The translations under genes were made by a program, and so were the position numbers. Under the pieces are notes generated by a model. It was not told the DNA's origin. It saw only the letters and a list, made by a program, of their open reading frames with translations, and ran no database searches. From a virus, in IMG/VR virus record IMGVR_UViG_3300044644_002087, positions 1 through 41,740 of that record: 41,740 nucleotides of DNA, one strand, 5' to 3'. Below, piece by piece: positions 1 to 41,740 of this stretch; within the stretch, counting starts at the first letter, position 1; each line of letters begins with the position of its first letter.

Positions 1-2
1 GT

Positions 3-152
3 AATGAAAACTCTGTCAACAAAGAATTTTTTGACGAAGGTAATGAAATTCAAAGACAGAAATATGGTGAAAGCTTTCCGTGGAACTCTACGAAGAAACC
101 GATACAGATAAACGAACCTATTTTCATAGGACCGGGAATTCAATTAGTATGA
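3..152 (+). CDS. C-terminal end of an unknown protein (5' part outside window)
   Basis: An open frame runs from the window edge for 49 codons and ends GPGIQLV-stop. Its TGA overlaps the ATG of the epimerase gene as ATGA, the same coupling seen between most genes here, which supports it as a real gene end. The residues (many Asn, Glu, Lys, with a Pro-rich end) show no motif I recognise. The 5' portion lies outside the window, so function and total length are unknown. Confidence 0.7.
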   Translation, partial: NENSVNKEFFDEGNEIQRQKYGESFPWNSTKKPIQINEPIFIGPGIQLV

Positions 153-1093
153 AAACAGCATTAATTACGGGTGTCTCAGGATACCTTGGATCACATTTAG
201 CTAAATCCCTTAAAAACTCAGGATGGAAGGTTGTAGGTGTTGATATAAAACACACCGACAATCGTTATGTTGATTTGTTTCATCCTTGTGACATAAAAGA
301 TGGTGAATCATTACATTTACTTTTTGATAAGGTGAACATCGATGTGGTGTTTCATTTGGCAGGAAGAATCGAAGTTGGTGAATCAGTAAAATATCCACAA
401 ACATTTTTTGTTAATAATACACACGGAACAAATGTCCTTTTAGATGTTATGAAGTTTTGGGGTGTGAATAAAATTGTTTATTCGTCTACCGCAGGTCTTT
501 ACAAATCCAAAGATACACGAATAAGTGAAGATGATGAATTAAACCCAATGAACAATCCTTATGCAGCAAGTAAATATTCTGCTGAATTGGAGATTCGTCT
601 TTCTGGTGTGGAACATGTTATCTTCCGTTATTTCAATCTCGCTGGTGCGGATCCTGAAAACGAAATGGGTGAGTGCCACGAACCAGAAACACATTTGATT
701 CCTAGGATTCTCCAAAATCTAAATAATTTCACTATTTACGGAAATGATTATGAAACGCCTGATGGAACTTGCGTCAGAGACTATGTTCATGTAAGTGATG
801 TTGCCGATGCACATGTTTTGGCAGCAGAACATTTAGTAAATGGTAAACAATCTCAAATTTTAAACTTAGGAACTGGAAGAGGTTATTCGGTGCAAGACAT
901 TGTTAACCTGGTTAAAAAAGTAACCGGGCAAGATGTAACATTCAGGTATGAATCCAGACGGGCAGGTGACCCTCCTTTCCTATTTGCCGATGTGTCTTTA
1001 GCCGAAAAGGTCTTGACTTACCGACCTAAGCATGATATAATCTCTATTATTCAAACCGCTTATAACTGGCATACAAGACATGACAATACCTAA
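149..1093 (+). CDS. galE: UDP-glucose 4-epimerase-like NAD-dependent sugar epimerase
   Basis: This 314-residue extended short-chain dehydrogenase probably interconverts UDP-glucose and UDP-galactose with bound NAD in the cytoplasm. The N-terminus has the Rossmann motif G8-x-x-G11-x-x-G14, the catalytic YxxxK is Y138/K142 (YAASK), and GalE-type signatures RYFNLAGAD and GTCVRDYVHVSDVADAH follow. I start at 149 rather than the in-frame ATG at 80. Position 149 begins the Rossmann strand, makes the ATGA overlap with the gene before, and avoids 23 unconserved residues. It overlaps the ClpP-like gene downstream by 14 bases. In a phage such an enzyme could alter host surface sugars or supply sugars for modification; that is inference. 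The exact substrate is not proven, as related epimerases and dehydratases share the fold. Confidence 0.9.
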   Translation: MKTALITGVSGYLGSHLAKSLKNSGWKVVGVDIKHTDNRYVDLFHPCDIKDGESLHLLFDKVNIDVVFHLAGRIEVGESVKYPQTFFVNNTHGTNVLLDVMKFWGVNKIVYSSTAGLYKSKDTRISEDDELNPMNNPYAASKYSAELEIRLSGVEHVIFRYFNLAGADPENEMGECHEPETHLIPRILQNLNNFTIYGNDYETPDGTCVRDYVHVSDVADAHVLAAEHLVNGKQSQILNLGTGRGYSVQDIVNLVKKVTGQDVTFRYESRRAGDPPFLFADVSLAEKVLTYRPKHDIISIIQTAYNWHTRHDNT

Positions 1094-1649
1094 AATACAC
1101 GATATGGCGCTTGGCGCCGATGACCTTATTGGTCTTGGTTTACTTAAAAATCACATCCATGTTCTCAATGGCGAAATCGATGAAGATAATATCAAAGAAG
1201 CAATTAAGTGGATTATTTTTGAGAACACCGATGATAAAGATAAAGAACTTACACTCTATATCAATTCAGCGGGTGGAAGTTTGTGTGATGCTTTTGCGTT
1301 GATTGATATCATGCGTAGTTCTAAATATCCGATTCGAACCATTGGAATGGGAAGTGTAATGTCAGCCGCATTTATGATTTTTGTAGCAGGTGACAAAGGT
1401 CGTAGATATATTGCAAAAAACACAAGCATTCTCTGCCACCAATTCTCAGAAAACACCGAAGGTAAGTATCACGACCTTAAAGCATCTTTGCGTGAAAATG
1501 AAAATATGAATAATCGTATGGTCGAACTTATCAAAGAATGTACCGATTTATCCACTAGAGTTATTAAGACTAAACTTTTACCGCCAAGTGATGTTTGGTT
1601 GACTGTGGATGAAGCAGTAGAACTTGGCATTGCAGACCATATCCTCTAG
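1080..1649 (+). CDS. ClpP-like serine protease
   Basis: This 189-residue protein has the ClpP/crotonase fold signature. The oxyanion strand is INSAGGS (residues 61-67), the nucleophile is S95 in GSVMSAAF, the histidine is H120 in ILCHQFS, and an aspartate at D171 precedes WLTVDEAVELGIADHIL, matching the end of bacterial ClpP. The Ser-His-Asp triad is therefore intact and the length is close to bacterial ClpP. It starts inside the end of the epimerase gene. ClpP-like proteins in phages act as head-maturation proteases in some groups. T4-like phages normally use gp21 for that, so here it may instead process host or phage proteins, possibly with a host Clp ATPase. That role is inferred. Confidence 0.88.
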   Translation: MTIPKIHDMALGADDLIGLGLLKNHIHVLNGEIDEDNIKEAIKWIIFENTDDKDKELTLYINSAGGSLCDAFALIDIMRSSKYPIRTIGMGSVMSAAFMIFVAGDKGRRYIAKNTSILCHQFSENTEGKYHDLKASLRENENMNNRMVELIKECTDLSTRVIKTKLLPPSDVWLTVDEAVELGIADHIL

Positions 1650-1670
1650 GAGGTTTTTTAAAAATTCAAA

Positions 1671-1823
1671 ATGTTAGGCGGAAAGAAAGTCTATAAACCA
1701 ACAAAAACGAAGTTTAAAAAACATGAAGAAAATTTCTTCATTACAAAACAAAAAAAGAAACACCATGATAAATCAACTTATAGGTTGTTGAAGCAACAAG
1801 AGAAAGATGAATATGTCGTATAG
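1671..1823 (+). CDS. small basic protein, unknown function
   Basis: This 50-residue, lysine-rich protein (MLGGKKVYKPTKTKFKK at the start) is very hydrophilic and highly positively charged. A good AGGAGG lies at 1648-1653 but is about 17 bases from the ATG, longer than usual. The stop overlaps the start of the next small gene (ATG at 1813 in another frame), typical of this genome. The charge suggests nucleic acid or ribosome binding, which is only a guess. No homologue is recognised. Confidence 0.55.
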   Translation: MLGGKKVYKPTKTKFKKHEENFFITKQKKKHHDKSTYRLLKQQEKDEYVV

Positions 1824-1980
1824 AGAAATGTTACTCAAGCAAATCCGTGAATTAGAATTAAAGATAACGGAAGCACAAGGCGATAAAGCGGTTTTAGAAA
1901 AAGAATTAAACCGTTTACAGATTGCCGAATTTGAGGAAGAAATGCGAGAATCGAGCGAACAACGCCTCCTCAAAGGTTAG
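1813..1980 (+). CDS. small coiled-coil protein, unknown function
   Basis: This 55-residue protein is almost entirely charged heptad-like helix (REMLLKQIRELELKITEAQ and onward, Glu/Lys/Leu rich), predicted by eye to be a coiled coil. It starts within the end of the preceding small gene. Its TAG stop lies inside the first hairpin of the 1976-2015 element. No family is recognised. Confidence 0.55.
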   Translation: MSYREMLLKQIRELELKITEAQGDKAVLEKELNRLQIAEFEEEMRESSEQRLLKG

Positions 1981-2015
1981 TGCCCACTAACTTGGTGTTG
2001 CAAAAAAACAACACC
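1976..2015 (+). repeat. double hairpin element, copy 1
   Basis: Two palindromes lie side by side. The first is GTTAGTG-CC-CACTAAC (1976-1991), overlapping the stop codon of the gene before. The second is GGTGTTG-CAAAAAAA-CAACACC (1994-2015). A promoter follows at once. A second copy at 3731-3768 has the same stems in the same order but with the loops read as their reverse complements. They could act as transcription terminators between early units or as mobile hairpins. Confidence 0.65.
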
Positions 2016-2020
2016 AGCAC

Positions 2021-2049
2021 TTGACAATTCCATCCTTCCGTGATAGGAT
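2021..2049 (+). promoter_or_regulatory. sigma70-type promoter (early), P1
   Basis: TTGACA (2021-2026), a 17-bp spacer, then TAGGAT (2044-2049). It shares TTGACAATTC with the promoters at 2487 and 3785. The predicted start of transcription is near 2056, which is the ATG of the next gene, so the message could be leaderless. Confidence 0.75.
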
Positions 2050-2055
2050 GTATGA

Positions 2056-2490
2056 ATGATGAAAATTCTAAAAGAAATCACGGTATGGAACGGTATTGAA
2101 TACCGACCTCCGAACCACACTTATCTCCTGAATTCAAAAAATCAAATTGTCGCTTTTGCAAAATGGCATGGCGATGAAATTGATGAATTAAAATCCCGAA
2201 TGGTATTGAATAAAAGATACCGCAAGTTTGAAGAAACCAAACATTCGGGTTTATCCAAACTAATTTCAAAATACAATACCGAAAATATACCCGAAGAAAA
2301 ACGGGAAGAATTTAAACCCGTTTATGAAAGAACCTTTAAGGTAAAATCTAAAGGAAATGAATATATTGTCGGATACTCAAAAAACCAATTAACCTGTTCC
2401 TGTATAGGATTTGGTTATCGTAGGAAGTGCAAACATGCTGATGTTGTTAAAAAGCAACACTTTCCGAGCGTGCAGGCATCTGCTGGTTGA
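2056..2490 (+). CDS. SWIM zinc-finger protein
   Basis: This 144-residue protein has a C-terminal SWIM zinc-finger pattern CxC-x8-CxH: C114, C116, C125 and H127 in QLTCSCIGFGYRRKCKH. SWIM domains bind zinc and are used for DNA or protein contacts. The N-terminal 90 residues are charged and unassigned. The gene sits directly behind promoter P1, and its TGA lies within the -35 box of the next promoter, so it is a one-gene early unit. An AGGA at 2045-2048 could be a ribosome site only if transcription starts upstream of the predicted +1. The zinc finger is clear; the role is not. Confidence 0.75.
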   Translation: MMKILKEITVWNGIEYRPPNHTYLLNSKNQIVAFAKWHGDEIDELKSRMVLNKRYRKFEETKHSGLSKLISKYNTENIPEEKREEFKPVYERTFKVKSKGNEYIVGYSKNQLTCSCIGFGYRRKCKHADVVKKQHFPSVQASAG

Positions 2491-2515
2491 CAATTCGGCA
2501 GATATCCGTTATACT
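2487..2515 (+). promoter_or_regulatory. sigma70-type promoter (early), P2
   Basis: TTGACA (2487-2492), a 17-bp spacer, then TATACT (2510-2515). The block GCTGGTTGACAATTCGGCA is shared almost exactly with the promoter at 3785. It drives the operon beginning at 2545. Confidence 0.85.
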
Positions 2516-2544
2516 TGTTCCATAATGATTGATAAGGAGTTGTT

Positions 2545-2862
2545 ATGAAATTCGATGTTTTTCAAATTAATCTTTCCGATGAGGAAAATAGTGTTCCGAT
2601 GATTCGTGAAACCTACTTGGACACGATTATGAAACCTAATGCTAGTGCGATTTTAAAAGCAAAAGTATTTTATAAAAAAGTAGCGACAATTGACGCTACC
2701 TCGTTTAATGATGTTTTCGAAATTGGCAACATTGGTCCTGAAGAAAAAATTCAAAGAATCGACCGTATGCATTCCGTCTCCGTTGGTGATGTAATTGTGA
2801 GTGAAGATGGTATTGCAAAATTTGTTGCACCTATCGGTTTTCAAAATGTGGAGTTTGTATGA
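2545..2862 (+). CDS. YodL-like domain protein
   Basis: A 105-residue protein whose second half (RIDRMHSVSVGDVIVSEDG...FVAPIGFQNV) matches my memory of the YodL-type domain, with HSxSVGDVV followed by a GF-x-x-V end. That domain occurs in phage, plasmid and conjugative-element proteins, and its function is unknown. AAGGAG at 2534-2539 is a good ribosome site. It is first gene of the operon driven by P2 and overlaps the next gene as ATGA. Confidence 0.65.
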   Translation: MKFDVFQINLSDEENSVPMIRETYLDTIMKPNASAILKAKVFYKKVATIDATSFNDVFEIGNIGPEEKIQRIDRMHSVSVGDVIVSEDGIAKFVAPIGFQNVEFV

Positions 2863-3044
2863 GCAAGATGAATGATTTTGTGGTCACCTCTGTGGTGAAT
2901 AATTTGGTAAATATGTCCGATAAGGACTTGCAAGAAGTTGCGGTGTTGTTGGTGAATTTTCCCAACGGCGAAAAATTGGCAGACCTAATTGGTTTTGCCT
3001 TGTTTGATAAAAATGTGGTAGAGAATGAAACGGAAATTGTATGA
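2859..3044 (+). CDS. small protein of unknown function
   Basis: A 61-residue helical, acidic protein, translationally coupled by ATGA overlaps at both ends to the YodL-like gene and the small membrane protein. The middle (SDKDLQEVAVLLVNF) looks amphipathic. No family is recognised. Confidence 0.65.
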   Translation: MSKMNDFVVTSVVNNLVNMSDKDLQEVAVLLVNFPNGEKLADLIGFALFDKNVVENETEIV

Positions 3045-3202
3045 TTAGGACAGTTTTGGGTTTTCTACTGGTGTTTGGTGCAGTTGGTGGCATGGATGCA
3101 CAACCTCTTGCCTCGAATGCCGTGTTTGCCTCACAAATCGGTTTTGCCGTGTTAGGATTGGTACTCATGTATTTCGGTACCAAAAAAATTGCAAATCAAT
3201 GA
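3041..3202 (+). CDS. 53-residue membrane protein with two hydrophobic segments
   Basis: This short gene links two genes by ATGA overlaps at both ends. It encodes 53 residues with two hydrophobic stretches, VLGFLLVFGAVGG (about 5-17) and IGFAVLGLVLMYF (about 33-45). Either it is a double-spanning inner membrane protein, or the first segment is a signal peptide. No homologue is recognised. Small early phage membrane proteins often act in superinfection exclusion or host takeover; here that is only a suggestion. Confidence 0.65.
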   Translation: MIRTVLGFLLVFGAVGGMDAQPLASNAVFASQIGFAVLGLVLMYFGTKKIANQ

Positions 3203-3537
3203 TTATCTATACCCATCAAAAATCAAAAAAGCGTAAACCAAATGCGAAACAGCGTGAGCTGTCTCGCTCTTGGGAAGAAATGCTTAAAAAATACGAAACC
3301 AAAAAAGTAGTCAAAGTGACAAATAATGTAAAACCGTATTCTACGCCAAAACCATATGTGCGAGAGACACCAAAATATCCAAGTTTGAATTCTGGACTTG
3401 GTACTTGCACCAAACCTGTTCATGGCAAAGTTTACACTGGCGACAAAATGAAAGGTATTGGCACTTTACACAAATCCAATGCTGTGCCAATTTTTACGGA
3501 TGAAGAAGCAATAGACCAAGCGAATATGCGAAGATAA
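3199..3537 (+). CDS. basic protein of unknown function
   Basis: A 112-residue, Lys/Arg-rich, Pro-containing and probably largely disordered protein (start MIIYTHQKSKKRKPNAKQRE). It overlaps the preceding gene as ATGA and ends just before the next. Its charge suggests nucleic acid contact. No domain is recognised. Confidence 0.65.
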   Translation: MIIYTHQKSKKRKPNAKQRELSRSWEEMLKKYETKKVVKVTNNVKPYSTPKPYVRETPKYPSLNSGLGTCTKPVHGKVYTGDKMKGIGTLHKSNAVPIFTDEEAIDQANMRR

Positions 3538-3538
3538 A

Positions 3539-3730
3539 ATGGATGAGAATAAAATGCAAAGAATAAGAATGGTTTTAACAAAAAATCAATTAATGACCTT
3601 TGTTGGAGGTCTCCACGAAATGCAATTAAAAATGGTTGATGATGCCGTGGATTTGAAAGAAAAAGATGGTTTTCCAGAAGCTAATGCGGTCATTGATTAT
3701 ATACGCAAAAAAACCATTGGAAATCAATAA
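3539..3730 (+). CDS. small protein of unknown function
   Basis: A 63-residue helical, charged protein, last gene of the unit begun at 2545. An in-frame ATG at 3554 (MQRIRMVL) is an alternative start. The stop is followed one base later by the second double-hairpin element. No family is recognised. Confidence 0.6.
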   Translation: MDENKMQRIRMVLTKNQLMTFVGGLHEMQLKMVDDAVDLKEKDGFPEANAVIDYIRKKTIGNQ

Positions 3731-3768
3731 GTTAGTGGGCACTAACATTTTGTTGTTTTTTTGCAACA
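3731..3768 (+). repeat. double hairpin element, copy 2
   Basis: The palindromes are GTTAGTG-GG-CACTAAC (3731-3746) and TGTTG-TTTTTTTG-CAACA (3751-3768). Compared with 1976-2015 the stems are the same and in the same order, but each loop is the reverse complement. It lies between a stop codon and a promoter, as copy 1 does. The T-run sits in the loop rather than after the stem, so it is not a textbook terminator. Confidence 0.65.
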
Positions 3769-3784
3769 TATGTTCCGAAGCTGG

Positions 3785-3813
3785 TTGACAATTCGGCATT
3801 TTCATGTTATCCT
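3785..3813 (+). promoter_or_regulatory. sigma70-type promoter (early), P3
   Basis: TTGACA (3785-3790), a 17-bp spacer, then TATCCT (3808-3813). Predicted transcription starts near 3820, before the gene at 3847. Confidence 0.8.
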
Positions 3814-3846
3814 ATGCTTGTTGAGAATGAAAAAGGCACTTAAATT

Positions 3847-4596
3847 ATGAAATTATTATCTACTGGCAATCCAAAAATTCTAAAAGGTTTGAAGCAAGGT
3901 TTCAATACTTACATTATGCACCTTGCACCAGCAAATCTTTCTGGTTATGAAACCTGTCCAAAGCGTACCGCTGGTTGTACCGCTGCCTGTTTGAATACTG
4001 CTGGTCGTGGTGGTATGTTTAAAAAAGGCGAAAATACTAACGCTATTCAAAAAGCGAGAATTCGCAAAACCAAAATGTTTTTCGAAAATCGTACCGAGTT
4101 TTTTACTCAATTGGTAAAAGATATTGAATTAGGTATCAAGCAAAGTGCTAAAAAAGATTTGGTTCCTGTTTTTCGTTTGAATGGTACAAGCGACCTTTCT
4201 TTTGAAAAATACGAAGTGATTCGGAATGGCAAATTATTCCGTAATATTTTCTCCGCTTTCCCTGAAGTCCAATTTTATGATTACACCAAAATTCTTGGTC
4301 GTAAGGTAAGTGAAATTTCAAATTATCATTTAACATTTAGCGCTGCTGATGGTAATGATATCGATGTGACAAAAGCGGTTGCACAAGGTTATAATGTTGC
4401 GGTTGTTTTTGGTATCAAAAAGACTTTACCAATGCCTGAAGATTATGTTGGTATGCCAGTTTTCAATGGTGATGATTCTGATTTGAGATTCTTAGACCCG
4501 AAAGGTGTTGTGGTTGGTTTGTATGCCAAAGGTAAGGCGAAAAAAGACACCTCTGGTTTTGTGAAGTATCCTACTTTTATGATGAAGGCAGCTTAA
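3847..4596 (+). CDS. GP88-like phage protein with N-terminal cysteine cluster
   Basis: This 249-residue protein begins MKLLSTGNPKILKGLKQG and has Cys37, Cys44 and Cys48 in CPKRTAGCTAACLNTAGRG. That arrangement resembles the phage 'gene product 88' family. The three cysteines could hold a metal or an iron-sulfur cluster, which is inference. The later part has regular alternating strands and helices (VPVFRLNGTSDLSFEKY and YNVAVVFGIKK), compatible with a TIM-barrel-like fold. It is the first gene behind promoter P3. Family assignment is moderate; biochemical function is unknown. Confidence 0.7.
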   Translation: MKLLSTGNPKILKGLKQGFNTYIMHLAPANLSGYETCPKRTAGCTAACLNTAGRGGMFKKGENTNAIQKARIRKTKMFFENRTEFFTQLVKDIELGIKQSAKKDLVPVFRLNGTSDLSFEKYEVIRNGKLFRNIFSAFPEVQFYDYTKILGRKVSEISNYHLTFSAADGNDIDVTKAVAQGYNVAVVFGIKKTLPMPEDYVGMPVFNGDDSDLRFLDPKGVVVGLYAKGKAKKDTSGFVKYPTFMMKAA

Positions 4597-4597
4597 T

Positions 4598-4834
4598 ATG
4601 AAATTTGCTACTTATAGAGACCGTGATAATTATGATACCCGCCATGGTGGTCCTTTTGACCGTGGTTCTGCTGATAGTTATTATCATCGTGGTATTACAC
4701 CGCATTATTATGTTGAAGGTACTTCAACCTCTCCTAGAATTGAAGAAGTCCAAATGACAGAAAAAGAAATTTCTGATTATATGGCAGGTTATGAATGGAA
4801 TGAACAGTTTGGTGATAAGAAAGATTGGGGTTAA
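4598..4834 (+). CDS. small Tyr/Asp/His-rich protein, unknown
   Basis: A 78-residue protein with a polar aromatic N-terminal half (RDNYDTRHGGPFDRGSADSY) and an acidic helical end. It follows the GP88-like gene by one base and is probably co-transcribed with it. No family is recognised. Confidence 0.65.
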   Translation: MKFATYRDRDNYDTRHGGPFDRGSADSYYHRGITPHYYVEGTSTSPRIEEVQMTEKEISDYMAGYEWNEQFGDKKDWG

Positions 4835-4838
4835 AATT

Positions 4839-5081
4839 ATGTTGACTAAAGATATTAAAAACGGCGACCGTTTTCAATTGCGTAATGGTTGGTTTGGCAC
4901 CATGAAAGATAATGGTCGTGGTGTGTCTCGTTTGGCTGAAATTGAAGGTGTTTTTACTGAAATTGGTTCGGTTTATTCCTTTGAAATTGAAAAAGTTTTT
5001 AAAGGCGAACAAGTTTTTTCGGTTGAATTAACTGATAAAGAAAAACAAGTCCAAAGAATGAATGAGGAGATTTTCGGATGA
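4839..5081 (+). CDS. small beta-rich protein, unknown
   Basis: An 80-residue protein starting MLTKDIKNGDRFQLRNGWFG. A longer frame opens at 4791 inside the previous gene, but the ATG at 4839 follows that gene's stop by four bases and begins the compact part of the protein, so I use it. The pattern (KNGDRFxLRNGWxG) resembles a small SH3-like or barrel fold seen in several phage hypotheticals. Function is unknown. Confidence 0.65.
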   Translation: MLTKDIKNGDRFQLRNGWFGTMKDNGRGVSRLAEIEGVFTEIGSVYSFEIEKVFKGEQVFSVELTDKEKQVQRMNEEIFG

Positions 5082-5227
5082 TTATTGATTTTACTGACAA
5101 AGAATTGGATATTATTTTTGAGTGTTTAGATGAGCGCAGAATGTGTTCGGATGATGAGGAAGAAATTCTCTTGATTCATTCTGTTTTTGATAAACTTTAT
5201 CAGGAGTGTAATAATGGTAATTCGTAA
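5078..5227 (+). CDS. small acidic protein, unknown
   Basis: A 49-residue acidic protein (MIIDFTDKELDIIFECLDER at the start). It overlaps the preceding gene as ATGA and the following one by 14 bases, so it sits in a coupled chain of small genes. It looks like a small helical protein. No family is recognised. Confidence 0.6.
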   Translation: MIIDFTDKELDIIFECLDERRMCSDDEEEILLIHSVFDKLYQECNNGNS

Positions 5228-5429
5228 AAAATTAAATGAAACGCCTGTAATTGATTTGACAGGTCCCGAAGGTAACGCTTTTTGTTTGATGGGTTATGCT
5301 AAAAAATTTGCTCGACAGTTAAACCTTGATGGCGATAAAGTGATTGAAGAAATGAAAAGTGGTAACTATGAAAATTTGGTGAAAGTTTTTGATAGTTATT
5401 TTGGTAATTATGTGATTTTGGAGAGATAA
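5214..5429 (+). CDS. small conserved-type phage protein, unknown
   Basis: A 71-residue protein. I start at ATG 5214 (MVIRKKLNETPVIDL), which has CAGGAG about ten bases upstream, rather than at 5187 deeper inside the previous gene. The pattern PVIDLTGPEGNAFCLMGYAKKFARQL recurs in T4-like phage hypotheticals from memory. The end is helical. Function is unknown. Confidence 0.7.
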   Translation: MVIRKKLNETPVIDLTGPEGNAFCLMGYAKKFARQLNLDGDKVIEEMKSGNYENLVKVFDSYFGNYVILER

Positions 5430-5430
5430 G

Positions 5431-5817
5431 ATGGGAACTCGTAGTTTGACTTTTGTGTATGATGGTAAAGAACCTATGATTAATATGTATCGCCAATATG
5501 ATGGTTATCCGTCAGGTCACGGAAGTAATTTAGCAGAATTTCTAAATTCGTTTGATGCTATTGTGAACGGCATATCTGTTGGTGATAACCGTAAAATTGC
5601 AAATGGTATGGGTTGTCTTGCCGCTCAATTGATTGCACATTTCAAAATTGATGTTGGAGGATTTTACATGTATCCTGTAACCGCAAAAGATTGTGGACAA
5701 GAATATGAATACCATGTGTATGAAAATAAAGTGGTTGTGAAGAATCCAACCGAAGTGATTTTTTCTGGCACATGGAGAGAATTTAATGAATTTTGTTCTG
5801 CTGAGGAATTAGCATGA
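5431..5817 (+). CDS. conserved phage protein (MGTRSLT family), unknown
   Basis: A 128-residue protein starting MGTRSLTFVYDGKEP with MYRQYDGYPSGHG, a combination I recall from many phage and some bacterial hypothetical proteins. It has mixed alpha/beta character and several Tyr/Gly loops. It starts two bases after the previous gene and overlaps the next as ATGA. The biochemical role is unknown. Confidence 0.75.
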   Translation: MGTRSLTFVYDGKEPMINMYRQYDGYPSGHGSNLAEFLNSFDAIVNGISVGDNRKIANGMGCLAAQLIAHFKIDVGGFYMYPVTAKDCGQEYEYHVYENKVVVKNPTEVIFSGTWREFNEFCSAEELA

Positions 5818-6047
5818 TTTTAAATTTGAATGATTTTAGTTCTCCTGGTTTTTGTTCTTTGTATAAAAGTATACCAATGGTGAAATATACATCGAAAACC
5901 AGGAAGTTGATTCGCAATGTTATTGGGCAACCTGTGCGATTCAAATTTCGGGGACCTCGACCAAAAAAGTATGGAAGGTCGGCACCTACCCGTCAAAGTG
6001 GTTGCCTAAAAGAAGATGCGGTAACATTTTCGGTATACTTGCGATAA
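5814..6047 (+). CDS. small basic protein, unknown
   Basis: A 77-residue protein with a strongly basic middle (KYTSKTRKLIRN and RFKFRGPRPKKYGRSAPTR). It is coupled to the preceding gene by an ATGA overlap and is last in the unit begun at 3847. The next promoter follows within six bases. It could bind nucleic acid by charge; nothing more can be said. Confidence 0.6.
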   Translation: MILNLNDFSSPGFCSLYKSIPMVKYTSKTRKLIRNVIGQPVRFKFRGPRPKKYGRSAPTRQSGCLKEDAVTFSVYLR

Positions 6048-6052
6048 GGTAC

Positions 6053-6081
6053 TTGACAATTGTTCCGTGTTGTGTTATACT
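6053..6081 (+). promoter_or_regulatory. sigma70-type promoter (early), P4
   Basis: TTGACA (6053-6058), a 17-bp spacer, then TATACT (6076-6081). It is the best combination with a strong ribosome site (AAAAGGAG before 6116), so the gene at 6116 is probably highly expressed. Confidence 0.88.
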
Positions 6082-6115
6082 GTTATTTCTAAATTGATAA
6101 AAGGAGTTTTATATT

Positions 6116-6544
6116 ATGGCTCGTGGTAAATCTGATAAACTTGCACCGTTTCAAAAATTGATGACCGTTATGGTATCTGGCAAAGCAGTAACGATTGAAG
6201 AAATCGATGCCACCCTTGGCAAAGAGATTCATATGTATCGTTTATCAACCTATATCTGGTTGATGAAAACTAATGCCAATGCTGTGGTTAAGGCAATCAA
6301 AGATGGTCGTAAAATCACCGCATATCAAATAATGAATGTGGCTGATGTGAAAGATTATTTGAAGCGTGTTGGCGCAACATCGTTTACACCTGGTCAATCA
6401 CAAAAGATTGTCAAGGCTAAAACCAAGGCTGCAGCTGCACCTAAGGTTGCTAAACTGAAAGATTTGAAAGCACAACCTGTTGCTGAAGAAGTGACAGAAG
6501 AAGTTATGGAAGTAACCGAAGTTACTGAAAAAGCAGTTGCTTAA
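6116..6544 (+). CDS. winged-helix-like protein with basic linker and acidic tail
   Basis: This 142-residue protein has three parts. About 85 residues at the N-terminus (SGKAVTIEEIDATLGKEI, then MYRLSTYIWLMKTNANAVV) look helical, like a small winged-helix or HTH domain. A Lys/Ala-rich stretch follows (KIVKAKTKAAAAPKVAKLK), then an acidic Glu/Val tail. The gene is a single unit with consensus promoter P4 and a strong ribosome site, so an abundant early DNA-binding or host-takeover protein is plausible. The next element, a structured RNA, begins seven bases after the stop and may be on the same transcript. Function is inferred, not shown. Confidence 0.7.
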   Translation: MARGKSDKLAPFQKLMTVMVSGKAVTIEEIDATLGKEIHMYRLSTYIWLMKTNANAVVKAIKDGRKITAYQIMNVADVKDYLKRVGATSFTPGQSQKIVKAKTKAAAAPKVAKLKDLKAQPVAEEVTEEVMEVTEVTEKAVA

Positions 6545-6550
6545 TTTTTT

Positions 6551-6715
6551 AAAGATGGGGGAGTTGCGAGACTTCATGGCGAGCTGTCAGTCGGAGATGC
6601 CGAGTTCTATGAACTTTCAAAATGGATCGTCCGCAGTAAGTCTCATAGAGGCGAGGTCCGCTAATTCTTAAACAACAGCGACTATCGGGAGATAGCCAGC
6701 GTGCCCCTTATCTTT
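6551..6715 (+). ncRNA. candidate structured RNA, unassigned class
   Basis: Between two genes lies a 165-base stretch that is GC-richer than its surroundings and closed by a long-range stem. AAAGATGGGG (6551-6560) pairs with CCCC (6704-6707) and ATCTTT (6710-6715), with a two-base bulge. Inside are GAGACTT/AAGTCTC (6568-6574 with 6638-6644), TCGG-AGATG-CCGA (6591-6603), AGTTC-TAT-GAACT (6603-6615) and CTATC-GGGA-GATAG (6682-6695). The nested, perfect pairings argue for a folded RNA or a structured 5' leader of the gene at 6738. A 38-codon frame (6555-6671) exists but has no ribosome site. I do not recognise the class. Confidence 0.6.
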
Positions 6716-6737
6716 AATTTAGTGAAGTGAAAATATT

Positions 6738-6965
6738 ATGAGTGTATTAGATTTAAAAATGAGACCTTTAACGGTGTTTGATGCTTCAAATAATGCTCAT
6801 AGAGAGTATTATGCAGAATTTGTAAGAAGAAAAACATGGGGATATTGTCCAGTTAGATTTGCGGTTGAAGGTACAAGCCAAACAGACTTGGTCACTTACA
6901 TAGAACGGTGTTTGGTTGATTACTATACAATGAAAGAATTCAAAGTAAAGAATACACTAAGATGA
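6738..6965 (+). CDS. small conserved-type phage protein, unknown
   Basis: A 75-residue protein (core RREYYAEF-type, then FVRRKTWGYCPVRFAVEG). It follows the structured RNA by 22 bases with only a weak ribosome site, so the RNA could influence its translation. It overlaps the MazG-like gene as ATGA. It resembles hypothetical proteins of T4-like aquatic phages. No function known. Confidence 0.7.
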   Translation: MSVLDLKMRPLTVFDASNNAHREYYAEFVRRKTWGYCPVRFAVEGTSQTDLVTYIERCLVDYYTMKEFKVKNTLR

Positions 6966-7246
6966 ATGAAATTGAAAAAGAGATAATGTTAATTGCACAG
7001 GAAGAATGTGCAGAAGTGACACAAGCAATTAGCAAGTGTTTTCGATTTGGTTTTGATTCTGAATATAATGGTAAAACCAATCATCAAAGATTGACCGAAG
7101 AGGTTGGAGATTTACTTTGCATGATTAATTTGATGATTGAAAAGAAGATTGTTCCAGAAATGGCAACATACAATGCTTCTTTAGCAAAAAGAACAAAGCT
7201 TCAACAATGGTCAAATATTTTTGAAGGTGAGAAAGAGGTACATTAA
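6962..7246 (+). CDS. MazG-like NTP pyrophosphohydrolase
   Basis: A 94-residue all-alpha NTP pyrophosphohydrolase. It has the metal-binding pairs E14-E15-x-x-E18 (QEECAEV) and E46-E47-V-G-D50 (TEEVGDLLCM), the diagnostic layout of the MazG/dUTPase superfamily. Such enzymes cleave NTPs or dNTPs to the monophosphate and pyrophosphate. In phages they are proposed to adjust nucleotide or alarmone pools. The length fits a single MazG domain. It overlaps neighbours at both ends (ATGA and TAATG). The exact substrate cannot be read from the sequence. Confidence 0.85.
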   Translation: MNEIEKEIMLIAQEECAEVTQAISKCFRFGFDSEYNGKTNHQRLTEEVGDLLCMINLMIEKKIVPEMATYNASLAKRTKLQQWSNIFEGEKEVH

Positions 7247-7461
7247 TGAATTGGGTTCTTGTCGTTTGGTTAGCCTCGTCAAATAATTATACGATTTATG
7301 AAAAGTTTCCTACACAAGAATCGTGCATGGAAAAACAAGTAACGGTTACAAAGGCATTAAATCAGGCAGATTCAAAAATGAGAACTGAATGTCGAAAAAG
7401 GAAACCAGGCGATGTTTTTAATAAAAGTGATATTGTTGTTACAAGGTACATATTAAGATGA
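7246..7461 (+). CDS. small protein with hydrophobic N-terminus, unknown
   Basis: A 71-residue protein with a short hydrophobic start (MNWVLVVWLASS), then a polar, charged body containing two cysteines. The start may be a signal or anchor segment, though it is short. It is coupled to both neighbours by TAATG and ATGA overlaps. No family recognised. Confidence 0.65.
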   Translation: MNWVLVVWLASSNNYTIYEKFPTQESCMEKQVTVTKALNQADSKMRTECRKRKPGDVFNKSDIVVTRYILR

Positions 7462-7640
7462 ATGATTACCTCAAATATAGCGGTGCCTCTGTTATAATTC
7501 AGTTGAACCCTTTACATTGGAAAGTTTTACCGTGGTTCAGAAAAGAAATCAATGAATGGGCGACAGAAAATGAAAGAACATATAGTTTTACATTTCTGTT
7601 TTTAACGATTAGAGTTTGGATTGATGATGGGAGTTGGTAA
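7458..7640 (+). CDS. small aromatic-rich protein, unknown
   Basis: A 60-residue protein rich in Trp, Phe and Tyr (LNPLHWKVLPWFRKE, then YSFTFLFLTIRVWIDDGSW). It overlaps the previous gene as ATGA and the next as TAATG. Similar short proteins occur in T4-like phages from memory; function unknown. Confidence 0.65.
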   Translation: MNDYLKYSGASVIIQLNPLHWKVLPWFRKEINEWATENERTYSFTFLFLTIRVWIDDGSW

Positions 7641-7924
7641 TGAAGTATTATAGTGAATTGTCAAATATTGAAACGCAAATCATTCGTTTGGATGCAATGT
7701 CAAGCGTCTTGCGTGTAATTTCTAATGGTGCAGAACATTCAAGTGATGAGGATGTAAGAAATGCACTTTGGTACATTGAAGGTTCGATTGAAGATATCCA
7801 TGATTCTTTGTATGCTCGATTTAATGAATTGTGGGAGGTGGTTCGTGATGATGATACACCAAAAGAAAAACATAAAGGTGGTATGAAAAAGAAAAAGATG
7901 ATGACCGATAGGGAACTACCATGA
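7640..7924 (+). CDS. helical protein of unknown function
   Basis: A 94-residue mostly helical protein. ATG 7640 makes a TAATG overlap with the previous stop, so I prefer it to the in-frame TTG at 7634. It ends with a basic tail (KHKGGMKKKKMM) and overlaps the next gene as ATGA. No family recognised. Confidence 0.65.
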   Translation: MKYYSELSNIETQIIRLDAMSSVLRVISNGAEHSSDEDVRNALWYIEGSIEDIHDSLYARFNELWEVVRDDDTPKEKHKGGMKKKKMMTDRELP

Positions 7925-8502
7925 ACATATTCTATCTTGACCGACATCCAAAAACCTGTGCAGAAATGCATTTGGACAAACATGTGGTTAAGATGATTAT
8001 TGAATATGCACAACTTATGTCCACGGCTCATCGTGTTCTTGATGGTGAAGAATATTTTGATAAGACCGCAAATGGTCGAAAAATTAAGCGTTGGCGTTTA
8101 CATGATGACCGTGAAGGTCGTTTGATGAAAGCATCACATGTTAATCACCCATCAGGTGTGTGGGTTCGTGCCAATGTAGCAAACTACGGGTGGTTGTTTA
8201 CAATGTGGGAATTCTTGTGCAAAGAATATACTTTTCGTTATGGTAAACAACATGCCTGTAGCCGTTTATTGGATTGTTTGAATGTGACACCAAATAAAAT
8301 ACCTGGTGGTGATTTTTATCCTCCCACGCCTGCGATGCCTGATGAATGTAAAATTGCCGGTGATTCTCTCGCCTCTTATCATAAATATTATATTGAAAGA
8401 AAAATACATTTTGCTAAATGGACAAAGCGACCAGTACCTAACTGGTTCGCAAATGCGGTGACTAATAATGCCAACATACCAATTTCGCAACACCCAAACT
8501 GA
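7921..8502 (+). CDS. conserved phage protein (MNIFYLDRHPKTCA family), unknown
   Basis: This 193-residue protein has conserved-looking motifs: a start with DRHPKTCAEMHLDKHVVKM, then EYAQLMSTAHRVLDG, NHPSGVWVRANVANYGWLF and a C-terminal YYIERKIHFAKWTKRPVPNW. I recall these from many T4-like cyanophage and pelagiphage proteins. The many His, Asp, Lys and Arg residues in the motifs suggest a metal- or nucleic-acid-acting enzyme. I cannot name the reaction. It overlaps the next gene by 35 bases. Confidence 0.75.
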   Translation: MNIFYLDRHPKTCAEMHLDKHVVKMIIEYAQLMSTAHRVLDGEEYFDKTANGRKIKRWRLHDDREGRLMKASHVNHPSGVWVRANVANYGWLFTMWEFLCKEYTFRYGKQHACSRLLDCLNVTPNKIPGGDFYPPTPAMPDECKIAGDSLASYHKYYIERKIHFAKWTKRPVPNWFANAVTNNANIPISQHPN

Positions 8503-8770
8503 TGAAGAATTTGAAGTCTTGATGAAGATTTCAGAGCGTGAAGAATATCTAAAAAATAATCCACACATTCAATCAATTATAACTGCACCTGCTTTGGTGT
8601 CAGGTGTTTCAACTTCTAACTCCAGAAGTGGTCGTGTTCCATCTGGATTCAATGAGGTTCTTTCTAAGGTCGCAGAAGCACATCCAACCTCTAAGGTTGC
8701 ACAAAGATTTGGAAAGAAATCAATCAAACAAGTAAAGACGGAACAAATCGTCAAAAAACATCTAGGATAA
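8468..8770 (+). CDS. FmdB-like protein that has lost its zinc cysteines
   Basis: A 100-residue protein starting MPTYQFRNTQTDEEFEVLM. The start resembles the FmdB-type zinc ribbon (MPTYxFxCxxC...FE) found in phage proteins, but both expected cysteine pairs are absent (it reads NTQT where Cys would be). The rest is basic and Ser-rich with a helical end (SKVAQRFGKKSIKQVKTEQ). It overlaps the previous gene by 35 bases. Family is suggested by the start only; function unknown. Confidence 0.6.
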   Translation: MPTYQFRNTQTDEEFEVLMKISEREEYLKNNPHIQSIITAPALVSGVSTSNSRSGRVPSGFNEVLSKVAEAHPTSKVAQRFGKKSIKQVKTEQIVKKHLG

Positions 8771-8775
8771 CCGAA

Positions 8776-9444
8776 GTGAATTTTAACCATGTAAAACTAG
8801 ATGCCTTAAATTTTGAATTAGAATCTGTAACAACCGAAAGTGGTAGAACATACAAAACGCCAACAGGCAATGTTTATCCGTCTATTACTACGGTGTTATC
8901 ATCGTATAACAAACAAGCTATTTACGAATGGCGACAAAGAGTTGGTGAAGAAGAGGCAAATCGCATATCTCGCAAAGCATCAGGTCGTGGCACCAAATTG
9001 CACAATACTGTTGAAAAGTATTTACTCAATGAAATGTCACCACTTCAAATGCACTCAGTAATGCCTGATACAAAAGAATTATTTTTGAAATTAAAACCTT
9101 TTTTAGATATTAATGTAAATAACATTTATGGCATCGAACAACCCTTGTTTAGTGATGAATTACGCCTTGCTGGAAGATGTGACTGCATTGGAGAATGGAA
9201 CGGAGAAATCTCCATCATTGACTGGAAGACCGCAAATTACTCCAAAGAGAAAGACCAAATTGCCAATTATTTTATGCAAGCCTCAGCCTACGCAGAAATG
9301 TTTGGAGAACGAACAGGCATTTCCATTAACCAAATCGTAATTGCAATTGCCGTAGAAAATCAACAACCTCAGATATTCATAGAGGACAAAAAACATTACC
9401 TGGCAGGATTGAATAAATATATTGACAAGTATCATAATATCTGA
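8776..9444 (+). CDS. PD-(D/E)XK nuclease, RecB/Cas4-like
   Basis: A 222-residue protein of the PDDEXK_1 type found in RecB C-terminal domains and phage exonucleases. An upstream His (H76 in GTKLHNTVEKYL), E121, D136 in LAGRCDCIGEW and D149-x-K151 in ISIIDWKTA form the active site. They are followed by a QASAYAEMF helix that matches the QxxxY motif. It probably cuts or resects DNA in recombination or host DNA breakdown. I use the GTG at 8776, since the protein body begins there and no closer ATG exists. Its stop (9442-9444) lies in the spacer of the tmRNA promoter. Confidence 0.85.
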   Translation: MNFNHVKLDALNFELESVTTESGRTYKTPTGNVYPSITTVLSSYNKQAIYEWRQRVGEEEANRISRKASGRGTKLHNTVEKYLLNEMSPLQMHSVMPDTKELFLKLKPFLDINVNNIYGIEQPLFSDELRLAGRCDCIGEWNGEISIIDWKTANYSKEKDQIANYFMQASAYAEMFGERTGISINQIVIAIAVENQQPQIFIEDKKHYLAGLNKYIDKYHNI

Positions 9445-9450
9445 TACAAT
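9422..9450 (+). promoter_or_regulatory. sigma70-type promoter of the tmRNA gene
   Basis: TTGACA (9422-9427), a 17-bp spacer, TACAAT (9445-9450), overlapping the end of the nuclease gene. The predicted +1 near 9457 is just before the acceptor piece of the tmRNA. Confidence 0.8.
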
Positions 9451-9590
9451 ATTGTTTTATGTGGTGGTACGAACCGAGTATTCGGTAGCAAAAGCGAAAG
9501 CTGACCATCACACCTAATTCGTTGAAGGTAATTGAAAGGTGTTCTGGACTCGGGTTCGATTCCCGACACCTCCACCAAAAGGAGATATGA

Positions 9591-9659
9591 TTGAAACCAT
9601 ATGAAGTAATAGTAATCACACTATTAACAATTTTGATTTTGGTTCATGTCTTTTTTTGA
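9591..9659 (+). CDS. possible 22-residue membrane peptide in the tmRNA spacer
   Basis: A TTG-started frame exactly fills the spacer between the two tmRNA pieces. AAGGAG (9579-9584) lies six bases upstream, directly after the CCA end, and the TGA stop is one base before the GGGGG of the coding piece. The peptide is almost all hydrophobic (PYEVIVITLLTILILVHVFF) and could span a membrane. AT-rich DNA often encodes such stretches by chance, and the spacer is expected to be cut out, so this is tentative. Confidence 0.25.
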   Translation: MKPYEVIVITLLTILILVHVFF

Positions 9660-9743
9660 TGGGGGTGACCTGGTCTCGACAGGGCAATGAGTAGAAAACT
9701 GGAGAATCGTCAGACAAGGCGTAAAAATCAAAACAAAGTAAAC

Positions 9744-9776
9744 GCAAATGACGAAAGATTTGCTCTAGCCGCTTAA
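9744..9776 (+). other. tmRNA tag reading frame
   Basis: GCA to TAA encodes ANDERFALAA and a stop. With the alanine brought by the charged tmRNA the tag is A-ANDERFALAA, ending in the LAA degron that ClpXP recognises. From memory this exact tag occurs in betaproteobacteria. Confidence 0.93.
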
Positions 9777-9833
9777 GGATAGATGAGGTTTCGCAGAGTG
9801 TACCTTATTACCCAATCACTCTGCAAGAATTCT

Positions 9834-9986
9834 ATGGCAAATTACAAAAGAAAAAAATCAAAACGAGTTTGTAAGTGTACCTTGTGTACCAAATTTCGTT
9901 GGTTAGGTAATTCGTTACAAAGAAAAAGAATCTCTGATATTCGTAATATTGATAAAGTGAAAAGTTATGAAGATTTACATCAATAA
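9834..9986 (+). CDS. small basic Cys-containing protein
   Basis: A 50-residue protein starting MANYKRKKSKRVCKCTLCTK. I start at 9834 rather than 9783, because the upstream frame runs through the 3' stem of the tmRNA. The motif RVCKCTLCTxxRWLGNS, with basic flanks, is one I recall from small proteins of T4-like cyanophages. The three cysteines may hold a metal. It follows the tmRNA within about ten bases. Function unknown. Confidence 0.7.
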   Translation: MANYKRKKSKRVCKCTLCTKFRWLGNSLQRKRISDIRNIDKVKSYEDLHQ

Positions 9987-10692
9987 GTATAAAGACCATT
10001 GGATTAGTCCATATACAATTTTAGACTACATGTTCTTTTGGACAGACTGGTCAAAATGCAGCCGCAATAGTAACATTCAATCTGCATTGGATGAATTGGA
10101 TGGTAAATACAAATACATTGAGCATCCTGAATGGGTTGAAAAATGGTCCGACCGTTTAACACCTATCAGTAAAGCAATTCAATGGGTCTGGGATAAAATT
10201 GACCGCAAAATTAATTATGTGAAGATTGATAAGTGGGATACTTGGTCAATGGACCACACCCTTTCATACATCATTCTTCCGATGTTGAAACAATTGCGAG
10301 ACACCAAACATGGTGCACCTCATGTTGACGATAAAGATGTACCAGATGAATTAAAATCTACATCCGCACCACCAAAAGAAAACGAATATGATACGGATGA
10401 CAATCATTTCAAAAGATGGGATTATGTCCTCGATGAAATGATTTTTGCATTTGAACACAAGGTCGATGATTCTTGGGAAGAAGCTTACCGAGAAGGTGAT
10501 ATTGATATTAAATGGGTGCCTGTTGACAAAGATGGCAACGAAGTACCAAAGGGTGAACACAAGTTTTACCAGATGGCCGATGGACCAAAGAACACATTCA
10601 AATGTGATTATGATGGTATGCAAAAGGTCCATGACCGTATGCAAAATGGTTTCCGTTTGTTTGGCAAATATTATCAAGGATTGTGGGATTAA
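9967..10692 (+). CDS. conserved phage protein of unknown function
   Basis: A 241-residue acidic protein starting MKIYINKYKDHWISPYTILDYMFFW, typical of hypothetical proteins common in aquatic phages. Its central part is rich in Trp, Asp and Lys (SMDHTLSYIILPMLKQLRDTK), and the second half has WEEAYREGDIDIKW and a C-terminal QNGFRLFGKYYQGLWD. It overlaps the Cys-rich gene by 20 bases. No catalytic motif is recognised. Confidence 0.75.
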   Translation: MKIYINKYKDHWISPYTILDYMFFWTDWSKCSRNSNIQSALDELDGKYKYIEHPEWVEKWSDRLTPISKAIQWVWDKIDRKINYVKIDKWDTWSMDHTLSYIILPMLKQLRDTKHGAPHVDDKDVPDELKSTSAPPKENEYDTDDNHFKRWDYVLDEMIFAFEHKVDDSWEEAYREGDIDIKWVPVDKDGNEVPKGEHKFYQMADGPKNTFKCDYDGMQKVHDRMQNGFRLFGKYYQGLWD

Positions 10693-10693
10693 A

Positions 10694-11263
10694 ATGGATA
10701 GAGATTTAAGTTCGTATGTTTTAGTTTTAGAGAATTGGTTGGACAAAGAAAATTGTAAACAAACTATTCGTGAAATGGAAAATGCCAATTGGCAACAGCA
10801 TGTGTTTTATGATGTGCATACCGGAACAAATAATACAAGAAGCGGAAGTAAAGAGTTGGATGTTGCTTGGGGGAAAAATTTGTCAACACAACCTTATATC
10901 ATGCAGAGAATATGGGAAGCATATAAAGAATATTTGACACATTTAAATTTTCCTTGGTTTGATAGTTGGAAAGGATACTCAGAAGTTCGATTTAACATGT
11001 ATAAAGAAACTAGAGTTATGGCCGAACATTGTGACCATATTCATTCCATGTTTGATGGTGAAAGAAAAGGCATTCCAACAATGACTTTTTTAGCGGGACT
11101 AAATGATGAATACACCGGTGGCGAACTTGTAATGTGGGGTGATGAAGTAATTCCAATGGGAGAAGGAACCGCAGTTATATTTCCGTCTTGTTTTTTATAT
11201 CCACATAGAGTTGAACCAGTGACGACAGGAATAAGATATTCTTGTGTTTCTTGGGCTTGGTAA
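10694..11263 (+). CDS. 2-oxoglutarate/Fe(II) oxygenase, prolyl-4-hydroxylase-like
   Basis: A 189-residue double-stranded beta-helix oxygenase. The Fe(II) ligands are H112-x-D114 (MAEHCDHIH) and H171 (YPHRVEPV), with R181 positioned for 2-oxoglutarate. GGELVMWGDEVIPMGEGTAVIFPS is the typical core strand set. Such enzymes hydroxylate peptides, bases or small molecules, and they are frequent in T4-like cyanophages, where the substrate is unknown. I use ATG 10694, two bases after the previous stop; the longer frame from 10445 lies inside that gene and is not protein-like. Confidence 0.88.
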   Translation: MDRDLSSYVLVLENWLDKENCKQTIREMENANWQQHVFYDVHTGTNNTRSGSKELDVAWGKNLSTQPYIMQRIWEAYKEYLTHLNFPWFDSWKGYSEVRFNMYKETRVMAEHCDHIHSMFDGERKGIPTMTFLAGLNDEYTGGELVMWGDEVIPMGEGTAVIFPSCFLYPHRVEPVTTGIRYSCVSWAW

Positions 11264-11266
11264 TTA

Positions 11267-11273
11267 CTAAATA
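11267..11273 (+). promoter_or_regulatory. candidate late promoter (CTAAATA) with downstream hairpin
   Basis: CTAAATA matches the late -10 motif known for T4-like cyanophages (TATAAATA in T4). It lies 50 bases before the gene at 11323. A hairpin ATACTGGC/GCCAGTAT (11276-11283 with 11295-11302) follows. Confidence 0.5.
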
Positions 11274-11322
11274 TAATACTGGCACCACACACTCGCCAGT
11301 ATAACACACACAGGAGAAAACT

Positions 11323-11601
11323 ATGTCAAACATGACACCTTTTGAAATCCGTCTGGATTTATTGAAAATGGCTCAGAGTATGCTTGAAACCGATTATTAC
11401 GGCAAGCGTGAGCAAATCGCAAACGAATACGCTACAAAGTGTGAGGTTGCGAAAATACATGGAAGTGAAATACTGGCCCATCCAGGATTCCCTCCATATC
11501 CTAGTGAAGCTGATATTATTGCCAAAGCGCAAATTCTAAACGGCTTCGTTTCACAAATCCCCAATACTACACAAGAAAAGACTAGCAAAAAGTCCACCTG
11601 A
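11323..11601 (+). CDS. conserved-type phage protein, unknown
   Basis: A 92-residue protein starting MSNMTPFEIRLDLLKMAQSMLE, with a helical front, a Pro/Tyr-rich middle (HPGFPPYPSEADIIAKA) and a Thr/Lys-rich tail. It resembles small hypothetical proteins of T4-like cyanophages. CAGGAGAAAACT upstream is a good ribosome site. It is followed by a terminator-like hairpin and may be transcribed from the late motif at 11267. Function is unknown. Confidence 0.7.
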   Translation: MSNMTPFEIRLDLLKMAQSMLETDYYGKREQIANEYATKCEVAKIHGSEILAHPGFPPYPSEADIIAKAQILNGFVSQIPNTTQEKTSKKST

Positions 11602-11610
11602 TACGGGATT

Positions 11611-11638
11611 GGACCGCGGATTTTAGCATCTGCGGTCC
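11611..11638 (+). terminator. hairpin terminator after the gene at 11323
   Basis: GGACCGC (11611-11617) pairs with GCGGTCC (11632-11638) around a 14-base loop. Only a short, broken T-run follows (TTAACTAATT), so it may be a weak terminator or an mRNA end stabiliser. Confidence 0.5.
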
Positions 11639-11658
11639 TTAACTAATTAAGGAGAATT

Positions 11659-12213
11659 ATGCAGGTTCGCATATTAATTACCTTTGTTGTTGCATTTATG
11701 ATTTTGAGTTTTAGTGTTGCTATGGCAAATTTTGAAAGACCAAGTATGCCATACAAAGCATATTACAACAACTTAACAGAAGATACAAAAAAAGAAATTG
11801 AATGTTTAGCGGAAAATATTTACTTTGAAGCAGGTCACGAGCCTGATATAGGTAAAGTTGCCGTAGCATTTGTCACCATCAATCGTGTAAAAAGTAGTCG
11901 CTTTGAATCCGATATTTGTAGTGTCGTAAAACAAAAAATGGCAGGTGTTTGCCAATTTTCATGGTACTGCGAAGAAAGACCTAAGGCAATGTCGCAAGGT
12001 AAGGTCTTGACAAATAGTAACAATTCATTGTATAATGACATTAGAAATTTGGCGATATATGTTTATGCTAACTATGAAAGAATTGAGGACCCAACACACG
12101 GCGCTCTATTCTATCATGCAGATTATGTGAGTCCAAAATGGAAAAACATGGAAAAAACAGCAGTAATAGGCAGACACATTTTTTACAACAGAAAGGACTT
12201 AAAACAACTATGA
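11659..12213 (+). CDS. SleB-like cell-wall hydrolase with signal peptide
   Basis: A 184-residue Hydrolase_2/SleB-type enzyme. It has an N-terminal signal sequence (RILITFVVAFMILSFSVAMA, then NFERPS; cleavage about residue 23) and the core LAENIYFEAGHEP with candidate catalytic E52. AVAFVTINRVKSSRFESDIC, CQFSWYC and a C-terminal HGALFYHADYVSPKW follow. SleB enzymes are lytic transglycosylases acting on peptidoglycan. It may act as a secreted endolysin or in late cell-wall breakdown. It has an AAGGAG ribosome site, overlaps the next gene as ATGA, and contains an internal promoter. Confidence 0.88.
   Translation: MQVRILITFVVAFMILSFSVAMANFERPSMPYKAYYNNLTEDTKKEIECLAENIYFEAGHEPDIGKVAVAFVTINRVKSSRFESDICSVVKQKMAGVCQFSWYCEERPKAMSQGKVLTNSNNSLYNDIRNLAIYVYANYERIEDPTHGALFYHADYVSPKWKNMEKTAVIGRHIFYNRKDLKQL
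12007..12036 (+). promoter_or_regulatory. candidate internal sigma70 promoter for the dsbA-gp33-gp59 genes
   Basis: TTGACA (12007-12012), an 18-bp spacer, TATAAT (12031-12036): a 12/12 match inside the hydrolase gene. It could let the downstream regulators be made earlier than the hydrolase. Confidence 0.5.
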
Positions 12214-12476
12214 ACGCAAAGGTATCAGATTTAATTAAGTTAGATTCGACATTTGTTATTTGTTTGACATTAATTCTTTTAACCACAGTTGGAAGTATGT
12301 CGTATTATTTCATTAAAGATAGAACATTGATGGCAGGAAATATTGATGGTGCGATAGCAAAGGGAATTGACCCACTATCTGTCCGTTGTTCGTATGCCAA
12401 GAGTGATGATTTAATTTGTGTTGCATTTGCGGCTTCAGCACAATCTCATAATGTAGCATCGTCCGCTAAAAAATAA
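12210..12476 (+). CDS. single-span membrane protein, T4-like phage family
   Basis: An 88-residue protein. I start at ATG 12210, which overlaps the hydrolase stop as ATGA, not at 12138. One membrane segment is clear (FVICLTLILLTTVGSMSYY), followed by DAIAKGIDPLSVRC-type sequence (here GAIAKGIDPLSVRCSY) that I recall from T4-like cyanophage proteins next to dsbA. Its neighbour encodes a secreted wall hydrolase, so a role in lysis or envelope is possible. Function is unknown. Confidence 0.75.
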   Translation: MNAKVSDLIKLDSTFVICLTLILLTTVGSMSYYFIKDRTLMAGNIDGAIAKGIDPLSVRCSYAKSDDLICVAFAASAQSHNVASSAKK

Positions 12477-12492
12477 AAAAGGAGTTTTTGTT

Positions 12493-12762
12493 ATGGCAGT
12501 TCAACAGTTGAGCATTAATCAACTATCGCAACCAGACCGTGAAAAGTTGTTTAAAATCGTAAAAGAATGTTCCGATTCAATGACACGAATCGAAGGTGAA
12601 AACGATTTTATTCGGGAGAGTATTGCAGAGACCGCAAAACAAATGCAATTACCTAAAAAACTGGTTGCGAAGTTGGTGAGAGTTTATCACAAGCAAAACT
12701 TTGATGAAGAAGTTGCTGTGAATGAACAATTTGAAAATCTATATGAAAGTGTGGTGAAATAA
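12493..12762 (+). CDS. dsbA: DsbA-like double-stranded DNA-binding late regulator
   Basis: An 89-residue helical protein with the T4 DsbA pattern: LSQPDREKLFKIVKECSDSM, then TRIEGENDF and QLPKKLVAKLVRVYHKQNF. In T4, DsbA binds double-stranded DNA at late promoters and enhances late transcription. It is followed by a small zinc protein and gp33, the same functional group as in T4 (dsbA-33-59). GGAG before the ATG and a TAATG overlap with the next gene fit this operon. Confidence 0.85.
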   Translation: MAVQQLSINQLSQPDREKLFKIVKECSDSMTRIEGENDFIRESIAETAKQMQLPKKLVAKLVRVYHKQNFDEEVAVNEQFENLYESVVK

Positions 12763-13160
12763 TGTCTAAATTTACTTTTGTTTGTCAGGAAGAATCTATG
12801 CCTTTTGTGCATAGCATTCAATCTAAAAGAACCGTTGAGTTCAATGCAGAAACATTGGATGATATTTTGAATGAGTTTGAAATGTTCTTGCGTGGTGCAG
12901 GATTTCATTTTGAGGGTCATTTGGATTTCGTAAATGAAGATGATTTTATTCAATTTGAAAATGAAGAAGATGACCTCGAAGAATCAAAACAAAGATGGAA
13001 TGCCACAGTTCATTCATTGATGAATCCTCCTAAATTTCGTGCCAATGCAACCACTTGCGAAGTGTGCGGATTGAACAAAGAAATGATGGCAACACATCAT
13101 TGTTATGACGATAATTGTCCTGTTCACGCACCACAATCAGTATGTAAAAGTGAAGAATAA
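12762..13160 (+). CDS. protein with C-terminal zinc-binding cluster
   Basis: A 132-residue acidic protein. It has a conserved-looking TVEFNAETLDDILNEFEMFLRGAGFHFEGH-type region (residues about 25-55) and a C-terminal set of Cys/His residues (CEVCGLNKE, then HHCYDDNCPVH) likely to bind zinc. It is coupled by TAATG to dsbA and gp33, so it may share the late-transcription context. Function unknown; relatives are known from T4-like cyanophages. Confidence 0.75.
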   Translation: MSKFTFVCQEESMPFVHSIQSKRTVEFNAETLDDILNEFEMFLRGAGFHFEGHLDFVNEDDFIQFENEEDDLEESKQRWNATVHSLMNPPKFRANATTCEVCGLNKEMMATHHCYDDNCPVHAPQSVCKSEE

Positions 13161-13384
13161 TGCCAACAAAAGATGAAATGGCGAAGTTTGCCAAAGCCAT
13201 TGACGCTCTTGTTTCCAAAACTGATTACAATCACATAGAAGCGATTGTAGAATACTGTAAACAAACTGGACTTGAAATAGAAGTGGCGGCAACATTAGTA
13301 AACGCCAATTTAAAATCTAAGTTGGAAGGTGATGCTATGGATAATAACATGTTGAAAGAGAAAAGTTCTCGTTTACCTTTATGA
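13160..13384 (+). CDS. 33: gp33-like late transcription coactivator
   Basis: A 74-residue protein matching T4 gp33, which joins RNA polymerase to the sliding clamp (with gp55) at late promoters. HIEAIVEYCKQTGLEIEVAA and TLVNANLKSKLE are the recognisable core, and the acidic or hydrophobic C-terminus would touch the clamp. Its position between dsbA and gp59 agrees with T4. It overlaps gp59 as ATGA. Late promoter motifs seen in this window are its expected targets. Confidence 0.85.
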   Translation: MPTKDEMAKFAKAIDALVSKTDYNHIEAIVEYCKQTGLEIEVAATLVNANLKSKLEGDAMDNNMLKEKSSRLPL

Positions 13385-13971
13385 CTGGTTATGAAACATT
13401 TGGAATATACGAATCTTTAAAACTACATTTCTCAAAGGACACATACGATTTTTTCAAATACAATGGTAAAACAAACCATTCGGTTCAGTCCTTTGAAAAT
13501 CGTAAAGACAAGTATCATTTCTATAAACTTTCCCGAAAGTATACCAACAAGGATGCCTTAATAGATTTCTTGGTTGCCAACTTTCTGGAAGACGATAAAA
13601 CATGGGTTGGTAAACTTTTAGAAGAAGATGCTGATATAAGATATCGTAATCGTCAAAAAGTCGTCCAAAGTCTTTCCTATGCGTTTGAGAATGATTGTAG
13701 AACAGTCTTTGAGAATCTAAGTGATCCAAATGAGGTCATCAAAACGGATGGCGATTACCCGGTATTATTGACAAAGGCATTACGCAAAGAGATTACAATT
13801 GAAACTTTGGTGATACTGAATAAAATTCTAAATTTCTTTCCGATGTGGGATAAAAAAATCACCGATACAATTCGTTGGCCTGATTTTAGGCGTAAATGTG
13901 AAAAGTATGCCTCATTTTTACCACAAGATGTTGTAAAATTCAAGTTGATATTGAAAAAGGTTTTGGAATGA
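13381..13971 (+). CDS. 59: gp59-like helicase loader
   Basis: A 196-residue protein like T4 gp59, the loader that places the replicative helicase gp41 on forked DNA. The signature is FFKYNGKTNHSVQSFENRKD, then KYHFYKLSRKY, with a C-terminal helical domain (FFPMWDKKITDTIRWPDFRRK). Length is close to T4 gp59 (about 217). It is coupled by ATGA to gp33 and to the HAD gene. gp59 also contacts gp32, whose gene is two genes downstream. Confidence 0.85.
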   Translation: MTGYETFGIYESLKLHFSKDTYDFFKYNGKTNHSVQSFENRKDKYHFYKLSRKYTNKDALIDFLVANFLEDDKTWVGKLLEEDADIRYRNRQKVVQSLSYAFENDCRTVFENLSDPNEVIKTDGDYPVLLTKALRKEITIETLVILNKILNFFPMWDKKITDTIRWPDFRRKCEKYASFLPQDVVKFKLILKKVLE

Positions 13972-14459
13972 AAAAATTATACCTTGATATGGATGGCGTT
14001 CTCTCTGATTTTGAGGGTGCATTTTCTGGTCATTATGGACCTGACACCTTAAAGAACCGAGAAAAAAAGTTATGGACAGAAGAATGGCCTAATTTCATTT
14101 TAGAGAAAAAAGGATTCGAATCTCTTCCTTGGTGGCCAGGTGGCCAAGAAATGGTCAAGTTTGCAAAAGAACTTGCCAAGAAAGGGATTGAAGTAGAAAT
14201 TCTGACTTCATCTGGTGGTGAAAAATATCACAATGAGGTGAAAGAGCAGAAGATTGCTTGGTTAAAGAAAAATGGTATTGCATTTAAACCGAATGTTGTG
14301 CCTGGTCGTAAACATAAGAGAGATTATGCAGGACCTGGCATTGTTTTAGTTGATGATACCTTAGATGTTATTCAAGCATTTAATAAAGCAGGCGGTATCG
14401 GCATACATCACAAAGATTTGGGCGATACTATTGAAAAAATAAAAACCCTGCTTGCATGA
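13968..14459 (+). CDS. HAD-like phosphatase, 5'-nucleotidase type
   Basis: A 163-residue HAD-family protein. Motif I is LDMDGVLSDF (D7, D9), motif II EILTSSGG, the lysine KK in AWLKKNG, and motif IV VLVDDTLDV. These match phage and bacterial 5'(3')-deoxyribonucleotidases. It could release nucleosides from monophosphates or process DNA ends; the substrate is inferred only. It overlaps gp59 as ATGA. Confidence 0.85.
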   Translation: MKKLYLDMDGVLSDFEGAFSGHYGPDTLKNREKKLWTEEWPNFILEKKGFESLPWWPGGQEMVKFAKELAKKGIEVEILTSSGGEKYHNEVKEQKIAWLKKNGIAFKPNVVPGRKHKRDYAGPGIVLVDDTLDVIQAFNKAGGIGIHHKDLGDTIEKIKTLLA

Positions 14460-14462
14460 ACA

Positions 14463-14469
14463 CTAAATA
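14463..14469 (+). promoter_or_regulatory. candidate late promoter (CTAAATA) upstream of gp32
   Basis: CTAAATA followed by TAAGATAC, 74 bases before the gp32 start. It matches the late -10 motif of T4-like cyanophages and of the element at 11267. Confidence 0.5.
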
Positions 14470-14498
14470 TAAGATACATTATGTTTATGTGAATAAGT

Positions 14499-14531
14499 CG
14501 TTTATATACCGTTAATACTCCGTTTATACGA
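14499..14531 (+). promoter_or_regulatory. tandem 11-nt repeats in the gp32 leader
   Basis: Three adjacent 11-base units: CGTTTATATAC (14499-14509), CGTTAATACTC (14510-14520) and CGTTTATACGA (14521-14531). They end at the ribosome site (AAAGGA) of gp32. T4 gp32 represses its own translation by binding an unpaired AU-rich leader, so these repeats are a candidate operator. Confidence 0.5.
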
Positions 14532-14542
14532 AAGGAAATACA

Positions 14543-15436
14543 ATGAGTAGTTTTGCAAATTTAAAGCGTGGTCGCAATGACTTCGCTAAACTCACAAAGG
14601 CTATTGAAGCCACAACCCAAACCGCTGAAAGCGGATCCAAAGAAGATACCCGATTCTGGCAACCTGAAGTAGATAAAGCAGGTAACGGCATGGCTGTTAT
14701 TCGTTTTCTACCCGCACCTGCCGCTGATGGTGATGATGCTCTACCTTGGGTTCGTGTGTTCTCTCATGGATTTCAAGGTCCTGGCGGTTGGTTCATTGAT
14801 AATTGTTTGACAACTATTAATGAGAAATGTCCAGTTTGTGAACACAACAATACATTATGGAATTCTGGCATTGAAGCAAATAAAGATATTGCTCGTAAAC
14901 AAAAACGAAAACTATCTTATATTGCGAACATCTTGGTAGTTTCTGACCCTGCCAATAAAGAAAATGAAGGACAAGTCCGTCTTTTCAAATTTGGTAAGAA
15001 AATCTTTGATAAGATTACTGAAGCAATGAATCCAGATTTTGAAGATGAGAAAGCAGTCAACCCATTTGATATGTGGGAAGGTGCCAACTTCAAGTTGAAG
15101 ATTCGTAATGTTGAAGGTTATCGTAATTATGATAAATCAGAGTTTGCGGAAGTATCTGCACTTTTTGATGGTAATGATGAAAAACTTGAAGCACTTTGGA
15201 AATCAGAACATGGTATTAAAGAGTTTGCTGAAAAGAAACAATTTAAACCTTATGAACAGTTGAAATCACGCCTCGACAAAGTTCTTGGTTTTGATGGTAC
15301 TGCCTCTGCAACAAAGACCAAAGCAGTTGATTCAGTTGTTTCTTCAATTAAAGATGAAGATGTGTCCATGATTGATAAATCGATTGGTGATGATGAAGAT
15401 TTGGACTATTTCAAATCTCTTGCAGAACAAGATTAA
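14543..15436 (+). CDS. 32: gp32-like single-stranded DNA-binding protein
   Basis: This 297-residue protein is a homologue of T4 gp32, which coats single-stranded DNA in replication, recombination and repair. The N-terminal cooperativity region has a LAST-like basic patch (LKRGRNDFAKLTKAIE). The zinc ligands are H75, C88, C96 and C99 (FSHGFQGPGGWF, DNCLTTINEKCPVCEH). The core has FDMWEGANFKLKIRNVEGY with aromatic DNA-contact residues, and the acidic C-terminus (KDEDVSMIDKSIGDDEDLDY) contacts other replication proteins. It is preceded by the repeated leader and closed by a strong terminator. Confidence 0.95.
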   Translation: MSSFANLKRGRNDFAKLTKAIEATTQTAESGSKEDTRFWQPEVDKAGNGMAVIRFLPAPAADGDDALPWVRVFSHGFQGPGGWFIDNCLTTINEKCPVCEHNNTLWNSGIEANKDIARKQKRKLSYIANILVVSDPANKENEGQVRLFKFGKKIFDKITEAMNPDFEDEKAVNPFDMWEGANFKLKIRNVEGYRNYDKSEFAEVSALFDGNDEKLEALWKSEHGIKEFAEKKQFKPYEQLKSRLDKVLGFDGTASATKTKAVDSVVSSIKDEDVSMIDKSIGDDEDLDYFKSLAEQD

Positions 15437-15456
15437 GTAATTAATCTCTTTCTTCC

Positions 15457-15480
15457 AACCCGGCCTTGCGCCGGGTTTTT
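15457..15480 (+). terminator. rho-independent terminator of gp32
   Basis: AACCCGGC (15457-15464), loop CTTGC, GCCGGGTT (15470-15477), then TTT. It separates gp32 from the minus-strand gene that ends at 15479 by convergent transcription. On the minus strand no T-run follows. Confidence 0.9.
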
Positions 15481-17482
15481 AACTGGCGTTAACGCTTAGA
15501 TTATTTGTTCTTTCTATATTCACAACAGAAGGATTTCCAACTTTACCTTGTTGTCTCTGTAACATAGCTAATTTGGAAGATTCTTTAGTTAATCCTAAAA
15601 CTTCTCCAGTTTGTAAATCTTTGTCACTTAAAAAATTTCCATAATATTGGTCCGCAATCATTCTCACCGGCTTATCACCCATTGCAATAAGTGTTGGTGC
15701 TGCGGTTTTTAAAGGATCCCATGTGCTTTCTTTATGTTGGTTATAGTTATCTTTATTTCGATGTTCAAAATGTAAATGTGGACCTTTACTCTGTCCTGTA
15801 TTACCCATGAGACCAATTATTGTTCCGGGGTCAAGTTCTTGACCCTTTTTAACATTGATTTCATCCAAATGACCAAAACGAAGGAACTCATTGTTTATTG
15901 CTAAGGTAATCATATTACCATAACCATTCACCATACCTGCATTAGTTACTTTTGCATAAGTTAAAATTTGAATGGGTGATCCACGAGGAATTCCCGCATA
16001 ATCAACTCCATAGTGAAATTGAGGTGGCGCTAAAGTTCCATCTTTATTTTTAAATTGTCTCATTCCATATTTTGATGTTACTACCGCCTGGCCTTTAGTA
16101 GTTGGATATGTTACATTTTCATCACCAGAAGTTTTTTCCTTTTCTTTTTTAGGTTCTTGCACAGGAGTCTTTTTTGGAGGTTGAGGTGCAGGTGTTGGTG
16201 AAGGAGTAGGCGCTGGTGCAGGCGGCGCAGGAGGAACTATTGGTGGTGGAAGTTTAGATACTTTTTCTTCTTGTTTTTTAATTTCTTTTTGTCTTCCTGA
16301 AATTAAAACACCGGTTATTGGATCATAAACTTCTTCATCCAAATCCTTTTCTTTCCAATTTAATTTCTCTATTTTTTCTTTCCAAATACTTCTTCTTTTT
16401 ACCAATGCCTCTTTTTTCACATTTAATTCAGAAATTTCACCATCAAGTTTAGTGCCATCATCTTGCAATTGTTTAACATAGGCATCTCGTTCTTCTTTTT
16501 TACCTCTTGTTCGAACTTCATTTACATCAATACCAAAAACATCTAATGCAAGCCAATATTTTAAAGATTCTGCTTCGGTAACCAAAGTGTTTTTGGCCAA
16601 AGATAAAAATCTACCTATACCATCAATAGTTTTTATTGTTGCATCTTCTAAGGTGTTAAAAATTACTGATGCTTCTTCTTTGTTAATCAAACCAAAAGAA
16701 ACTGCATTAAGAAAATCAATAGAGCCTGTTCTGAACCATTCATACCAATCAAAATTTACAACAAAATCTTTAAATTTTATCGCACCAGTTTTTACTCCAT
16801 CAAAAGTATTTGAAATAAAAGTTCCAATATCAGAAACGGCAATAACCATACTGCCAATTGCAACCATTAAACCGCTTACCAATAAATTAATAATTTTAGA
16901 AAAAGAGAATCTACCTTCAGATTCATCTGTTGTTTTTTCTGATTTTTTAGGAAGTCTAACAAATAATTGTTGATTCGACCTAGCATCAGAAATTTCTTTA
17001 CCTAAAATACCACCTTCCGCCGGTCGGCCGCCCTCTAATTTAACTAACTGTGTGAAACCTTTATTAATCTTTTTAAATTCTTGTGCAATGGTTTTAAAAG
17101 AAAGACCCATCTTAGCAAACACTTTTAAAGATGCCGTAAAGTCTAATTTTGTTTTCTCTTGTTCGGCTTTTGGTTTTTCTTCTTCTGAATTTTTCTTTTC
17201 TTCTGGAGATTTGATTGTTGTCGATTGCTTAGTTTGAGGTGTAGCTGATTGTTTTACCAATTCCTGAATAATTTTTTCTCTGAATGGTGTTAAAACAAAA
17301 TCAGAATAACCAGGTTGAGTTGCAGCTTTCATTTGTTTTGACAACAACAAATCAGCCGCTTCTTCATTGGCTTTTTCTTTGACCCTTTTTAATTGTTCCT
17401 TCGTTAAATCTTTCCCACCATTTGACAAGATTAAACCAATTTGATTGGAATCTAAAAGTTCGTTGAATTTTTTATTATCCAT
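15479..17482 (-). CDS. tail-associated protein with C-terminal M23 metallopeptidase domain
   Basis: This 667-residue protein has several parts. A charged helical N-terminus (1-120) precedes a LVKLEGG...GGILGKE segment and a membrane-like stretch (LLVSGLMVAIGSMVIAVSDIG, about 205-228). A coiled-coil region and a Pro/Ala linker (PPPIVPPAPPAPAPTPSP) follow, then an M23 zinc endopeptidase domain with H490-x3-D494, H538 and H569-x-H571 (HYGVDYA, RFGHL, GPHLHFEH). M23 enzymes cut peptidoglycan peptides. It is the last of three tandem tail proteins with the same plan. It probably opens the cell wall during DNA injection, taking the place of the lysozyme domain missing from gp5. Confidence 0.85.
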   Translation of the reverse strand: MDNKKFNELLDSNQIGLILSNGGKDLTKEQLKRVKEKANEEAADLLLSKQMKAATQPGYSDFVLTPFREKIIQELVKQSATPQTKQSTTIKSPEEKKNSEEEKPKAEQEKTKLDFTASLKVFAKMGLSFKTIAQEFKKINKGFTQLVKLEGGRPAEGGILGKEISDARSNQQLFVRLPKKSEKTTDESEGRFSFSKIINLLVSGLMVAIGSMVIAVSDIGTFISNTFDGVKTGAIKFKDFVVNFDWYEWFRTGSIDFLNAVSFGLINKEEASVIFNTLEDATIKTIDGIGRFLSLAKNTLVTEAESLKYWLALDVFGIDVNEVRTRGKKEERDAYVKQLQDDGTKLDGEISELNVKKEALVKRRSIWKEKIEKLNWKEKDLDEEVYDPITGVLISGRQKEIKKQEEKVSKLPPPIVPPAPPAPAPTPSPTPAPQPPKKTPVQEPKKEKEKTSGDENVTYPTTKGQAVVTSKYGMRQFKNKDGTLAPPQFHYGVDYAGIPRGSPIQILTYAKVTNAGMVNGYGNMITLAINNEFLRFGHLDEINVKKGQELDPGTIIGLMGNTGQSKGPHLHFEHRNKDNYNQHKESTWDPLKTAAPTLIAMGDKPVRMIADQYYGNFLSDKDLQTGEVLGLTKESSKLAMLQRQQGKVGNPSVVNIERTNNLSVNAS

Positions 17483-19909
17483 TTACACAACTCTACTCAA
17501 CAGGATTGAAGCATTATCAACTTTTTCAACATCTTTTTTAGGAAGATTTTTCGCCAACTTTGTATTATCGGTATGTTTAATGTTTACAACATCATATTCA
17601 ACAGGTTTCTTTTGTTGACGATGACCCAAAAACATTTCTTTTGAATCATAAATTATTTTTTTACCAGTTGCAGGTTCAACAACAGTAAATGCATTAGAAA
17701 GTGTGGAGGTATCGGGACCACCAGTACCAATAGAAGCTACTGCGGCTTCAGCATATTTGGTTCCTTTTTCTTTTGCATGTTTAATTTGTTCTGCATAGTT
17801 TTCATCTTTAAAATAAGAATGACTTGCATTGAGACCTGCACCACCTCTGGCCACATTTAAAATGATAAATTTTAAAGCTTCTTCATCACTTTCAAATTTA
17901 TTCATTCTTTCAATACCCAATTTTACTTTTTTTCCGCCAATGGAACTTGCAAGATACATTAAAGCGGCTTCGGCCGCAATTTTTGGATTTGATGATATCA
18001 AGTCTGGATTACTTTCAAGAGGTTGGTTAATTAAATTTCCAACCATTTTATAAGTGTTTTTAAATGTTATTTGTATGTAACCACGCCCACGGTATTTGTA
18101 TCCATCTCCTGGTTCCGTATTACCCATTTTAAAGCCTCTTGGAGAATAAAGACCGTATGCTATATCATAAAATTTTTCGTTATCATAGAAAATTTTTAAA
18201 AGTTCGTCATCATCCATATATTTTCCACCATCCATAGTTTTAAGTTGTGGAAAAACTTCTCTGACTCTTTCTGGACCAGTTAAATTCTTTTTTGTGCCGT
18301 ATTCATAAGTCCTAGACTTATCTTTTACTTGTTTTATATAACTTCCTGCTCCCATTTCTTTTGCAGATGGACTGATACCCGATTCTTTTGCTGATGTTTG
18401 AAGAATTGCTTTTAAAGCATGTTTGTTTGTAAGTCCAAGACTAATTAATTCTTTAACGAGAGTTTTTGCTCTCTCAAAGGTATCTTTTTCATCATCATTT
18501 AATTTTTGTTGTTTTGTTTTTTTCTTATCTTCTGGTTTTGGTGCTGGAGCCGGTGCTGGAGCAGGAGCCGGCTTTGTTGGTGCTGGAGCCGGTGCTGGAG
18601 CAGGAGCCGGCTTTGTTGGTGCTGGAGCCGGTGCAGGTTCTTCTCTTTTTACTTCTTGGCGTTTAGGTGGAGGAATTTCAGTCGGTTTTTTAGGAGGCAT
18701 TTTATTTTCTGCCTGAGCAATTCTTCTCTCCGCTTCATATTCTTCTTTTTCTAGTGTATTAATTTTATCAACAAGACGGCGTTTTTTTTCAAATTTTTCT
18801 CGGTTACTATTTGCAAGACCTGTAATATATTCAGATTCTTTTTCAGCAGATTTTCTTGCATTTTCTTTTTGTTTTCTATCTTCTTCTAAAGCCTCTTCAA
18901 CAATTTTCTCATATTCTTTTTCTTTACCATCAATATCAAAATCTTTTTTACTTTTTTCAAATATAGGTGTGATAATATTGTCTAACTTTTCGGAAATAAA
19001 GTTATAAGATATCTTCACTACATTTTTTATTTTTTCATATACAGTTTTAAAAAAGTTTGAAATGAAACCTCCTGCGCCATACATTTTATTGGCAATCAAT
19101 TTTCTATCGAAAATACCAAAAGTAATACCTTCAATTATACCTGAAAAGAATCCAACAAACCCATTGCCTCCATCGGCAATTTCATCAATCGCTCCCATAA
19201 TACCATCATATAAAACAAATCCCGCAGTAACAACAATTGCAACTATAGGAGCAAAAGGTCCTGTTGCGGCCGAACTGGCCATGATTGTTGCTAAACGGGC
19301 AGTTAAACGGGGAAGTGCTCGTTTAAAAAGTGGTCCTAACTTTTTAAGTAATTCAAATCCTTTTTTTAATAAACCTTTGACAAATGGTTTTCCTTTTTCT
19401 CTCCACCATTCAACAATAATTTTTTTAAAGTCTAATTTTTTAAAAAAGTTTTTAATTTCTCTTTTAAACCTGTTAATTGTTTTAACGAGTTTTTTAAAAA
19501 TTTCATTTTTTCTTAACCGTAACATTACTTTTGTTGCAAGTTTTTTAAAGACTTGTTTTAATCTTTTTCGAATAAAGAAACCTAAAATACCTCCAGATGA
19601 ATCGCCATCAGGGTCGGACTTTCTTACTTTTGATTCAATGTATTTTTCTTTACGAACACGAAAATTAATTGCTCTCTCATCTTCTTTTAAAAAGTGAGCA
19701 TCTTCTTTTTCTCTTGCTTCAATACCAAACGCTCTCACCAAATTGATGATGTTTTGGTTAATTAAATTTAAATTGTGGGAGATTTTACCTAATAAAAGAT
19801 AATTCTTGGCGGCTTTCTGTAATGTTTTATCGACACCAGAAACTTTACCCAAACTTACTTTAGATGTAAGTGTTTTCTTGATATCTAAGCCAAGTTCGCT
19901 GGAGTTCAT
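17483..19909 (-). CDS. tail-associated protein with GH19-like lysozyme/chitinase domain
   Basis: This 808-residue protein has a helical N-terminus (INQNIINLVRAFG), a basic membrane-proximal part and a hydrophobic segment (ATGPFAPIVAIVVTAGFVLY). A long coiled coil and a Pro/Ala linker with 13-residue repeats follow. A GH19-like domain runs from about 495 to 720: TSAKESGISPSAKEMG with the likely catalytic Glu, then YRGRGYIQITFKNTY at 606-620. The GH19 fold hydrolyses murein glycan in phage enzymes. It shares N-terminal layout with its two neighbours. Likely function: piercing the host wall at infection. The fold call is strong; the role in the virion is inferred. Confidence 0.8.
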   Translation of the reverse strand: MNSSELGLDIKKTLTSKVSLGKVSGVDKTLQKAAKNYLLLGKISHNLNLINQNIINLVRAFGIEAREKEDAHFLKEDERAINFRVRKEKYIESKVRKSDPDGDSSGGILGFFIRKRLKQVFKKLATKVMLRLRKNEIFKKLVKTINRFKREIKNFFKKLDFKKIIVEWWREKGKPFVKGLLKKGFELLKKLGPLFKRALPRLTARLATIMASSAATGPFAPIVAIVVTAGFVLYDGIMGAIDEIADGGNGFVGFFSGIIEGITFGIFDRKLIANKMYGAGGFISNFFKTVYEKIKNVVKISYNFISEKLDNIITPIFEKSKKDFDIDGKEKEYEKIVEEALEEDRKQKENARKSAEKESEYITGLANSNREKFEKKRRLVDKINTLEKEEYEAERRIAQAENKMPPKKPTEIPPPKRQEVKREEPAPAPAPTKPAPAPAPAPAPTKPAPAPAPAPAPKPEDKKKTKQQKLNDDEKDTFERAKTLVKELISLGLTNKHALKAILQTSAKESGISPSAKEMGAGSYIKQVKDKSRTYEYGTKKNLTGPERVREVFPQLKTMDGGKYMDDDELLKIFYDNEKFYDIAYGLYSPRGFKMGNTEPGDGYKYRGRGYIQITFKNTYKMVGNLINQPLESNPDLISSNPKIAAEAALMYLASSIGGKKVKLGIERMNKFESDEEALKFIILNVARGGAGLNASHSYFKDENYAEQIKHAKEKGTKYAEAAVASIGTGGPDTSTLSNAFTVVEPATGKKIIYDSKEMFLGHRQQKKPVEYDVVNIKHTDNTKLAKNLPKKDVEKVDNASILLSRVV
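18540..18637 (-). repeat. 39-bp tandem repeats coding a Pro-Ala linker
   Basis: Two exact 39-bp units (18540-18578, 18579-18617) and a partial third. On the minus strand each codes KPAPAPAPAPAPT. The repeats form the flexible hinge before the GH19 domain and are GC-rich compared with the rest of the gene. Confidence 0.9.
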
Positions 19910-19915
19910 TTTTTA

Positions 19916-21637
19916 TTAAGCGGTTTTGAAATAAGAATCAATAAAGGAAGAATTATATGCATCAGCAATTTTAGAATCACCGCCAGCAAGTGTACCTTTA
20001 TTGTTGTTTACAGTAGATGAGTTGACAATATTTCCCATATCAGGTCCAGAATCCATTCTTTGACCCTCTGCAACATCCGATGATAATTGTCCTAAAGAAG
20101 AACCCGATGTTCTTGGTGGTACACCATCTTCTGGACTTGGACTAACAGGACCAGCTGAGCTTGATGGTTGTGTACCTGAAGATAAATCTTTTGCAGGAGG
20201 TAATGATGGCGCACTAGGAGAAGATTCTGGTTCTTTACCAGAAATATTTAATCCTAATTGGCGTGCTATTGGGTCTTTTGATTCTTGTGTGGGTGAACTT
20301 TTAATCAAATTAATAATTCTATCACCATCAACACCTCTTGCATTTAATTCGGCACGAAGATTGGGTTCTTCAATTGGATTACCTTTCATGTCGGAGAATC
20401 CAGACATGGATTTAGGGTCTGGTTTTACACCAAACTTTTCAAGTAATTTGATTGCATCTGTTTTTGTATTTACCGGTTCTACTTGTTCCTGTCTATCATT
20501 TCTTCGTGGGTCATTTTCCGCAAAACTTTGACGAGCCGCTTGTGCCTGTTCGTTACTTAAACCAGATGTTACGGGTGCGGGCGGAGTTTCGGGTGTAGGT
20601 GAAGAACTTGGTGCAGATGGAGGTGTAGTTGCATCAGGTCTTGCTCTCTTTTTGAAAGGTCTAAAACCAGGAATCGTAATATCTGATAAACCTATTTTTT
20701 GTGTTTTACCACCAAGACCAGGTACCCAATCAGGAACTTTTATATCGAAAGATGCCTTTGAAAGTGGAATAGTAAACTTATCCCAACCAATATTATCTGA
20801 CATCCAGTTTACTACTCTATCAAACATTTCCGTAAAGAATGTTATGATTGGTTTTAATTCTTCGGATAATTTGTTTAAACTTTCTCTCAGTTCTTTTTCA
20901 CCAAATAGACCACCAGTAATAAAATCTAAGAAACTGCCAACACCTTTAATTAAAGTCTCTTTTACAATATCCGTTTCAGTAATCTTTTTCCAACCTTCTT
21001 TGATTGAATTAAAAAAACTCTCAACCCATTCCATAGGTTTGAAACTTTTTTCGAACCAAGTTGCAATATCAGAACCAAATGTAATTGCTGAACCAATAGC
21101 GGCCATCAATCCAAAAAAGATGAGTGTACCTAATTTTTTAATTGCACCCCAAATGGCACTTAAAATGCCACCACCCTCATCACCTGCGGCCGCCTTCATT
21201 GCGGTTTTAGGTTTACCATCTTTGTCAACTGCAACCGCTTTTGCTTCTTGTTTTTTTCTAGTAGCTTCTAATTCTGCTTCTCTTTGTTCTTCTGTCTTAA
21301 AGAATTTGTCGGCTTTTGTTGAAGTTTCTTTTGCTTTTAACTTTACCAACTTAACAACATTCTGACGAAGCACATTCACATCTCTCGCCATTCCAGGTAA
21401 TGAAATGGAATTTTGAGCGATAATTTTAAGAAATCCTAAACTATCTTGGTTTATTGATGCTGATTCACCTTGGCTTTCTTTAGAAGATTTTGTAGAAGAA
21501 TCTTTTTTAGAAACTTTAGAACGAACAAATGTGGAAAAAATATCTTTCCCACCAAAAAAACTTCGAATAGTTTTTTCTCTCAAATCACTTTCGTCTTTTG
21601 TTTTTTTAGTTTTACTAAAGTAATCTTTTAAGGCCAT
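19916..21637 (-). CDS. tail-associated structural protein, first of three modular paralogues
   Basis: This 573-residue protein has the same plan as the next two genes. A charged helical N-terminus with SISLPGMARDVNVLRQNVVK is followed by a Lys/Ala linker and GGGILSAIWGAIKKLG. Then come a hydrophobic segment (LIFFGLMAAIGSAITFGSD), a globular middle (WVPGLGGKTQKIGLSDITI) and a Ser/Pro/Asp-rich tail. No catalytic domain is seen. Its end (NSSTVNNNKGTLAGG) looks like a surface or attachment region. It begins one base after gp51's stop. It probably belongs to the tail or baseplate hub; this is inferred from position. Confidence 0.7.
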   Translation of the reverse strand: MALKDYFSKTKKTKDESDLREKTIRSFFGGKDIFSTFVRSKVSKKDSSTKSSKESQGESASINQDSLGFLKIIAQNSISLPGMARDVNVLRQNVVKLVKLKAKETSTKADKFFKTEEQREAELEATRKKQEAKAVAVDKDGKPKTAMKAAAGDEGGGILSAIWGAIKKLGTLIFFGLMAAIGSAITFGSDIATWFEKSFKPMEWVESFFNSIKEGWKKITETDIVKETLIKGVGSFLDFITGGLFGEKELRESLNKLSEELKPIITFFTEMFDRVVNWMSDNIGWDKFTIPLSKASFDIKVPDWVPGLGGKTQKIGLSDITIPGFRPFKKRARPDATTPPSAPSSSPTPETPPAPVTSGLSNEQAQAARQSFAENDPRRNDRQEQVEPVNTKTDAIKLLEKFGVKPDPKSMSGFSDMKGNPIEEPNLRAELNARGVDGDRIINLIKSSPTQESKDPIARQLGLNISGKEPESSPSAPSLPPAKDLSSGTQPSSSAGPVSPSPEDGVPPRTSGSSLGQLSSDVAEGQRMDSGPDMGNIVNSSTVNNNKGTLAGGDSKIADAYNSSFIDSYFKTA

Positions 21638-21811
21638 TTATCTTTTTCTCGTTTGTTTCTGTAATTCTATTCTTTGTTTTTCTTCTTCAAGGTGTTTAAT
21701 CAATAATGCCAAGTAGATGTTTCTCTCCCAAGGCAACATGTTTTCAAGTTCAGTCAAACTATACTTGTGGTACTGCATTAAAGCAAAGTTTGTCTGATAG
21801 TAATTGCTCAA
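21638..21811 (-). CDS. 51: gp51-like baseplate hub assembly protein
   Basis: A 57-residue protein using TTG as start (MSNYYQTNFALMQYHKYSL when initiated with Met), followed by TELENMLPWERNIYLALL and a basic helical tail (EEEKQRIELQKQTRKR). It resembles the small hub-assembly catalyst (gp51) of T4-like phages, next to gp26. An internal ATG (MQYHKYS) would give a 46-residue form. The stop is adjacent to the start of the next minus gene. It is too short and non-ATG, so easily missed. Confidence 0.7.
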   Translation of the reverse strand: MSNYYQTNFALMQYHKYSLTELENMLPWERNIYLALLIKHLEEEKQRIELQKQTRKR

Positions 21812-21828
21812 GGTATCATAACGAAATG

Positions 21829-22560
21829 TTAACCGAAAAAACTTTGTAGTCCTCTAATCGCAATATCTTCTTCATATGCACATTTTGGACATTTGAAATG
21901 CACATCTTTCTTAACTTCGGGCATTGTATCAAAGAACACTTTGATTTTTTCTAAATGCGATTGTTGTAAACTGTCCACGAATTCTTCCAACTCTTGTCTG
22001 GTTGTATCTTTTGCATAATAGACACTATCTTTATCGTAAATGTAATCGATACAGTCAATAAGAATTGTCATCATAATGTCTTTTTCATCCATTGTTTCAT
22101 ACTTCTGAATCATTTCAAAAGTTGGATATTTCAGACAAACACCTAGATTTTCATTAAGTTGAATTTTGTTTGTGTGACTTTCTGATTTTGTAGGATGAAT
22201 TTCTAACAAATTTAATTTAAAATCAACAGATGTTCCACAAACTTTATCTTCACCCTTTTCATCTTTTACGGTGTTGTTACATTTGTATTTGAGTTCAACT
22301 ACTTCTTCAACAGACCTTGCTCTGAGATTCATAAAAAGAAACTCAAGGTCAAAAGTAGGAATATTGTTAATGTCAATTTCATCAAGAATACAATTCTTTA
22401 AAACTTGACGAATAACTTCAATAGTTTCTTTTTGGTCTTCCGATTCGGCAGCCATTAGAAATAGTTTCTGTTCTTTCACCAAGAATGGGCGAAAACGAAC
22501 AGGTTTGCCTGTCGAAATCAAATTGACAGAATAGATTGGTACATCGATTTTTGGTAACAT
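21829..22560 (-). CDS. 26: gp26-like baseplate hub subunit
   Basis: A 243-residue protein of the T4_baseplate (gp26) family. The conserved-type start is VPIYSVNLISTGKPVRFRPFLVKEQ, followed by DLEFLFMNLRARSVEEVVELK. Two cysteine pairs could hold zinc: YKCN...VCG near residue 110 and FKCPKCAYEED near 230. In T4, gp26 is part of the hub that assembles the tail centre. It stands 19 bases from the tube-initiator gene and next to gp51, as in relatives. Confidence 0.85.
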   Translation of the reverse strand: MLPKIDVPIYSVNLISTGKPVRFRPFLVKEQKLFLMAAESEDQKETIEVIRQVLKNCILDEIDINNIPTFDLEFLFMNLRARSVEEVVELKYKCNNTVKDEKGEDKVCGTSVDFKLNLLEIHPTKSESHTNKIQLNENLGVCLKYPTFEMIQKYETMDEKDIMMTILIDCIDYIYDKDSVYYAKDTTRQELEEFVDSLQQSHLEKIKVFFDTMPEVKKDVHFKCPKCAYEEDIAIRGLQSFFG

Positions 22561-22579
22561 AATAACCTCGCTTAATTAA

Positions 22580-23329
22580 TTAAAGAGCACGACCTAATGG
22601 TAAAATTCTCGACAGACCAGAACCAAAGAGCGCAGTTGCAGCAGCTGCAAGGTCGTAAGTTCCCTGATAGATTGGTCTGTATCTTTGATAGGCAAACTGA
22701 ATCGAAAGACGATGAAAACCATCTTCACTCCAACTCAAAGATTGCGGTGCAATTCCAATTGGAAATGCATCCATCAATTCTACTGCATAAATTTGTTTGA
22801 TAAAATCATCATACTGAATAATTTTAATATTTGTAAGGTATCTTGATTGGACACCTTTTGGAAATCTTAAATTATTTGTGTCAGAAGGTATGATTGCTTC
22901 CATCCAACGGTCAAACAGTTTTCTTTCATAGAATTCGTTTGTGCATATAAATGTCAAAGTAGTATCTGCATATTGCACATTGTATGGCACTTTAAAAATA
23001 GGACCATAAATTTTAACATCAGCAGTTTGTAATGTTTTGCCTGGTAGTTCCGCACTTTCACATTGAAGTGCTAAATAACGGCTCATACCTGAATTGGCAC
23101 TTGTAGATTGTTCGTCACTTCCTCCAGTTCGACCAAATGCAGAACCAATTGCATTTGAAACATCTGTAAACACAGAGTTTGGAAAATTCAAAATCTTTTC
23201 AATAATTGAATTTCCTACAAATTGATTGATATAAGGTGGAATAGGCAAGATAACTTCAAAACGAGAAGGCTTAGCTAAACCATCTTTTGCTCTTACATTA
23301 GATAAGAATAAGTTTGGTGAAAATGACAT
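22580..23329 (-). CDS. 54: gp54-like baseplate tail-tube initiator (gp19 fold)
   Basis: A 249-residue protein of the T4 gp19-like tube fold. Motifs are AKPSRFEVILPIP, ESAELPGKTLQTADVKIYGP and TLTFICTNEFYERKLFDRWM. The C-terminus is SEDGFHRLSIQFAYQRY. In T4, gp19 forms the tail tube, and gp54 and gp48 are related proteins that start it at the baseplate. Its place between gp4 and gp26, close to gp48, favours gp54, but a gp19 paralogue cannot be excluded. Confidence 0.75.
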   Translation of the reverse strand: MSFSPNLFLSNVRAKDGLAKPSRFEVILPIPPYINQFVGNSIIEKILNFPNSVFTDVSNAIGSAFGRTGGSDEQSTSANSGMSRYLALQCESAELPGKTLQTADVKIYGPIFKVPYNVQYADTTLTFICTNEFYERKLFDRWMEAIIPSDTNNLRFPKGVQSRYLTNIKIIQYDDFIKQIYAVELMDAFPIGIAPQSLSWSEDGFHRLSIQFAYQRYRPIYQGTYDLAAAATALFGSGLSRILPLGRAL

Positions 23330-23907
23330 TAGAATTTTTTCCGTGAATCGTAGTAAACTTTACTTGTGTTTGCACCAACAAAGTTTTCTGCGGGCAACAA
23401 TGCGGCAATATCCCACTCATCGGCTGTAATTTCTAAGAACCGAGAATCAATGTGGTTGAACAGATATCTTTTAATGCAAGGTTGTGCCTCAAATATTTTT
23501 GATGCTCTCTGTAAATAATGATAACTAATTTTTAATCTAGTTGTTTCATCAAATTTAGAATTGTTTGCCGCTTCACTTAATTTGTCCAAAAGGATGATAC
23601 GATGCTTTGGGTGAATGTAATGCAAGTTCAACCCTAAAAAACCGTCTGGGTAGCGTTCTATTGGAATAACCAATGGGAACCTGTCGTAGTATGGCAGCGT
23701 ATCTTTGTGCTTTGGATCATACAAATAAAAATACATGCGACCAATAAATGACTTATCACGAAGTCTTTCTTTGTCCCTCATTATTGATGCTGGTGAAGGT
23801 CTCAAATCATTTACTTTCTTTTTTAGCCAATCTCTGGCTGCATTTGTCCTTGGCGTAAGTCCTTCTTTCGCCAATGATGCTTGAATTCTGTCAATTAGTG
23901 TCGCCAT
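23329..23907 (-). CDS. conserved T4-like virion protein, unassigned
   Basis: A 192-residue protein with AARDWLKKKVNDLRPSPAS, then GRMYFYLYDPKHKDTLPYYD and RFPLVIPIERYPDGFLGLNL. I recall this pattern from T4-like marine phages next to gp4. In T4 the neighbour of gene 4 is gene 2 (DNA-end protector), but I see no proof of identity. The last residues overlap gp54's start as TAATG. Probably a structural or assembly protein. Confidence 0.65.
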   Translation of the reverse strand: MATLIDRIQASLAKEGLTPRTNAARDWLKKKVNDLRPSPASIMRDKERLRDKSFIGRMYFYLYDPKHKDTLPYYDRFPLVIPIERYPDGFLGLNLHYIHPKHRIILLDKLSEAANNSKFDETTRLKISYHYLQRASKIFEAQPCIKRYLFNHIDSRFLEITADEWDIAALLPAENFVGANTSKVYYDSRKKF

Positions 23908-23920
23908 TAGGTTATTTATC

Positions 23921-24352
23921 TCAAAGTCCCAACTCTTTTTCGGTGACTAACTGAAAATGCCATCCATGTTCTTTGCAAAATAAATCGGCAGCTTTCCATT
24001 TTGCTTGATTTACGGCATAGGTGGCAACTTCTGCCAGGTATCGTTGGGTCTTGCGTTTTTGCGTTGGCATCATCGTTTGTTTATACGGCTTCACCTCTAT
24101 TATCGAAGTCTGCTCGGAGCCATCTTTCCGTTTGGTCCTGACAATGAAATCTGGAAAATATCGATGCACTCTGTTATCAACTGGCGAAACATAAGGTATC
24201 GGCAATTCTTCCGATGCCCACCATATAACTGCCGGATTATCATCTAGGTACTTCATTACTCTCAGTTCCCAATTGGAACGGTAGATAATGTTGGTCGCAT
24301 TACCTTTGTATTTGTTTGGGTTTTTTGGTCGAAACCATCCTTTGTATGACAT
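23921..24352 (-). CDS. 4: gp4-like head completion nuclease
   Basis: A 143-residue protein like T4-like gp4. IYRSNWELRVMKYLDDNP, then WASEELPIPYVSPVDNRVHR, PDF (RYFPDFIVRTKR) and SIIEVKPYKQ form a PD-(D/E)XK site (D of PDF, E and K of EVK). In T4, gp4 (gp50) acts when the packaged head is completed before tail joining. Its ATG overlaps the ATAAATA late motif on the other strand. Confidence 0.88.
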   Translation of the reverse strand: MSYKGWFRPKNPNKYKGNATNIIYRSNWELRVMKYLDDNPAVIWWASEELPIPYVSPVDNRVHRYFPDFIVRTKRKDGSEQTSIIEVKPYKQTMMPTQKRKTQRYLAEVATYAVNQAKWKAADLFCKEHGWHFQLVTEKELGL

Positions 24353-24357
24353 AAATA
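24351..24357 (+). promoter_or_regulatory. candidate late promoter for the plus-strand structural operon
   Basis: ATAAATA lies 26 bases before the gp48 start, in the gap between divergent arms. It gives room for an ACAGGA ribosome site at 24372-24377. Confidence 0.55.
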
Positions 24358-24383
24358 TTATCTATCTAACCTACAGGACAAAT

Positions 24384-25637
24384 ATGGCACTTTTTGGATT
24401 CTCTGATATCTCTTTCGACAAAGGTCAAACTAAACGAGGACCTTTAGCTAAACTTGTTGGAAGCGAATTTGAAAGAACAACATTAAGATATCCACTTGAT
24501 GTTGGTAATTATGACAAAGCACACTATGTTGTTTTTTATGTTCGCCAACAAAAAACAACTTCATTAACAAAAAGATTCGTTGGTAGTGAAAAATTTACAA
24601 GTGATGTTACAAATGTGGGCGCTGCAGGTGTAATTGATGCGATTAAAGCAGGTGGAGACATTCCAAGTAAAGCATTAAACGCAGTTAAAAATGGTGCGAT
24701 AAATGCAGCTTCAGGTTTTATTGGAAAAATAACATCTGGTATTACTGGTGGTATTAATAATCTGTTTGCACAAAAAGGTGGAGGTTTCACACCTAATGCC
24801 GAAGAATCACAGAAGTTAATTGATACCTCGATTAAGAGAATTACCGAAAAAGGTTTGAATATAAATTTTAAAACCACAGCATTAACAACTGATGCAATTG
24901 CACTTTACATGCCAGATACTTTGAATTACAGTTATTCACAATCTTATGACCAGTTATCTTTAGGTAGTGAATTTGCGGGTCAAGTTTTTGCCGCAGGCCA
25001 ATCTGCTTATGAAGATTATAAAAAAACTGGCGATTTAGGTAAATTAGGAGCATCACTTCAAAAATCAGGTGGTGAAAATGTAAAACAAATACTTGGAGAA
25101 GGACTTGGTAGTTTATTGAATAGTCAACAAACAGCCGCAGCATTTTTGGCAAGAACTGGTCGTGTTGTAAACCCAATGCTTGAAATGATTTACAAGTCGC
25201 CCAATTTTAGAACATTTCAATTCGATTTTACTTTTTACCCAAGAGATGAACGAGAAGCATTAGAAGTTCAGAAAATATTAGAAAGACTTCGTTTTCATCA
25301 AGCGCCAGAAATTTTAAAAGGCGATAAAGGTTCTGAAACTTCAGGATTTTTAGTACCTCCCTCTGAGTTCGATATTAAGTTTTATTATGCAGGTGGAGAA
25401 AACCCAAACATTCCACAAATTGCAACTTGTGTTTTGACTACAATTGATATCAATTACGCACCAAACGGGTTCTCTGCATATGAGGTACCTGGTGAAAACA
25501 AACCTTCTCTCGGTAGAACTGGTATGCCCGTTGCAATTCAAGCCACATTACAATTCCAAGAAACAACATATCTAACGAAAGAGGACTTTAGGGAAGATTT
25601 AGCAACATCTGCAACCCTAAGTTCTGCGAGAAAATAA
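24384..25637 (+). CDS. 48: gp48-like baseplate tail-tube cap protein
   Basis: A 417-residue protein. LAKLVGSEFERTTLRYPLDV and GNYDKAHYVVFYVRQQ match T4 gp48, which caps the baseplate and starts the tail tube with gp54. A long low-complexity part (100-200) leads to the conserved LNYSYSQSYDQLSLGSEFAG and FQFDFTFYPRDEREALEVQK. I use ATG 24384, after ACAGGA; the open frame from 24288 runs backwards into the divergent gene and is not protein-like. It is the first gene of the plus-strand baseplate set. Confidence 0.85.
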   Translation: MALFGFSDISFDKGQTKRGPLAKLVGSEFERTTLRYPLDVGNYDKAHYVVFYVRQQKTTSLTKRFVGSEKFTSDVTNVGAAGVIDAIKAGGDIPSKALNAVKNGAINAASGFIGKITSGITGGINNLFAQKGGGFTPNAEESQKLIDTSIKRITEKGLNINFKTTALTTDAIALYMPDTLNYSYSQSYDQLSLGSEFAGQVFAAGQSAYEDYKKTGDLGKLGASLQKSGGENVKQILGEGLGSLLNSQQTAAAFLARTGRVVNPMLEMIYKSPNFRTFQFDFTFYPRDEREALEVQKILERLRFHQAPEILKGDKGSETSGFLVPPSEFDIKFYYAGGENPNIPQIATCVLTTIDINYAPNGFSAYEVPGENKPSLGRTGMPVAIQATLQFQETTYLTKEDFREDLATSATLSSARK

Positions 25638-26293
25638 TGGCAAAATATTTTAATTATTTTCCAAAAGCATTATACAGTTCAAATACTAGAACATCAGGCC
25701 TTGATGAGATTACGAACATTACTGCAAGGTTTGGTTTTGAACAATCACTAAAAGAAAACTCATCGGCATTTTACAAATACGATTTGCAAGAAGGTGACAC
25801 ACCTGAAATTGTTGCGGCTAAATTTTACGATAGTCCTGAAAGACATTGGATCGTTTTAATGTTTAATGACATTTACGACCCACAATATGATTGGCCTTTG
25901 CAATATTCTACATTCATTGAATATGTTGATAAAAAATACTCTGCAAACAATTATGCAGATACCGCAAATACAAGTGTTACTGGTCTTTCGTGGGCAATGA
26001 ATGTAACCAATGTTCATGCATATTACAAAGTCGTAACAAGAACAAATTTCGATAACATTTCAATCATCGAAAAATTAGAAGTTGATGCTAATACTTGGGC
26101 TAATGTGGCACCTACAACCACAAGTTATACCCTACAAGACAGTTCTACAATTACACAAGCCATCACTAAAGAAAAACAATCATATTATGATTATGAAAAC
26201 GAATTGAATGAAAATAAAAGAAGTATTAAACTTTTAAAACCAGAGTTTGTATCTGCGGTCGAAAAAGAATTTAAGAAAGTTATTAAACAATGA
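25637..26293 (+). CDS. 53: gp53-like baseplate wedge protein
   Basis: A 218-residue protein matching T4 gp53. FYKYDLQEGDTPEIVAAKF, DSPERHWIVLMFNDIYDPQY and DWPLQYSTFIEYV form the LysM-like core seen in gp53. The end is helical (RSIKLLKPEFVSAVEKEF). In T4 it closes wedges around the hub. It overlaps gp48 (TAATG) and the gp27 gene (ATGA). Confidence 0.88.
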   Translation: MAKYFNYFPKALYSSNTRTSGLDEITNITARFGFEQSLKENSSAFYKYDLQEGDTPEIVAAKFYDSPERHWIVLMFNDIYDPQYDWPLQYSTFIEYVDKKYSANNYADTANTSVTGLSWAMNVTNVHAYYKVVTRTNFDNISIIEKLEVDANTWANVAPTTTSYTLQDSSTITQAITKEKQSYYDYENELNENKRSIKLLKPEFVSAVEKEFKKVIKQ

Positions 26294-27627
26294 GTTTTTC
26301 GGTAAAAAAGTCAACACAGTTCAAAATTAATGAACTTGTGGTGATGACAAAAGCAGGACCAATTGATATTTCTTCCATTTACGAAGAAATCAATATCTTT
26401 GATTCTGTTTTTATGCCTGTAATGAGCGGGCATATTATGGTAAGAGATGCAATTGGTCTTTCTGGTTCTTTAATTTTTGATGGTTCTGAAACTTTGCTTA
26501 TCGACATTTCTAAAAGTGAACAAGACCCTGATATTGCCAATTTTAAAAAATCGTTTAGAATCTACAAACAATCAGACCGAATTAATAGTGGTCTGAATAG
26601 TGAATTTTTTGTATTGCATTTTTGTTCCGATGAAATGATTTATTCCAATCAACAAAGAATTAATCAGTCTTACGAAGGAACATATTCAAAAGTTGTTGAA
26701 AAAATTCTTACAGATTATTTAAAGATACCTGAAAATCAGTCTGGTGGTTTCTTTGAATCGACTTCAGGTATTCGAAAAATTGTTATACCTAATTTAAAAC
26801 CTATTGAAGCAATTGAATGGGTAACAAAAAGGTCTTTGGATGCGAAACAATCTCCAAACTATTTGTTCTATCAAAACACAACTGGTTACAACTTTGTTTC
26901 TCTCTCTAAACTACTGACACAACCAGAATTGCTTGATGTTAGATTTGAACTCAAAAATCAAACACAAGTAAATGCAATTGAAGAAATTGGTGCGGCTCGT
27001 GGATTAGAAGTTATATCACAAACTGATATGCTTGAGAAAATTAAGTCTGGTGTTAATGCAGGACAGTTTATTGGTTTTGACCCAATTACACGAACAACTG
27101 CAAAAAAGAACATTGGGTTTGGTGATATGTTTTATAATATGGAACATGGTAGTGAAACACCCAATCAGTCTGTATTTGAAAACAGAGGTGGTGTTAAAAG
27201 CGTTGAAGCATTTGCATCAAAGATTTCTATGGCATCTTTTAATGCCGCAAAACAATTGAGCAGTTATATTAAGAAAAACGACCCGACTTCTCTTTCAAAG
27301 GAAGAAAGTATTGAAAACTGGTTGTTTCAAAGAACTGCCATTATGGCACATTTAATGAACAAAAGAGTTAAATTGGCGATGCCAGGTAACTTTCAATTAA
27401 CATCAGGTTTCAATATTAATCTTAACGCACCTAATTTTGGTAGAAAAATAAAAGGTGAAGATAATGAAGATGTGAGTGTGAGTGGTAAGTATATGATTGT
27501 TGCTTCCAGACAGATTATTAAATACGACAAACACGAAACAATTATTGAGGTTGCTTCCACAACTACAAACAATGAGTATGTGACTGTAAGCAATCCAGAA
27601 CAATTAACACAACTATTGAATTATTAA
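26290..27627 (+). CDS. 27: gp27-like baseplate hub protein
   Basis: A 445-residue protein in the place of T4 gp27. It shows NIFDSVFMPVMSGHIMVRDA, FFVLHFCSDEMIYSNQQRIN and NLKPIEAIEWVTKRSLDAK, typical of the tube-like hub domains of gp27/VgrG type. The C-terminal MPGNFQLTSGFNINLN is followed by a strand-rich end with KYMIVASRQIIKYDKH. gp27 trimer with gp5 forms the cell-piercing hub; gp5 is the next gene. Confidence 0.8.
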   Translation: MSFSVKKSTQFKINELVVMTKAGPIDISSIYEEINIFDSVFMPVMSGHIMVRDAIGLSGSLIFDGSETLLIDISKSEQDPDIANFKKSFRIYKQSDRINSGLNSEFFVLHFCSDEMIYSNQQRINQSYEGTYSKVVEKILTDYLKIPENQSGGFFESTSGIRKIVIPNLKPIEAIEWVTKRSLDAKQSPNYLFYQNTTGYNFVSLSKLLTQPELLDVRFELKNQTQVNAIEEIGAARGLEVISQTDMLEKIKSGVNAGQFIGFDPITRTTAKKNIGFGDMFYNMEHGSETPNQSVFENRGGVKSVEAFASKISMASFNAAKQLSSYIKKNDPTSLSKEESIENWLFQRTAIMAHLMNKRVKLAMPGNFQLTSGFNINLNAPNFGRKIKGEDNEDVSVSGKYMIVASRQIIKYDKHETIIEVASTTTNNEYVTVSNPEQLTQLLNY

Positions 27628-27628
27628 T

Positions 27629-28606
27629 ATGGCACAAAATGATTTTGCAGGTGCAGGTCAATTCGTTTGGTGGATTGGCTTTGTTGAAAGCAGACAAGAC
27701 CCATTAAAGTTAGGTCGTGTTAAAGTTCGTTGCGTTGGTTGGCATGCTGATAATAAGATGCAACTTTCAACCGATGCACTTCCTTGGGCTCAAGTTTCTT
27801 TACCAACAAATAATATAAACCCATATGCACCAAAAGAAGGTGAAATGGTGTTTGGGTTTTTTACAGATGGAGAAATGGCACAAGAACCGATAGTTCTTGG
27901 TGTTTTTCCTAGTATTCCATTAAAACCTGCAAACATACAAGAGGCGTATAGTGACCCAAGAACATCTGCTGAACTTGCGAAATCACCAAGAACACCAGAA
28001 TCAAAAACATACAATACTGATGGAACAGGTATTGAGATTGTTGAAAAAACACAAGCAAATAATTATCCATTAAACTTAGATGAACCAACTACATCAAGGC
28101 TTGCACGAAATGATTCAGATACAATTATAAAAACTTATATTCAGGAACGAAAAGAGAATAAAGTAACTGGAGTTTCAACTGTAACATCTACATGGAACGA
28201 ACCTGAAACAAAATATGATACAGTTTACCCATACAATAAAGTAATGGAAACTGAATCTGGTCACATTGTCGAATATGACGATACACCAGGTAAAGAACGA
28301 ATTCATATTGCACACCGAAATGGTAGTTTTACCGAATGGTATCCTAATGGTGACAGAGTAGAGAAAATTACAAAAGACAAATACTCTATCGTTATGAAAG
28401 ACGATAATGTTTATATTATGGGAGACTGTAATATTACTGTTCAAGGAAATGCACAAGTTTATGTGCAAGGTAATGCTGATATGAAAGTAGATGGCAATAT
28501 GAATATGACTGTTGGAAGAAATTTTGCGGCTGATGTTGGTGGAACAACTTCTTGGAACTCTGCCGGAAATTATAGTGTTAATGCACCAAGAATTGATTTG
28601 AATTAA
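27629..28606 (+). CDS. 5: gp5-like spike protein (OB fold and beta-helix needle) lacking lysozyme
   Basis: A 325-residue protein. The N-terminal OB-fold part is GQFVWWIGFVESRQDPLKLG, RVKVRCVGWHADN and LPWAQVSLPTNNINPYAPKE. A linker follows, then a repeated beta-helix end (MKDDNVYIMGDCNITVQGNA, then VYVQGNADMKVDGNM and NMTVGRNFAADVGGT) as in VgrG/gp5 needles. T4 gp5 has a lysozyme domain between these parts; here none is present (T4 gp5 has about 575 residues). Wall-cutting domains are on the minus-strand tail proteins instead. Confidence 0.85.
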   Translation: MAQNDFAGAGQFVWWIGFVESRQDPLKLGRVKVRCVGWHADNKMQLSTDALPWAQVSLPTNNINPYAPKEGEMVFGFFTDGEMAQEPIVLGVFPSIPLKPANIQEAYSDPRTSAELAKSPRTPESKTYNTDGTGIEIVEKTQANNYPLNLDEPTTSRLARNDSDTIIKTYIQERKENKVTGVSTVTSTWNEPETKYDTVYPYNKVMETESGHIVEYDDTPGKERIHIAHRNGSFTEWYPNGDRVEKITKDKYSIVMKDDNVYIMGDCNITVQGNAQVYVQGNADMKVDGNMNMTVGRNFAADVGGTTSWNSAGNYSVNAPRIDLN

Positions 28607-28607
28607 T

Positions 28608-28811
28608 ATGGCGCATGAGTTTGTTGTTTTGTTGAATGGTGAGTTAAAGACATATACGAAGTATGAAGATATACCCGAAAGATTTGATAATGTCATTCGG
28701 TTTATACCTGAAATACCTGAACCACCACATACACATGAACAACACGAAGAAATGGATTCTTGGAATGAAAGATTGCAGGAATTAATGAAAAGAGAAACGA
28801 ATGGCCATTAG
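28608..28811 (+). CDS. small protein of unknown function
   Basis: A 67-residue acidic protein (MAHEFVVLLNGELKTYTKYE), with a His/Glu-rich second half. It lies between the spike gene and the next structural gene, overlapping the latter by 11 bases. A tail accessory role is possible from position; no family recognised. Confidence 0.7.
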   Translation: MAHEFVVLLNGELKTYTKYEDIPERFDNVIRFIPEIPEPPHTHEQHEEMDSWNERLQELMKRETNGH

Positions 28812-29292
28812 TATTGTTGTCTCACCTGCGGGAGATTCTCCAACAGAAATACAGTCAACCGCCAGGTCCATAAGAACTGTAAATGCAACAATTACCGCTT
28901 CAGGTGATGAAATGGAATCAAATATTGTTGTGGGTGCAAGTTCAACTGGAGTCTCTGAACCTGGTGTAGTTATAACTTCTGGTCCAATTTTAGCCACTAT
29001 TATTGGTAAATATGCGGATCCTTTTTTAGATACTTTTAAATATGTAAGTAAAGGCAGTAGTGATAAAATAGAAACTCCCACAATAATTGTTGGTGTGCAG
29101 AAGATGCCTTTAAAAAAAGAACTATATGATTTAAACCAAGATACAAGATTATTTGAACTTAAAACATATCAAATTACTGTTAATTATGATGATGAGTTTT
29201 TAGTTCCAGGCACAGAAACATTTACAGTAACACAAAAAATAATGAATGATTTAGAGGGCATTCGTTCATTTATGGATACTTACTACGATTAG
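28801..29292 (+). CDS. structural-region protein of unknown function
   Basis: A 163-residue beta-rich protein with a Ser/Thr-rich N-terminal half (TITASGDEMESNIVVGASST) and a C-terminus FELKTYQITVNYDDEFLVPG. It lies between gp5 and the PAAR tip, so it probably belongs to the tail spike or baseplate. No family recognised. Confidence 0.7.
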   Translation: MAISIVVSPAGDSPTEIQSTARSIRTVNATITASGDEMESNIVVGASSTGVSEPGVVITSGPILATIIGKYADPFLDTFKYVSKGSSDKIETPTIIVGVQKMPLKKELYDLNQDTRLFELKTYQITVNYDDEFLVPGTETFTVTQKIMNDLEGIRSFMDTYYD

Positions 29293-29300
29293 GATATAAG

Positions 29301-29591
29301 ATGCCGGCAGCAACAAGAGTTGGAGATGCAGATTCCGCACATTGCTCAGGAATGGTTAGAGCAGTAGGTTCTGGCAATGTTTTTGTCAATGGTATTCCTT
29401 GGTCTCGGCAAGGCGATGTGAACACAGTTCATTTACTCCCAGGCTCTCCTTGTCCCGCACATAATGCTCCGATTGCCGCAGGTTCTTCAAAAGTTTTTGT
29501 GAACGGAAAAGGTGCAGGAAGAGTTGGAGATGCTTTGTCAGGATGCACTTCTGTGGCCGCAGGTTCTTCAAATGTTTTTGCCGGAGGTTGA
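29301..29591 (+). CDS. PAAR-type spike tip protein
   Basis: A 96-residue PAAR repeat protein. It begins MPAATRVGDADSAHCSG with Cys/His residues that bind the metal at the tip; NVFVNGIPWSRQGD and VFVNGKGAGRVGDALSG are the repeats. PAAR proteins form the sharpened cone on gp5 or VgrG needles; T4 has gp5.4 in this role. Its place three genes after gp5 supports this. Confidence 0.92.
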   Translation: MPAATRVGDADSAHCSGMVRAVGSGNVFVNGIPWSRQGDVNTVHLLPGSPCPAHNAPIAAGSSKVFVNGKGAGRVGDALSGCTSVAAGSSNVFAGG

Positions 29592-29602
29592 ATAAATAGA
29601 AG

Positions 29603-30013
29603 ATGACAACAGTAACGACAATCGATAATACAACAAGAACATTTCGAGACTTGGACTTGGCGTTCACCATTCATCCTGTAAGAAAGGATGTCAATGTTTA
29701 TAAAGGTGAATATGCCGTCATTAACTCCATTAAAAATCTTGTTCTAACAAATCACTATGAGCGCCCATTTCAACCTGAATTGGGAAGTAACATTCGCAGA
29801 CTTTTGTTTGAAAATGTTGACTCGGTTATGGCCGCACAAATTGAGCGAGAAGTTGAAGAAACAATCAATAACTTTGAGCCAAGAGCTCGTGTTTCAAAAG
29901 TTACTGCGACTGCAACGCCAGACGAAAACAAATACTCAGTTGTGCTTGAGTTTTTCGTAATTAACAACCCAAGCCCAATTACAATTAATTTTTTCCTAGA
30001 ACGGATTAGATAA
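29603..30013 (+). CDS. 25: gp25-like baseplate wedge protein
   Basis: A 136-residue protein of the GPW/gp25 family. It has FRDLDLAFTIHPVRKDVNVY, INSIKNLVLTNHYERPFQPE, LGSNIRRLLFEN and a strand-rich end. gp25 is a core wedge protein joining the baseplate to the sheath, present in all contractile tails. An ATAAATA lies immediately before the ATG, too close to use as its own promoter. It is followed by gp6 as in T4. Confidence 0.93.
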   Translation: MTTVTTIDNTTRTFRDLDLAFTIHPVRKDVNVYKGEYAVINSIKNLVLTNHYERPFQPELGSNIRRLLFENVDSVMAAQIEREVEETINNFEPRARVSKVTATATPDENKYSVVLEFFVINNPSPITINFFLERIR

Positions 30014-30015
30014 AA

Positions 30016-32079
30016 ATGGCAGACCGTTTAAGAGTTACCGAACTTGATTTTGATACAATCAAGCAAAATTTAAAGAACTTTTTAAATCAACAATCTGAAT
30101 TTACAGACTATGATTTTGAAGGTTCTAGTTTAAGTATTTTACTTGACCTTTTAGCCTACAATACCCATTATAACGCATACTATCTAAACATGGTTGCGAA
30201 TGAGTCCTTTTTAGATAGTGCATTGCTTCGTGATTCGGTAGTTTCACATGCTAAAACTTTAGGATATGTTCCATATTCTCAAAGAGCACCAATTGCAACA
30301 ATTAATTTTACTGCACAGTCCGCAACAAGTAATTCAGGTAGTTTAACAATTCCCTCTGGGTTTGCATTTTTGTCAAACCAAATTGACAACACATCATATA
30401 ACTTTGTTGTCTTGGATGAAATTACTGTATTAAAAGCGAACAATCAATATTATTTTGAGAACCTTGATATTTACGAAGGTCAGTTAGTCACTTATGTTTT
30501 CAACTATGACCAAGCATCAAATCCAAAACAAGTATTCAATTTACCAGATACAAATATTGACACAACCACAATTAAAATAACTTCAATTCCTGCCGCAGGC
30601 AATACACAATTAACTGTTTACAATAAAGTTACCGATGTTTTGGATGTGACTTCATCATCCGAAGTTTTTTATGTGCAAGAAAACAAAGGTGGTAAATTCC
30701 AAATTTATTTTGGTAATGATGTAGTTGGTAAAAAATTACCCGATGGTGCGGTTGTTTCTGTAACATACTTGGTTACAAATGGAACTGCTGCAGATAAAGC
30801 CAATAACTTTGTTGCGACATCCGCATTGGTAGATTCTTTAAATGAAGGTATCAACAATTATGTAATTTCTCCCATCTCTGCCGCCTCTGGTGGTTCATTA
30901 AGAGAAAGTGTTGATGAAATTAAATTTGGTGCACCTGCACAATTTACCACACAGAATCGTTTGGTTACATTTAAAGATTATGAATCATACATCAAGAAAA
31001 ACTACCCATCGGTAGATTCATTGTCTGTTTGGGGTGGCGAAGATGCGATACCTCCTGTTTATGGTAAAGTATTTGTGTCATTAAAACCAAAACAAAATTA
31101 CTATATCTCAGAAACAGAAAAACAAAGAATTGTTGATGATATTATTTCACCAAAAGCAATTGTTTCTGTTGGTGCGGAAATTATTGATCCACAATTCTTG
31201 TATCTTTTAATCGACAACTATGTGGAATATGATAAAAACAAAACAACTCAAAGTGCTGAAGCAATTAAAACTTCAATTCGCAATGCAGTTTTAACTTATA
31301 ACAATACAAATTTAAATAAGTTTGATGCCACTTTTGTTCTTTCTAAATTGCAAGATTCGGTAGATGGTGTAGATTTAAATGCAATTCGTGGTTCAGAAAC
31401 TATACTGAGATTACAAAAAAGATTTGTTCCAGAACTTAATGTTTCAAAAACATATCAGATTGAATTCAATGCTGAATTACACCGTGGTACAACAACCAAT
31501 CGCTTAGCATCATCAGAATTTGATGTGTTTGATTCGTTAGGTGTCCGTAGAACGGCACAATTAGAAGAAGTCCCAAACTCATACACCGGCATTACAGAAA
31601 TCAATGTGACGAATCCTGGTTTTGGTTATACTGTTGCACCAACTGTAACAATTACAGGTGATGGAACTGGTGCTAGTGCTACTGCAACAATTGTTAATGG
31701 TCGTGTTCAAAAGATTACGGTTGTTAATCGTGGTATTGATTATACATCTGCATTAGTTACTATTTCTGGCGGTGATGGAGATGGATATGGTGCTACTGCT
31801 ATTGCGGTTTTAGATTCCAGATTTGGTGATTTAAGAACTGTTTATTATGATAATTTTGCACAGAAACAAATTATTCGTGAAAAAGCAGGAACAATTGATT
31901 ATCAAAATGGTATTATTACTTTAACTGATATTCGCATTTTATCTGTAAAACCAAGTGATGGTTTTATTCGTATTTCTTTAGAATCAGAAAAAGGTATTTT
32001 ATCATCTGCAAAAAATACTATTATTACAATTGATAGTGCAGACCCTTCTGCTATTGTAACCGAACTTGTTAGTGTCTAA
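30016..32079 (+). CDS. 6: gp6-like baseplate wedge protein
   Basis: A 687-residue protein of the gp6/J family. It begins ADRLRVTELDFDTIKQNLKN, then FDFEGSSLSILLDLLAYNTHY-type sequence (here YDFEGSSLSILLDLLAYNTH) and NMVANESFLDSALLRDSVVS. The centre has ENKGGKFQIYFGNDVVGKKL and FTTQNRLVTFKDYESYIKKN. gp6 makes the inner ring of the baseplate with gp53 and gp7. Residues about 525-590 carry a Gly-rich repeat (GFGYTVAPTVTITGDGTGAS) also found in two other baseplate proteins of this window. Confidence 0.9.
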   Translation: MADRLRVTELDFDTIKQNLKNFLNQQSEFTDYDFEGSSLSILLDLLAYNTHYNAYYLNMVANESFLDSALLRDSVVSHAKTLGYVPYSQRAPIATINFTAQSATSNSGSLTIPSGFAFLSNQIDNTSYNFVVLDEITVLKANNQYYFENLDIYEGQLVTYVFNYDQASNPKQVFNLPDTNIDTTTIKITSIPAAGNTQLTVYNKVTDVLDVTSSSEVFYVQENKGGKFQIYFGNDVVGKKLPDGAVVSVTYLVTNGTAADKANNFVATSALVDSLNEGINNYVISPISAASGGSLRESVDEIKFGAPAQFTTQNRLVTFKDYESYIKKNYPSVDSLSVWGGEDAIPPVYGKVFVSLKPKQNYYISETEKQRIVDDIISPKAIVSVGAEIIDPQFLYLLIDNYVEYDKNKTTQSAEAIKTSIRNAVLTYNNTNLNKFDATFVLSKLQDSVDGVDLNAIRGSETILRLQKRFVPELNVSKTYQIEFNAELHRGTTTNRLASSEFDVFDSLGVRRTAQLEEVPNSYTGITEINVTNPGFGYTVAPTVTITGDGTGASATATIVNGRVQKITVVNRGIDYTSALVTISGGDGDGYGATAIAVLDSRFGDLRTVYYDNFAQKQIIREKAGTIDYQNGIITLTDIRILSVKPSDGFIRISLESEKGILSSAKNTIITIDSADPSAIVTELVSV

Positions 32080-34703
32080 TGTCTGATTTAAAAACTTCTT
32101 TACTTGTTAATCGCCAAGTTCCTGAATTTATTCGGGAAGAGTATCCGTTATTCATTTCTTTTTTAGAAGCATATTACGAATATCTTGAAACTAAACAAGG
32201 TACTCAACTCAATGATTTAACTCAAAGAGCCAAAGACCTTCGAAATCTATCTGATGTTGACGATTCAATTGATGATTTTGAAGAACAGTTTTTTGCAACA
32301 TATGCCTCATTAGTATCTAAAGATGTTGAGGTTGATAAAGCGTTTTTAATTAAAAATGTTTTACCTCTTTACTTAGCAAAAGGTTCTGAGAACTCGTTTA
32401 AGTTATTGTTCAGAATGTTATTTGGGCAAGAACTTGAAGTTAAGTATCCTAAAAATGATGTTCTAAGAGCATCTGATGGTAAATGGAAAAGAGATGAGGT
32501 TATTAAGGTAACTCAAGACATTTCAAGTTTCTATACTGGAAATGGAACTAAAAAAGAATTCAATCTTGTTCCTTTTAACTCGGCATTAGATACAACCATT
32601 ACAGTTTATGTGAATGGTTCTTTAATAGCAGCATCTAATTATTTTGTTCGTAAAGAAATAAACAAACTTTATTTTTATACTGCACCTGCAAACAATTCAG
32701 AGATTGAAGTATTTTATCGTAACATCAATATAGAAATATTTAAAAATAGAAAAATAACTGGTTTAATTTCTGGTGCAACTGCATTAATTGAAGAAATAGA
32801 GATTGAAACTATAAACAATGAACAAATTACTGCATTTTATGTAAATTCAAAAACTGTTGTTAGTGATTTTACAATTGGTGAAGCAATTTTATTTGATATT
32901 ATTGCAAATGATGATACATTAATATATCTTCGTGCAAGAGCATTTTCTTCATTATTAACAATTACTGTTCTTGATGGTGGTGCAAACTATAATGTTGGTG
33001 ATCCTATTAGTATTATTGTTCCTACTTTTGAGAGAGAACCAAAAGCGTTTATCTCTAAAACATTTAGTGGTAAAATTAATCAAGTAATAATTCGTGATGG
33101 TGGTGCTGGATTTCAAGTTGCAGCCAATGTTCGTGCAATAGGTATTCCTGAAGAAGAATTATTTTTTGCCGTAGGTGCAGTTAATACAACAGGTACTAAT
33201 ACACCAAATAGTTATACCATTTTTTCAGATGTAATTTCAGATATTGACCCAGCAAATAATATCATCTACAATTTAAATTGGGGTCTTTCTGGCGATACAG
33301 TTGCAAATGTAAATACTGTTATTTCACAAGCACTATCAAACATTTCTTACACCACTATTGGTGAAATTAGTAATGTTCAAGTTCTTATTTCTGAATTAGC
33401 AGTAACAACAACACCAACACTAAATGCAGACCCAGCGATTGTTGACATTGTTCCAATTGCAAATACAACCACCAACACAATCGTAAAAATAGATACTTTT
33501 GGTTCTTTAGGTAAACTAATAATTACTGACGGAGGCATAGATTACGCAGTTGGTGATGAACTTGTTTTTACCAACAAACCAATGAGTTTTGGACTTGGTG
33601 CTGCGGCCGAGGTTACAAATGTTTCTGCATTAGGAACAATTACAGAAGTAAAATTTGTTCCATCAAAAATCACTGGAAACGCAAGTGTAACATCTGCAAG
33701 TAATGTAATGGTTCAAGGTTATGAAACATTGTTTGAAACAGAACTAATTGTTGGCGATAAAATTATGATTGGTTCTAATACAAGAACTGTGGTATCAATT
33801 GCTTCAAATACTTCACTTAATGTAAATACAAGCTTCGGTTCAATTCTAACAAATAGACCAGTTAGACATTTGGGAAGATATTTGATAGGTGGTCAAGGAT
33901 ACACTAACGACAAACTTCCAACAATTACTGTAAGTTCTACACTTGGAATAAGTGCGAACATAGCCGTTACGACAATTATGGGTGATGGAGAAAATCTATT
34001 TCCCCGTGGTACTGGTCGTGCTGGTGAAATCCAAGAAATCACAATTCTTGATCCAGGTAAAGGTATTCGTACCACACCTCAAATTGTTTTGACTTCAATT
34101 GGAGATGGAACGGCTCAAGCAAATGCAACACTCAGTCCAACATTGCAAGAATTGGCCGGAAGATGGACTTCTTCAGATTCAATTCTTTCATCTTCCGACA
34201 GAAAATTACAAGGTCGTGATTATTACATTAACTATTCTTACTTGTTATCATCGGAAATTGAGTTTGGCAAGTATAAAAAAATCTTTAAAGAACTCTTACA
34301 TCCTGCTGGATTTAAATCCTATGCAGAGCTAAATAAACTAAATGAATTAGATGCCAATAATGTGACAATGAACACATTAACGGTACCTAAAAATATTCGA
34401 ACACTTTCTGGTACTGTTAATGTTAACAGCACCATTTTTGTTGTTGGAACAGGTACTAAATTTACTAAGGCAGCCAATCTTGATTTTATTGGCGCAAACA
34501 CATGGATTGCCGTAAACTCAGAGATTCGCATGGTGAATTCAATCATTAGCGATACATTACTGACTGTAAATTCTGCCTTTACAATAACTGCAAATAATGA
34601 AGAATTGGTGGTATTGAATGTTGATTACGATGCGGTTGCAACAGAAGTAACACTAGACGAGATTATTGCTGAAAATGATTTGATTCTTTCAGTAGAAACA
34701 TAG
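32079..34703 (+). CDS. large baseplate wedge protein in the gp7 position
   Basis: An 874-residue protein. The N-terminal 150 residues are recognisable from T4-like cyanophages: VNRQVPEFIREEYPLFISFL, EAYYEYLETKQGTQLNDLTQ, and LPLYLAKGSENSFKLLFRML. The rest is beta-rich with several Gly-x-Tyr/Phe repeats (LDGGANYNVGDPISI, RDGGAGFQVAANVRAIG, TDGGIDYAVGDELVF). T4 gp7 follows gp6 at the same place and length range, but sequence identity is unproven. It is coupled to gp6 by TAATG. Confidence 0.75.
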   Translation: MSDLKTSLLVNRQVPEFIREEYPLFISFLEAYYEYLETKQGTQLNDLTQRAKDLRNLSDVDDSIDDFEEQFFATYASLVSKDVEVDKAFLIKNVLPLYLAKGSENSFKLLFRMLFGQELEVKYPKNDVLRASDGKWKRDEVIKVTQDISSFYTGNGTKKEFNLVPFNSALDTTITVYVNGSLIAASNYFVRKEINKLYFYTAPANNSEIEVFYRNINIEIFKNRKITGLISGATALIEEIEIETINNEQITAFYVNSKTVVSDFTIGEAILFDIIANDDTLIYLRARAFSSLLTITVLDGGANYNVGDPISIIVPTFEREPKAFISKTFSGKINQVIIRDGGAGFQVAANVRAIGIPEEELFFAVGAVNTTGTNTPNSYTIFSDVISDIDPANNIIYNLNWGLSGDTVANVNTVISQALSNISYTTIGEISNVQVLISELAVTTTPTLNADPAIVDIVPIANTTTNTIVKIDTFGSLGKLIITDGGIDYAVGDELVFTNKPMSFGLGAAAEVTNVSALGTITEVKFVPSKITGNASVTSASNVMVQGYETLFETELIVGDKIMIGSNTRTVVSIASNTSLNVNTSFGSILTNRPVRHLGRYLIGGQGYTNDKLPTITVSSTLGISANIAVTTIMGDGENLFPRGTGRAGEIQEITILDPGKGIRTTPQIVLTSIGDGTAQANATLSPTLQELAGRWTSSDSILSSSDRKLQGRDYYINYSYLLSSEIEFGKYKKIFKELLHPAGFKSYAELNKLNELDANNVTMNTLTVPKNIRTLSGTVNVNSTIFVVGTGTKFTKAANLDFIGANTWIAVNSEIRMVNSIISDTLLTVNSAFTITANNEELVVLNVDYDAVATEVTLDEIIAENDLILSVET

Positions 34704-34711
34704 GAATAAAA

Positions 34712-36940
34712 ATGTCAACGACAATTAGAATAACCGATTTAACAGAACTAACAACGCCCGATTCAAATACGCTGAATACGGTATTTGTGGTCGTTGATAA
34801 AAGTAGTGGTACTTTTACCACCAAACAACTTAGTCTTGCAAACTTAGACTTTGCAATTGACAATGTAGCACCTGTTGCGTTTGCAACTGCTAATCTTGCG
34901 TATGGAAAAGCAAATTCCGCAAACATTTTAGCACAAGCAGGATTTAATGCTGCTAATACCGCACAGGCAGATGCGAGCGCCGGATTTGCAAAAGCAAATA
35001 CTGCAAACACCACCGCTGAAGCTGCATTTTCACGAGCAAATACCGCAAATATAATTGCAGATTCCGCTTATGCATTTGCAAATATTGCCAATATCAAAGT
35101 AGATTCTGGATATGCATTTGCCAATATCATCAACATTAAAGTTGATTCAGCATACGCATTTAGTAATACCGTAAATATTAAAGTCGATTCTGCGTATGCG
35201 TTTGCAAATACAATTAATATTAAGACAGATGCTGCCTTCTCTTTTTCAAATACAGTCAATATAACTGCTGATGCTGCCTTCGCACAAGCAAATGTTGCCA
35301 ATGTTTTAGCTCAAGCCGCATTTGATGCCGCAAACACCGCTAATGCAGGTGTTGTTCAGGGTGCCTACAACCAAGCAAACACAGCTAACATTACTGCTGA
35401 AGCTGCATATGCATTTGCCAATACAATTAATGTAAAAGTTGATTCTGCACATGCATTTGCAAACACAGTCAATATAACTTCAGATGCCGGATTTGCACAA
35501 GCTAATGCCGCTAATGTTCTTGCTCAAGCAGGATTTAACGCCGCCAATACTGCTAATGCAACTGGTGAAGCATCCTTCGCAAAAGCAAATACTGCCAACA
35601 TTACAGCAGAAGCTGCATTTGCATTTAGTAATACTGTAAATATTAAAACAGATGCCGCATTTACAAAAGCCAATGATGCACATAGTTTTGCAAATACGGT
35701 AAATGTCAAAGTAGATTCGGTTTTTGCTTTCGCAAACACCGTAAATATTACTGCTGATGCTGCCTTTACTAAAGCCAATGCTGCTAATGTTTTAGCACAA
35801 AATGCTTATAATTTTGCAAACACAATTTCAATTTCATTAAACAATCAGTTTATCACTAATGCATCAAATACTGCAAATGCGGGTTATAATCACGCTAATG
35901 GTGCGTTTAATCAAGCAAATACTGCACTCACAACTGCTGCACTTTCGTTTAATGAATCAAATACGGCAGAAACAATTGCTTTAGCTGGATACAATCACGC
36001 TAATGGTTCTTTTGATTTTGCAAACTCTATTAGTGCGTTGGCTCAAGGTGCTTTTGATAAAGCCAATGTTGCAAATGTTTTGGCACAAGCCGCATTTAAT
36101 TCTTCGAATACAGTTGCCACCATCACTACTTCTGCATATGCTTTTGCCAATACTGTCAATATAAAAGCAGATGCTTCTTATGCGTGGGCAAACACCGTAA
36201 ATGTTACTGCTGATGCAGCATTTAGTAAAGCAAACGCCGCAAATGTTTTAGCACAAGTTGCATTTAATGCTGCTAATACGAACTCTGCGGTTAACTTTGC
36301 ACATGCTAATGGTGCTTTCAATCTTGCAAATATCGCAAATACATTAGTTTATAGTGTATCTTCTCACGCCAATTCCGCATATGATACTGCAAATATCGCA
36401 CTTGCAACGGCTGCGATTGCAATCAACTACGACAATCTTGCAAATGCGGCCTTTGATAGAGCAAACTCTGCAAACATTTTGGCACAAGCTGCGTTTAATA
36501 CTGCAAATAACGCAAATACTCGCACCATTATTAATGGATTAGGAAACTCTAAACTAGATTTTAATACTTACGGAGCCAACTCCGCATATCTAACAACCAC
36601 TAGCGATGATTCTACTGCATTGTTTATGGGGACGGCAACTACTGAGTTATACGCTTATACAAGTATCCAAATTAGGGCTAATACTGGAGGAACATCAAAG
36701 GCATGGACATTTGGTGATGATGGTACATTAACATTCCCAGATAGCACAATTCAAAATACCGCTTATGTTCGTGCTAATTCATTGATTATTGTTTCTTCTG
36801 CGCCTGCAAATAACAAAGGTGCTGGTGGTGATACAAAAGGTATGGTATATCTTGCGAACAATTACTTCTATTATTGCACAACCGCATATGATGGAACGAC
36901 AAATATCTGGAGTAGAATTGCCTCGACTGACGCTTGGTAA
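34712..36940 (+). CDS. long fibre-like protein of about 38 14-residue repeats
   Basis: A 742-residue protein in three parts. The N-terminal cap (1-60) starts STTIRITDLTELTTPDSNT. From about 60 to 602 there are roughly 38 near-copies of a 14-residue unit such as AAFAQANVANVLAQ, two heptads each, with Asn at the core as in trimeric coiled coils. The C-terminal 140 residues (TWTFGDDGTLTF-type, here KAWTFGDDGTLTFPDSTIQN) look like a folded head. If continuous the shaft would be about 80 nm long. It is probably a tail or whisker fibre, placed between wedge genes. Confidence 0.8.
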   Translation: MSTTIRITDLTELTTPDSNTLNTVFVVVDKSSGTFTTKQLSLANLDFAIDNVAPVAFATANLAYGKANSANILAQAGFNAANTAQADASAGFAKANTANTTAEAAFSRANTANIIADSAYAFANIANIKVDSGYAFANIINIKVDSAYAFSNTVNIKVDSAYAFANTINIKTDAAFSFSNTVNITADAAFAQANVANVLAQAAFDAANTANAGVVQGAYNQANTANITAEAAYAFANTINVKVDSAHAFANTVNITSDAGFAQANAANVLAQAGFNAANTANATGEASFAKANTANITAEAAFAFSNTVNIKTDAAFTKANDAHSFANTVNVKVDSVFAFANTVNITADAAFTKANAANVLAQNAYNFANTISISLNNQFITNASNTANAGYNHANGAFNQANTALTTAALSFNESNTAETIALAGYNHANGSFDFANSISALAQGAFDKANVANVLAQAAFNSSNTVATITTSAYAFANTVNIKADASYAWANTVNVTADAAFSKANAANVLAQVAFNAANTNSAVNFAHANGAFNLANIANTLVYSVSSHANSAYDTANIALATAAIAINYDNLANAAFDRANSANILAQAAFNTANNANTRTIINGLGNSKLDFNTYGANSAYLTTTSDDSTALFMGTATTELYAYTSIQIRANTGGTSKAWTFGDDGTLTFPDSTIQNTAYVRANSLIIVSSAPANNKGAGGDTKGMVYLANNYFYYCTTAYDGTTNIWSRIASTDAW

Positions 36941-36958
36941 TCAAAATAAATAAAGAAT

Positions 36959-38551
36959 ATGGCGACTTCATACACATCTAAAAAACTTGCGTTTAATAAC
37001 GCAGAACAATTTAAAGAATCATTCTACGAACCAGAACCAGCTACACTTGGTTATGTGTTTATTGGCAATCATATTCCTTGGACAAATGATGATGTGCCTG
37101 ATTCTATTTCAGACACCGTAAAAGATGAAAAAAGTGTTTGGGATAACATGTATGCCGCAAAAAGAGTTACAGGTAATGATGTTGAATTAGTTGTTCCAAA
37201 AATTGATTGGACAAGTAACACAAAATATCGTCAGTATGATGATACAATTGAATTGTCATCATTATTGTCAACAAATACAAGTCAAAATTTAAAACCAATG
37301 TATGTGGTGAACACAGATAAAAATGTTTATCTTTGCTTGTGCAATAATGTTTCGTCAAATTCTACCGTAGAACCATCAGGTCAAAATTTAGCTGCCAATG
37401 GAGTTATTGAAACTTCAGATGGTTATCTTTGGAAATATTTGTATAATGTTCGTGCATCTAATCGTTTTTTAACTACAAACTGGATTCCTGCACCAACATC
37501 TACTTCAAAATTAGATTATTCTACATCTGCCAATATTGCAGTTGATGGTGAATTATCAAAAATTGTAGTTACTAATGGTGGTACAGGATACATTCACAGT
37601 AATGTTATTGTTTCTGCATTTCAAACAGGTTGCACAATTTTAACAGTTTTGAGTACCGATGATGCGGTTTCTCCTAATTTATCGGCAGCTTTAAAAAATA
37701 CCGCAAATATGTCAATTACAGGAACAGGCCTTGGTGGTTCTTACTATGTGGCTTCTGTCGATTCTGTAAATTTAAAAATCACACTTTCAACAGGTGCGAC
37801 TGCAAATGGTGGTGGTTCAAATACTGCAAATGCACTTGCTTTAACGACAAGGGTTTATGTTGAAGGTGATGGAACTACGGTACTAAGTCAACCAAGATTA
37901 AGTGGAAATTCAATTCAAAAAATAATAGTTACCACAAGAGGTAGAGATTACACTTATACAAATGTGCGTATCTTTGGAACAGGAACTGGTGCTACTGCTA
38001 GAGCAGTATTGCCGCCAAAGTTTGGCCATGGATTCAACTCTGCAAAACAGTTAGGTGCATCAAATGTTATGGTTGCCATGAAAATTGGTGAAATTGATTC
38101 TACTGAAGGCGGTTTAATTTCTGCAAATACAACCTTCCGTCAGTATGGCCTGCTAAGAGACCCATATAAATATGGAGCAACAATCCAAGCAAATACTGCT
38201 GTAGCAAATAGTGTCATCTCACAGACGACAGATTTAACACTTGTTGCAGGTACGGCTTATAATTTAAATGAGTTTGTTTATCAAGGTGCATCAATAAACT
38301 CAACAAGTTTTAGTGGCTATATAAATGATTTTACATCAAATGTTGTTAGACTTACTAAAGTTAGAGGTTCTGCTCAAGTAGGTGCACCATTGATTGGAGC
38401 AAACACGAATCCATCAGGCAGACGAGTTATTTCGCAAAAGAATCCAGAGTTCCAACCTTATACTGGTGATGTAATGCATGTAGAGAATATAGTAAAAACA
38501 GAAAGAACAGACGGACAAGCTGAAAATCTCAAGTTTGTTGTAAGATTTTAA
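36959..38551 (+). CDS. 8: gp8-like baseplate wedge protein
   Basis: A 530-residue protein with the gp8 pattern of T4-like cyanophages. It has YVFIGNHIPWTNDDVPDSIS, then MYAAKRVTGNDVELVVPKID, MYVVNTDKNVYLCLCNN and ETSDGYLWKYLYNVRASNRF. The second half has two copies of the Gly-rich motif (VVTNGGTGYIHSNVIVS and IFGTGTGATARAVLPPKF) also present in gp6. gp8 links gp6/gp7 and the outer baseplate. Its start follows the fibre gene by 18 bases. Confidence 0.85.
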   Translation: MATSYTSKKLAFNNAEQFKESFYEPEPATLGYVFIGNHIPWTNDDVPDSISDTVKDEKSVWDNMYAAKRVTGNDVELVVPKIDWTSNTKYRQYDDTIELSSLLSTNTSQNLKPMYVVNTDKNVYLCLCNNVSSNSTVEPSGQNLAANGVIETSDGYLWKYLYNVRASNRFLTTNWIPAPTSTSKLDYSTSANIAVDGELSKIVVTNGGTGYIHSNVIVSAFQTGCTILTVLSTDDAVSPNLSAALKNTANMSITGTGLGGSYYVASVDSVNLKITLSTGATANGGGSNTANALALTTRVYVEGDGTTVLSQPRLSGNSIQKIIVTTRGRDYTYTNVRIFGTGTGATARAVLPPKFGHGFNSAKQLGASNVMVAMKIGEIDSTEGGLISANTTFRQYGLLRDPYKYGATIQANTAVANSVISQTTDLTLVAGTAYNLNEFVYQGASINSTSFSGYINDFTSNVVRLTKVRGSAQVGAPLIGANTNPSGRRVISQKNPEFQPYTGDVMHVENIVKTERTDGQAENLKFVVRF

Positions 38552-38566
38552 AGGAAAAAATAGTTC

Positions 38567-41500
38567 ATGGCTCTTGAAACTAATTTTAATGTAAACCCAT
38601 ATTACGATGATTATGATGAGGATAAAAAATTCCTCAGAATGTTGTTTAAGCCTGGCTATGCGGTTCAAGCTAGAGAATTAACACAACTTCAAACTATTCT
38701 CCAAAAACAATCAGAAAGATTTGGAAACCATGTTTTTAAAAATGGTTCTGTTGTTACTGGAGGCCAAACATTCTTACAAGATGCGACTTATATTAATTTA
38801 AGTCCAACTTATGCTTCAACCGAAATTGTTGCAAACAATTTTATTGGAACAACCATTCTTTCCAATGACGAATCAAAGCGTGCCGAAGTTATTAAGGTAT
38901 ATGAAGCTATTGAAGGTGGTGACCCAATCACATTGATGGTTAAGCAAGTTTATGGTGAAGCTTTTACATCTGATGAAATTATTAAAACAAACGAAATTTC
39001 ACCTGTCTATGCAAATACAACTGGTGTAGGAACAGGTCAAACATTTTCTGTGACAGAAGGTGTTTTTTTCTATGATGGTTTCTTTATTAAGAACGATTCA
39101 CAAACTATAGCAACATCAAAATACAATAATAATACCGCAAATGCAAGAATTGGTTTTGAGATAACAGAATCCATTATTACTTCTTCAGCGGACACATCAT
39201 TATTAGACCCAGCACAAGATGCGTCTAACTATCAAGCACCAGGTTCAGACCGATTTAAAATTGATTTAATCTTATCTTCACGCTCACTTTCTTCTACTGA
39301 CATCACACAATTTATTGAATTGTCCCGTGTTGAAGAAGGTTCTCTAACAAGAAATTATATTTTTCCAATTTATTCTGTTCTTGAAGATACTCTTGCTCGA
39401 AGAACTTATGATGAATCAGGCAACTATACTGTAAAGCAATTTAATCTTGCTTTAGATACAAGTGCATCTAATACTGCAAACATGGATGTGATTCTGTCAC
39501 CAGGTAAAGCATATGTGTTTGGTTATGAATACGAAACTATTTCTCCGTCAACAGTTGTTATTGAAAAACCAAGAGAAACAGATAATGTTCAAAACAAATT
39601 TGTTACCGCAGACTATGGTAATTTTGTTTATACAACCAATCATTATGGAAGTTGGCCAATTGACAATCTAAGCACAGTTGATTTACATTGCGTTTCAAAT
39701 GCAAATATCAATGTAACTTCTACTGGTTCAATTACTAATACTAAAATTGGTACCGCAAGAGTAAAATCTGTTGCATTTGATTCGGCATCAAACACATCTA
39801 ATTCACAAACTTATACTTACAAAACATTTTTATTTGATGTGAGTGTAGGTTCAATTACAGGTACTGCAAATGCCGCAACAGTAAATACTGTTCAACTTGC
39901 AAATACTGTTGCAGGTAATGTATTTTCTGTTATTGCTGATGCTTATGCAGGTGCAAAACTTCGTATTACTTCTGGTTTAGGTTCTAGTGAATCACCAAAA
40001 TTAATTACTGCATTTAATGGTACAACACAAACGGTAACTCTTGCAGAAAATTTTATTACAACACCTAATAATTTATCACAATTTTCAATTGACTTTGAAT
40101 TTAATGATGTTAAAAGTATTGCATCATTTAACAGCACAACAAAAATAAATTCTGGTGATATTGATTCTCGTTCTAAAGATTTAGCCTCAACATATGATGA
40201 TACTTTCTTGACCGATGCAAGTTTTGAACCAGTTATTTTTAAACTTGGCCAAGAGTATATTACTCAAAATACAATTGCAGATTTTGTTTATTCTCTTAGA
40301 CGACTTTATTCCGCACAATCATTTGGTGCCGCTGATTCTCCTGCACTTACAACTTATTCAGGTGAAACATTAGCTTCTGCAACAAGTTCAAGTTCAATCG
40401 CAGAAAATTATCAAGTAATTGTAACAAGTGCAGGCTCTTCTCCATATCCAGTAGGTTCAACTGTTCCTGCCAATAAAATTACTGATGTAAATACAACGAC
40501 CAAAAAGTTAACAATTACCAATGCGAATAACATGGTTGCAAACATTATTGCAACATTAACTTATTCTTTAGCATCAGGTAGTCCAGCAAAATCAAAAACA
40601 TTTGTTACTGCTTCATCTACAATTCAAAATACTGGTGGTGAAGTTGTAAACACAAGTGGTGCAATTGTTTATGCAAGTTCTGGTCAAACAACAATTCAAG
40701 CAAATAACATTATTAAAACACCAGATACCGCACAAACATTATATGTTTCTGATGTTGTTGATTTAATTCAAGTTTTAGATTATAATGGTGCCGCAGTTTC
40801 TAATACTGGTGGTTCTGACATTACTTTCAAATATACTTTAGATATTGGTCAAAGAGATTCTTATTATGACCATGCTTCAATTAAATTAAAACCTGGTTTT
40901 GCACCACCTGTTGGACCATTAGTTGTTCGATATAATCTTTATACTTCATCTGGTTCAGGATTCTTTACAGTAGATTCTTATCCAGACTACGCAACTATTC
41001 CAACATATGAATCACCAATTACAAATACCGAATATTTTTTAAGAGATTGTTTAGATTTTAGGCCTGTTCGTAAAAATGCAACCAACGCATTAGATTCTGG
41101 TACTGTAACTAAAACATTTGATGTTGACCCTACAACTTTTGGTCCTAAAATACCAGAAAATGGTTCAGATATCATTTTAGATTTCTCTTATTATCTACCT
41201 CGTATTGACAAAGTAATTTTAAATAAAAATAGAACTTTTGAAGTAGTTAAAGGCCAATCTTCATTGAATCCTACTCCACCTAAGGACAAAGATGATTCAA
41301 TGAATCTTTATATTCTTCGCAGTCCGGCGTATGTTGCAAACACAGGTGATATTCAAGTTCAATATGTTAACAATAAGCGTTATACAATGCGAGATATTGG
41401 TAATATTGAAAAGCGTGTTGATAATCTTGAATACTACACATCATTGTCATTGTTGGAACAAGATGCCGTAAACAAACAAGATTTGACTATTCTTGATACC

Positions 41501-41740
41501 ACAAACTTACCAAGATTTAAAAATGGTATTATTGTAGATTCGTTCAAAGGACATTCAGTTGCTGATGTAACTTCTGCTGAGTACCATGCATCTATTGATC
41601 CAAAAAGAAAAGAGTTAAGACCATCATTTAATGTATCGTCTTATATGTTCACTTTTGATGCTGCCAACTCTGGTTCATATTTACAGACAGGTTCTTTTGT
41701 AACTGTTGCCGCATCTAATACTGCATTTGTTGAACAACCA
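38567..41740 (+). CDS. large structural protein, start only (runs off window)
   Basis: An open frame of 1058 codons without a stop continues past the window end. The start MALETNFNVNPYYDDYDEDK, then FLRMLFKPGYAVQARELTQL and QTILQKQSERFGNHVFKNGS, is the DUF4815-like N-terminus I recall from large T4-like cyanophage structural proteins beside gp8. Later parts include GKAYVFGYEYETISPS and RDIGNIEKRVDNLEYYTSLS. AAGGA lies before the ATG. Probably a baseplate or tail fibre protein (gp10-like in position); full length unknown. Confidence 0.85.
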   Translation, partial: MALETNFNVNPYYDDYDEDKKFLRMLFKPGYAVQARELTQLQTILQKQSERFGNHVFKNGSVVTGGQTFLQDATYINLSPTYASTEIVANNFIGTTILSNDESKRAEVIKVYEAIEGGDPITLMVKQVYGEAFTSDEIIKTNEISPVYANTTGVGTGQTFSVTEGVFFYDGFFIKNDSQTIATSKYNNNTANARIGFEITESIITSSADTSLLDPAQDASNYQAPGSDRFKIDLILSSRSLSSTDITQFIELSRVEEGSLTRNYIFPIYSVLEDTLARRTYDESGNYTVKQFNLALDTSASNTANMDVILSPGKAYVFGYEYETISPSTVVIEKPRETDNVQNKFVTADYGNFVYTTNHYGSWPIDNLSTVDLHCVSNANINVTSTGSITNTKIGTARVKSVAFDSASNTSNSQTYTYKTFLFDVSVGSITGTANAATVNTVQLANTVAGNVFSVIADAYAGAKLRITSGLGSSESPKLITAFNGTTQTVTLAENFITTPNNLSQFSIDFEFNDVKSIASFNSTTKINSGDIDSRSKDLASTYDDTFLTDASFEPVIFKLGQEYITQNTIADFVYSLRRLYSAQSFGAADSPALTTYSGETLASATSSSSIAENYQVIVTSAGSSPYPVGSTVPANKITDVNTTTKKLTITNANNMVANIIATLTYSLASGSPAKSKTFVTASSTIQNTGGEVVNTSGAIVYASSGQTTIQANNIIKTPDTAQTLYVSDVVDLIQVLDYNGAAVSNTGGSDITFKYTLDIGQRDSYYDHASIKLKPGFAPPVGPLVVRYNLYTSSGSGFFTVDSYPDYATIPTYESPITNTEYFLRDCLDFRPVRKNATNALDSGTVTKTFDVDPTTFGPKIPENGSDIILDFSYYLPRIDKVILNKNRTFEVVKGQSSLNPTPPKDKDDSMNLYILRSPAYVANTGDIQVQYVNNKRYTMRDIGNIEKRVDNLEYYTSLSLLEQDAVNKQDLTILDTTNLPRFKNGIIVDSFKGHSVADVTSAEYHASIDPKRKELRPSFNVSSYMFTFDAANSGSYLQTGSFVTVAASNTAFVEQP

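Follow-up and report, generated by a model that had tools for sequence, protein, structure and literature searches.

The phage-encoded structured RNAs GOLLD and ROOL often lie near tRNA islands, and their function is open (PMC12286853). T4 RNA C and RNA D (species 1 and 2) are small stable RNAs within the phage tRNA cluster. The HDV-like theta ribozymes of gut phages are small motifs adjoining phage tRNAs, which fold into a nested double pseudoknot with a cleavage site at the tRNA 3′ end (PMC10879173), while the put RNA of phage HK022, ~70 nt long, is made of two stem-loops that are not enclosed by a common helix (PMC9378689). The element that we describe here is reminiscent of all of these, as a putative small structured RNA encoded by phages, often near tRNAs, of which some copies directly follow a promoter. 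However, GOLLD (RF02032) and ROOL have many hundreds of nucleotides and a complex secondary structure, whereas the element has 50 to 165 nt and one junction. In contrast to theta ribozymes, it is predicted to form a nested three-way junction located 5 to 12 nt from tRNAs, and in contrast to put RNA, this junction is closed by a helix. The Rfam model of GOLLD finds matches elsewhere in the same loci but none on the element, and our covariance models R1 and R2 (see below) find no match in the T4 tRNA region (68000–74000), which sets the element apart from RNA C and RNA D. GOLLD, ROOL, and T4 RNA C/D are thus of the same broad kind as this predicted RNA, but none is related to it by model search.

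The window, i.e., the whole stretch of DNA that we analyzed, comes from an IMG/VR virus record, of which it is a 41.7-kb fragment, and encodes a phage single-strand DNA-binding protein. The element lies in ~190 bases between a 142-aa ORF (6116–6544, + strand) and a 75-aa ORF (6738–6965). No ORF of at least 50 aa on the + strand is found in this interval or covers 6551–6715, in agreement with a sequence-only reading that had seen there a stretch without convincing coding sequence, folded into an unassigned phage RNA. The 142-aa gene, which belongs to a family without assignment, is preceded by a σ70-like promoter read from the sequence (TTGACA-N17-TATACT, 6053–6081, + strand), and the RNA would belong to the transcript from this promoter. 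The 142-aa protein has no PHROGs match, a variable tail rich in Lys, Ala, and Pro, and homologues in many freshwater phages, and its gene is the usual direct upstream neighbor of the RNA in the phage group of the window.

The pairing sequences AAAGAUGGGG...CCCCUUAUCUUU are present in the window at the reported stretch. The thermodynamic fold of the 165 bases, which had been proposed as a check, was uninformative: the minimum free energy is −49.4 kcal/mol (z −0.76), and since 41 of 200 shuffled sequences fold equally well, the single-sequence fold is no evidence for structure. Searches with Rfam 15 (4227 families, E ≤ 10) found nothing over the element in the window or in 12 further member loci, and ARAGORN assigns no tRNA or tmRNA identity to it, finding only a tmRNA at 9485–9867 in the window. 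Since the folding energy is unremarkable and Rfam gives no match, the window sequence alone is insufficient, and homologues have to decide.

Homologues were reached by several routes. A search with the 142-aa protein identified 17 related viral loci, which are independent of any RNA pattern because they were found via the protein. Behind this gene, most loci have an intergenic stretch that is visibly related, in some cases only 66 to 73 nt long. A first pattern search returned 116 stretches, from which visual inspection removed those without the remaining structure. When 42 short members were aligned, 8 of 12 pairs already had changes on both sides, and the covariance model R1, built from 14 of these members, found 93 matches in 92 sources. 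A second pattern, leaving helix P1 and most of P3 free, gave more distant members, while a third search fixed only the sequence of P1 and P2. This gave ~70 relatives with a common structure in IMG/VR viral contigs, and two alignments, one combined (A4) and one of 12 long members (A5). Finally, model R2 was built from an alignment that includes the window as one row, and its match to the window element spans 6554–6711, with 65.8 bits and an E value of 1.8e-16. Since the window is one of the rows of R2, this match shows fit and not independent discovery.

The predicted family fold is a three-way junction in which P1 and a variable P2 arm are adjacent, followed by a UUAAAC linker and a variable P3 arm that begins with a covarying R-Y pair and a bulged A. 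The window element, modeled on this fold and lying entirely on the + strand, extends from P1 to P1′ over 151 nt (6557–6707), its P2 being enlarged, whereas minimal members have ~50 nt. P1 is formed by GGGG (6557–6560) and CCCC (6704–6707), usually followed by UUA. P2 starts with P2a, where GAGU (6561–6564) pairs with AUUC (6664–6667), and continues with P2b, where GCG (6566–6568) pairs with CGC (6659–6661). The 3′ side of P2b is followed by a 2-nt bulge (6662–6663), usually CU or UC in relatives. The ~90 nt between the two strands of P2b (6569–6658) represent a lineage-specific enlargement that is absent or short in most relatives and was aligned in A5. The J2/3 linker UUAAAC (6668–6673) leads into the base of P3 (6674–6676), with A6674 paired to U6702, A6675 bulged, and C6676 paired to G6701. 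P3 ends in a CUAUC-GGGA-GAUAG hairpin (6682–6695), of which few pairs are left in minimal members, and a single invariant G (6703) forms J3/1.

This structure is strengthened by extensive covariation in A4, where standard pairs occupy 98.6% of base-pair cells and 13 of 17 pairs show two-sided changes. The alignment has a covariation score of 0.295, compared with 0.132 in shuffled alignments (none of 500 reaches it, in a test that is inflated by the relatedness of the sequences), and at most 0.073 when partners are slid. In distant members, GGGG/CCCC in P1 is replaced by GGGA/UCCC, AGGA/UCCU, or AGGG/CCCU. All four pairs of P2a show two-sided changes, exemplified by GAGU/ACUC, AACU/AGUU, UGGC/GCCA, and UGAU/AUCA. 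Covariation also links the position that follows UUAAAC to the one preceding the last G (54 A-U, 15 G-C, 3 G-U, no mismatch). Since G-U pairs occur, 16 of them in P2a, the + strand is the folded one. A weighted mutual-information ranking is led largely by pairs of the consensus helices and contains no extra long-range covarying pair beyond the nested helices, with the proviso that invariant bases cannot covary. A4 was fitted to R1 and leans toward its structure. Nevertheless, the conclusion holds despite this bias and the inflated shuffle test, given the slid control, the mutual-information ranking, and changes that are independent in P1, P2a, P2b, and P3. The conserved three-way junction predicted by comparison is therefore safely considered real. 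When applied to 12 close relatives, RNAalifold gave a different, mostly invariant fold, which was dropped in favor of the structure seen across distant members.

UUAAAC is invariant in A4. This invariance is partly by construction, as is that of the bulged A and the next C, because the first two patterns fixed these bases. However, UUAAAC is also found in the loci identified via the protein and in the true members from the P1/P2-only search, with a single UUAAAU (L247). The outer arms, on the contrary, are hypervariable across relatives.

These comparisons also refine what the sequence-only reading had proposed. Within its closing helix, the GGGG/CCCC part is conserved, but the family does not share the outer AAAGAU/AUCUUU helix, since pairing of the flanks is no better than in a swapped-flank control; it is a peculiarity of the window lineage or chance. 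Of its nested hairpins, P3 belongs to the conserved core, while the other inner hairpins are part of the lineage-specific enlargement of P2. A conserved reading frame or a lack of compensatory changes had been named in advance as evidence against an RNA. Neither was found: arm lengths vary by non-multiples of three, and compensatory changes at the stems are abundant among homologues. The search for covarying pairs in related phages, also suggested beforehand, revealed covariation exceeding that in all 500 shuffles.

In the searches made, the family was met only in viral contigs, and together with the covariation and the lack of an Rfam match, this distribution upholds the view of an unassigned structured phage RNA. 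One exact pattern run against 84,980 bacterial and archaeal genomes gave four matches, none with the rest of the element. R2, run with stricter filters and no positive control on 398 genomes from the phylum to which a Glaciecola assembly belongs, gave none, and BLAST of several queries against cultured phage records gave short partial matches only and no member. These searches of bacterial genomes and cultured phages would miss divergent members. A likeness of GGGGAGU..ACUC to a 16S rRNA helix was dropped, since no model matches in the Escherichia coli rrnB operon. T4-type capsid genes are present in 9 of the 70 RNA-bearing records; many of these records are fragments, and carriers of the RNA likely include phage types beyond those with T4-type capsid genes. 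The motif is absent from the literature on phage tRNA-associated RNAs, put RNA, and phage tmRNA that we consulted, which covered few subscription papers and leaves room for an earlier publication. By comparative analysis, the element of the window is thus a putative representative of a hitherto uncatalogued family of small folded RNAs carried by many environmental bacterial viruses. We rate the element as a categorically new class of RNA or, if phage RNAs near tRNA islands are viewed as one kind, as a new member of that kind.

Copy number and genomic context are informative about the possible role of the RNA. There is one copy per record in 46 of 48 viral records, the longest having 239 kb, and this speaks against a cis signal of general use that many operons would require. 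Two related records have a tandem pair (L106 12735–12892 and L119 1–148), in which 12 nt separate a full copy from a minimal downstream copy whose P3 is very short. The settings vary, the element being found after the 142-aa gene, 5 to 12 nt from tRNAs in arrays, or beside σ70-like promoters. A homologue of the 142-aa gene occurs in only 31 of the 70 RNA-bearing records, and the RNA is therefore not dependent on it. In loci with tRNAs, all are on the strand of the RNA. A tRNA is located within 20 nt on the 3′ side in 15 of 75 matches (0.34% at random positions) and on the 5′ side in 11 of 75, related loci being treated separately so that these counts are not independent. A permuted tmRNA scores above the Rfam cut-off in 37 of the 70 RNA-bearing records and resembles the phage tmRNA of the window, likewise of the permuted type (9485–9867, + strand, tag ANDERFALAA), which is a syntenic neighbor of the RNA. 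In all 32 records with both positions tabulated, it lies 1.5 to 7.4 kb downstream of the RNA on the same strand, while L196, with the tmRNA upstream, is an exception; this proximity may be partly due to shared descent.

The tRNA arrays harbor other noncoding sequences as well. GOLLD occurs in the same arrays as the three-way-junction RNA in L168, L190, and L197. A second conserved hairpin RNA of 47 to 117 nt, with a closing stem AAGCACAUU...GUGUGUUU and no Rfam match at gathering scores, is also found in these arrays (L168 8117–8190, L178 387–460, and the − strand of L041 and L146), in some cases immediately before the three-way-junction RNA. A third conserved noncoding stretch, GUGUGACCC...GGGUGGU...GCAAUGCGA, lies just downstream of the RNA or ~1 kb off in phages with tRNA arrays (L179, L181, and L168, with a similar sequence in L039 and L106).

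Some copies of the RNA appear to have a promoter of their own. In L089 and L180, a σ70-like promoter ends 10 to 11 nt before the element, and in L180 a second promoter follows directly, making the RNA an almost stand-alone unit. Upstream promoters with at most two mismatches are found in 6 of 59 distinct upstream regions (one of the six being weak), compared with a mean of 1.2 and a maximum of 5 in shuffled regions. Since this excess is modest, it is the single cases that carry the promoter argument.

Since a fixed core with changing neighbors, one copy, and an occasional promoter of its own are more readily explained by an RNA gene than by a cis signal, our preferred explanation, held with about even confidence, is that the element is a discrete small structured RNA gene, probably trans-acting in the phage-infected cell. 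Such a gene, present once per phage genome, would be carried by any codirectional transcript, whether a protein operon, a tRNA array, or one from its own promoter. The RNA would then be released from its precursor, probably by the RNases that process neighboring tRNAs, and might act through its junction core, which would bind a protein or ribonucleoprotein of the host or the phage. Given that the RNA clusters with phage tRNAs, tmRNA, and sometimes GOLLD, the infected cell's machinery for translation or stable RNA would be its most likely field of action. However, many members lie inside multigene transcripts, as would also be expected of a cis element, and clear upstream promoters are found in only a few loci.

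An unlikely but sensible alternative is a small cis ribozyme, self-cleaving or otherwise processing, that cuts its own transcript in a role like that of theta ribozymes. Its small minimum size (~50 nt), its position among tRNAs, and its compact junction, where some ten bases that are unpaired or bulged do not vary, would suit a ribozyme. However, a single copy per genome would process one junction in an array of 20 tRNAs, many copies have no adjoining tRNA, and no Rfam ribozyme model matches the element. Moreover, its distance to tRNA ends is 5 to 12 nt, versus 0 to 1 for most theta ribozymes (PMC10879173). A theta ribozyme would further be expected to cleave no more than 5 nt from the 3′ end of a tRNA, but here the nearest upstream tRNA in arrays lies mostly at 6 to 12 nt from the matched stretch and at 5 nt in L196, and often there is none.

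Less probable still is a cis element for processive antitermination, of the put RNA or rRNA leader type, shielding untranslated tRNA/tmRNA stretches. This would be in line with its position upstream of tRNAs and tmRNA, and with L043, L070, and L120, where the element comes after a promoter and a GUUCUUUAAAA sequence that we take to be boxA-like. On the other hand, a new promoter follows the element at once in L143, L166, L180, and L186, so that the next unit could not be served, and in several arrays the element is located midway or after the tRNAs. While its length is similar to that of put RNA (PMC9378689), the latter has two separate stem-loops instead of one three-way junction closed by P1.

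We consider it improbable that the element is a 3′ end stabilizer or an unconventional terminator of the upstream transcript: it often lies directly after a stop codon and has CCCCUUA at its 3′ end, but there is no U tract, the closing helix has 4 bp, a terminator would not need an invariant junction, and some copies come directly after promoters. Finally, a structured leader or riboswitch controlling the 6738 gene, as the sequence-only reading had also proposed, is very improbable: the element does end ~30 nt before the start codon of this gene, which has a weak ribosome site, but there is no conserved downstream gene, relatives having a MazG-like gene, other unrelated genes, tRNAs, or another promoter instead.

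Returning to the trans-acting RNA gene, we only tentatively go further and propose a new class of phage RNA, widespread among environmental phages, that might act in trans, via its three-way-junction core, on the ribosome, tmRNA, or tRNA-targeting defenses of the infected cell, a core that, in the same tentative proposal, would be unlike that of any described RNA. The absence of the RNA from the cultured phages searched may be why it escaped notice earlier, and the covariance model can now be used on any phage genome. Strongly supported by comparison, this class of structured RNA extends the short list of RNAs encoded by phages (tRNAs, tmRNA, GOLLD, and ROOL) and raises the question of why different phages keep exactly one copy of it, often beside RNAs of translation.

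Follow-up and report, generated by a model that had tools for sequence, protein, structure and literature searches.

The locus encodes a permuted two-piece tmRNA of a T4-like phage

The window, by which we mean the whole 41,740-base stretch from an IMG/VR virus record that was analyzed, contains T4-type replication and virion genes, with PHROG matches to a gp32-type SSB, gp59/helicase loader, exonuclease, tail tube, baseplate hub and wedge, and tube cap. A previous sequence-only reading had assigned this DNA to a T4-like phage, which the gp32, gp59, baseplate, and tail homologs on the same record bear out. For gp32, the nearest deposited phage is Pelagibacter phage HTVC008M (53.8%). When the entire window was searched with Rfam at gathering thresholds, only two matches were found, both at the same locus: beta_tmRNA (RF01850) at 9467–9846, with 128.6 bits (cut-off 84, E = 4.7e-39), and tmRNA_permuted (RF04321) at 9517–9776, with 127.1 bits (cut-off 47). 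Both curated thresholds are passed over the full length of the models. ARAGORN, which is independent of Rfam, detected a single gene, a permuted tmRNA* at 9485–9867, with the tag ANDERFALAA.

These findings confirm the permuted two-piece tmRNA that had been proposed at 9460–9826 and for which a covariance-model search had been suggested as a check. Its anatomy was also read correctly (Table 1). Sequence, Rfam, and ARAGORN all place the acceptor piece, with its T arm and CCA, 5' of the tag piece, with a spacer in between. The acceptor stem formed between the two pieces has 7 of 7 pairs, G3-U70 included, and the tag called by ARAGORN has an ALAA-type degron ending followed by a stop, after which comes the predicted stem. 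Only the limits need revision. The parts are present, but the models put the 3' end at ~9846–9867 rather than 9826, and the acceptor piece does not extend from 9460; positions 9460–9511 are a separate three-way-junction RNA. Relative to the beta model, this junction element replaces the 5' 50 nt, and the 3' terminal hairpin is matched poorly by the window.

Table 1. Features of the tmRNA locus (window coordinates)
Feature	Position	Strand	Basis or remark
PD-(D/E)XK exonuclease gene, directly upstream of tmRNA	8776–9444	+	PHROG 298 exonuclease, E = 5e-69
Sigma-70-type promoter TTGACA-17-TACAAT, extended -10, inside 3' end of exonuclease gene	9422–9450	+	11/12
Three-way-junction RNA, 51 nt, tmRNA leader	9461–9511	+	Covariance model R1
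Acceptor piece (D-region, T arm, acceptor 3' strand, CCA)	9514–9577	+	RF01850 and RF04321; 5' end approximate
T arm	9550–9566	+	Sequence reading
Acceptor 3' strand CACCTCC	9567–9573	+	Sequence reading
Encoded CCA	9575–9577	+	Sequence reading
Spacer (intervening segment), 83 nt, predicted absent from mature tmRNA; ends pair as closing helix	9578–9660	+	
AAGGAG (Shine-Dalgarno–like)	9579–9584	+	Starts 2 bases past CCA, on 5' strand of closing helix
Micro-ORF nested in the spacer (TTG start); 22-aa product (M)KPYEVIVITLLTILILVHVFF with one predicted transmembrane segment	9591–9659	+	
Coding piece (acceptor 5' strand, tag frame, post-tag stem)	9661–9826	+	Sequence, Rfam, ARAGORN; 3' end approximate
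Acceptor 5' strand GGGGGTG	9661–9667	+	Sequence reading
Tag frame ANDERFALAA and stop	9744–9776	+	ARAGORN
Post-tag stem	9793–9800 with 9817–9824	+	Sequence reading

The tmRNA had also been credited with its own consensus promoter, and we find one with an extended -10 just upstream. As a class, such promoter matches do not exceed shuffled expectation, but this is the only one that scores 11/12. In many relatives, an exonuclease homolog precedes the tmRNA, and the gene order exonuclease–tmRNA–gp59–gp32 is common to the window, the T4-like methylophage Melnitz, and many IMG/VR contigs. No SmpB gene was found in the 41.7-kb record; the phage therefore probably relies on host SmpB, although the record is a genome fragment.

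A three-way-junction RNA lies in the tmRNA leader

The leader element is matched by covariance model R1 with 68.1 bits, the window being one of its 12 training sequences. The junction, laid out as P1-ACGA-P2-AGCAAA-P3-G-P1, displays two-sided compensatory changes in 12 of its 15 pairs, and 98.3% of cells pair, compared with 25–47% when slid. Its helices were resolved on a trimmed alignment, a first MAFFT alignment having given only one helix with RNAalifold. Over ~1.75 Mb of related loci, R1 finds only one match per locus, which falls in the tmRNA spacer or leader in the loci checked; spacers that contain it are those of L003, L012, L017, L019, L022, L057, L082, L088, L104, L107, L122, L250–L254, and L274. 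No Rfam family matched the element at gathering thresholds or in permissive mode, and we thus rejected the idea that it is a known RNA. Our guess is that it might aid folding or processing of the precursor. In L250, L252, L254, and L267, where the junction is in the spacer, the leader that connects the exonuclease gene to the acceptor piece has micro-ORFs for transmembrane peptides, namely MNKYWKKLCTPEQNARQLGALKILAGGLTILFVIWFLGMQ and its relatives.

The spacer contains a micro-ORF with homologs in divergent phages

The spacer, which begins AAAGGAGATATGATTG..., contains an ORF that is absent from the earlier reading of the locus. AAGGAG is followed, after 6 bases, by a TTG start rather than an ATG, and the frame ends with a TGA (9657–9659) that is the last codon before the coding piece. 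Since TGAT also ends most spacers without an ORF, this stop position is not independent evidence of coding, and we dropped it as such.

The window spacer recurs in about a dozen near-identical loci, one of which (L244) has a single synonymous change. Homologous peptides with ATG starts are encoded in the same slot in three divergent phages, L292 (MKSYEVIVIVLLITLICIHVFL), L346 (MKAYEVIVVLLTLTFICIHVLL), and L350 (MKTYEFICIVSLITVICIHVFF), with 62–70% nucleotide identity to the window. A further homolog, MKAYEVIVIILLMILVFVHWLM in L570, is found in the tmRNA leader, outside the spacer, and the L570 spacer contains the three-way-junction RNA. This arrangement, which is the reverse of that in the window, indicates that the two modules exchange slots within one gene. 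The peptide (fam1) has no tblastn match in isolated phages, and the other matches to its DNA pattern, L570 excepted, encode unrelated proteins.

Pairwise comparisons of the window peptide with its homologs give pN/pS values of 0.28–0.54. In this family of only five divergent sequences, second codon positions vary least (36 differences versus 74 and 92), a constraint that is reached in 8 of 4,000 column shuffles, and the overall pN/pS of 0.49 is reached in 101 of 4,000. We also performed dinucleotide shuffles of the window spacer (60,000 for each scheme). With the terminal TGAT kept, an SD-preceded ORF (SD-ORF) of at least 20 aa arose in 22 shuffles, none of which gave a hydrophobic peptide; when both ends were preserved, SD-ORFs arose in 3,143 shuffles and hydrophobic ones in 15, bearing in mind that T-rich spacers tend toward hydrophobic peptides. 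Taken alone, the window ORF thus offers moderate evidence for coding, and the case is strengthened because other families fill the same slot (see below).

The Shine-Dalgarno sequence is predicted to be paired with the end of the ORF

In most relatives, the spacer (56–90 nt) is predicted to fold as a closed RNA structure. Among the spacers that were folded, the SD-bearing 5' end pairs with the 3' end that holds the last codons. AAGGAG of the window likewise pairs, in the predicted fold, with the final codons of its own ORF, so that precursor folding on the way to the mature tmRNA probably competes with synthesis of the peptide. The helix strands change together, as judged by eye (AAGGAGA with TCTTTTT; AAGGGGATA with TGTCCTTTT). 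The AAAG.../...CTTT ends, like TGAT, also occur in ORF-less spacers.

Unrelated small genes occupy the same slot in other T4-like phages

In other T4-like phages, Melnitz included, the slot is filled by unrelated small proteins under purifying selection, with pN/pS of 0.11–0.32. Four soluble families show values of 0.11 (RRK), 0.27 (MWIY), 0.14 (MNWDW), and 0.32 (MFKW), while a marine family (fam4, 34 distinct sequences) has 0.24 in frame, compared with 1.27 and 2.31 out of frame. For the fam4 peptide, tblastn against isolated phages returned weak unrelated matches only. Two more families, fam2 (L039, L325, and L247) and fam3 (L246), occupy the slot as well. The spacer ORFs of L489 and L507 match Pfam DUF6356 (E = 2.9e-8, above cut-off), and the RRK family matches phrog_16066 (1.3e-4). 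Judged from the sequences, the evidence for purifying selection in the proposed frame is moderate for the window family and strong for the other spacer families. The 159-nt spacers of fam4 (e.g., L134, L200, and L386) hold two overlapping micro-ORFs each, the transmembrane one being directly preceded by a short ORF for an acidic peptide (e.g., MEVEFLGDQDEEPLSTRGK). In Melnitz (L469), L358, L365, L489, and L507, the spacer ORF crosses the predicted cleavage site into the coding piece, and the spacer released by maturation would thus be a non-stop message.

Two pattern scans of IMG/VR, one of them for short-spacer permuted tmRNAs, each returned at least 120 contigs, with dozens of real cases. 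Only a minority of the freshwater relatives with short spacers are of the ORF type. When short spacers were not selected for an SD, an SD-ORF was present in 7 of the 9 with an SD, several of which are related to one another, versus a merely open frame in 11 of the 72 without. A scan for 140- to 170-nt spacers in which the SD was ignored returned at least 120 contigs, 43 of which were also in the SD-selected scans. The 77 new ones included 35 permuted tmRNAs with spacers of this length, of which 18 have an SD-ORF. This brings the proportion with an SD-ORF to roughly 61 of 78 among the matches listed, where the 43 contigs were counted by mode of selection and not one by one.

Relation to known tmRNAs

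A permuted tmRNA in a T4-like phage had been considered notable in the sequence-only reading, but it is not new as such, since a two-piece tmRNA was already reported in 2022 in Melnitz (PMC9004378). That study counted 53 two-piece structures in the deposited genomes of phages, almost all of which are aquatic. Melnitz (a Methylophilales phage of the Kyanoviridae; MZ577097) likewise has a permuted tmRNA with an upstream promoter, in the same neighborhood as in the window (exonuclease, tmRNA, gp59, and gp32). Its spacer also contains an SD and an ORF (MFKWLSKTRLVVITRDYFRERNRKADAKIPKYL...), covered only by the SsrA annotation, and we found no mention of this ORF in the accessible text of PMC9004378. 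It is unrelated to the window ORF and continues into the coding piece, whereas the window ORF stops at the end of the spacer. The two phages also differ in that the Melnitz tmRNA is closest to alphaproteobacterial ones, while the beta model fits the window best, and in that a glutamine riboswitch was reported in Melnitz (PMC9004378).

The ssrA of Menderavirus (Stenotrophomonas phages, e.g., vB_SmaM_Bhz51), annotated in isolates and permuted according to ARAGORN, has a 56-nt spacer without an ORF and the tag VAANDDSYTVRIAA, and only 59 bases can be aligned to the window at the DNA level. In a survey of 97,179 tmRNA sequences (PMC11915505), a tRNA-Ala gene was reported in one permuted-tmRNA spacer and called unique by the authors. 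Like the window, this is a gene nested in a permuted-tmRNA spacer, but it is a single, nominally archaeal case of an RNA gene rather than a peptide ORF. No mention of a protein-coding spacer was found in the accessible text of that survey, and no description of one in the open-licence full-text passages available on tmRNA intervening sequences. The novelty therefore appears to be the micro-gene in segment 9578–9660, not the two-piece tmRNA itself.

A probable composite gene for a rescue RNA and a membrane peptide

Could this be an ordinary two-piece tmRNA in which the AT-richness and helix constraints of the spacer have produced an untranslated ORF by accident? An SD-ORF is missing from most short spacers, the complementary ends and TGAT do not depend on one, and the SD is paired in the predicted fold, all of which would fit. 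However, homologous peptides are encoded in divergent phages, once outside the spacer, nested ORFs of related spacers are under strong purifying selection, and shuffling seldom yields a hydrophobic SD-ORF, which makes such an accident unlikely in our view.

The tmRNA itself invites two other explanations. In Escherichia coli, endogenous tmRNA is inhibited by a phage DS6A RNA that resembles tmRNA but has no tag (PMC11915505), and the RNA described here might similarly be mainly a decoy, competing with or blocking host tmRNA instead of performing trans-translation. We regard this as very unlikely since the window has an intact tag frame with its stop as well as G3-U70, and tag frames with LAA, IAA, or MAA ends are retained across relatives. 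More improbable still is a recent capture of the gene from a bacterial host, which would have left it passive or decaying. Although tmRNA genes are common phage integration targets from which captured fragments are known (PMC9004378), and the best Rfam fit is a betaproteobacterial model, every part of this tmRNA is intact, many divergent T4-like phages carry a tmRNA at this genomic position, and there is no integrase among the genes examined. Moreover, the exact 29-base T-arm/acceptor string is found in 14 of 84,980 species genomes, all titled Campylobacterota or Hepatoplasma and none betaproteobacterial, a distribution from which we infer no host. Capture is thus disfavored.

We think it likely that this T4-like aquatic phage has a composite gene at 9422–9867, consisting of a two-piece tmRNA and a membrane peptide encoded in its spacer. 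The tmRNA, the promoter match, the ORF with its homologs, and the compensated helices are read directly from the DNA, and from them we infer the following scenario. The sigma-70-type promoter would give a single transcript comprising, in order, the junction RNA, acceptor piece, spacer, and coding piece. Cleavage by tRNA-processing enzymes of the host, 3' of CCA and 5' of GGGGGTG, would leave pieces that pair into a two-piece tmRNA. Charged with alanine and working with SmpB from the host, this tmRNA would rescue ribosomes that stall during infection and add ANDERFALAA. Ribosome rescue during host takeover and protein retagging, which the sequence-only reading had put forward and which were already proposed for phage tmRNA (PMC9004378), are plausible roles. 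The spacer would double as an mRNA, with AAGGAG and TTG directing synthesis of the 22-aa peptide from either the uncut precursor or the released spacer fragment, and sequestration of the SD would set folding against translation. The peptide would then enter the membrane, and a first guess is that it modifies the host cell membrane early in infection.

A broader generalization, which we offer tentatively as somewhat less likely than its opposite, is that T4-like aquatic phages make recurrent use of the excised tmRNA spacer as a site for micro-genes, many of them for membrane peptides. The ribosome-binding site of such a micro-gene would be held in the helix of the tmRNA precursor, so that tmRNA maturation and peptide synthesis would regulate one another. 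In the Melnitz, RRK, and DUF6356 families, maturation would make the ORF a non-stop message that is itself a tmRNA substrate. The usual view is that phages have borrowed their tmRNAs as ribosome-rescue genes. Should genes in the tmRNA spacers be translated, a single transcript would be both rescue-RNA precursor and mRNA, and phage tmRNA annotation would systematically hide small proteins, with Melnitz as a cultured case. This would provide a compact, testable system for the coupling of RNA processing to translation and for the early-infection role of small membrane peptides.

Variation within and around the tmRNA gene

ARAGORN detected a permuted tmRNA in ~70 of the related loci to which it was applied. 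L242, L244, L245, and L275 have near-identical 5' halves and spacers but different coding halves and tags (ANDERFALAA, ANDEKFALAA, and ANDESYALAA), which points to recombination within the tmRNA gene. In L534, the apparent spacer is 315 nt long and includes a further set of acceptor strands resembling those of tmRNA, which may reflect a tandem duplication. Directly after the tmRNA, at 9834–9986 of the window, is a short ORF for a basic product that includes the motif CKCTLC (MANYKRKKSKRVCKCTLC...); L245 and L247 have another basic, Cys-containing ORF (MHHKKKKPKN...) in its place.
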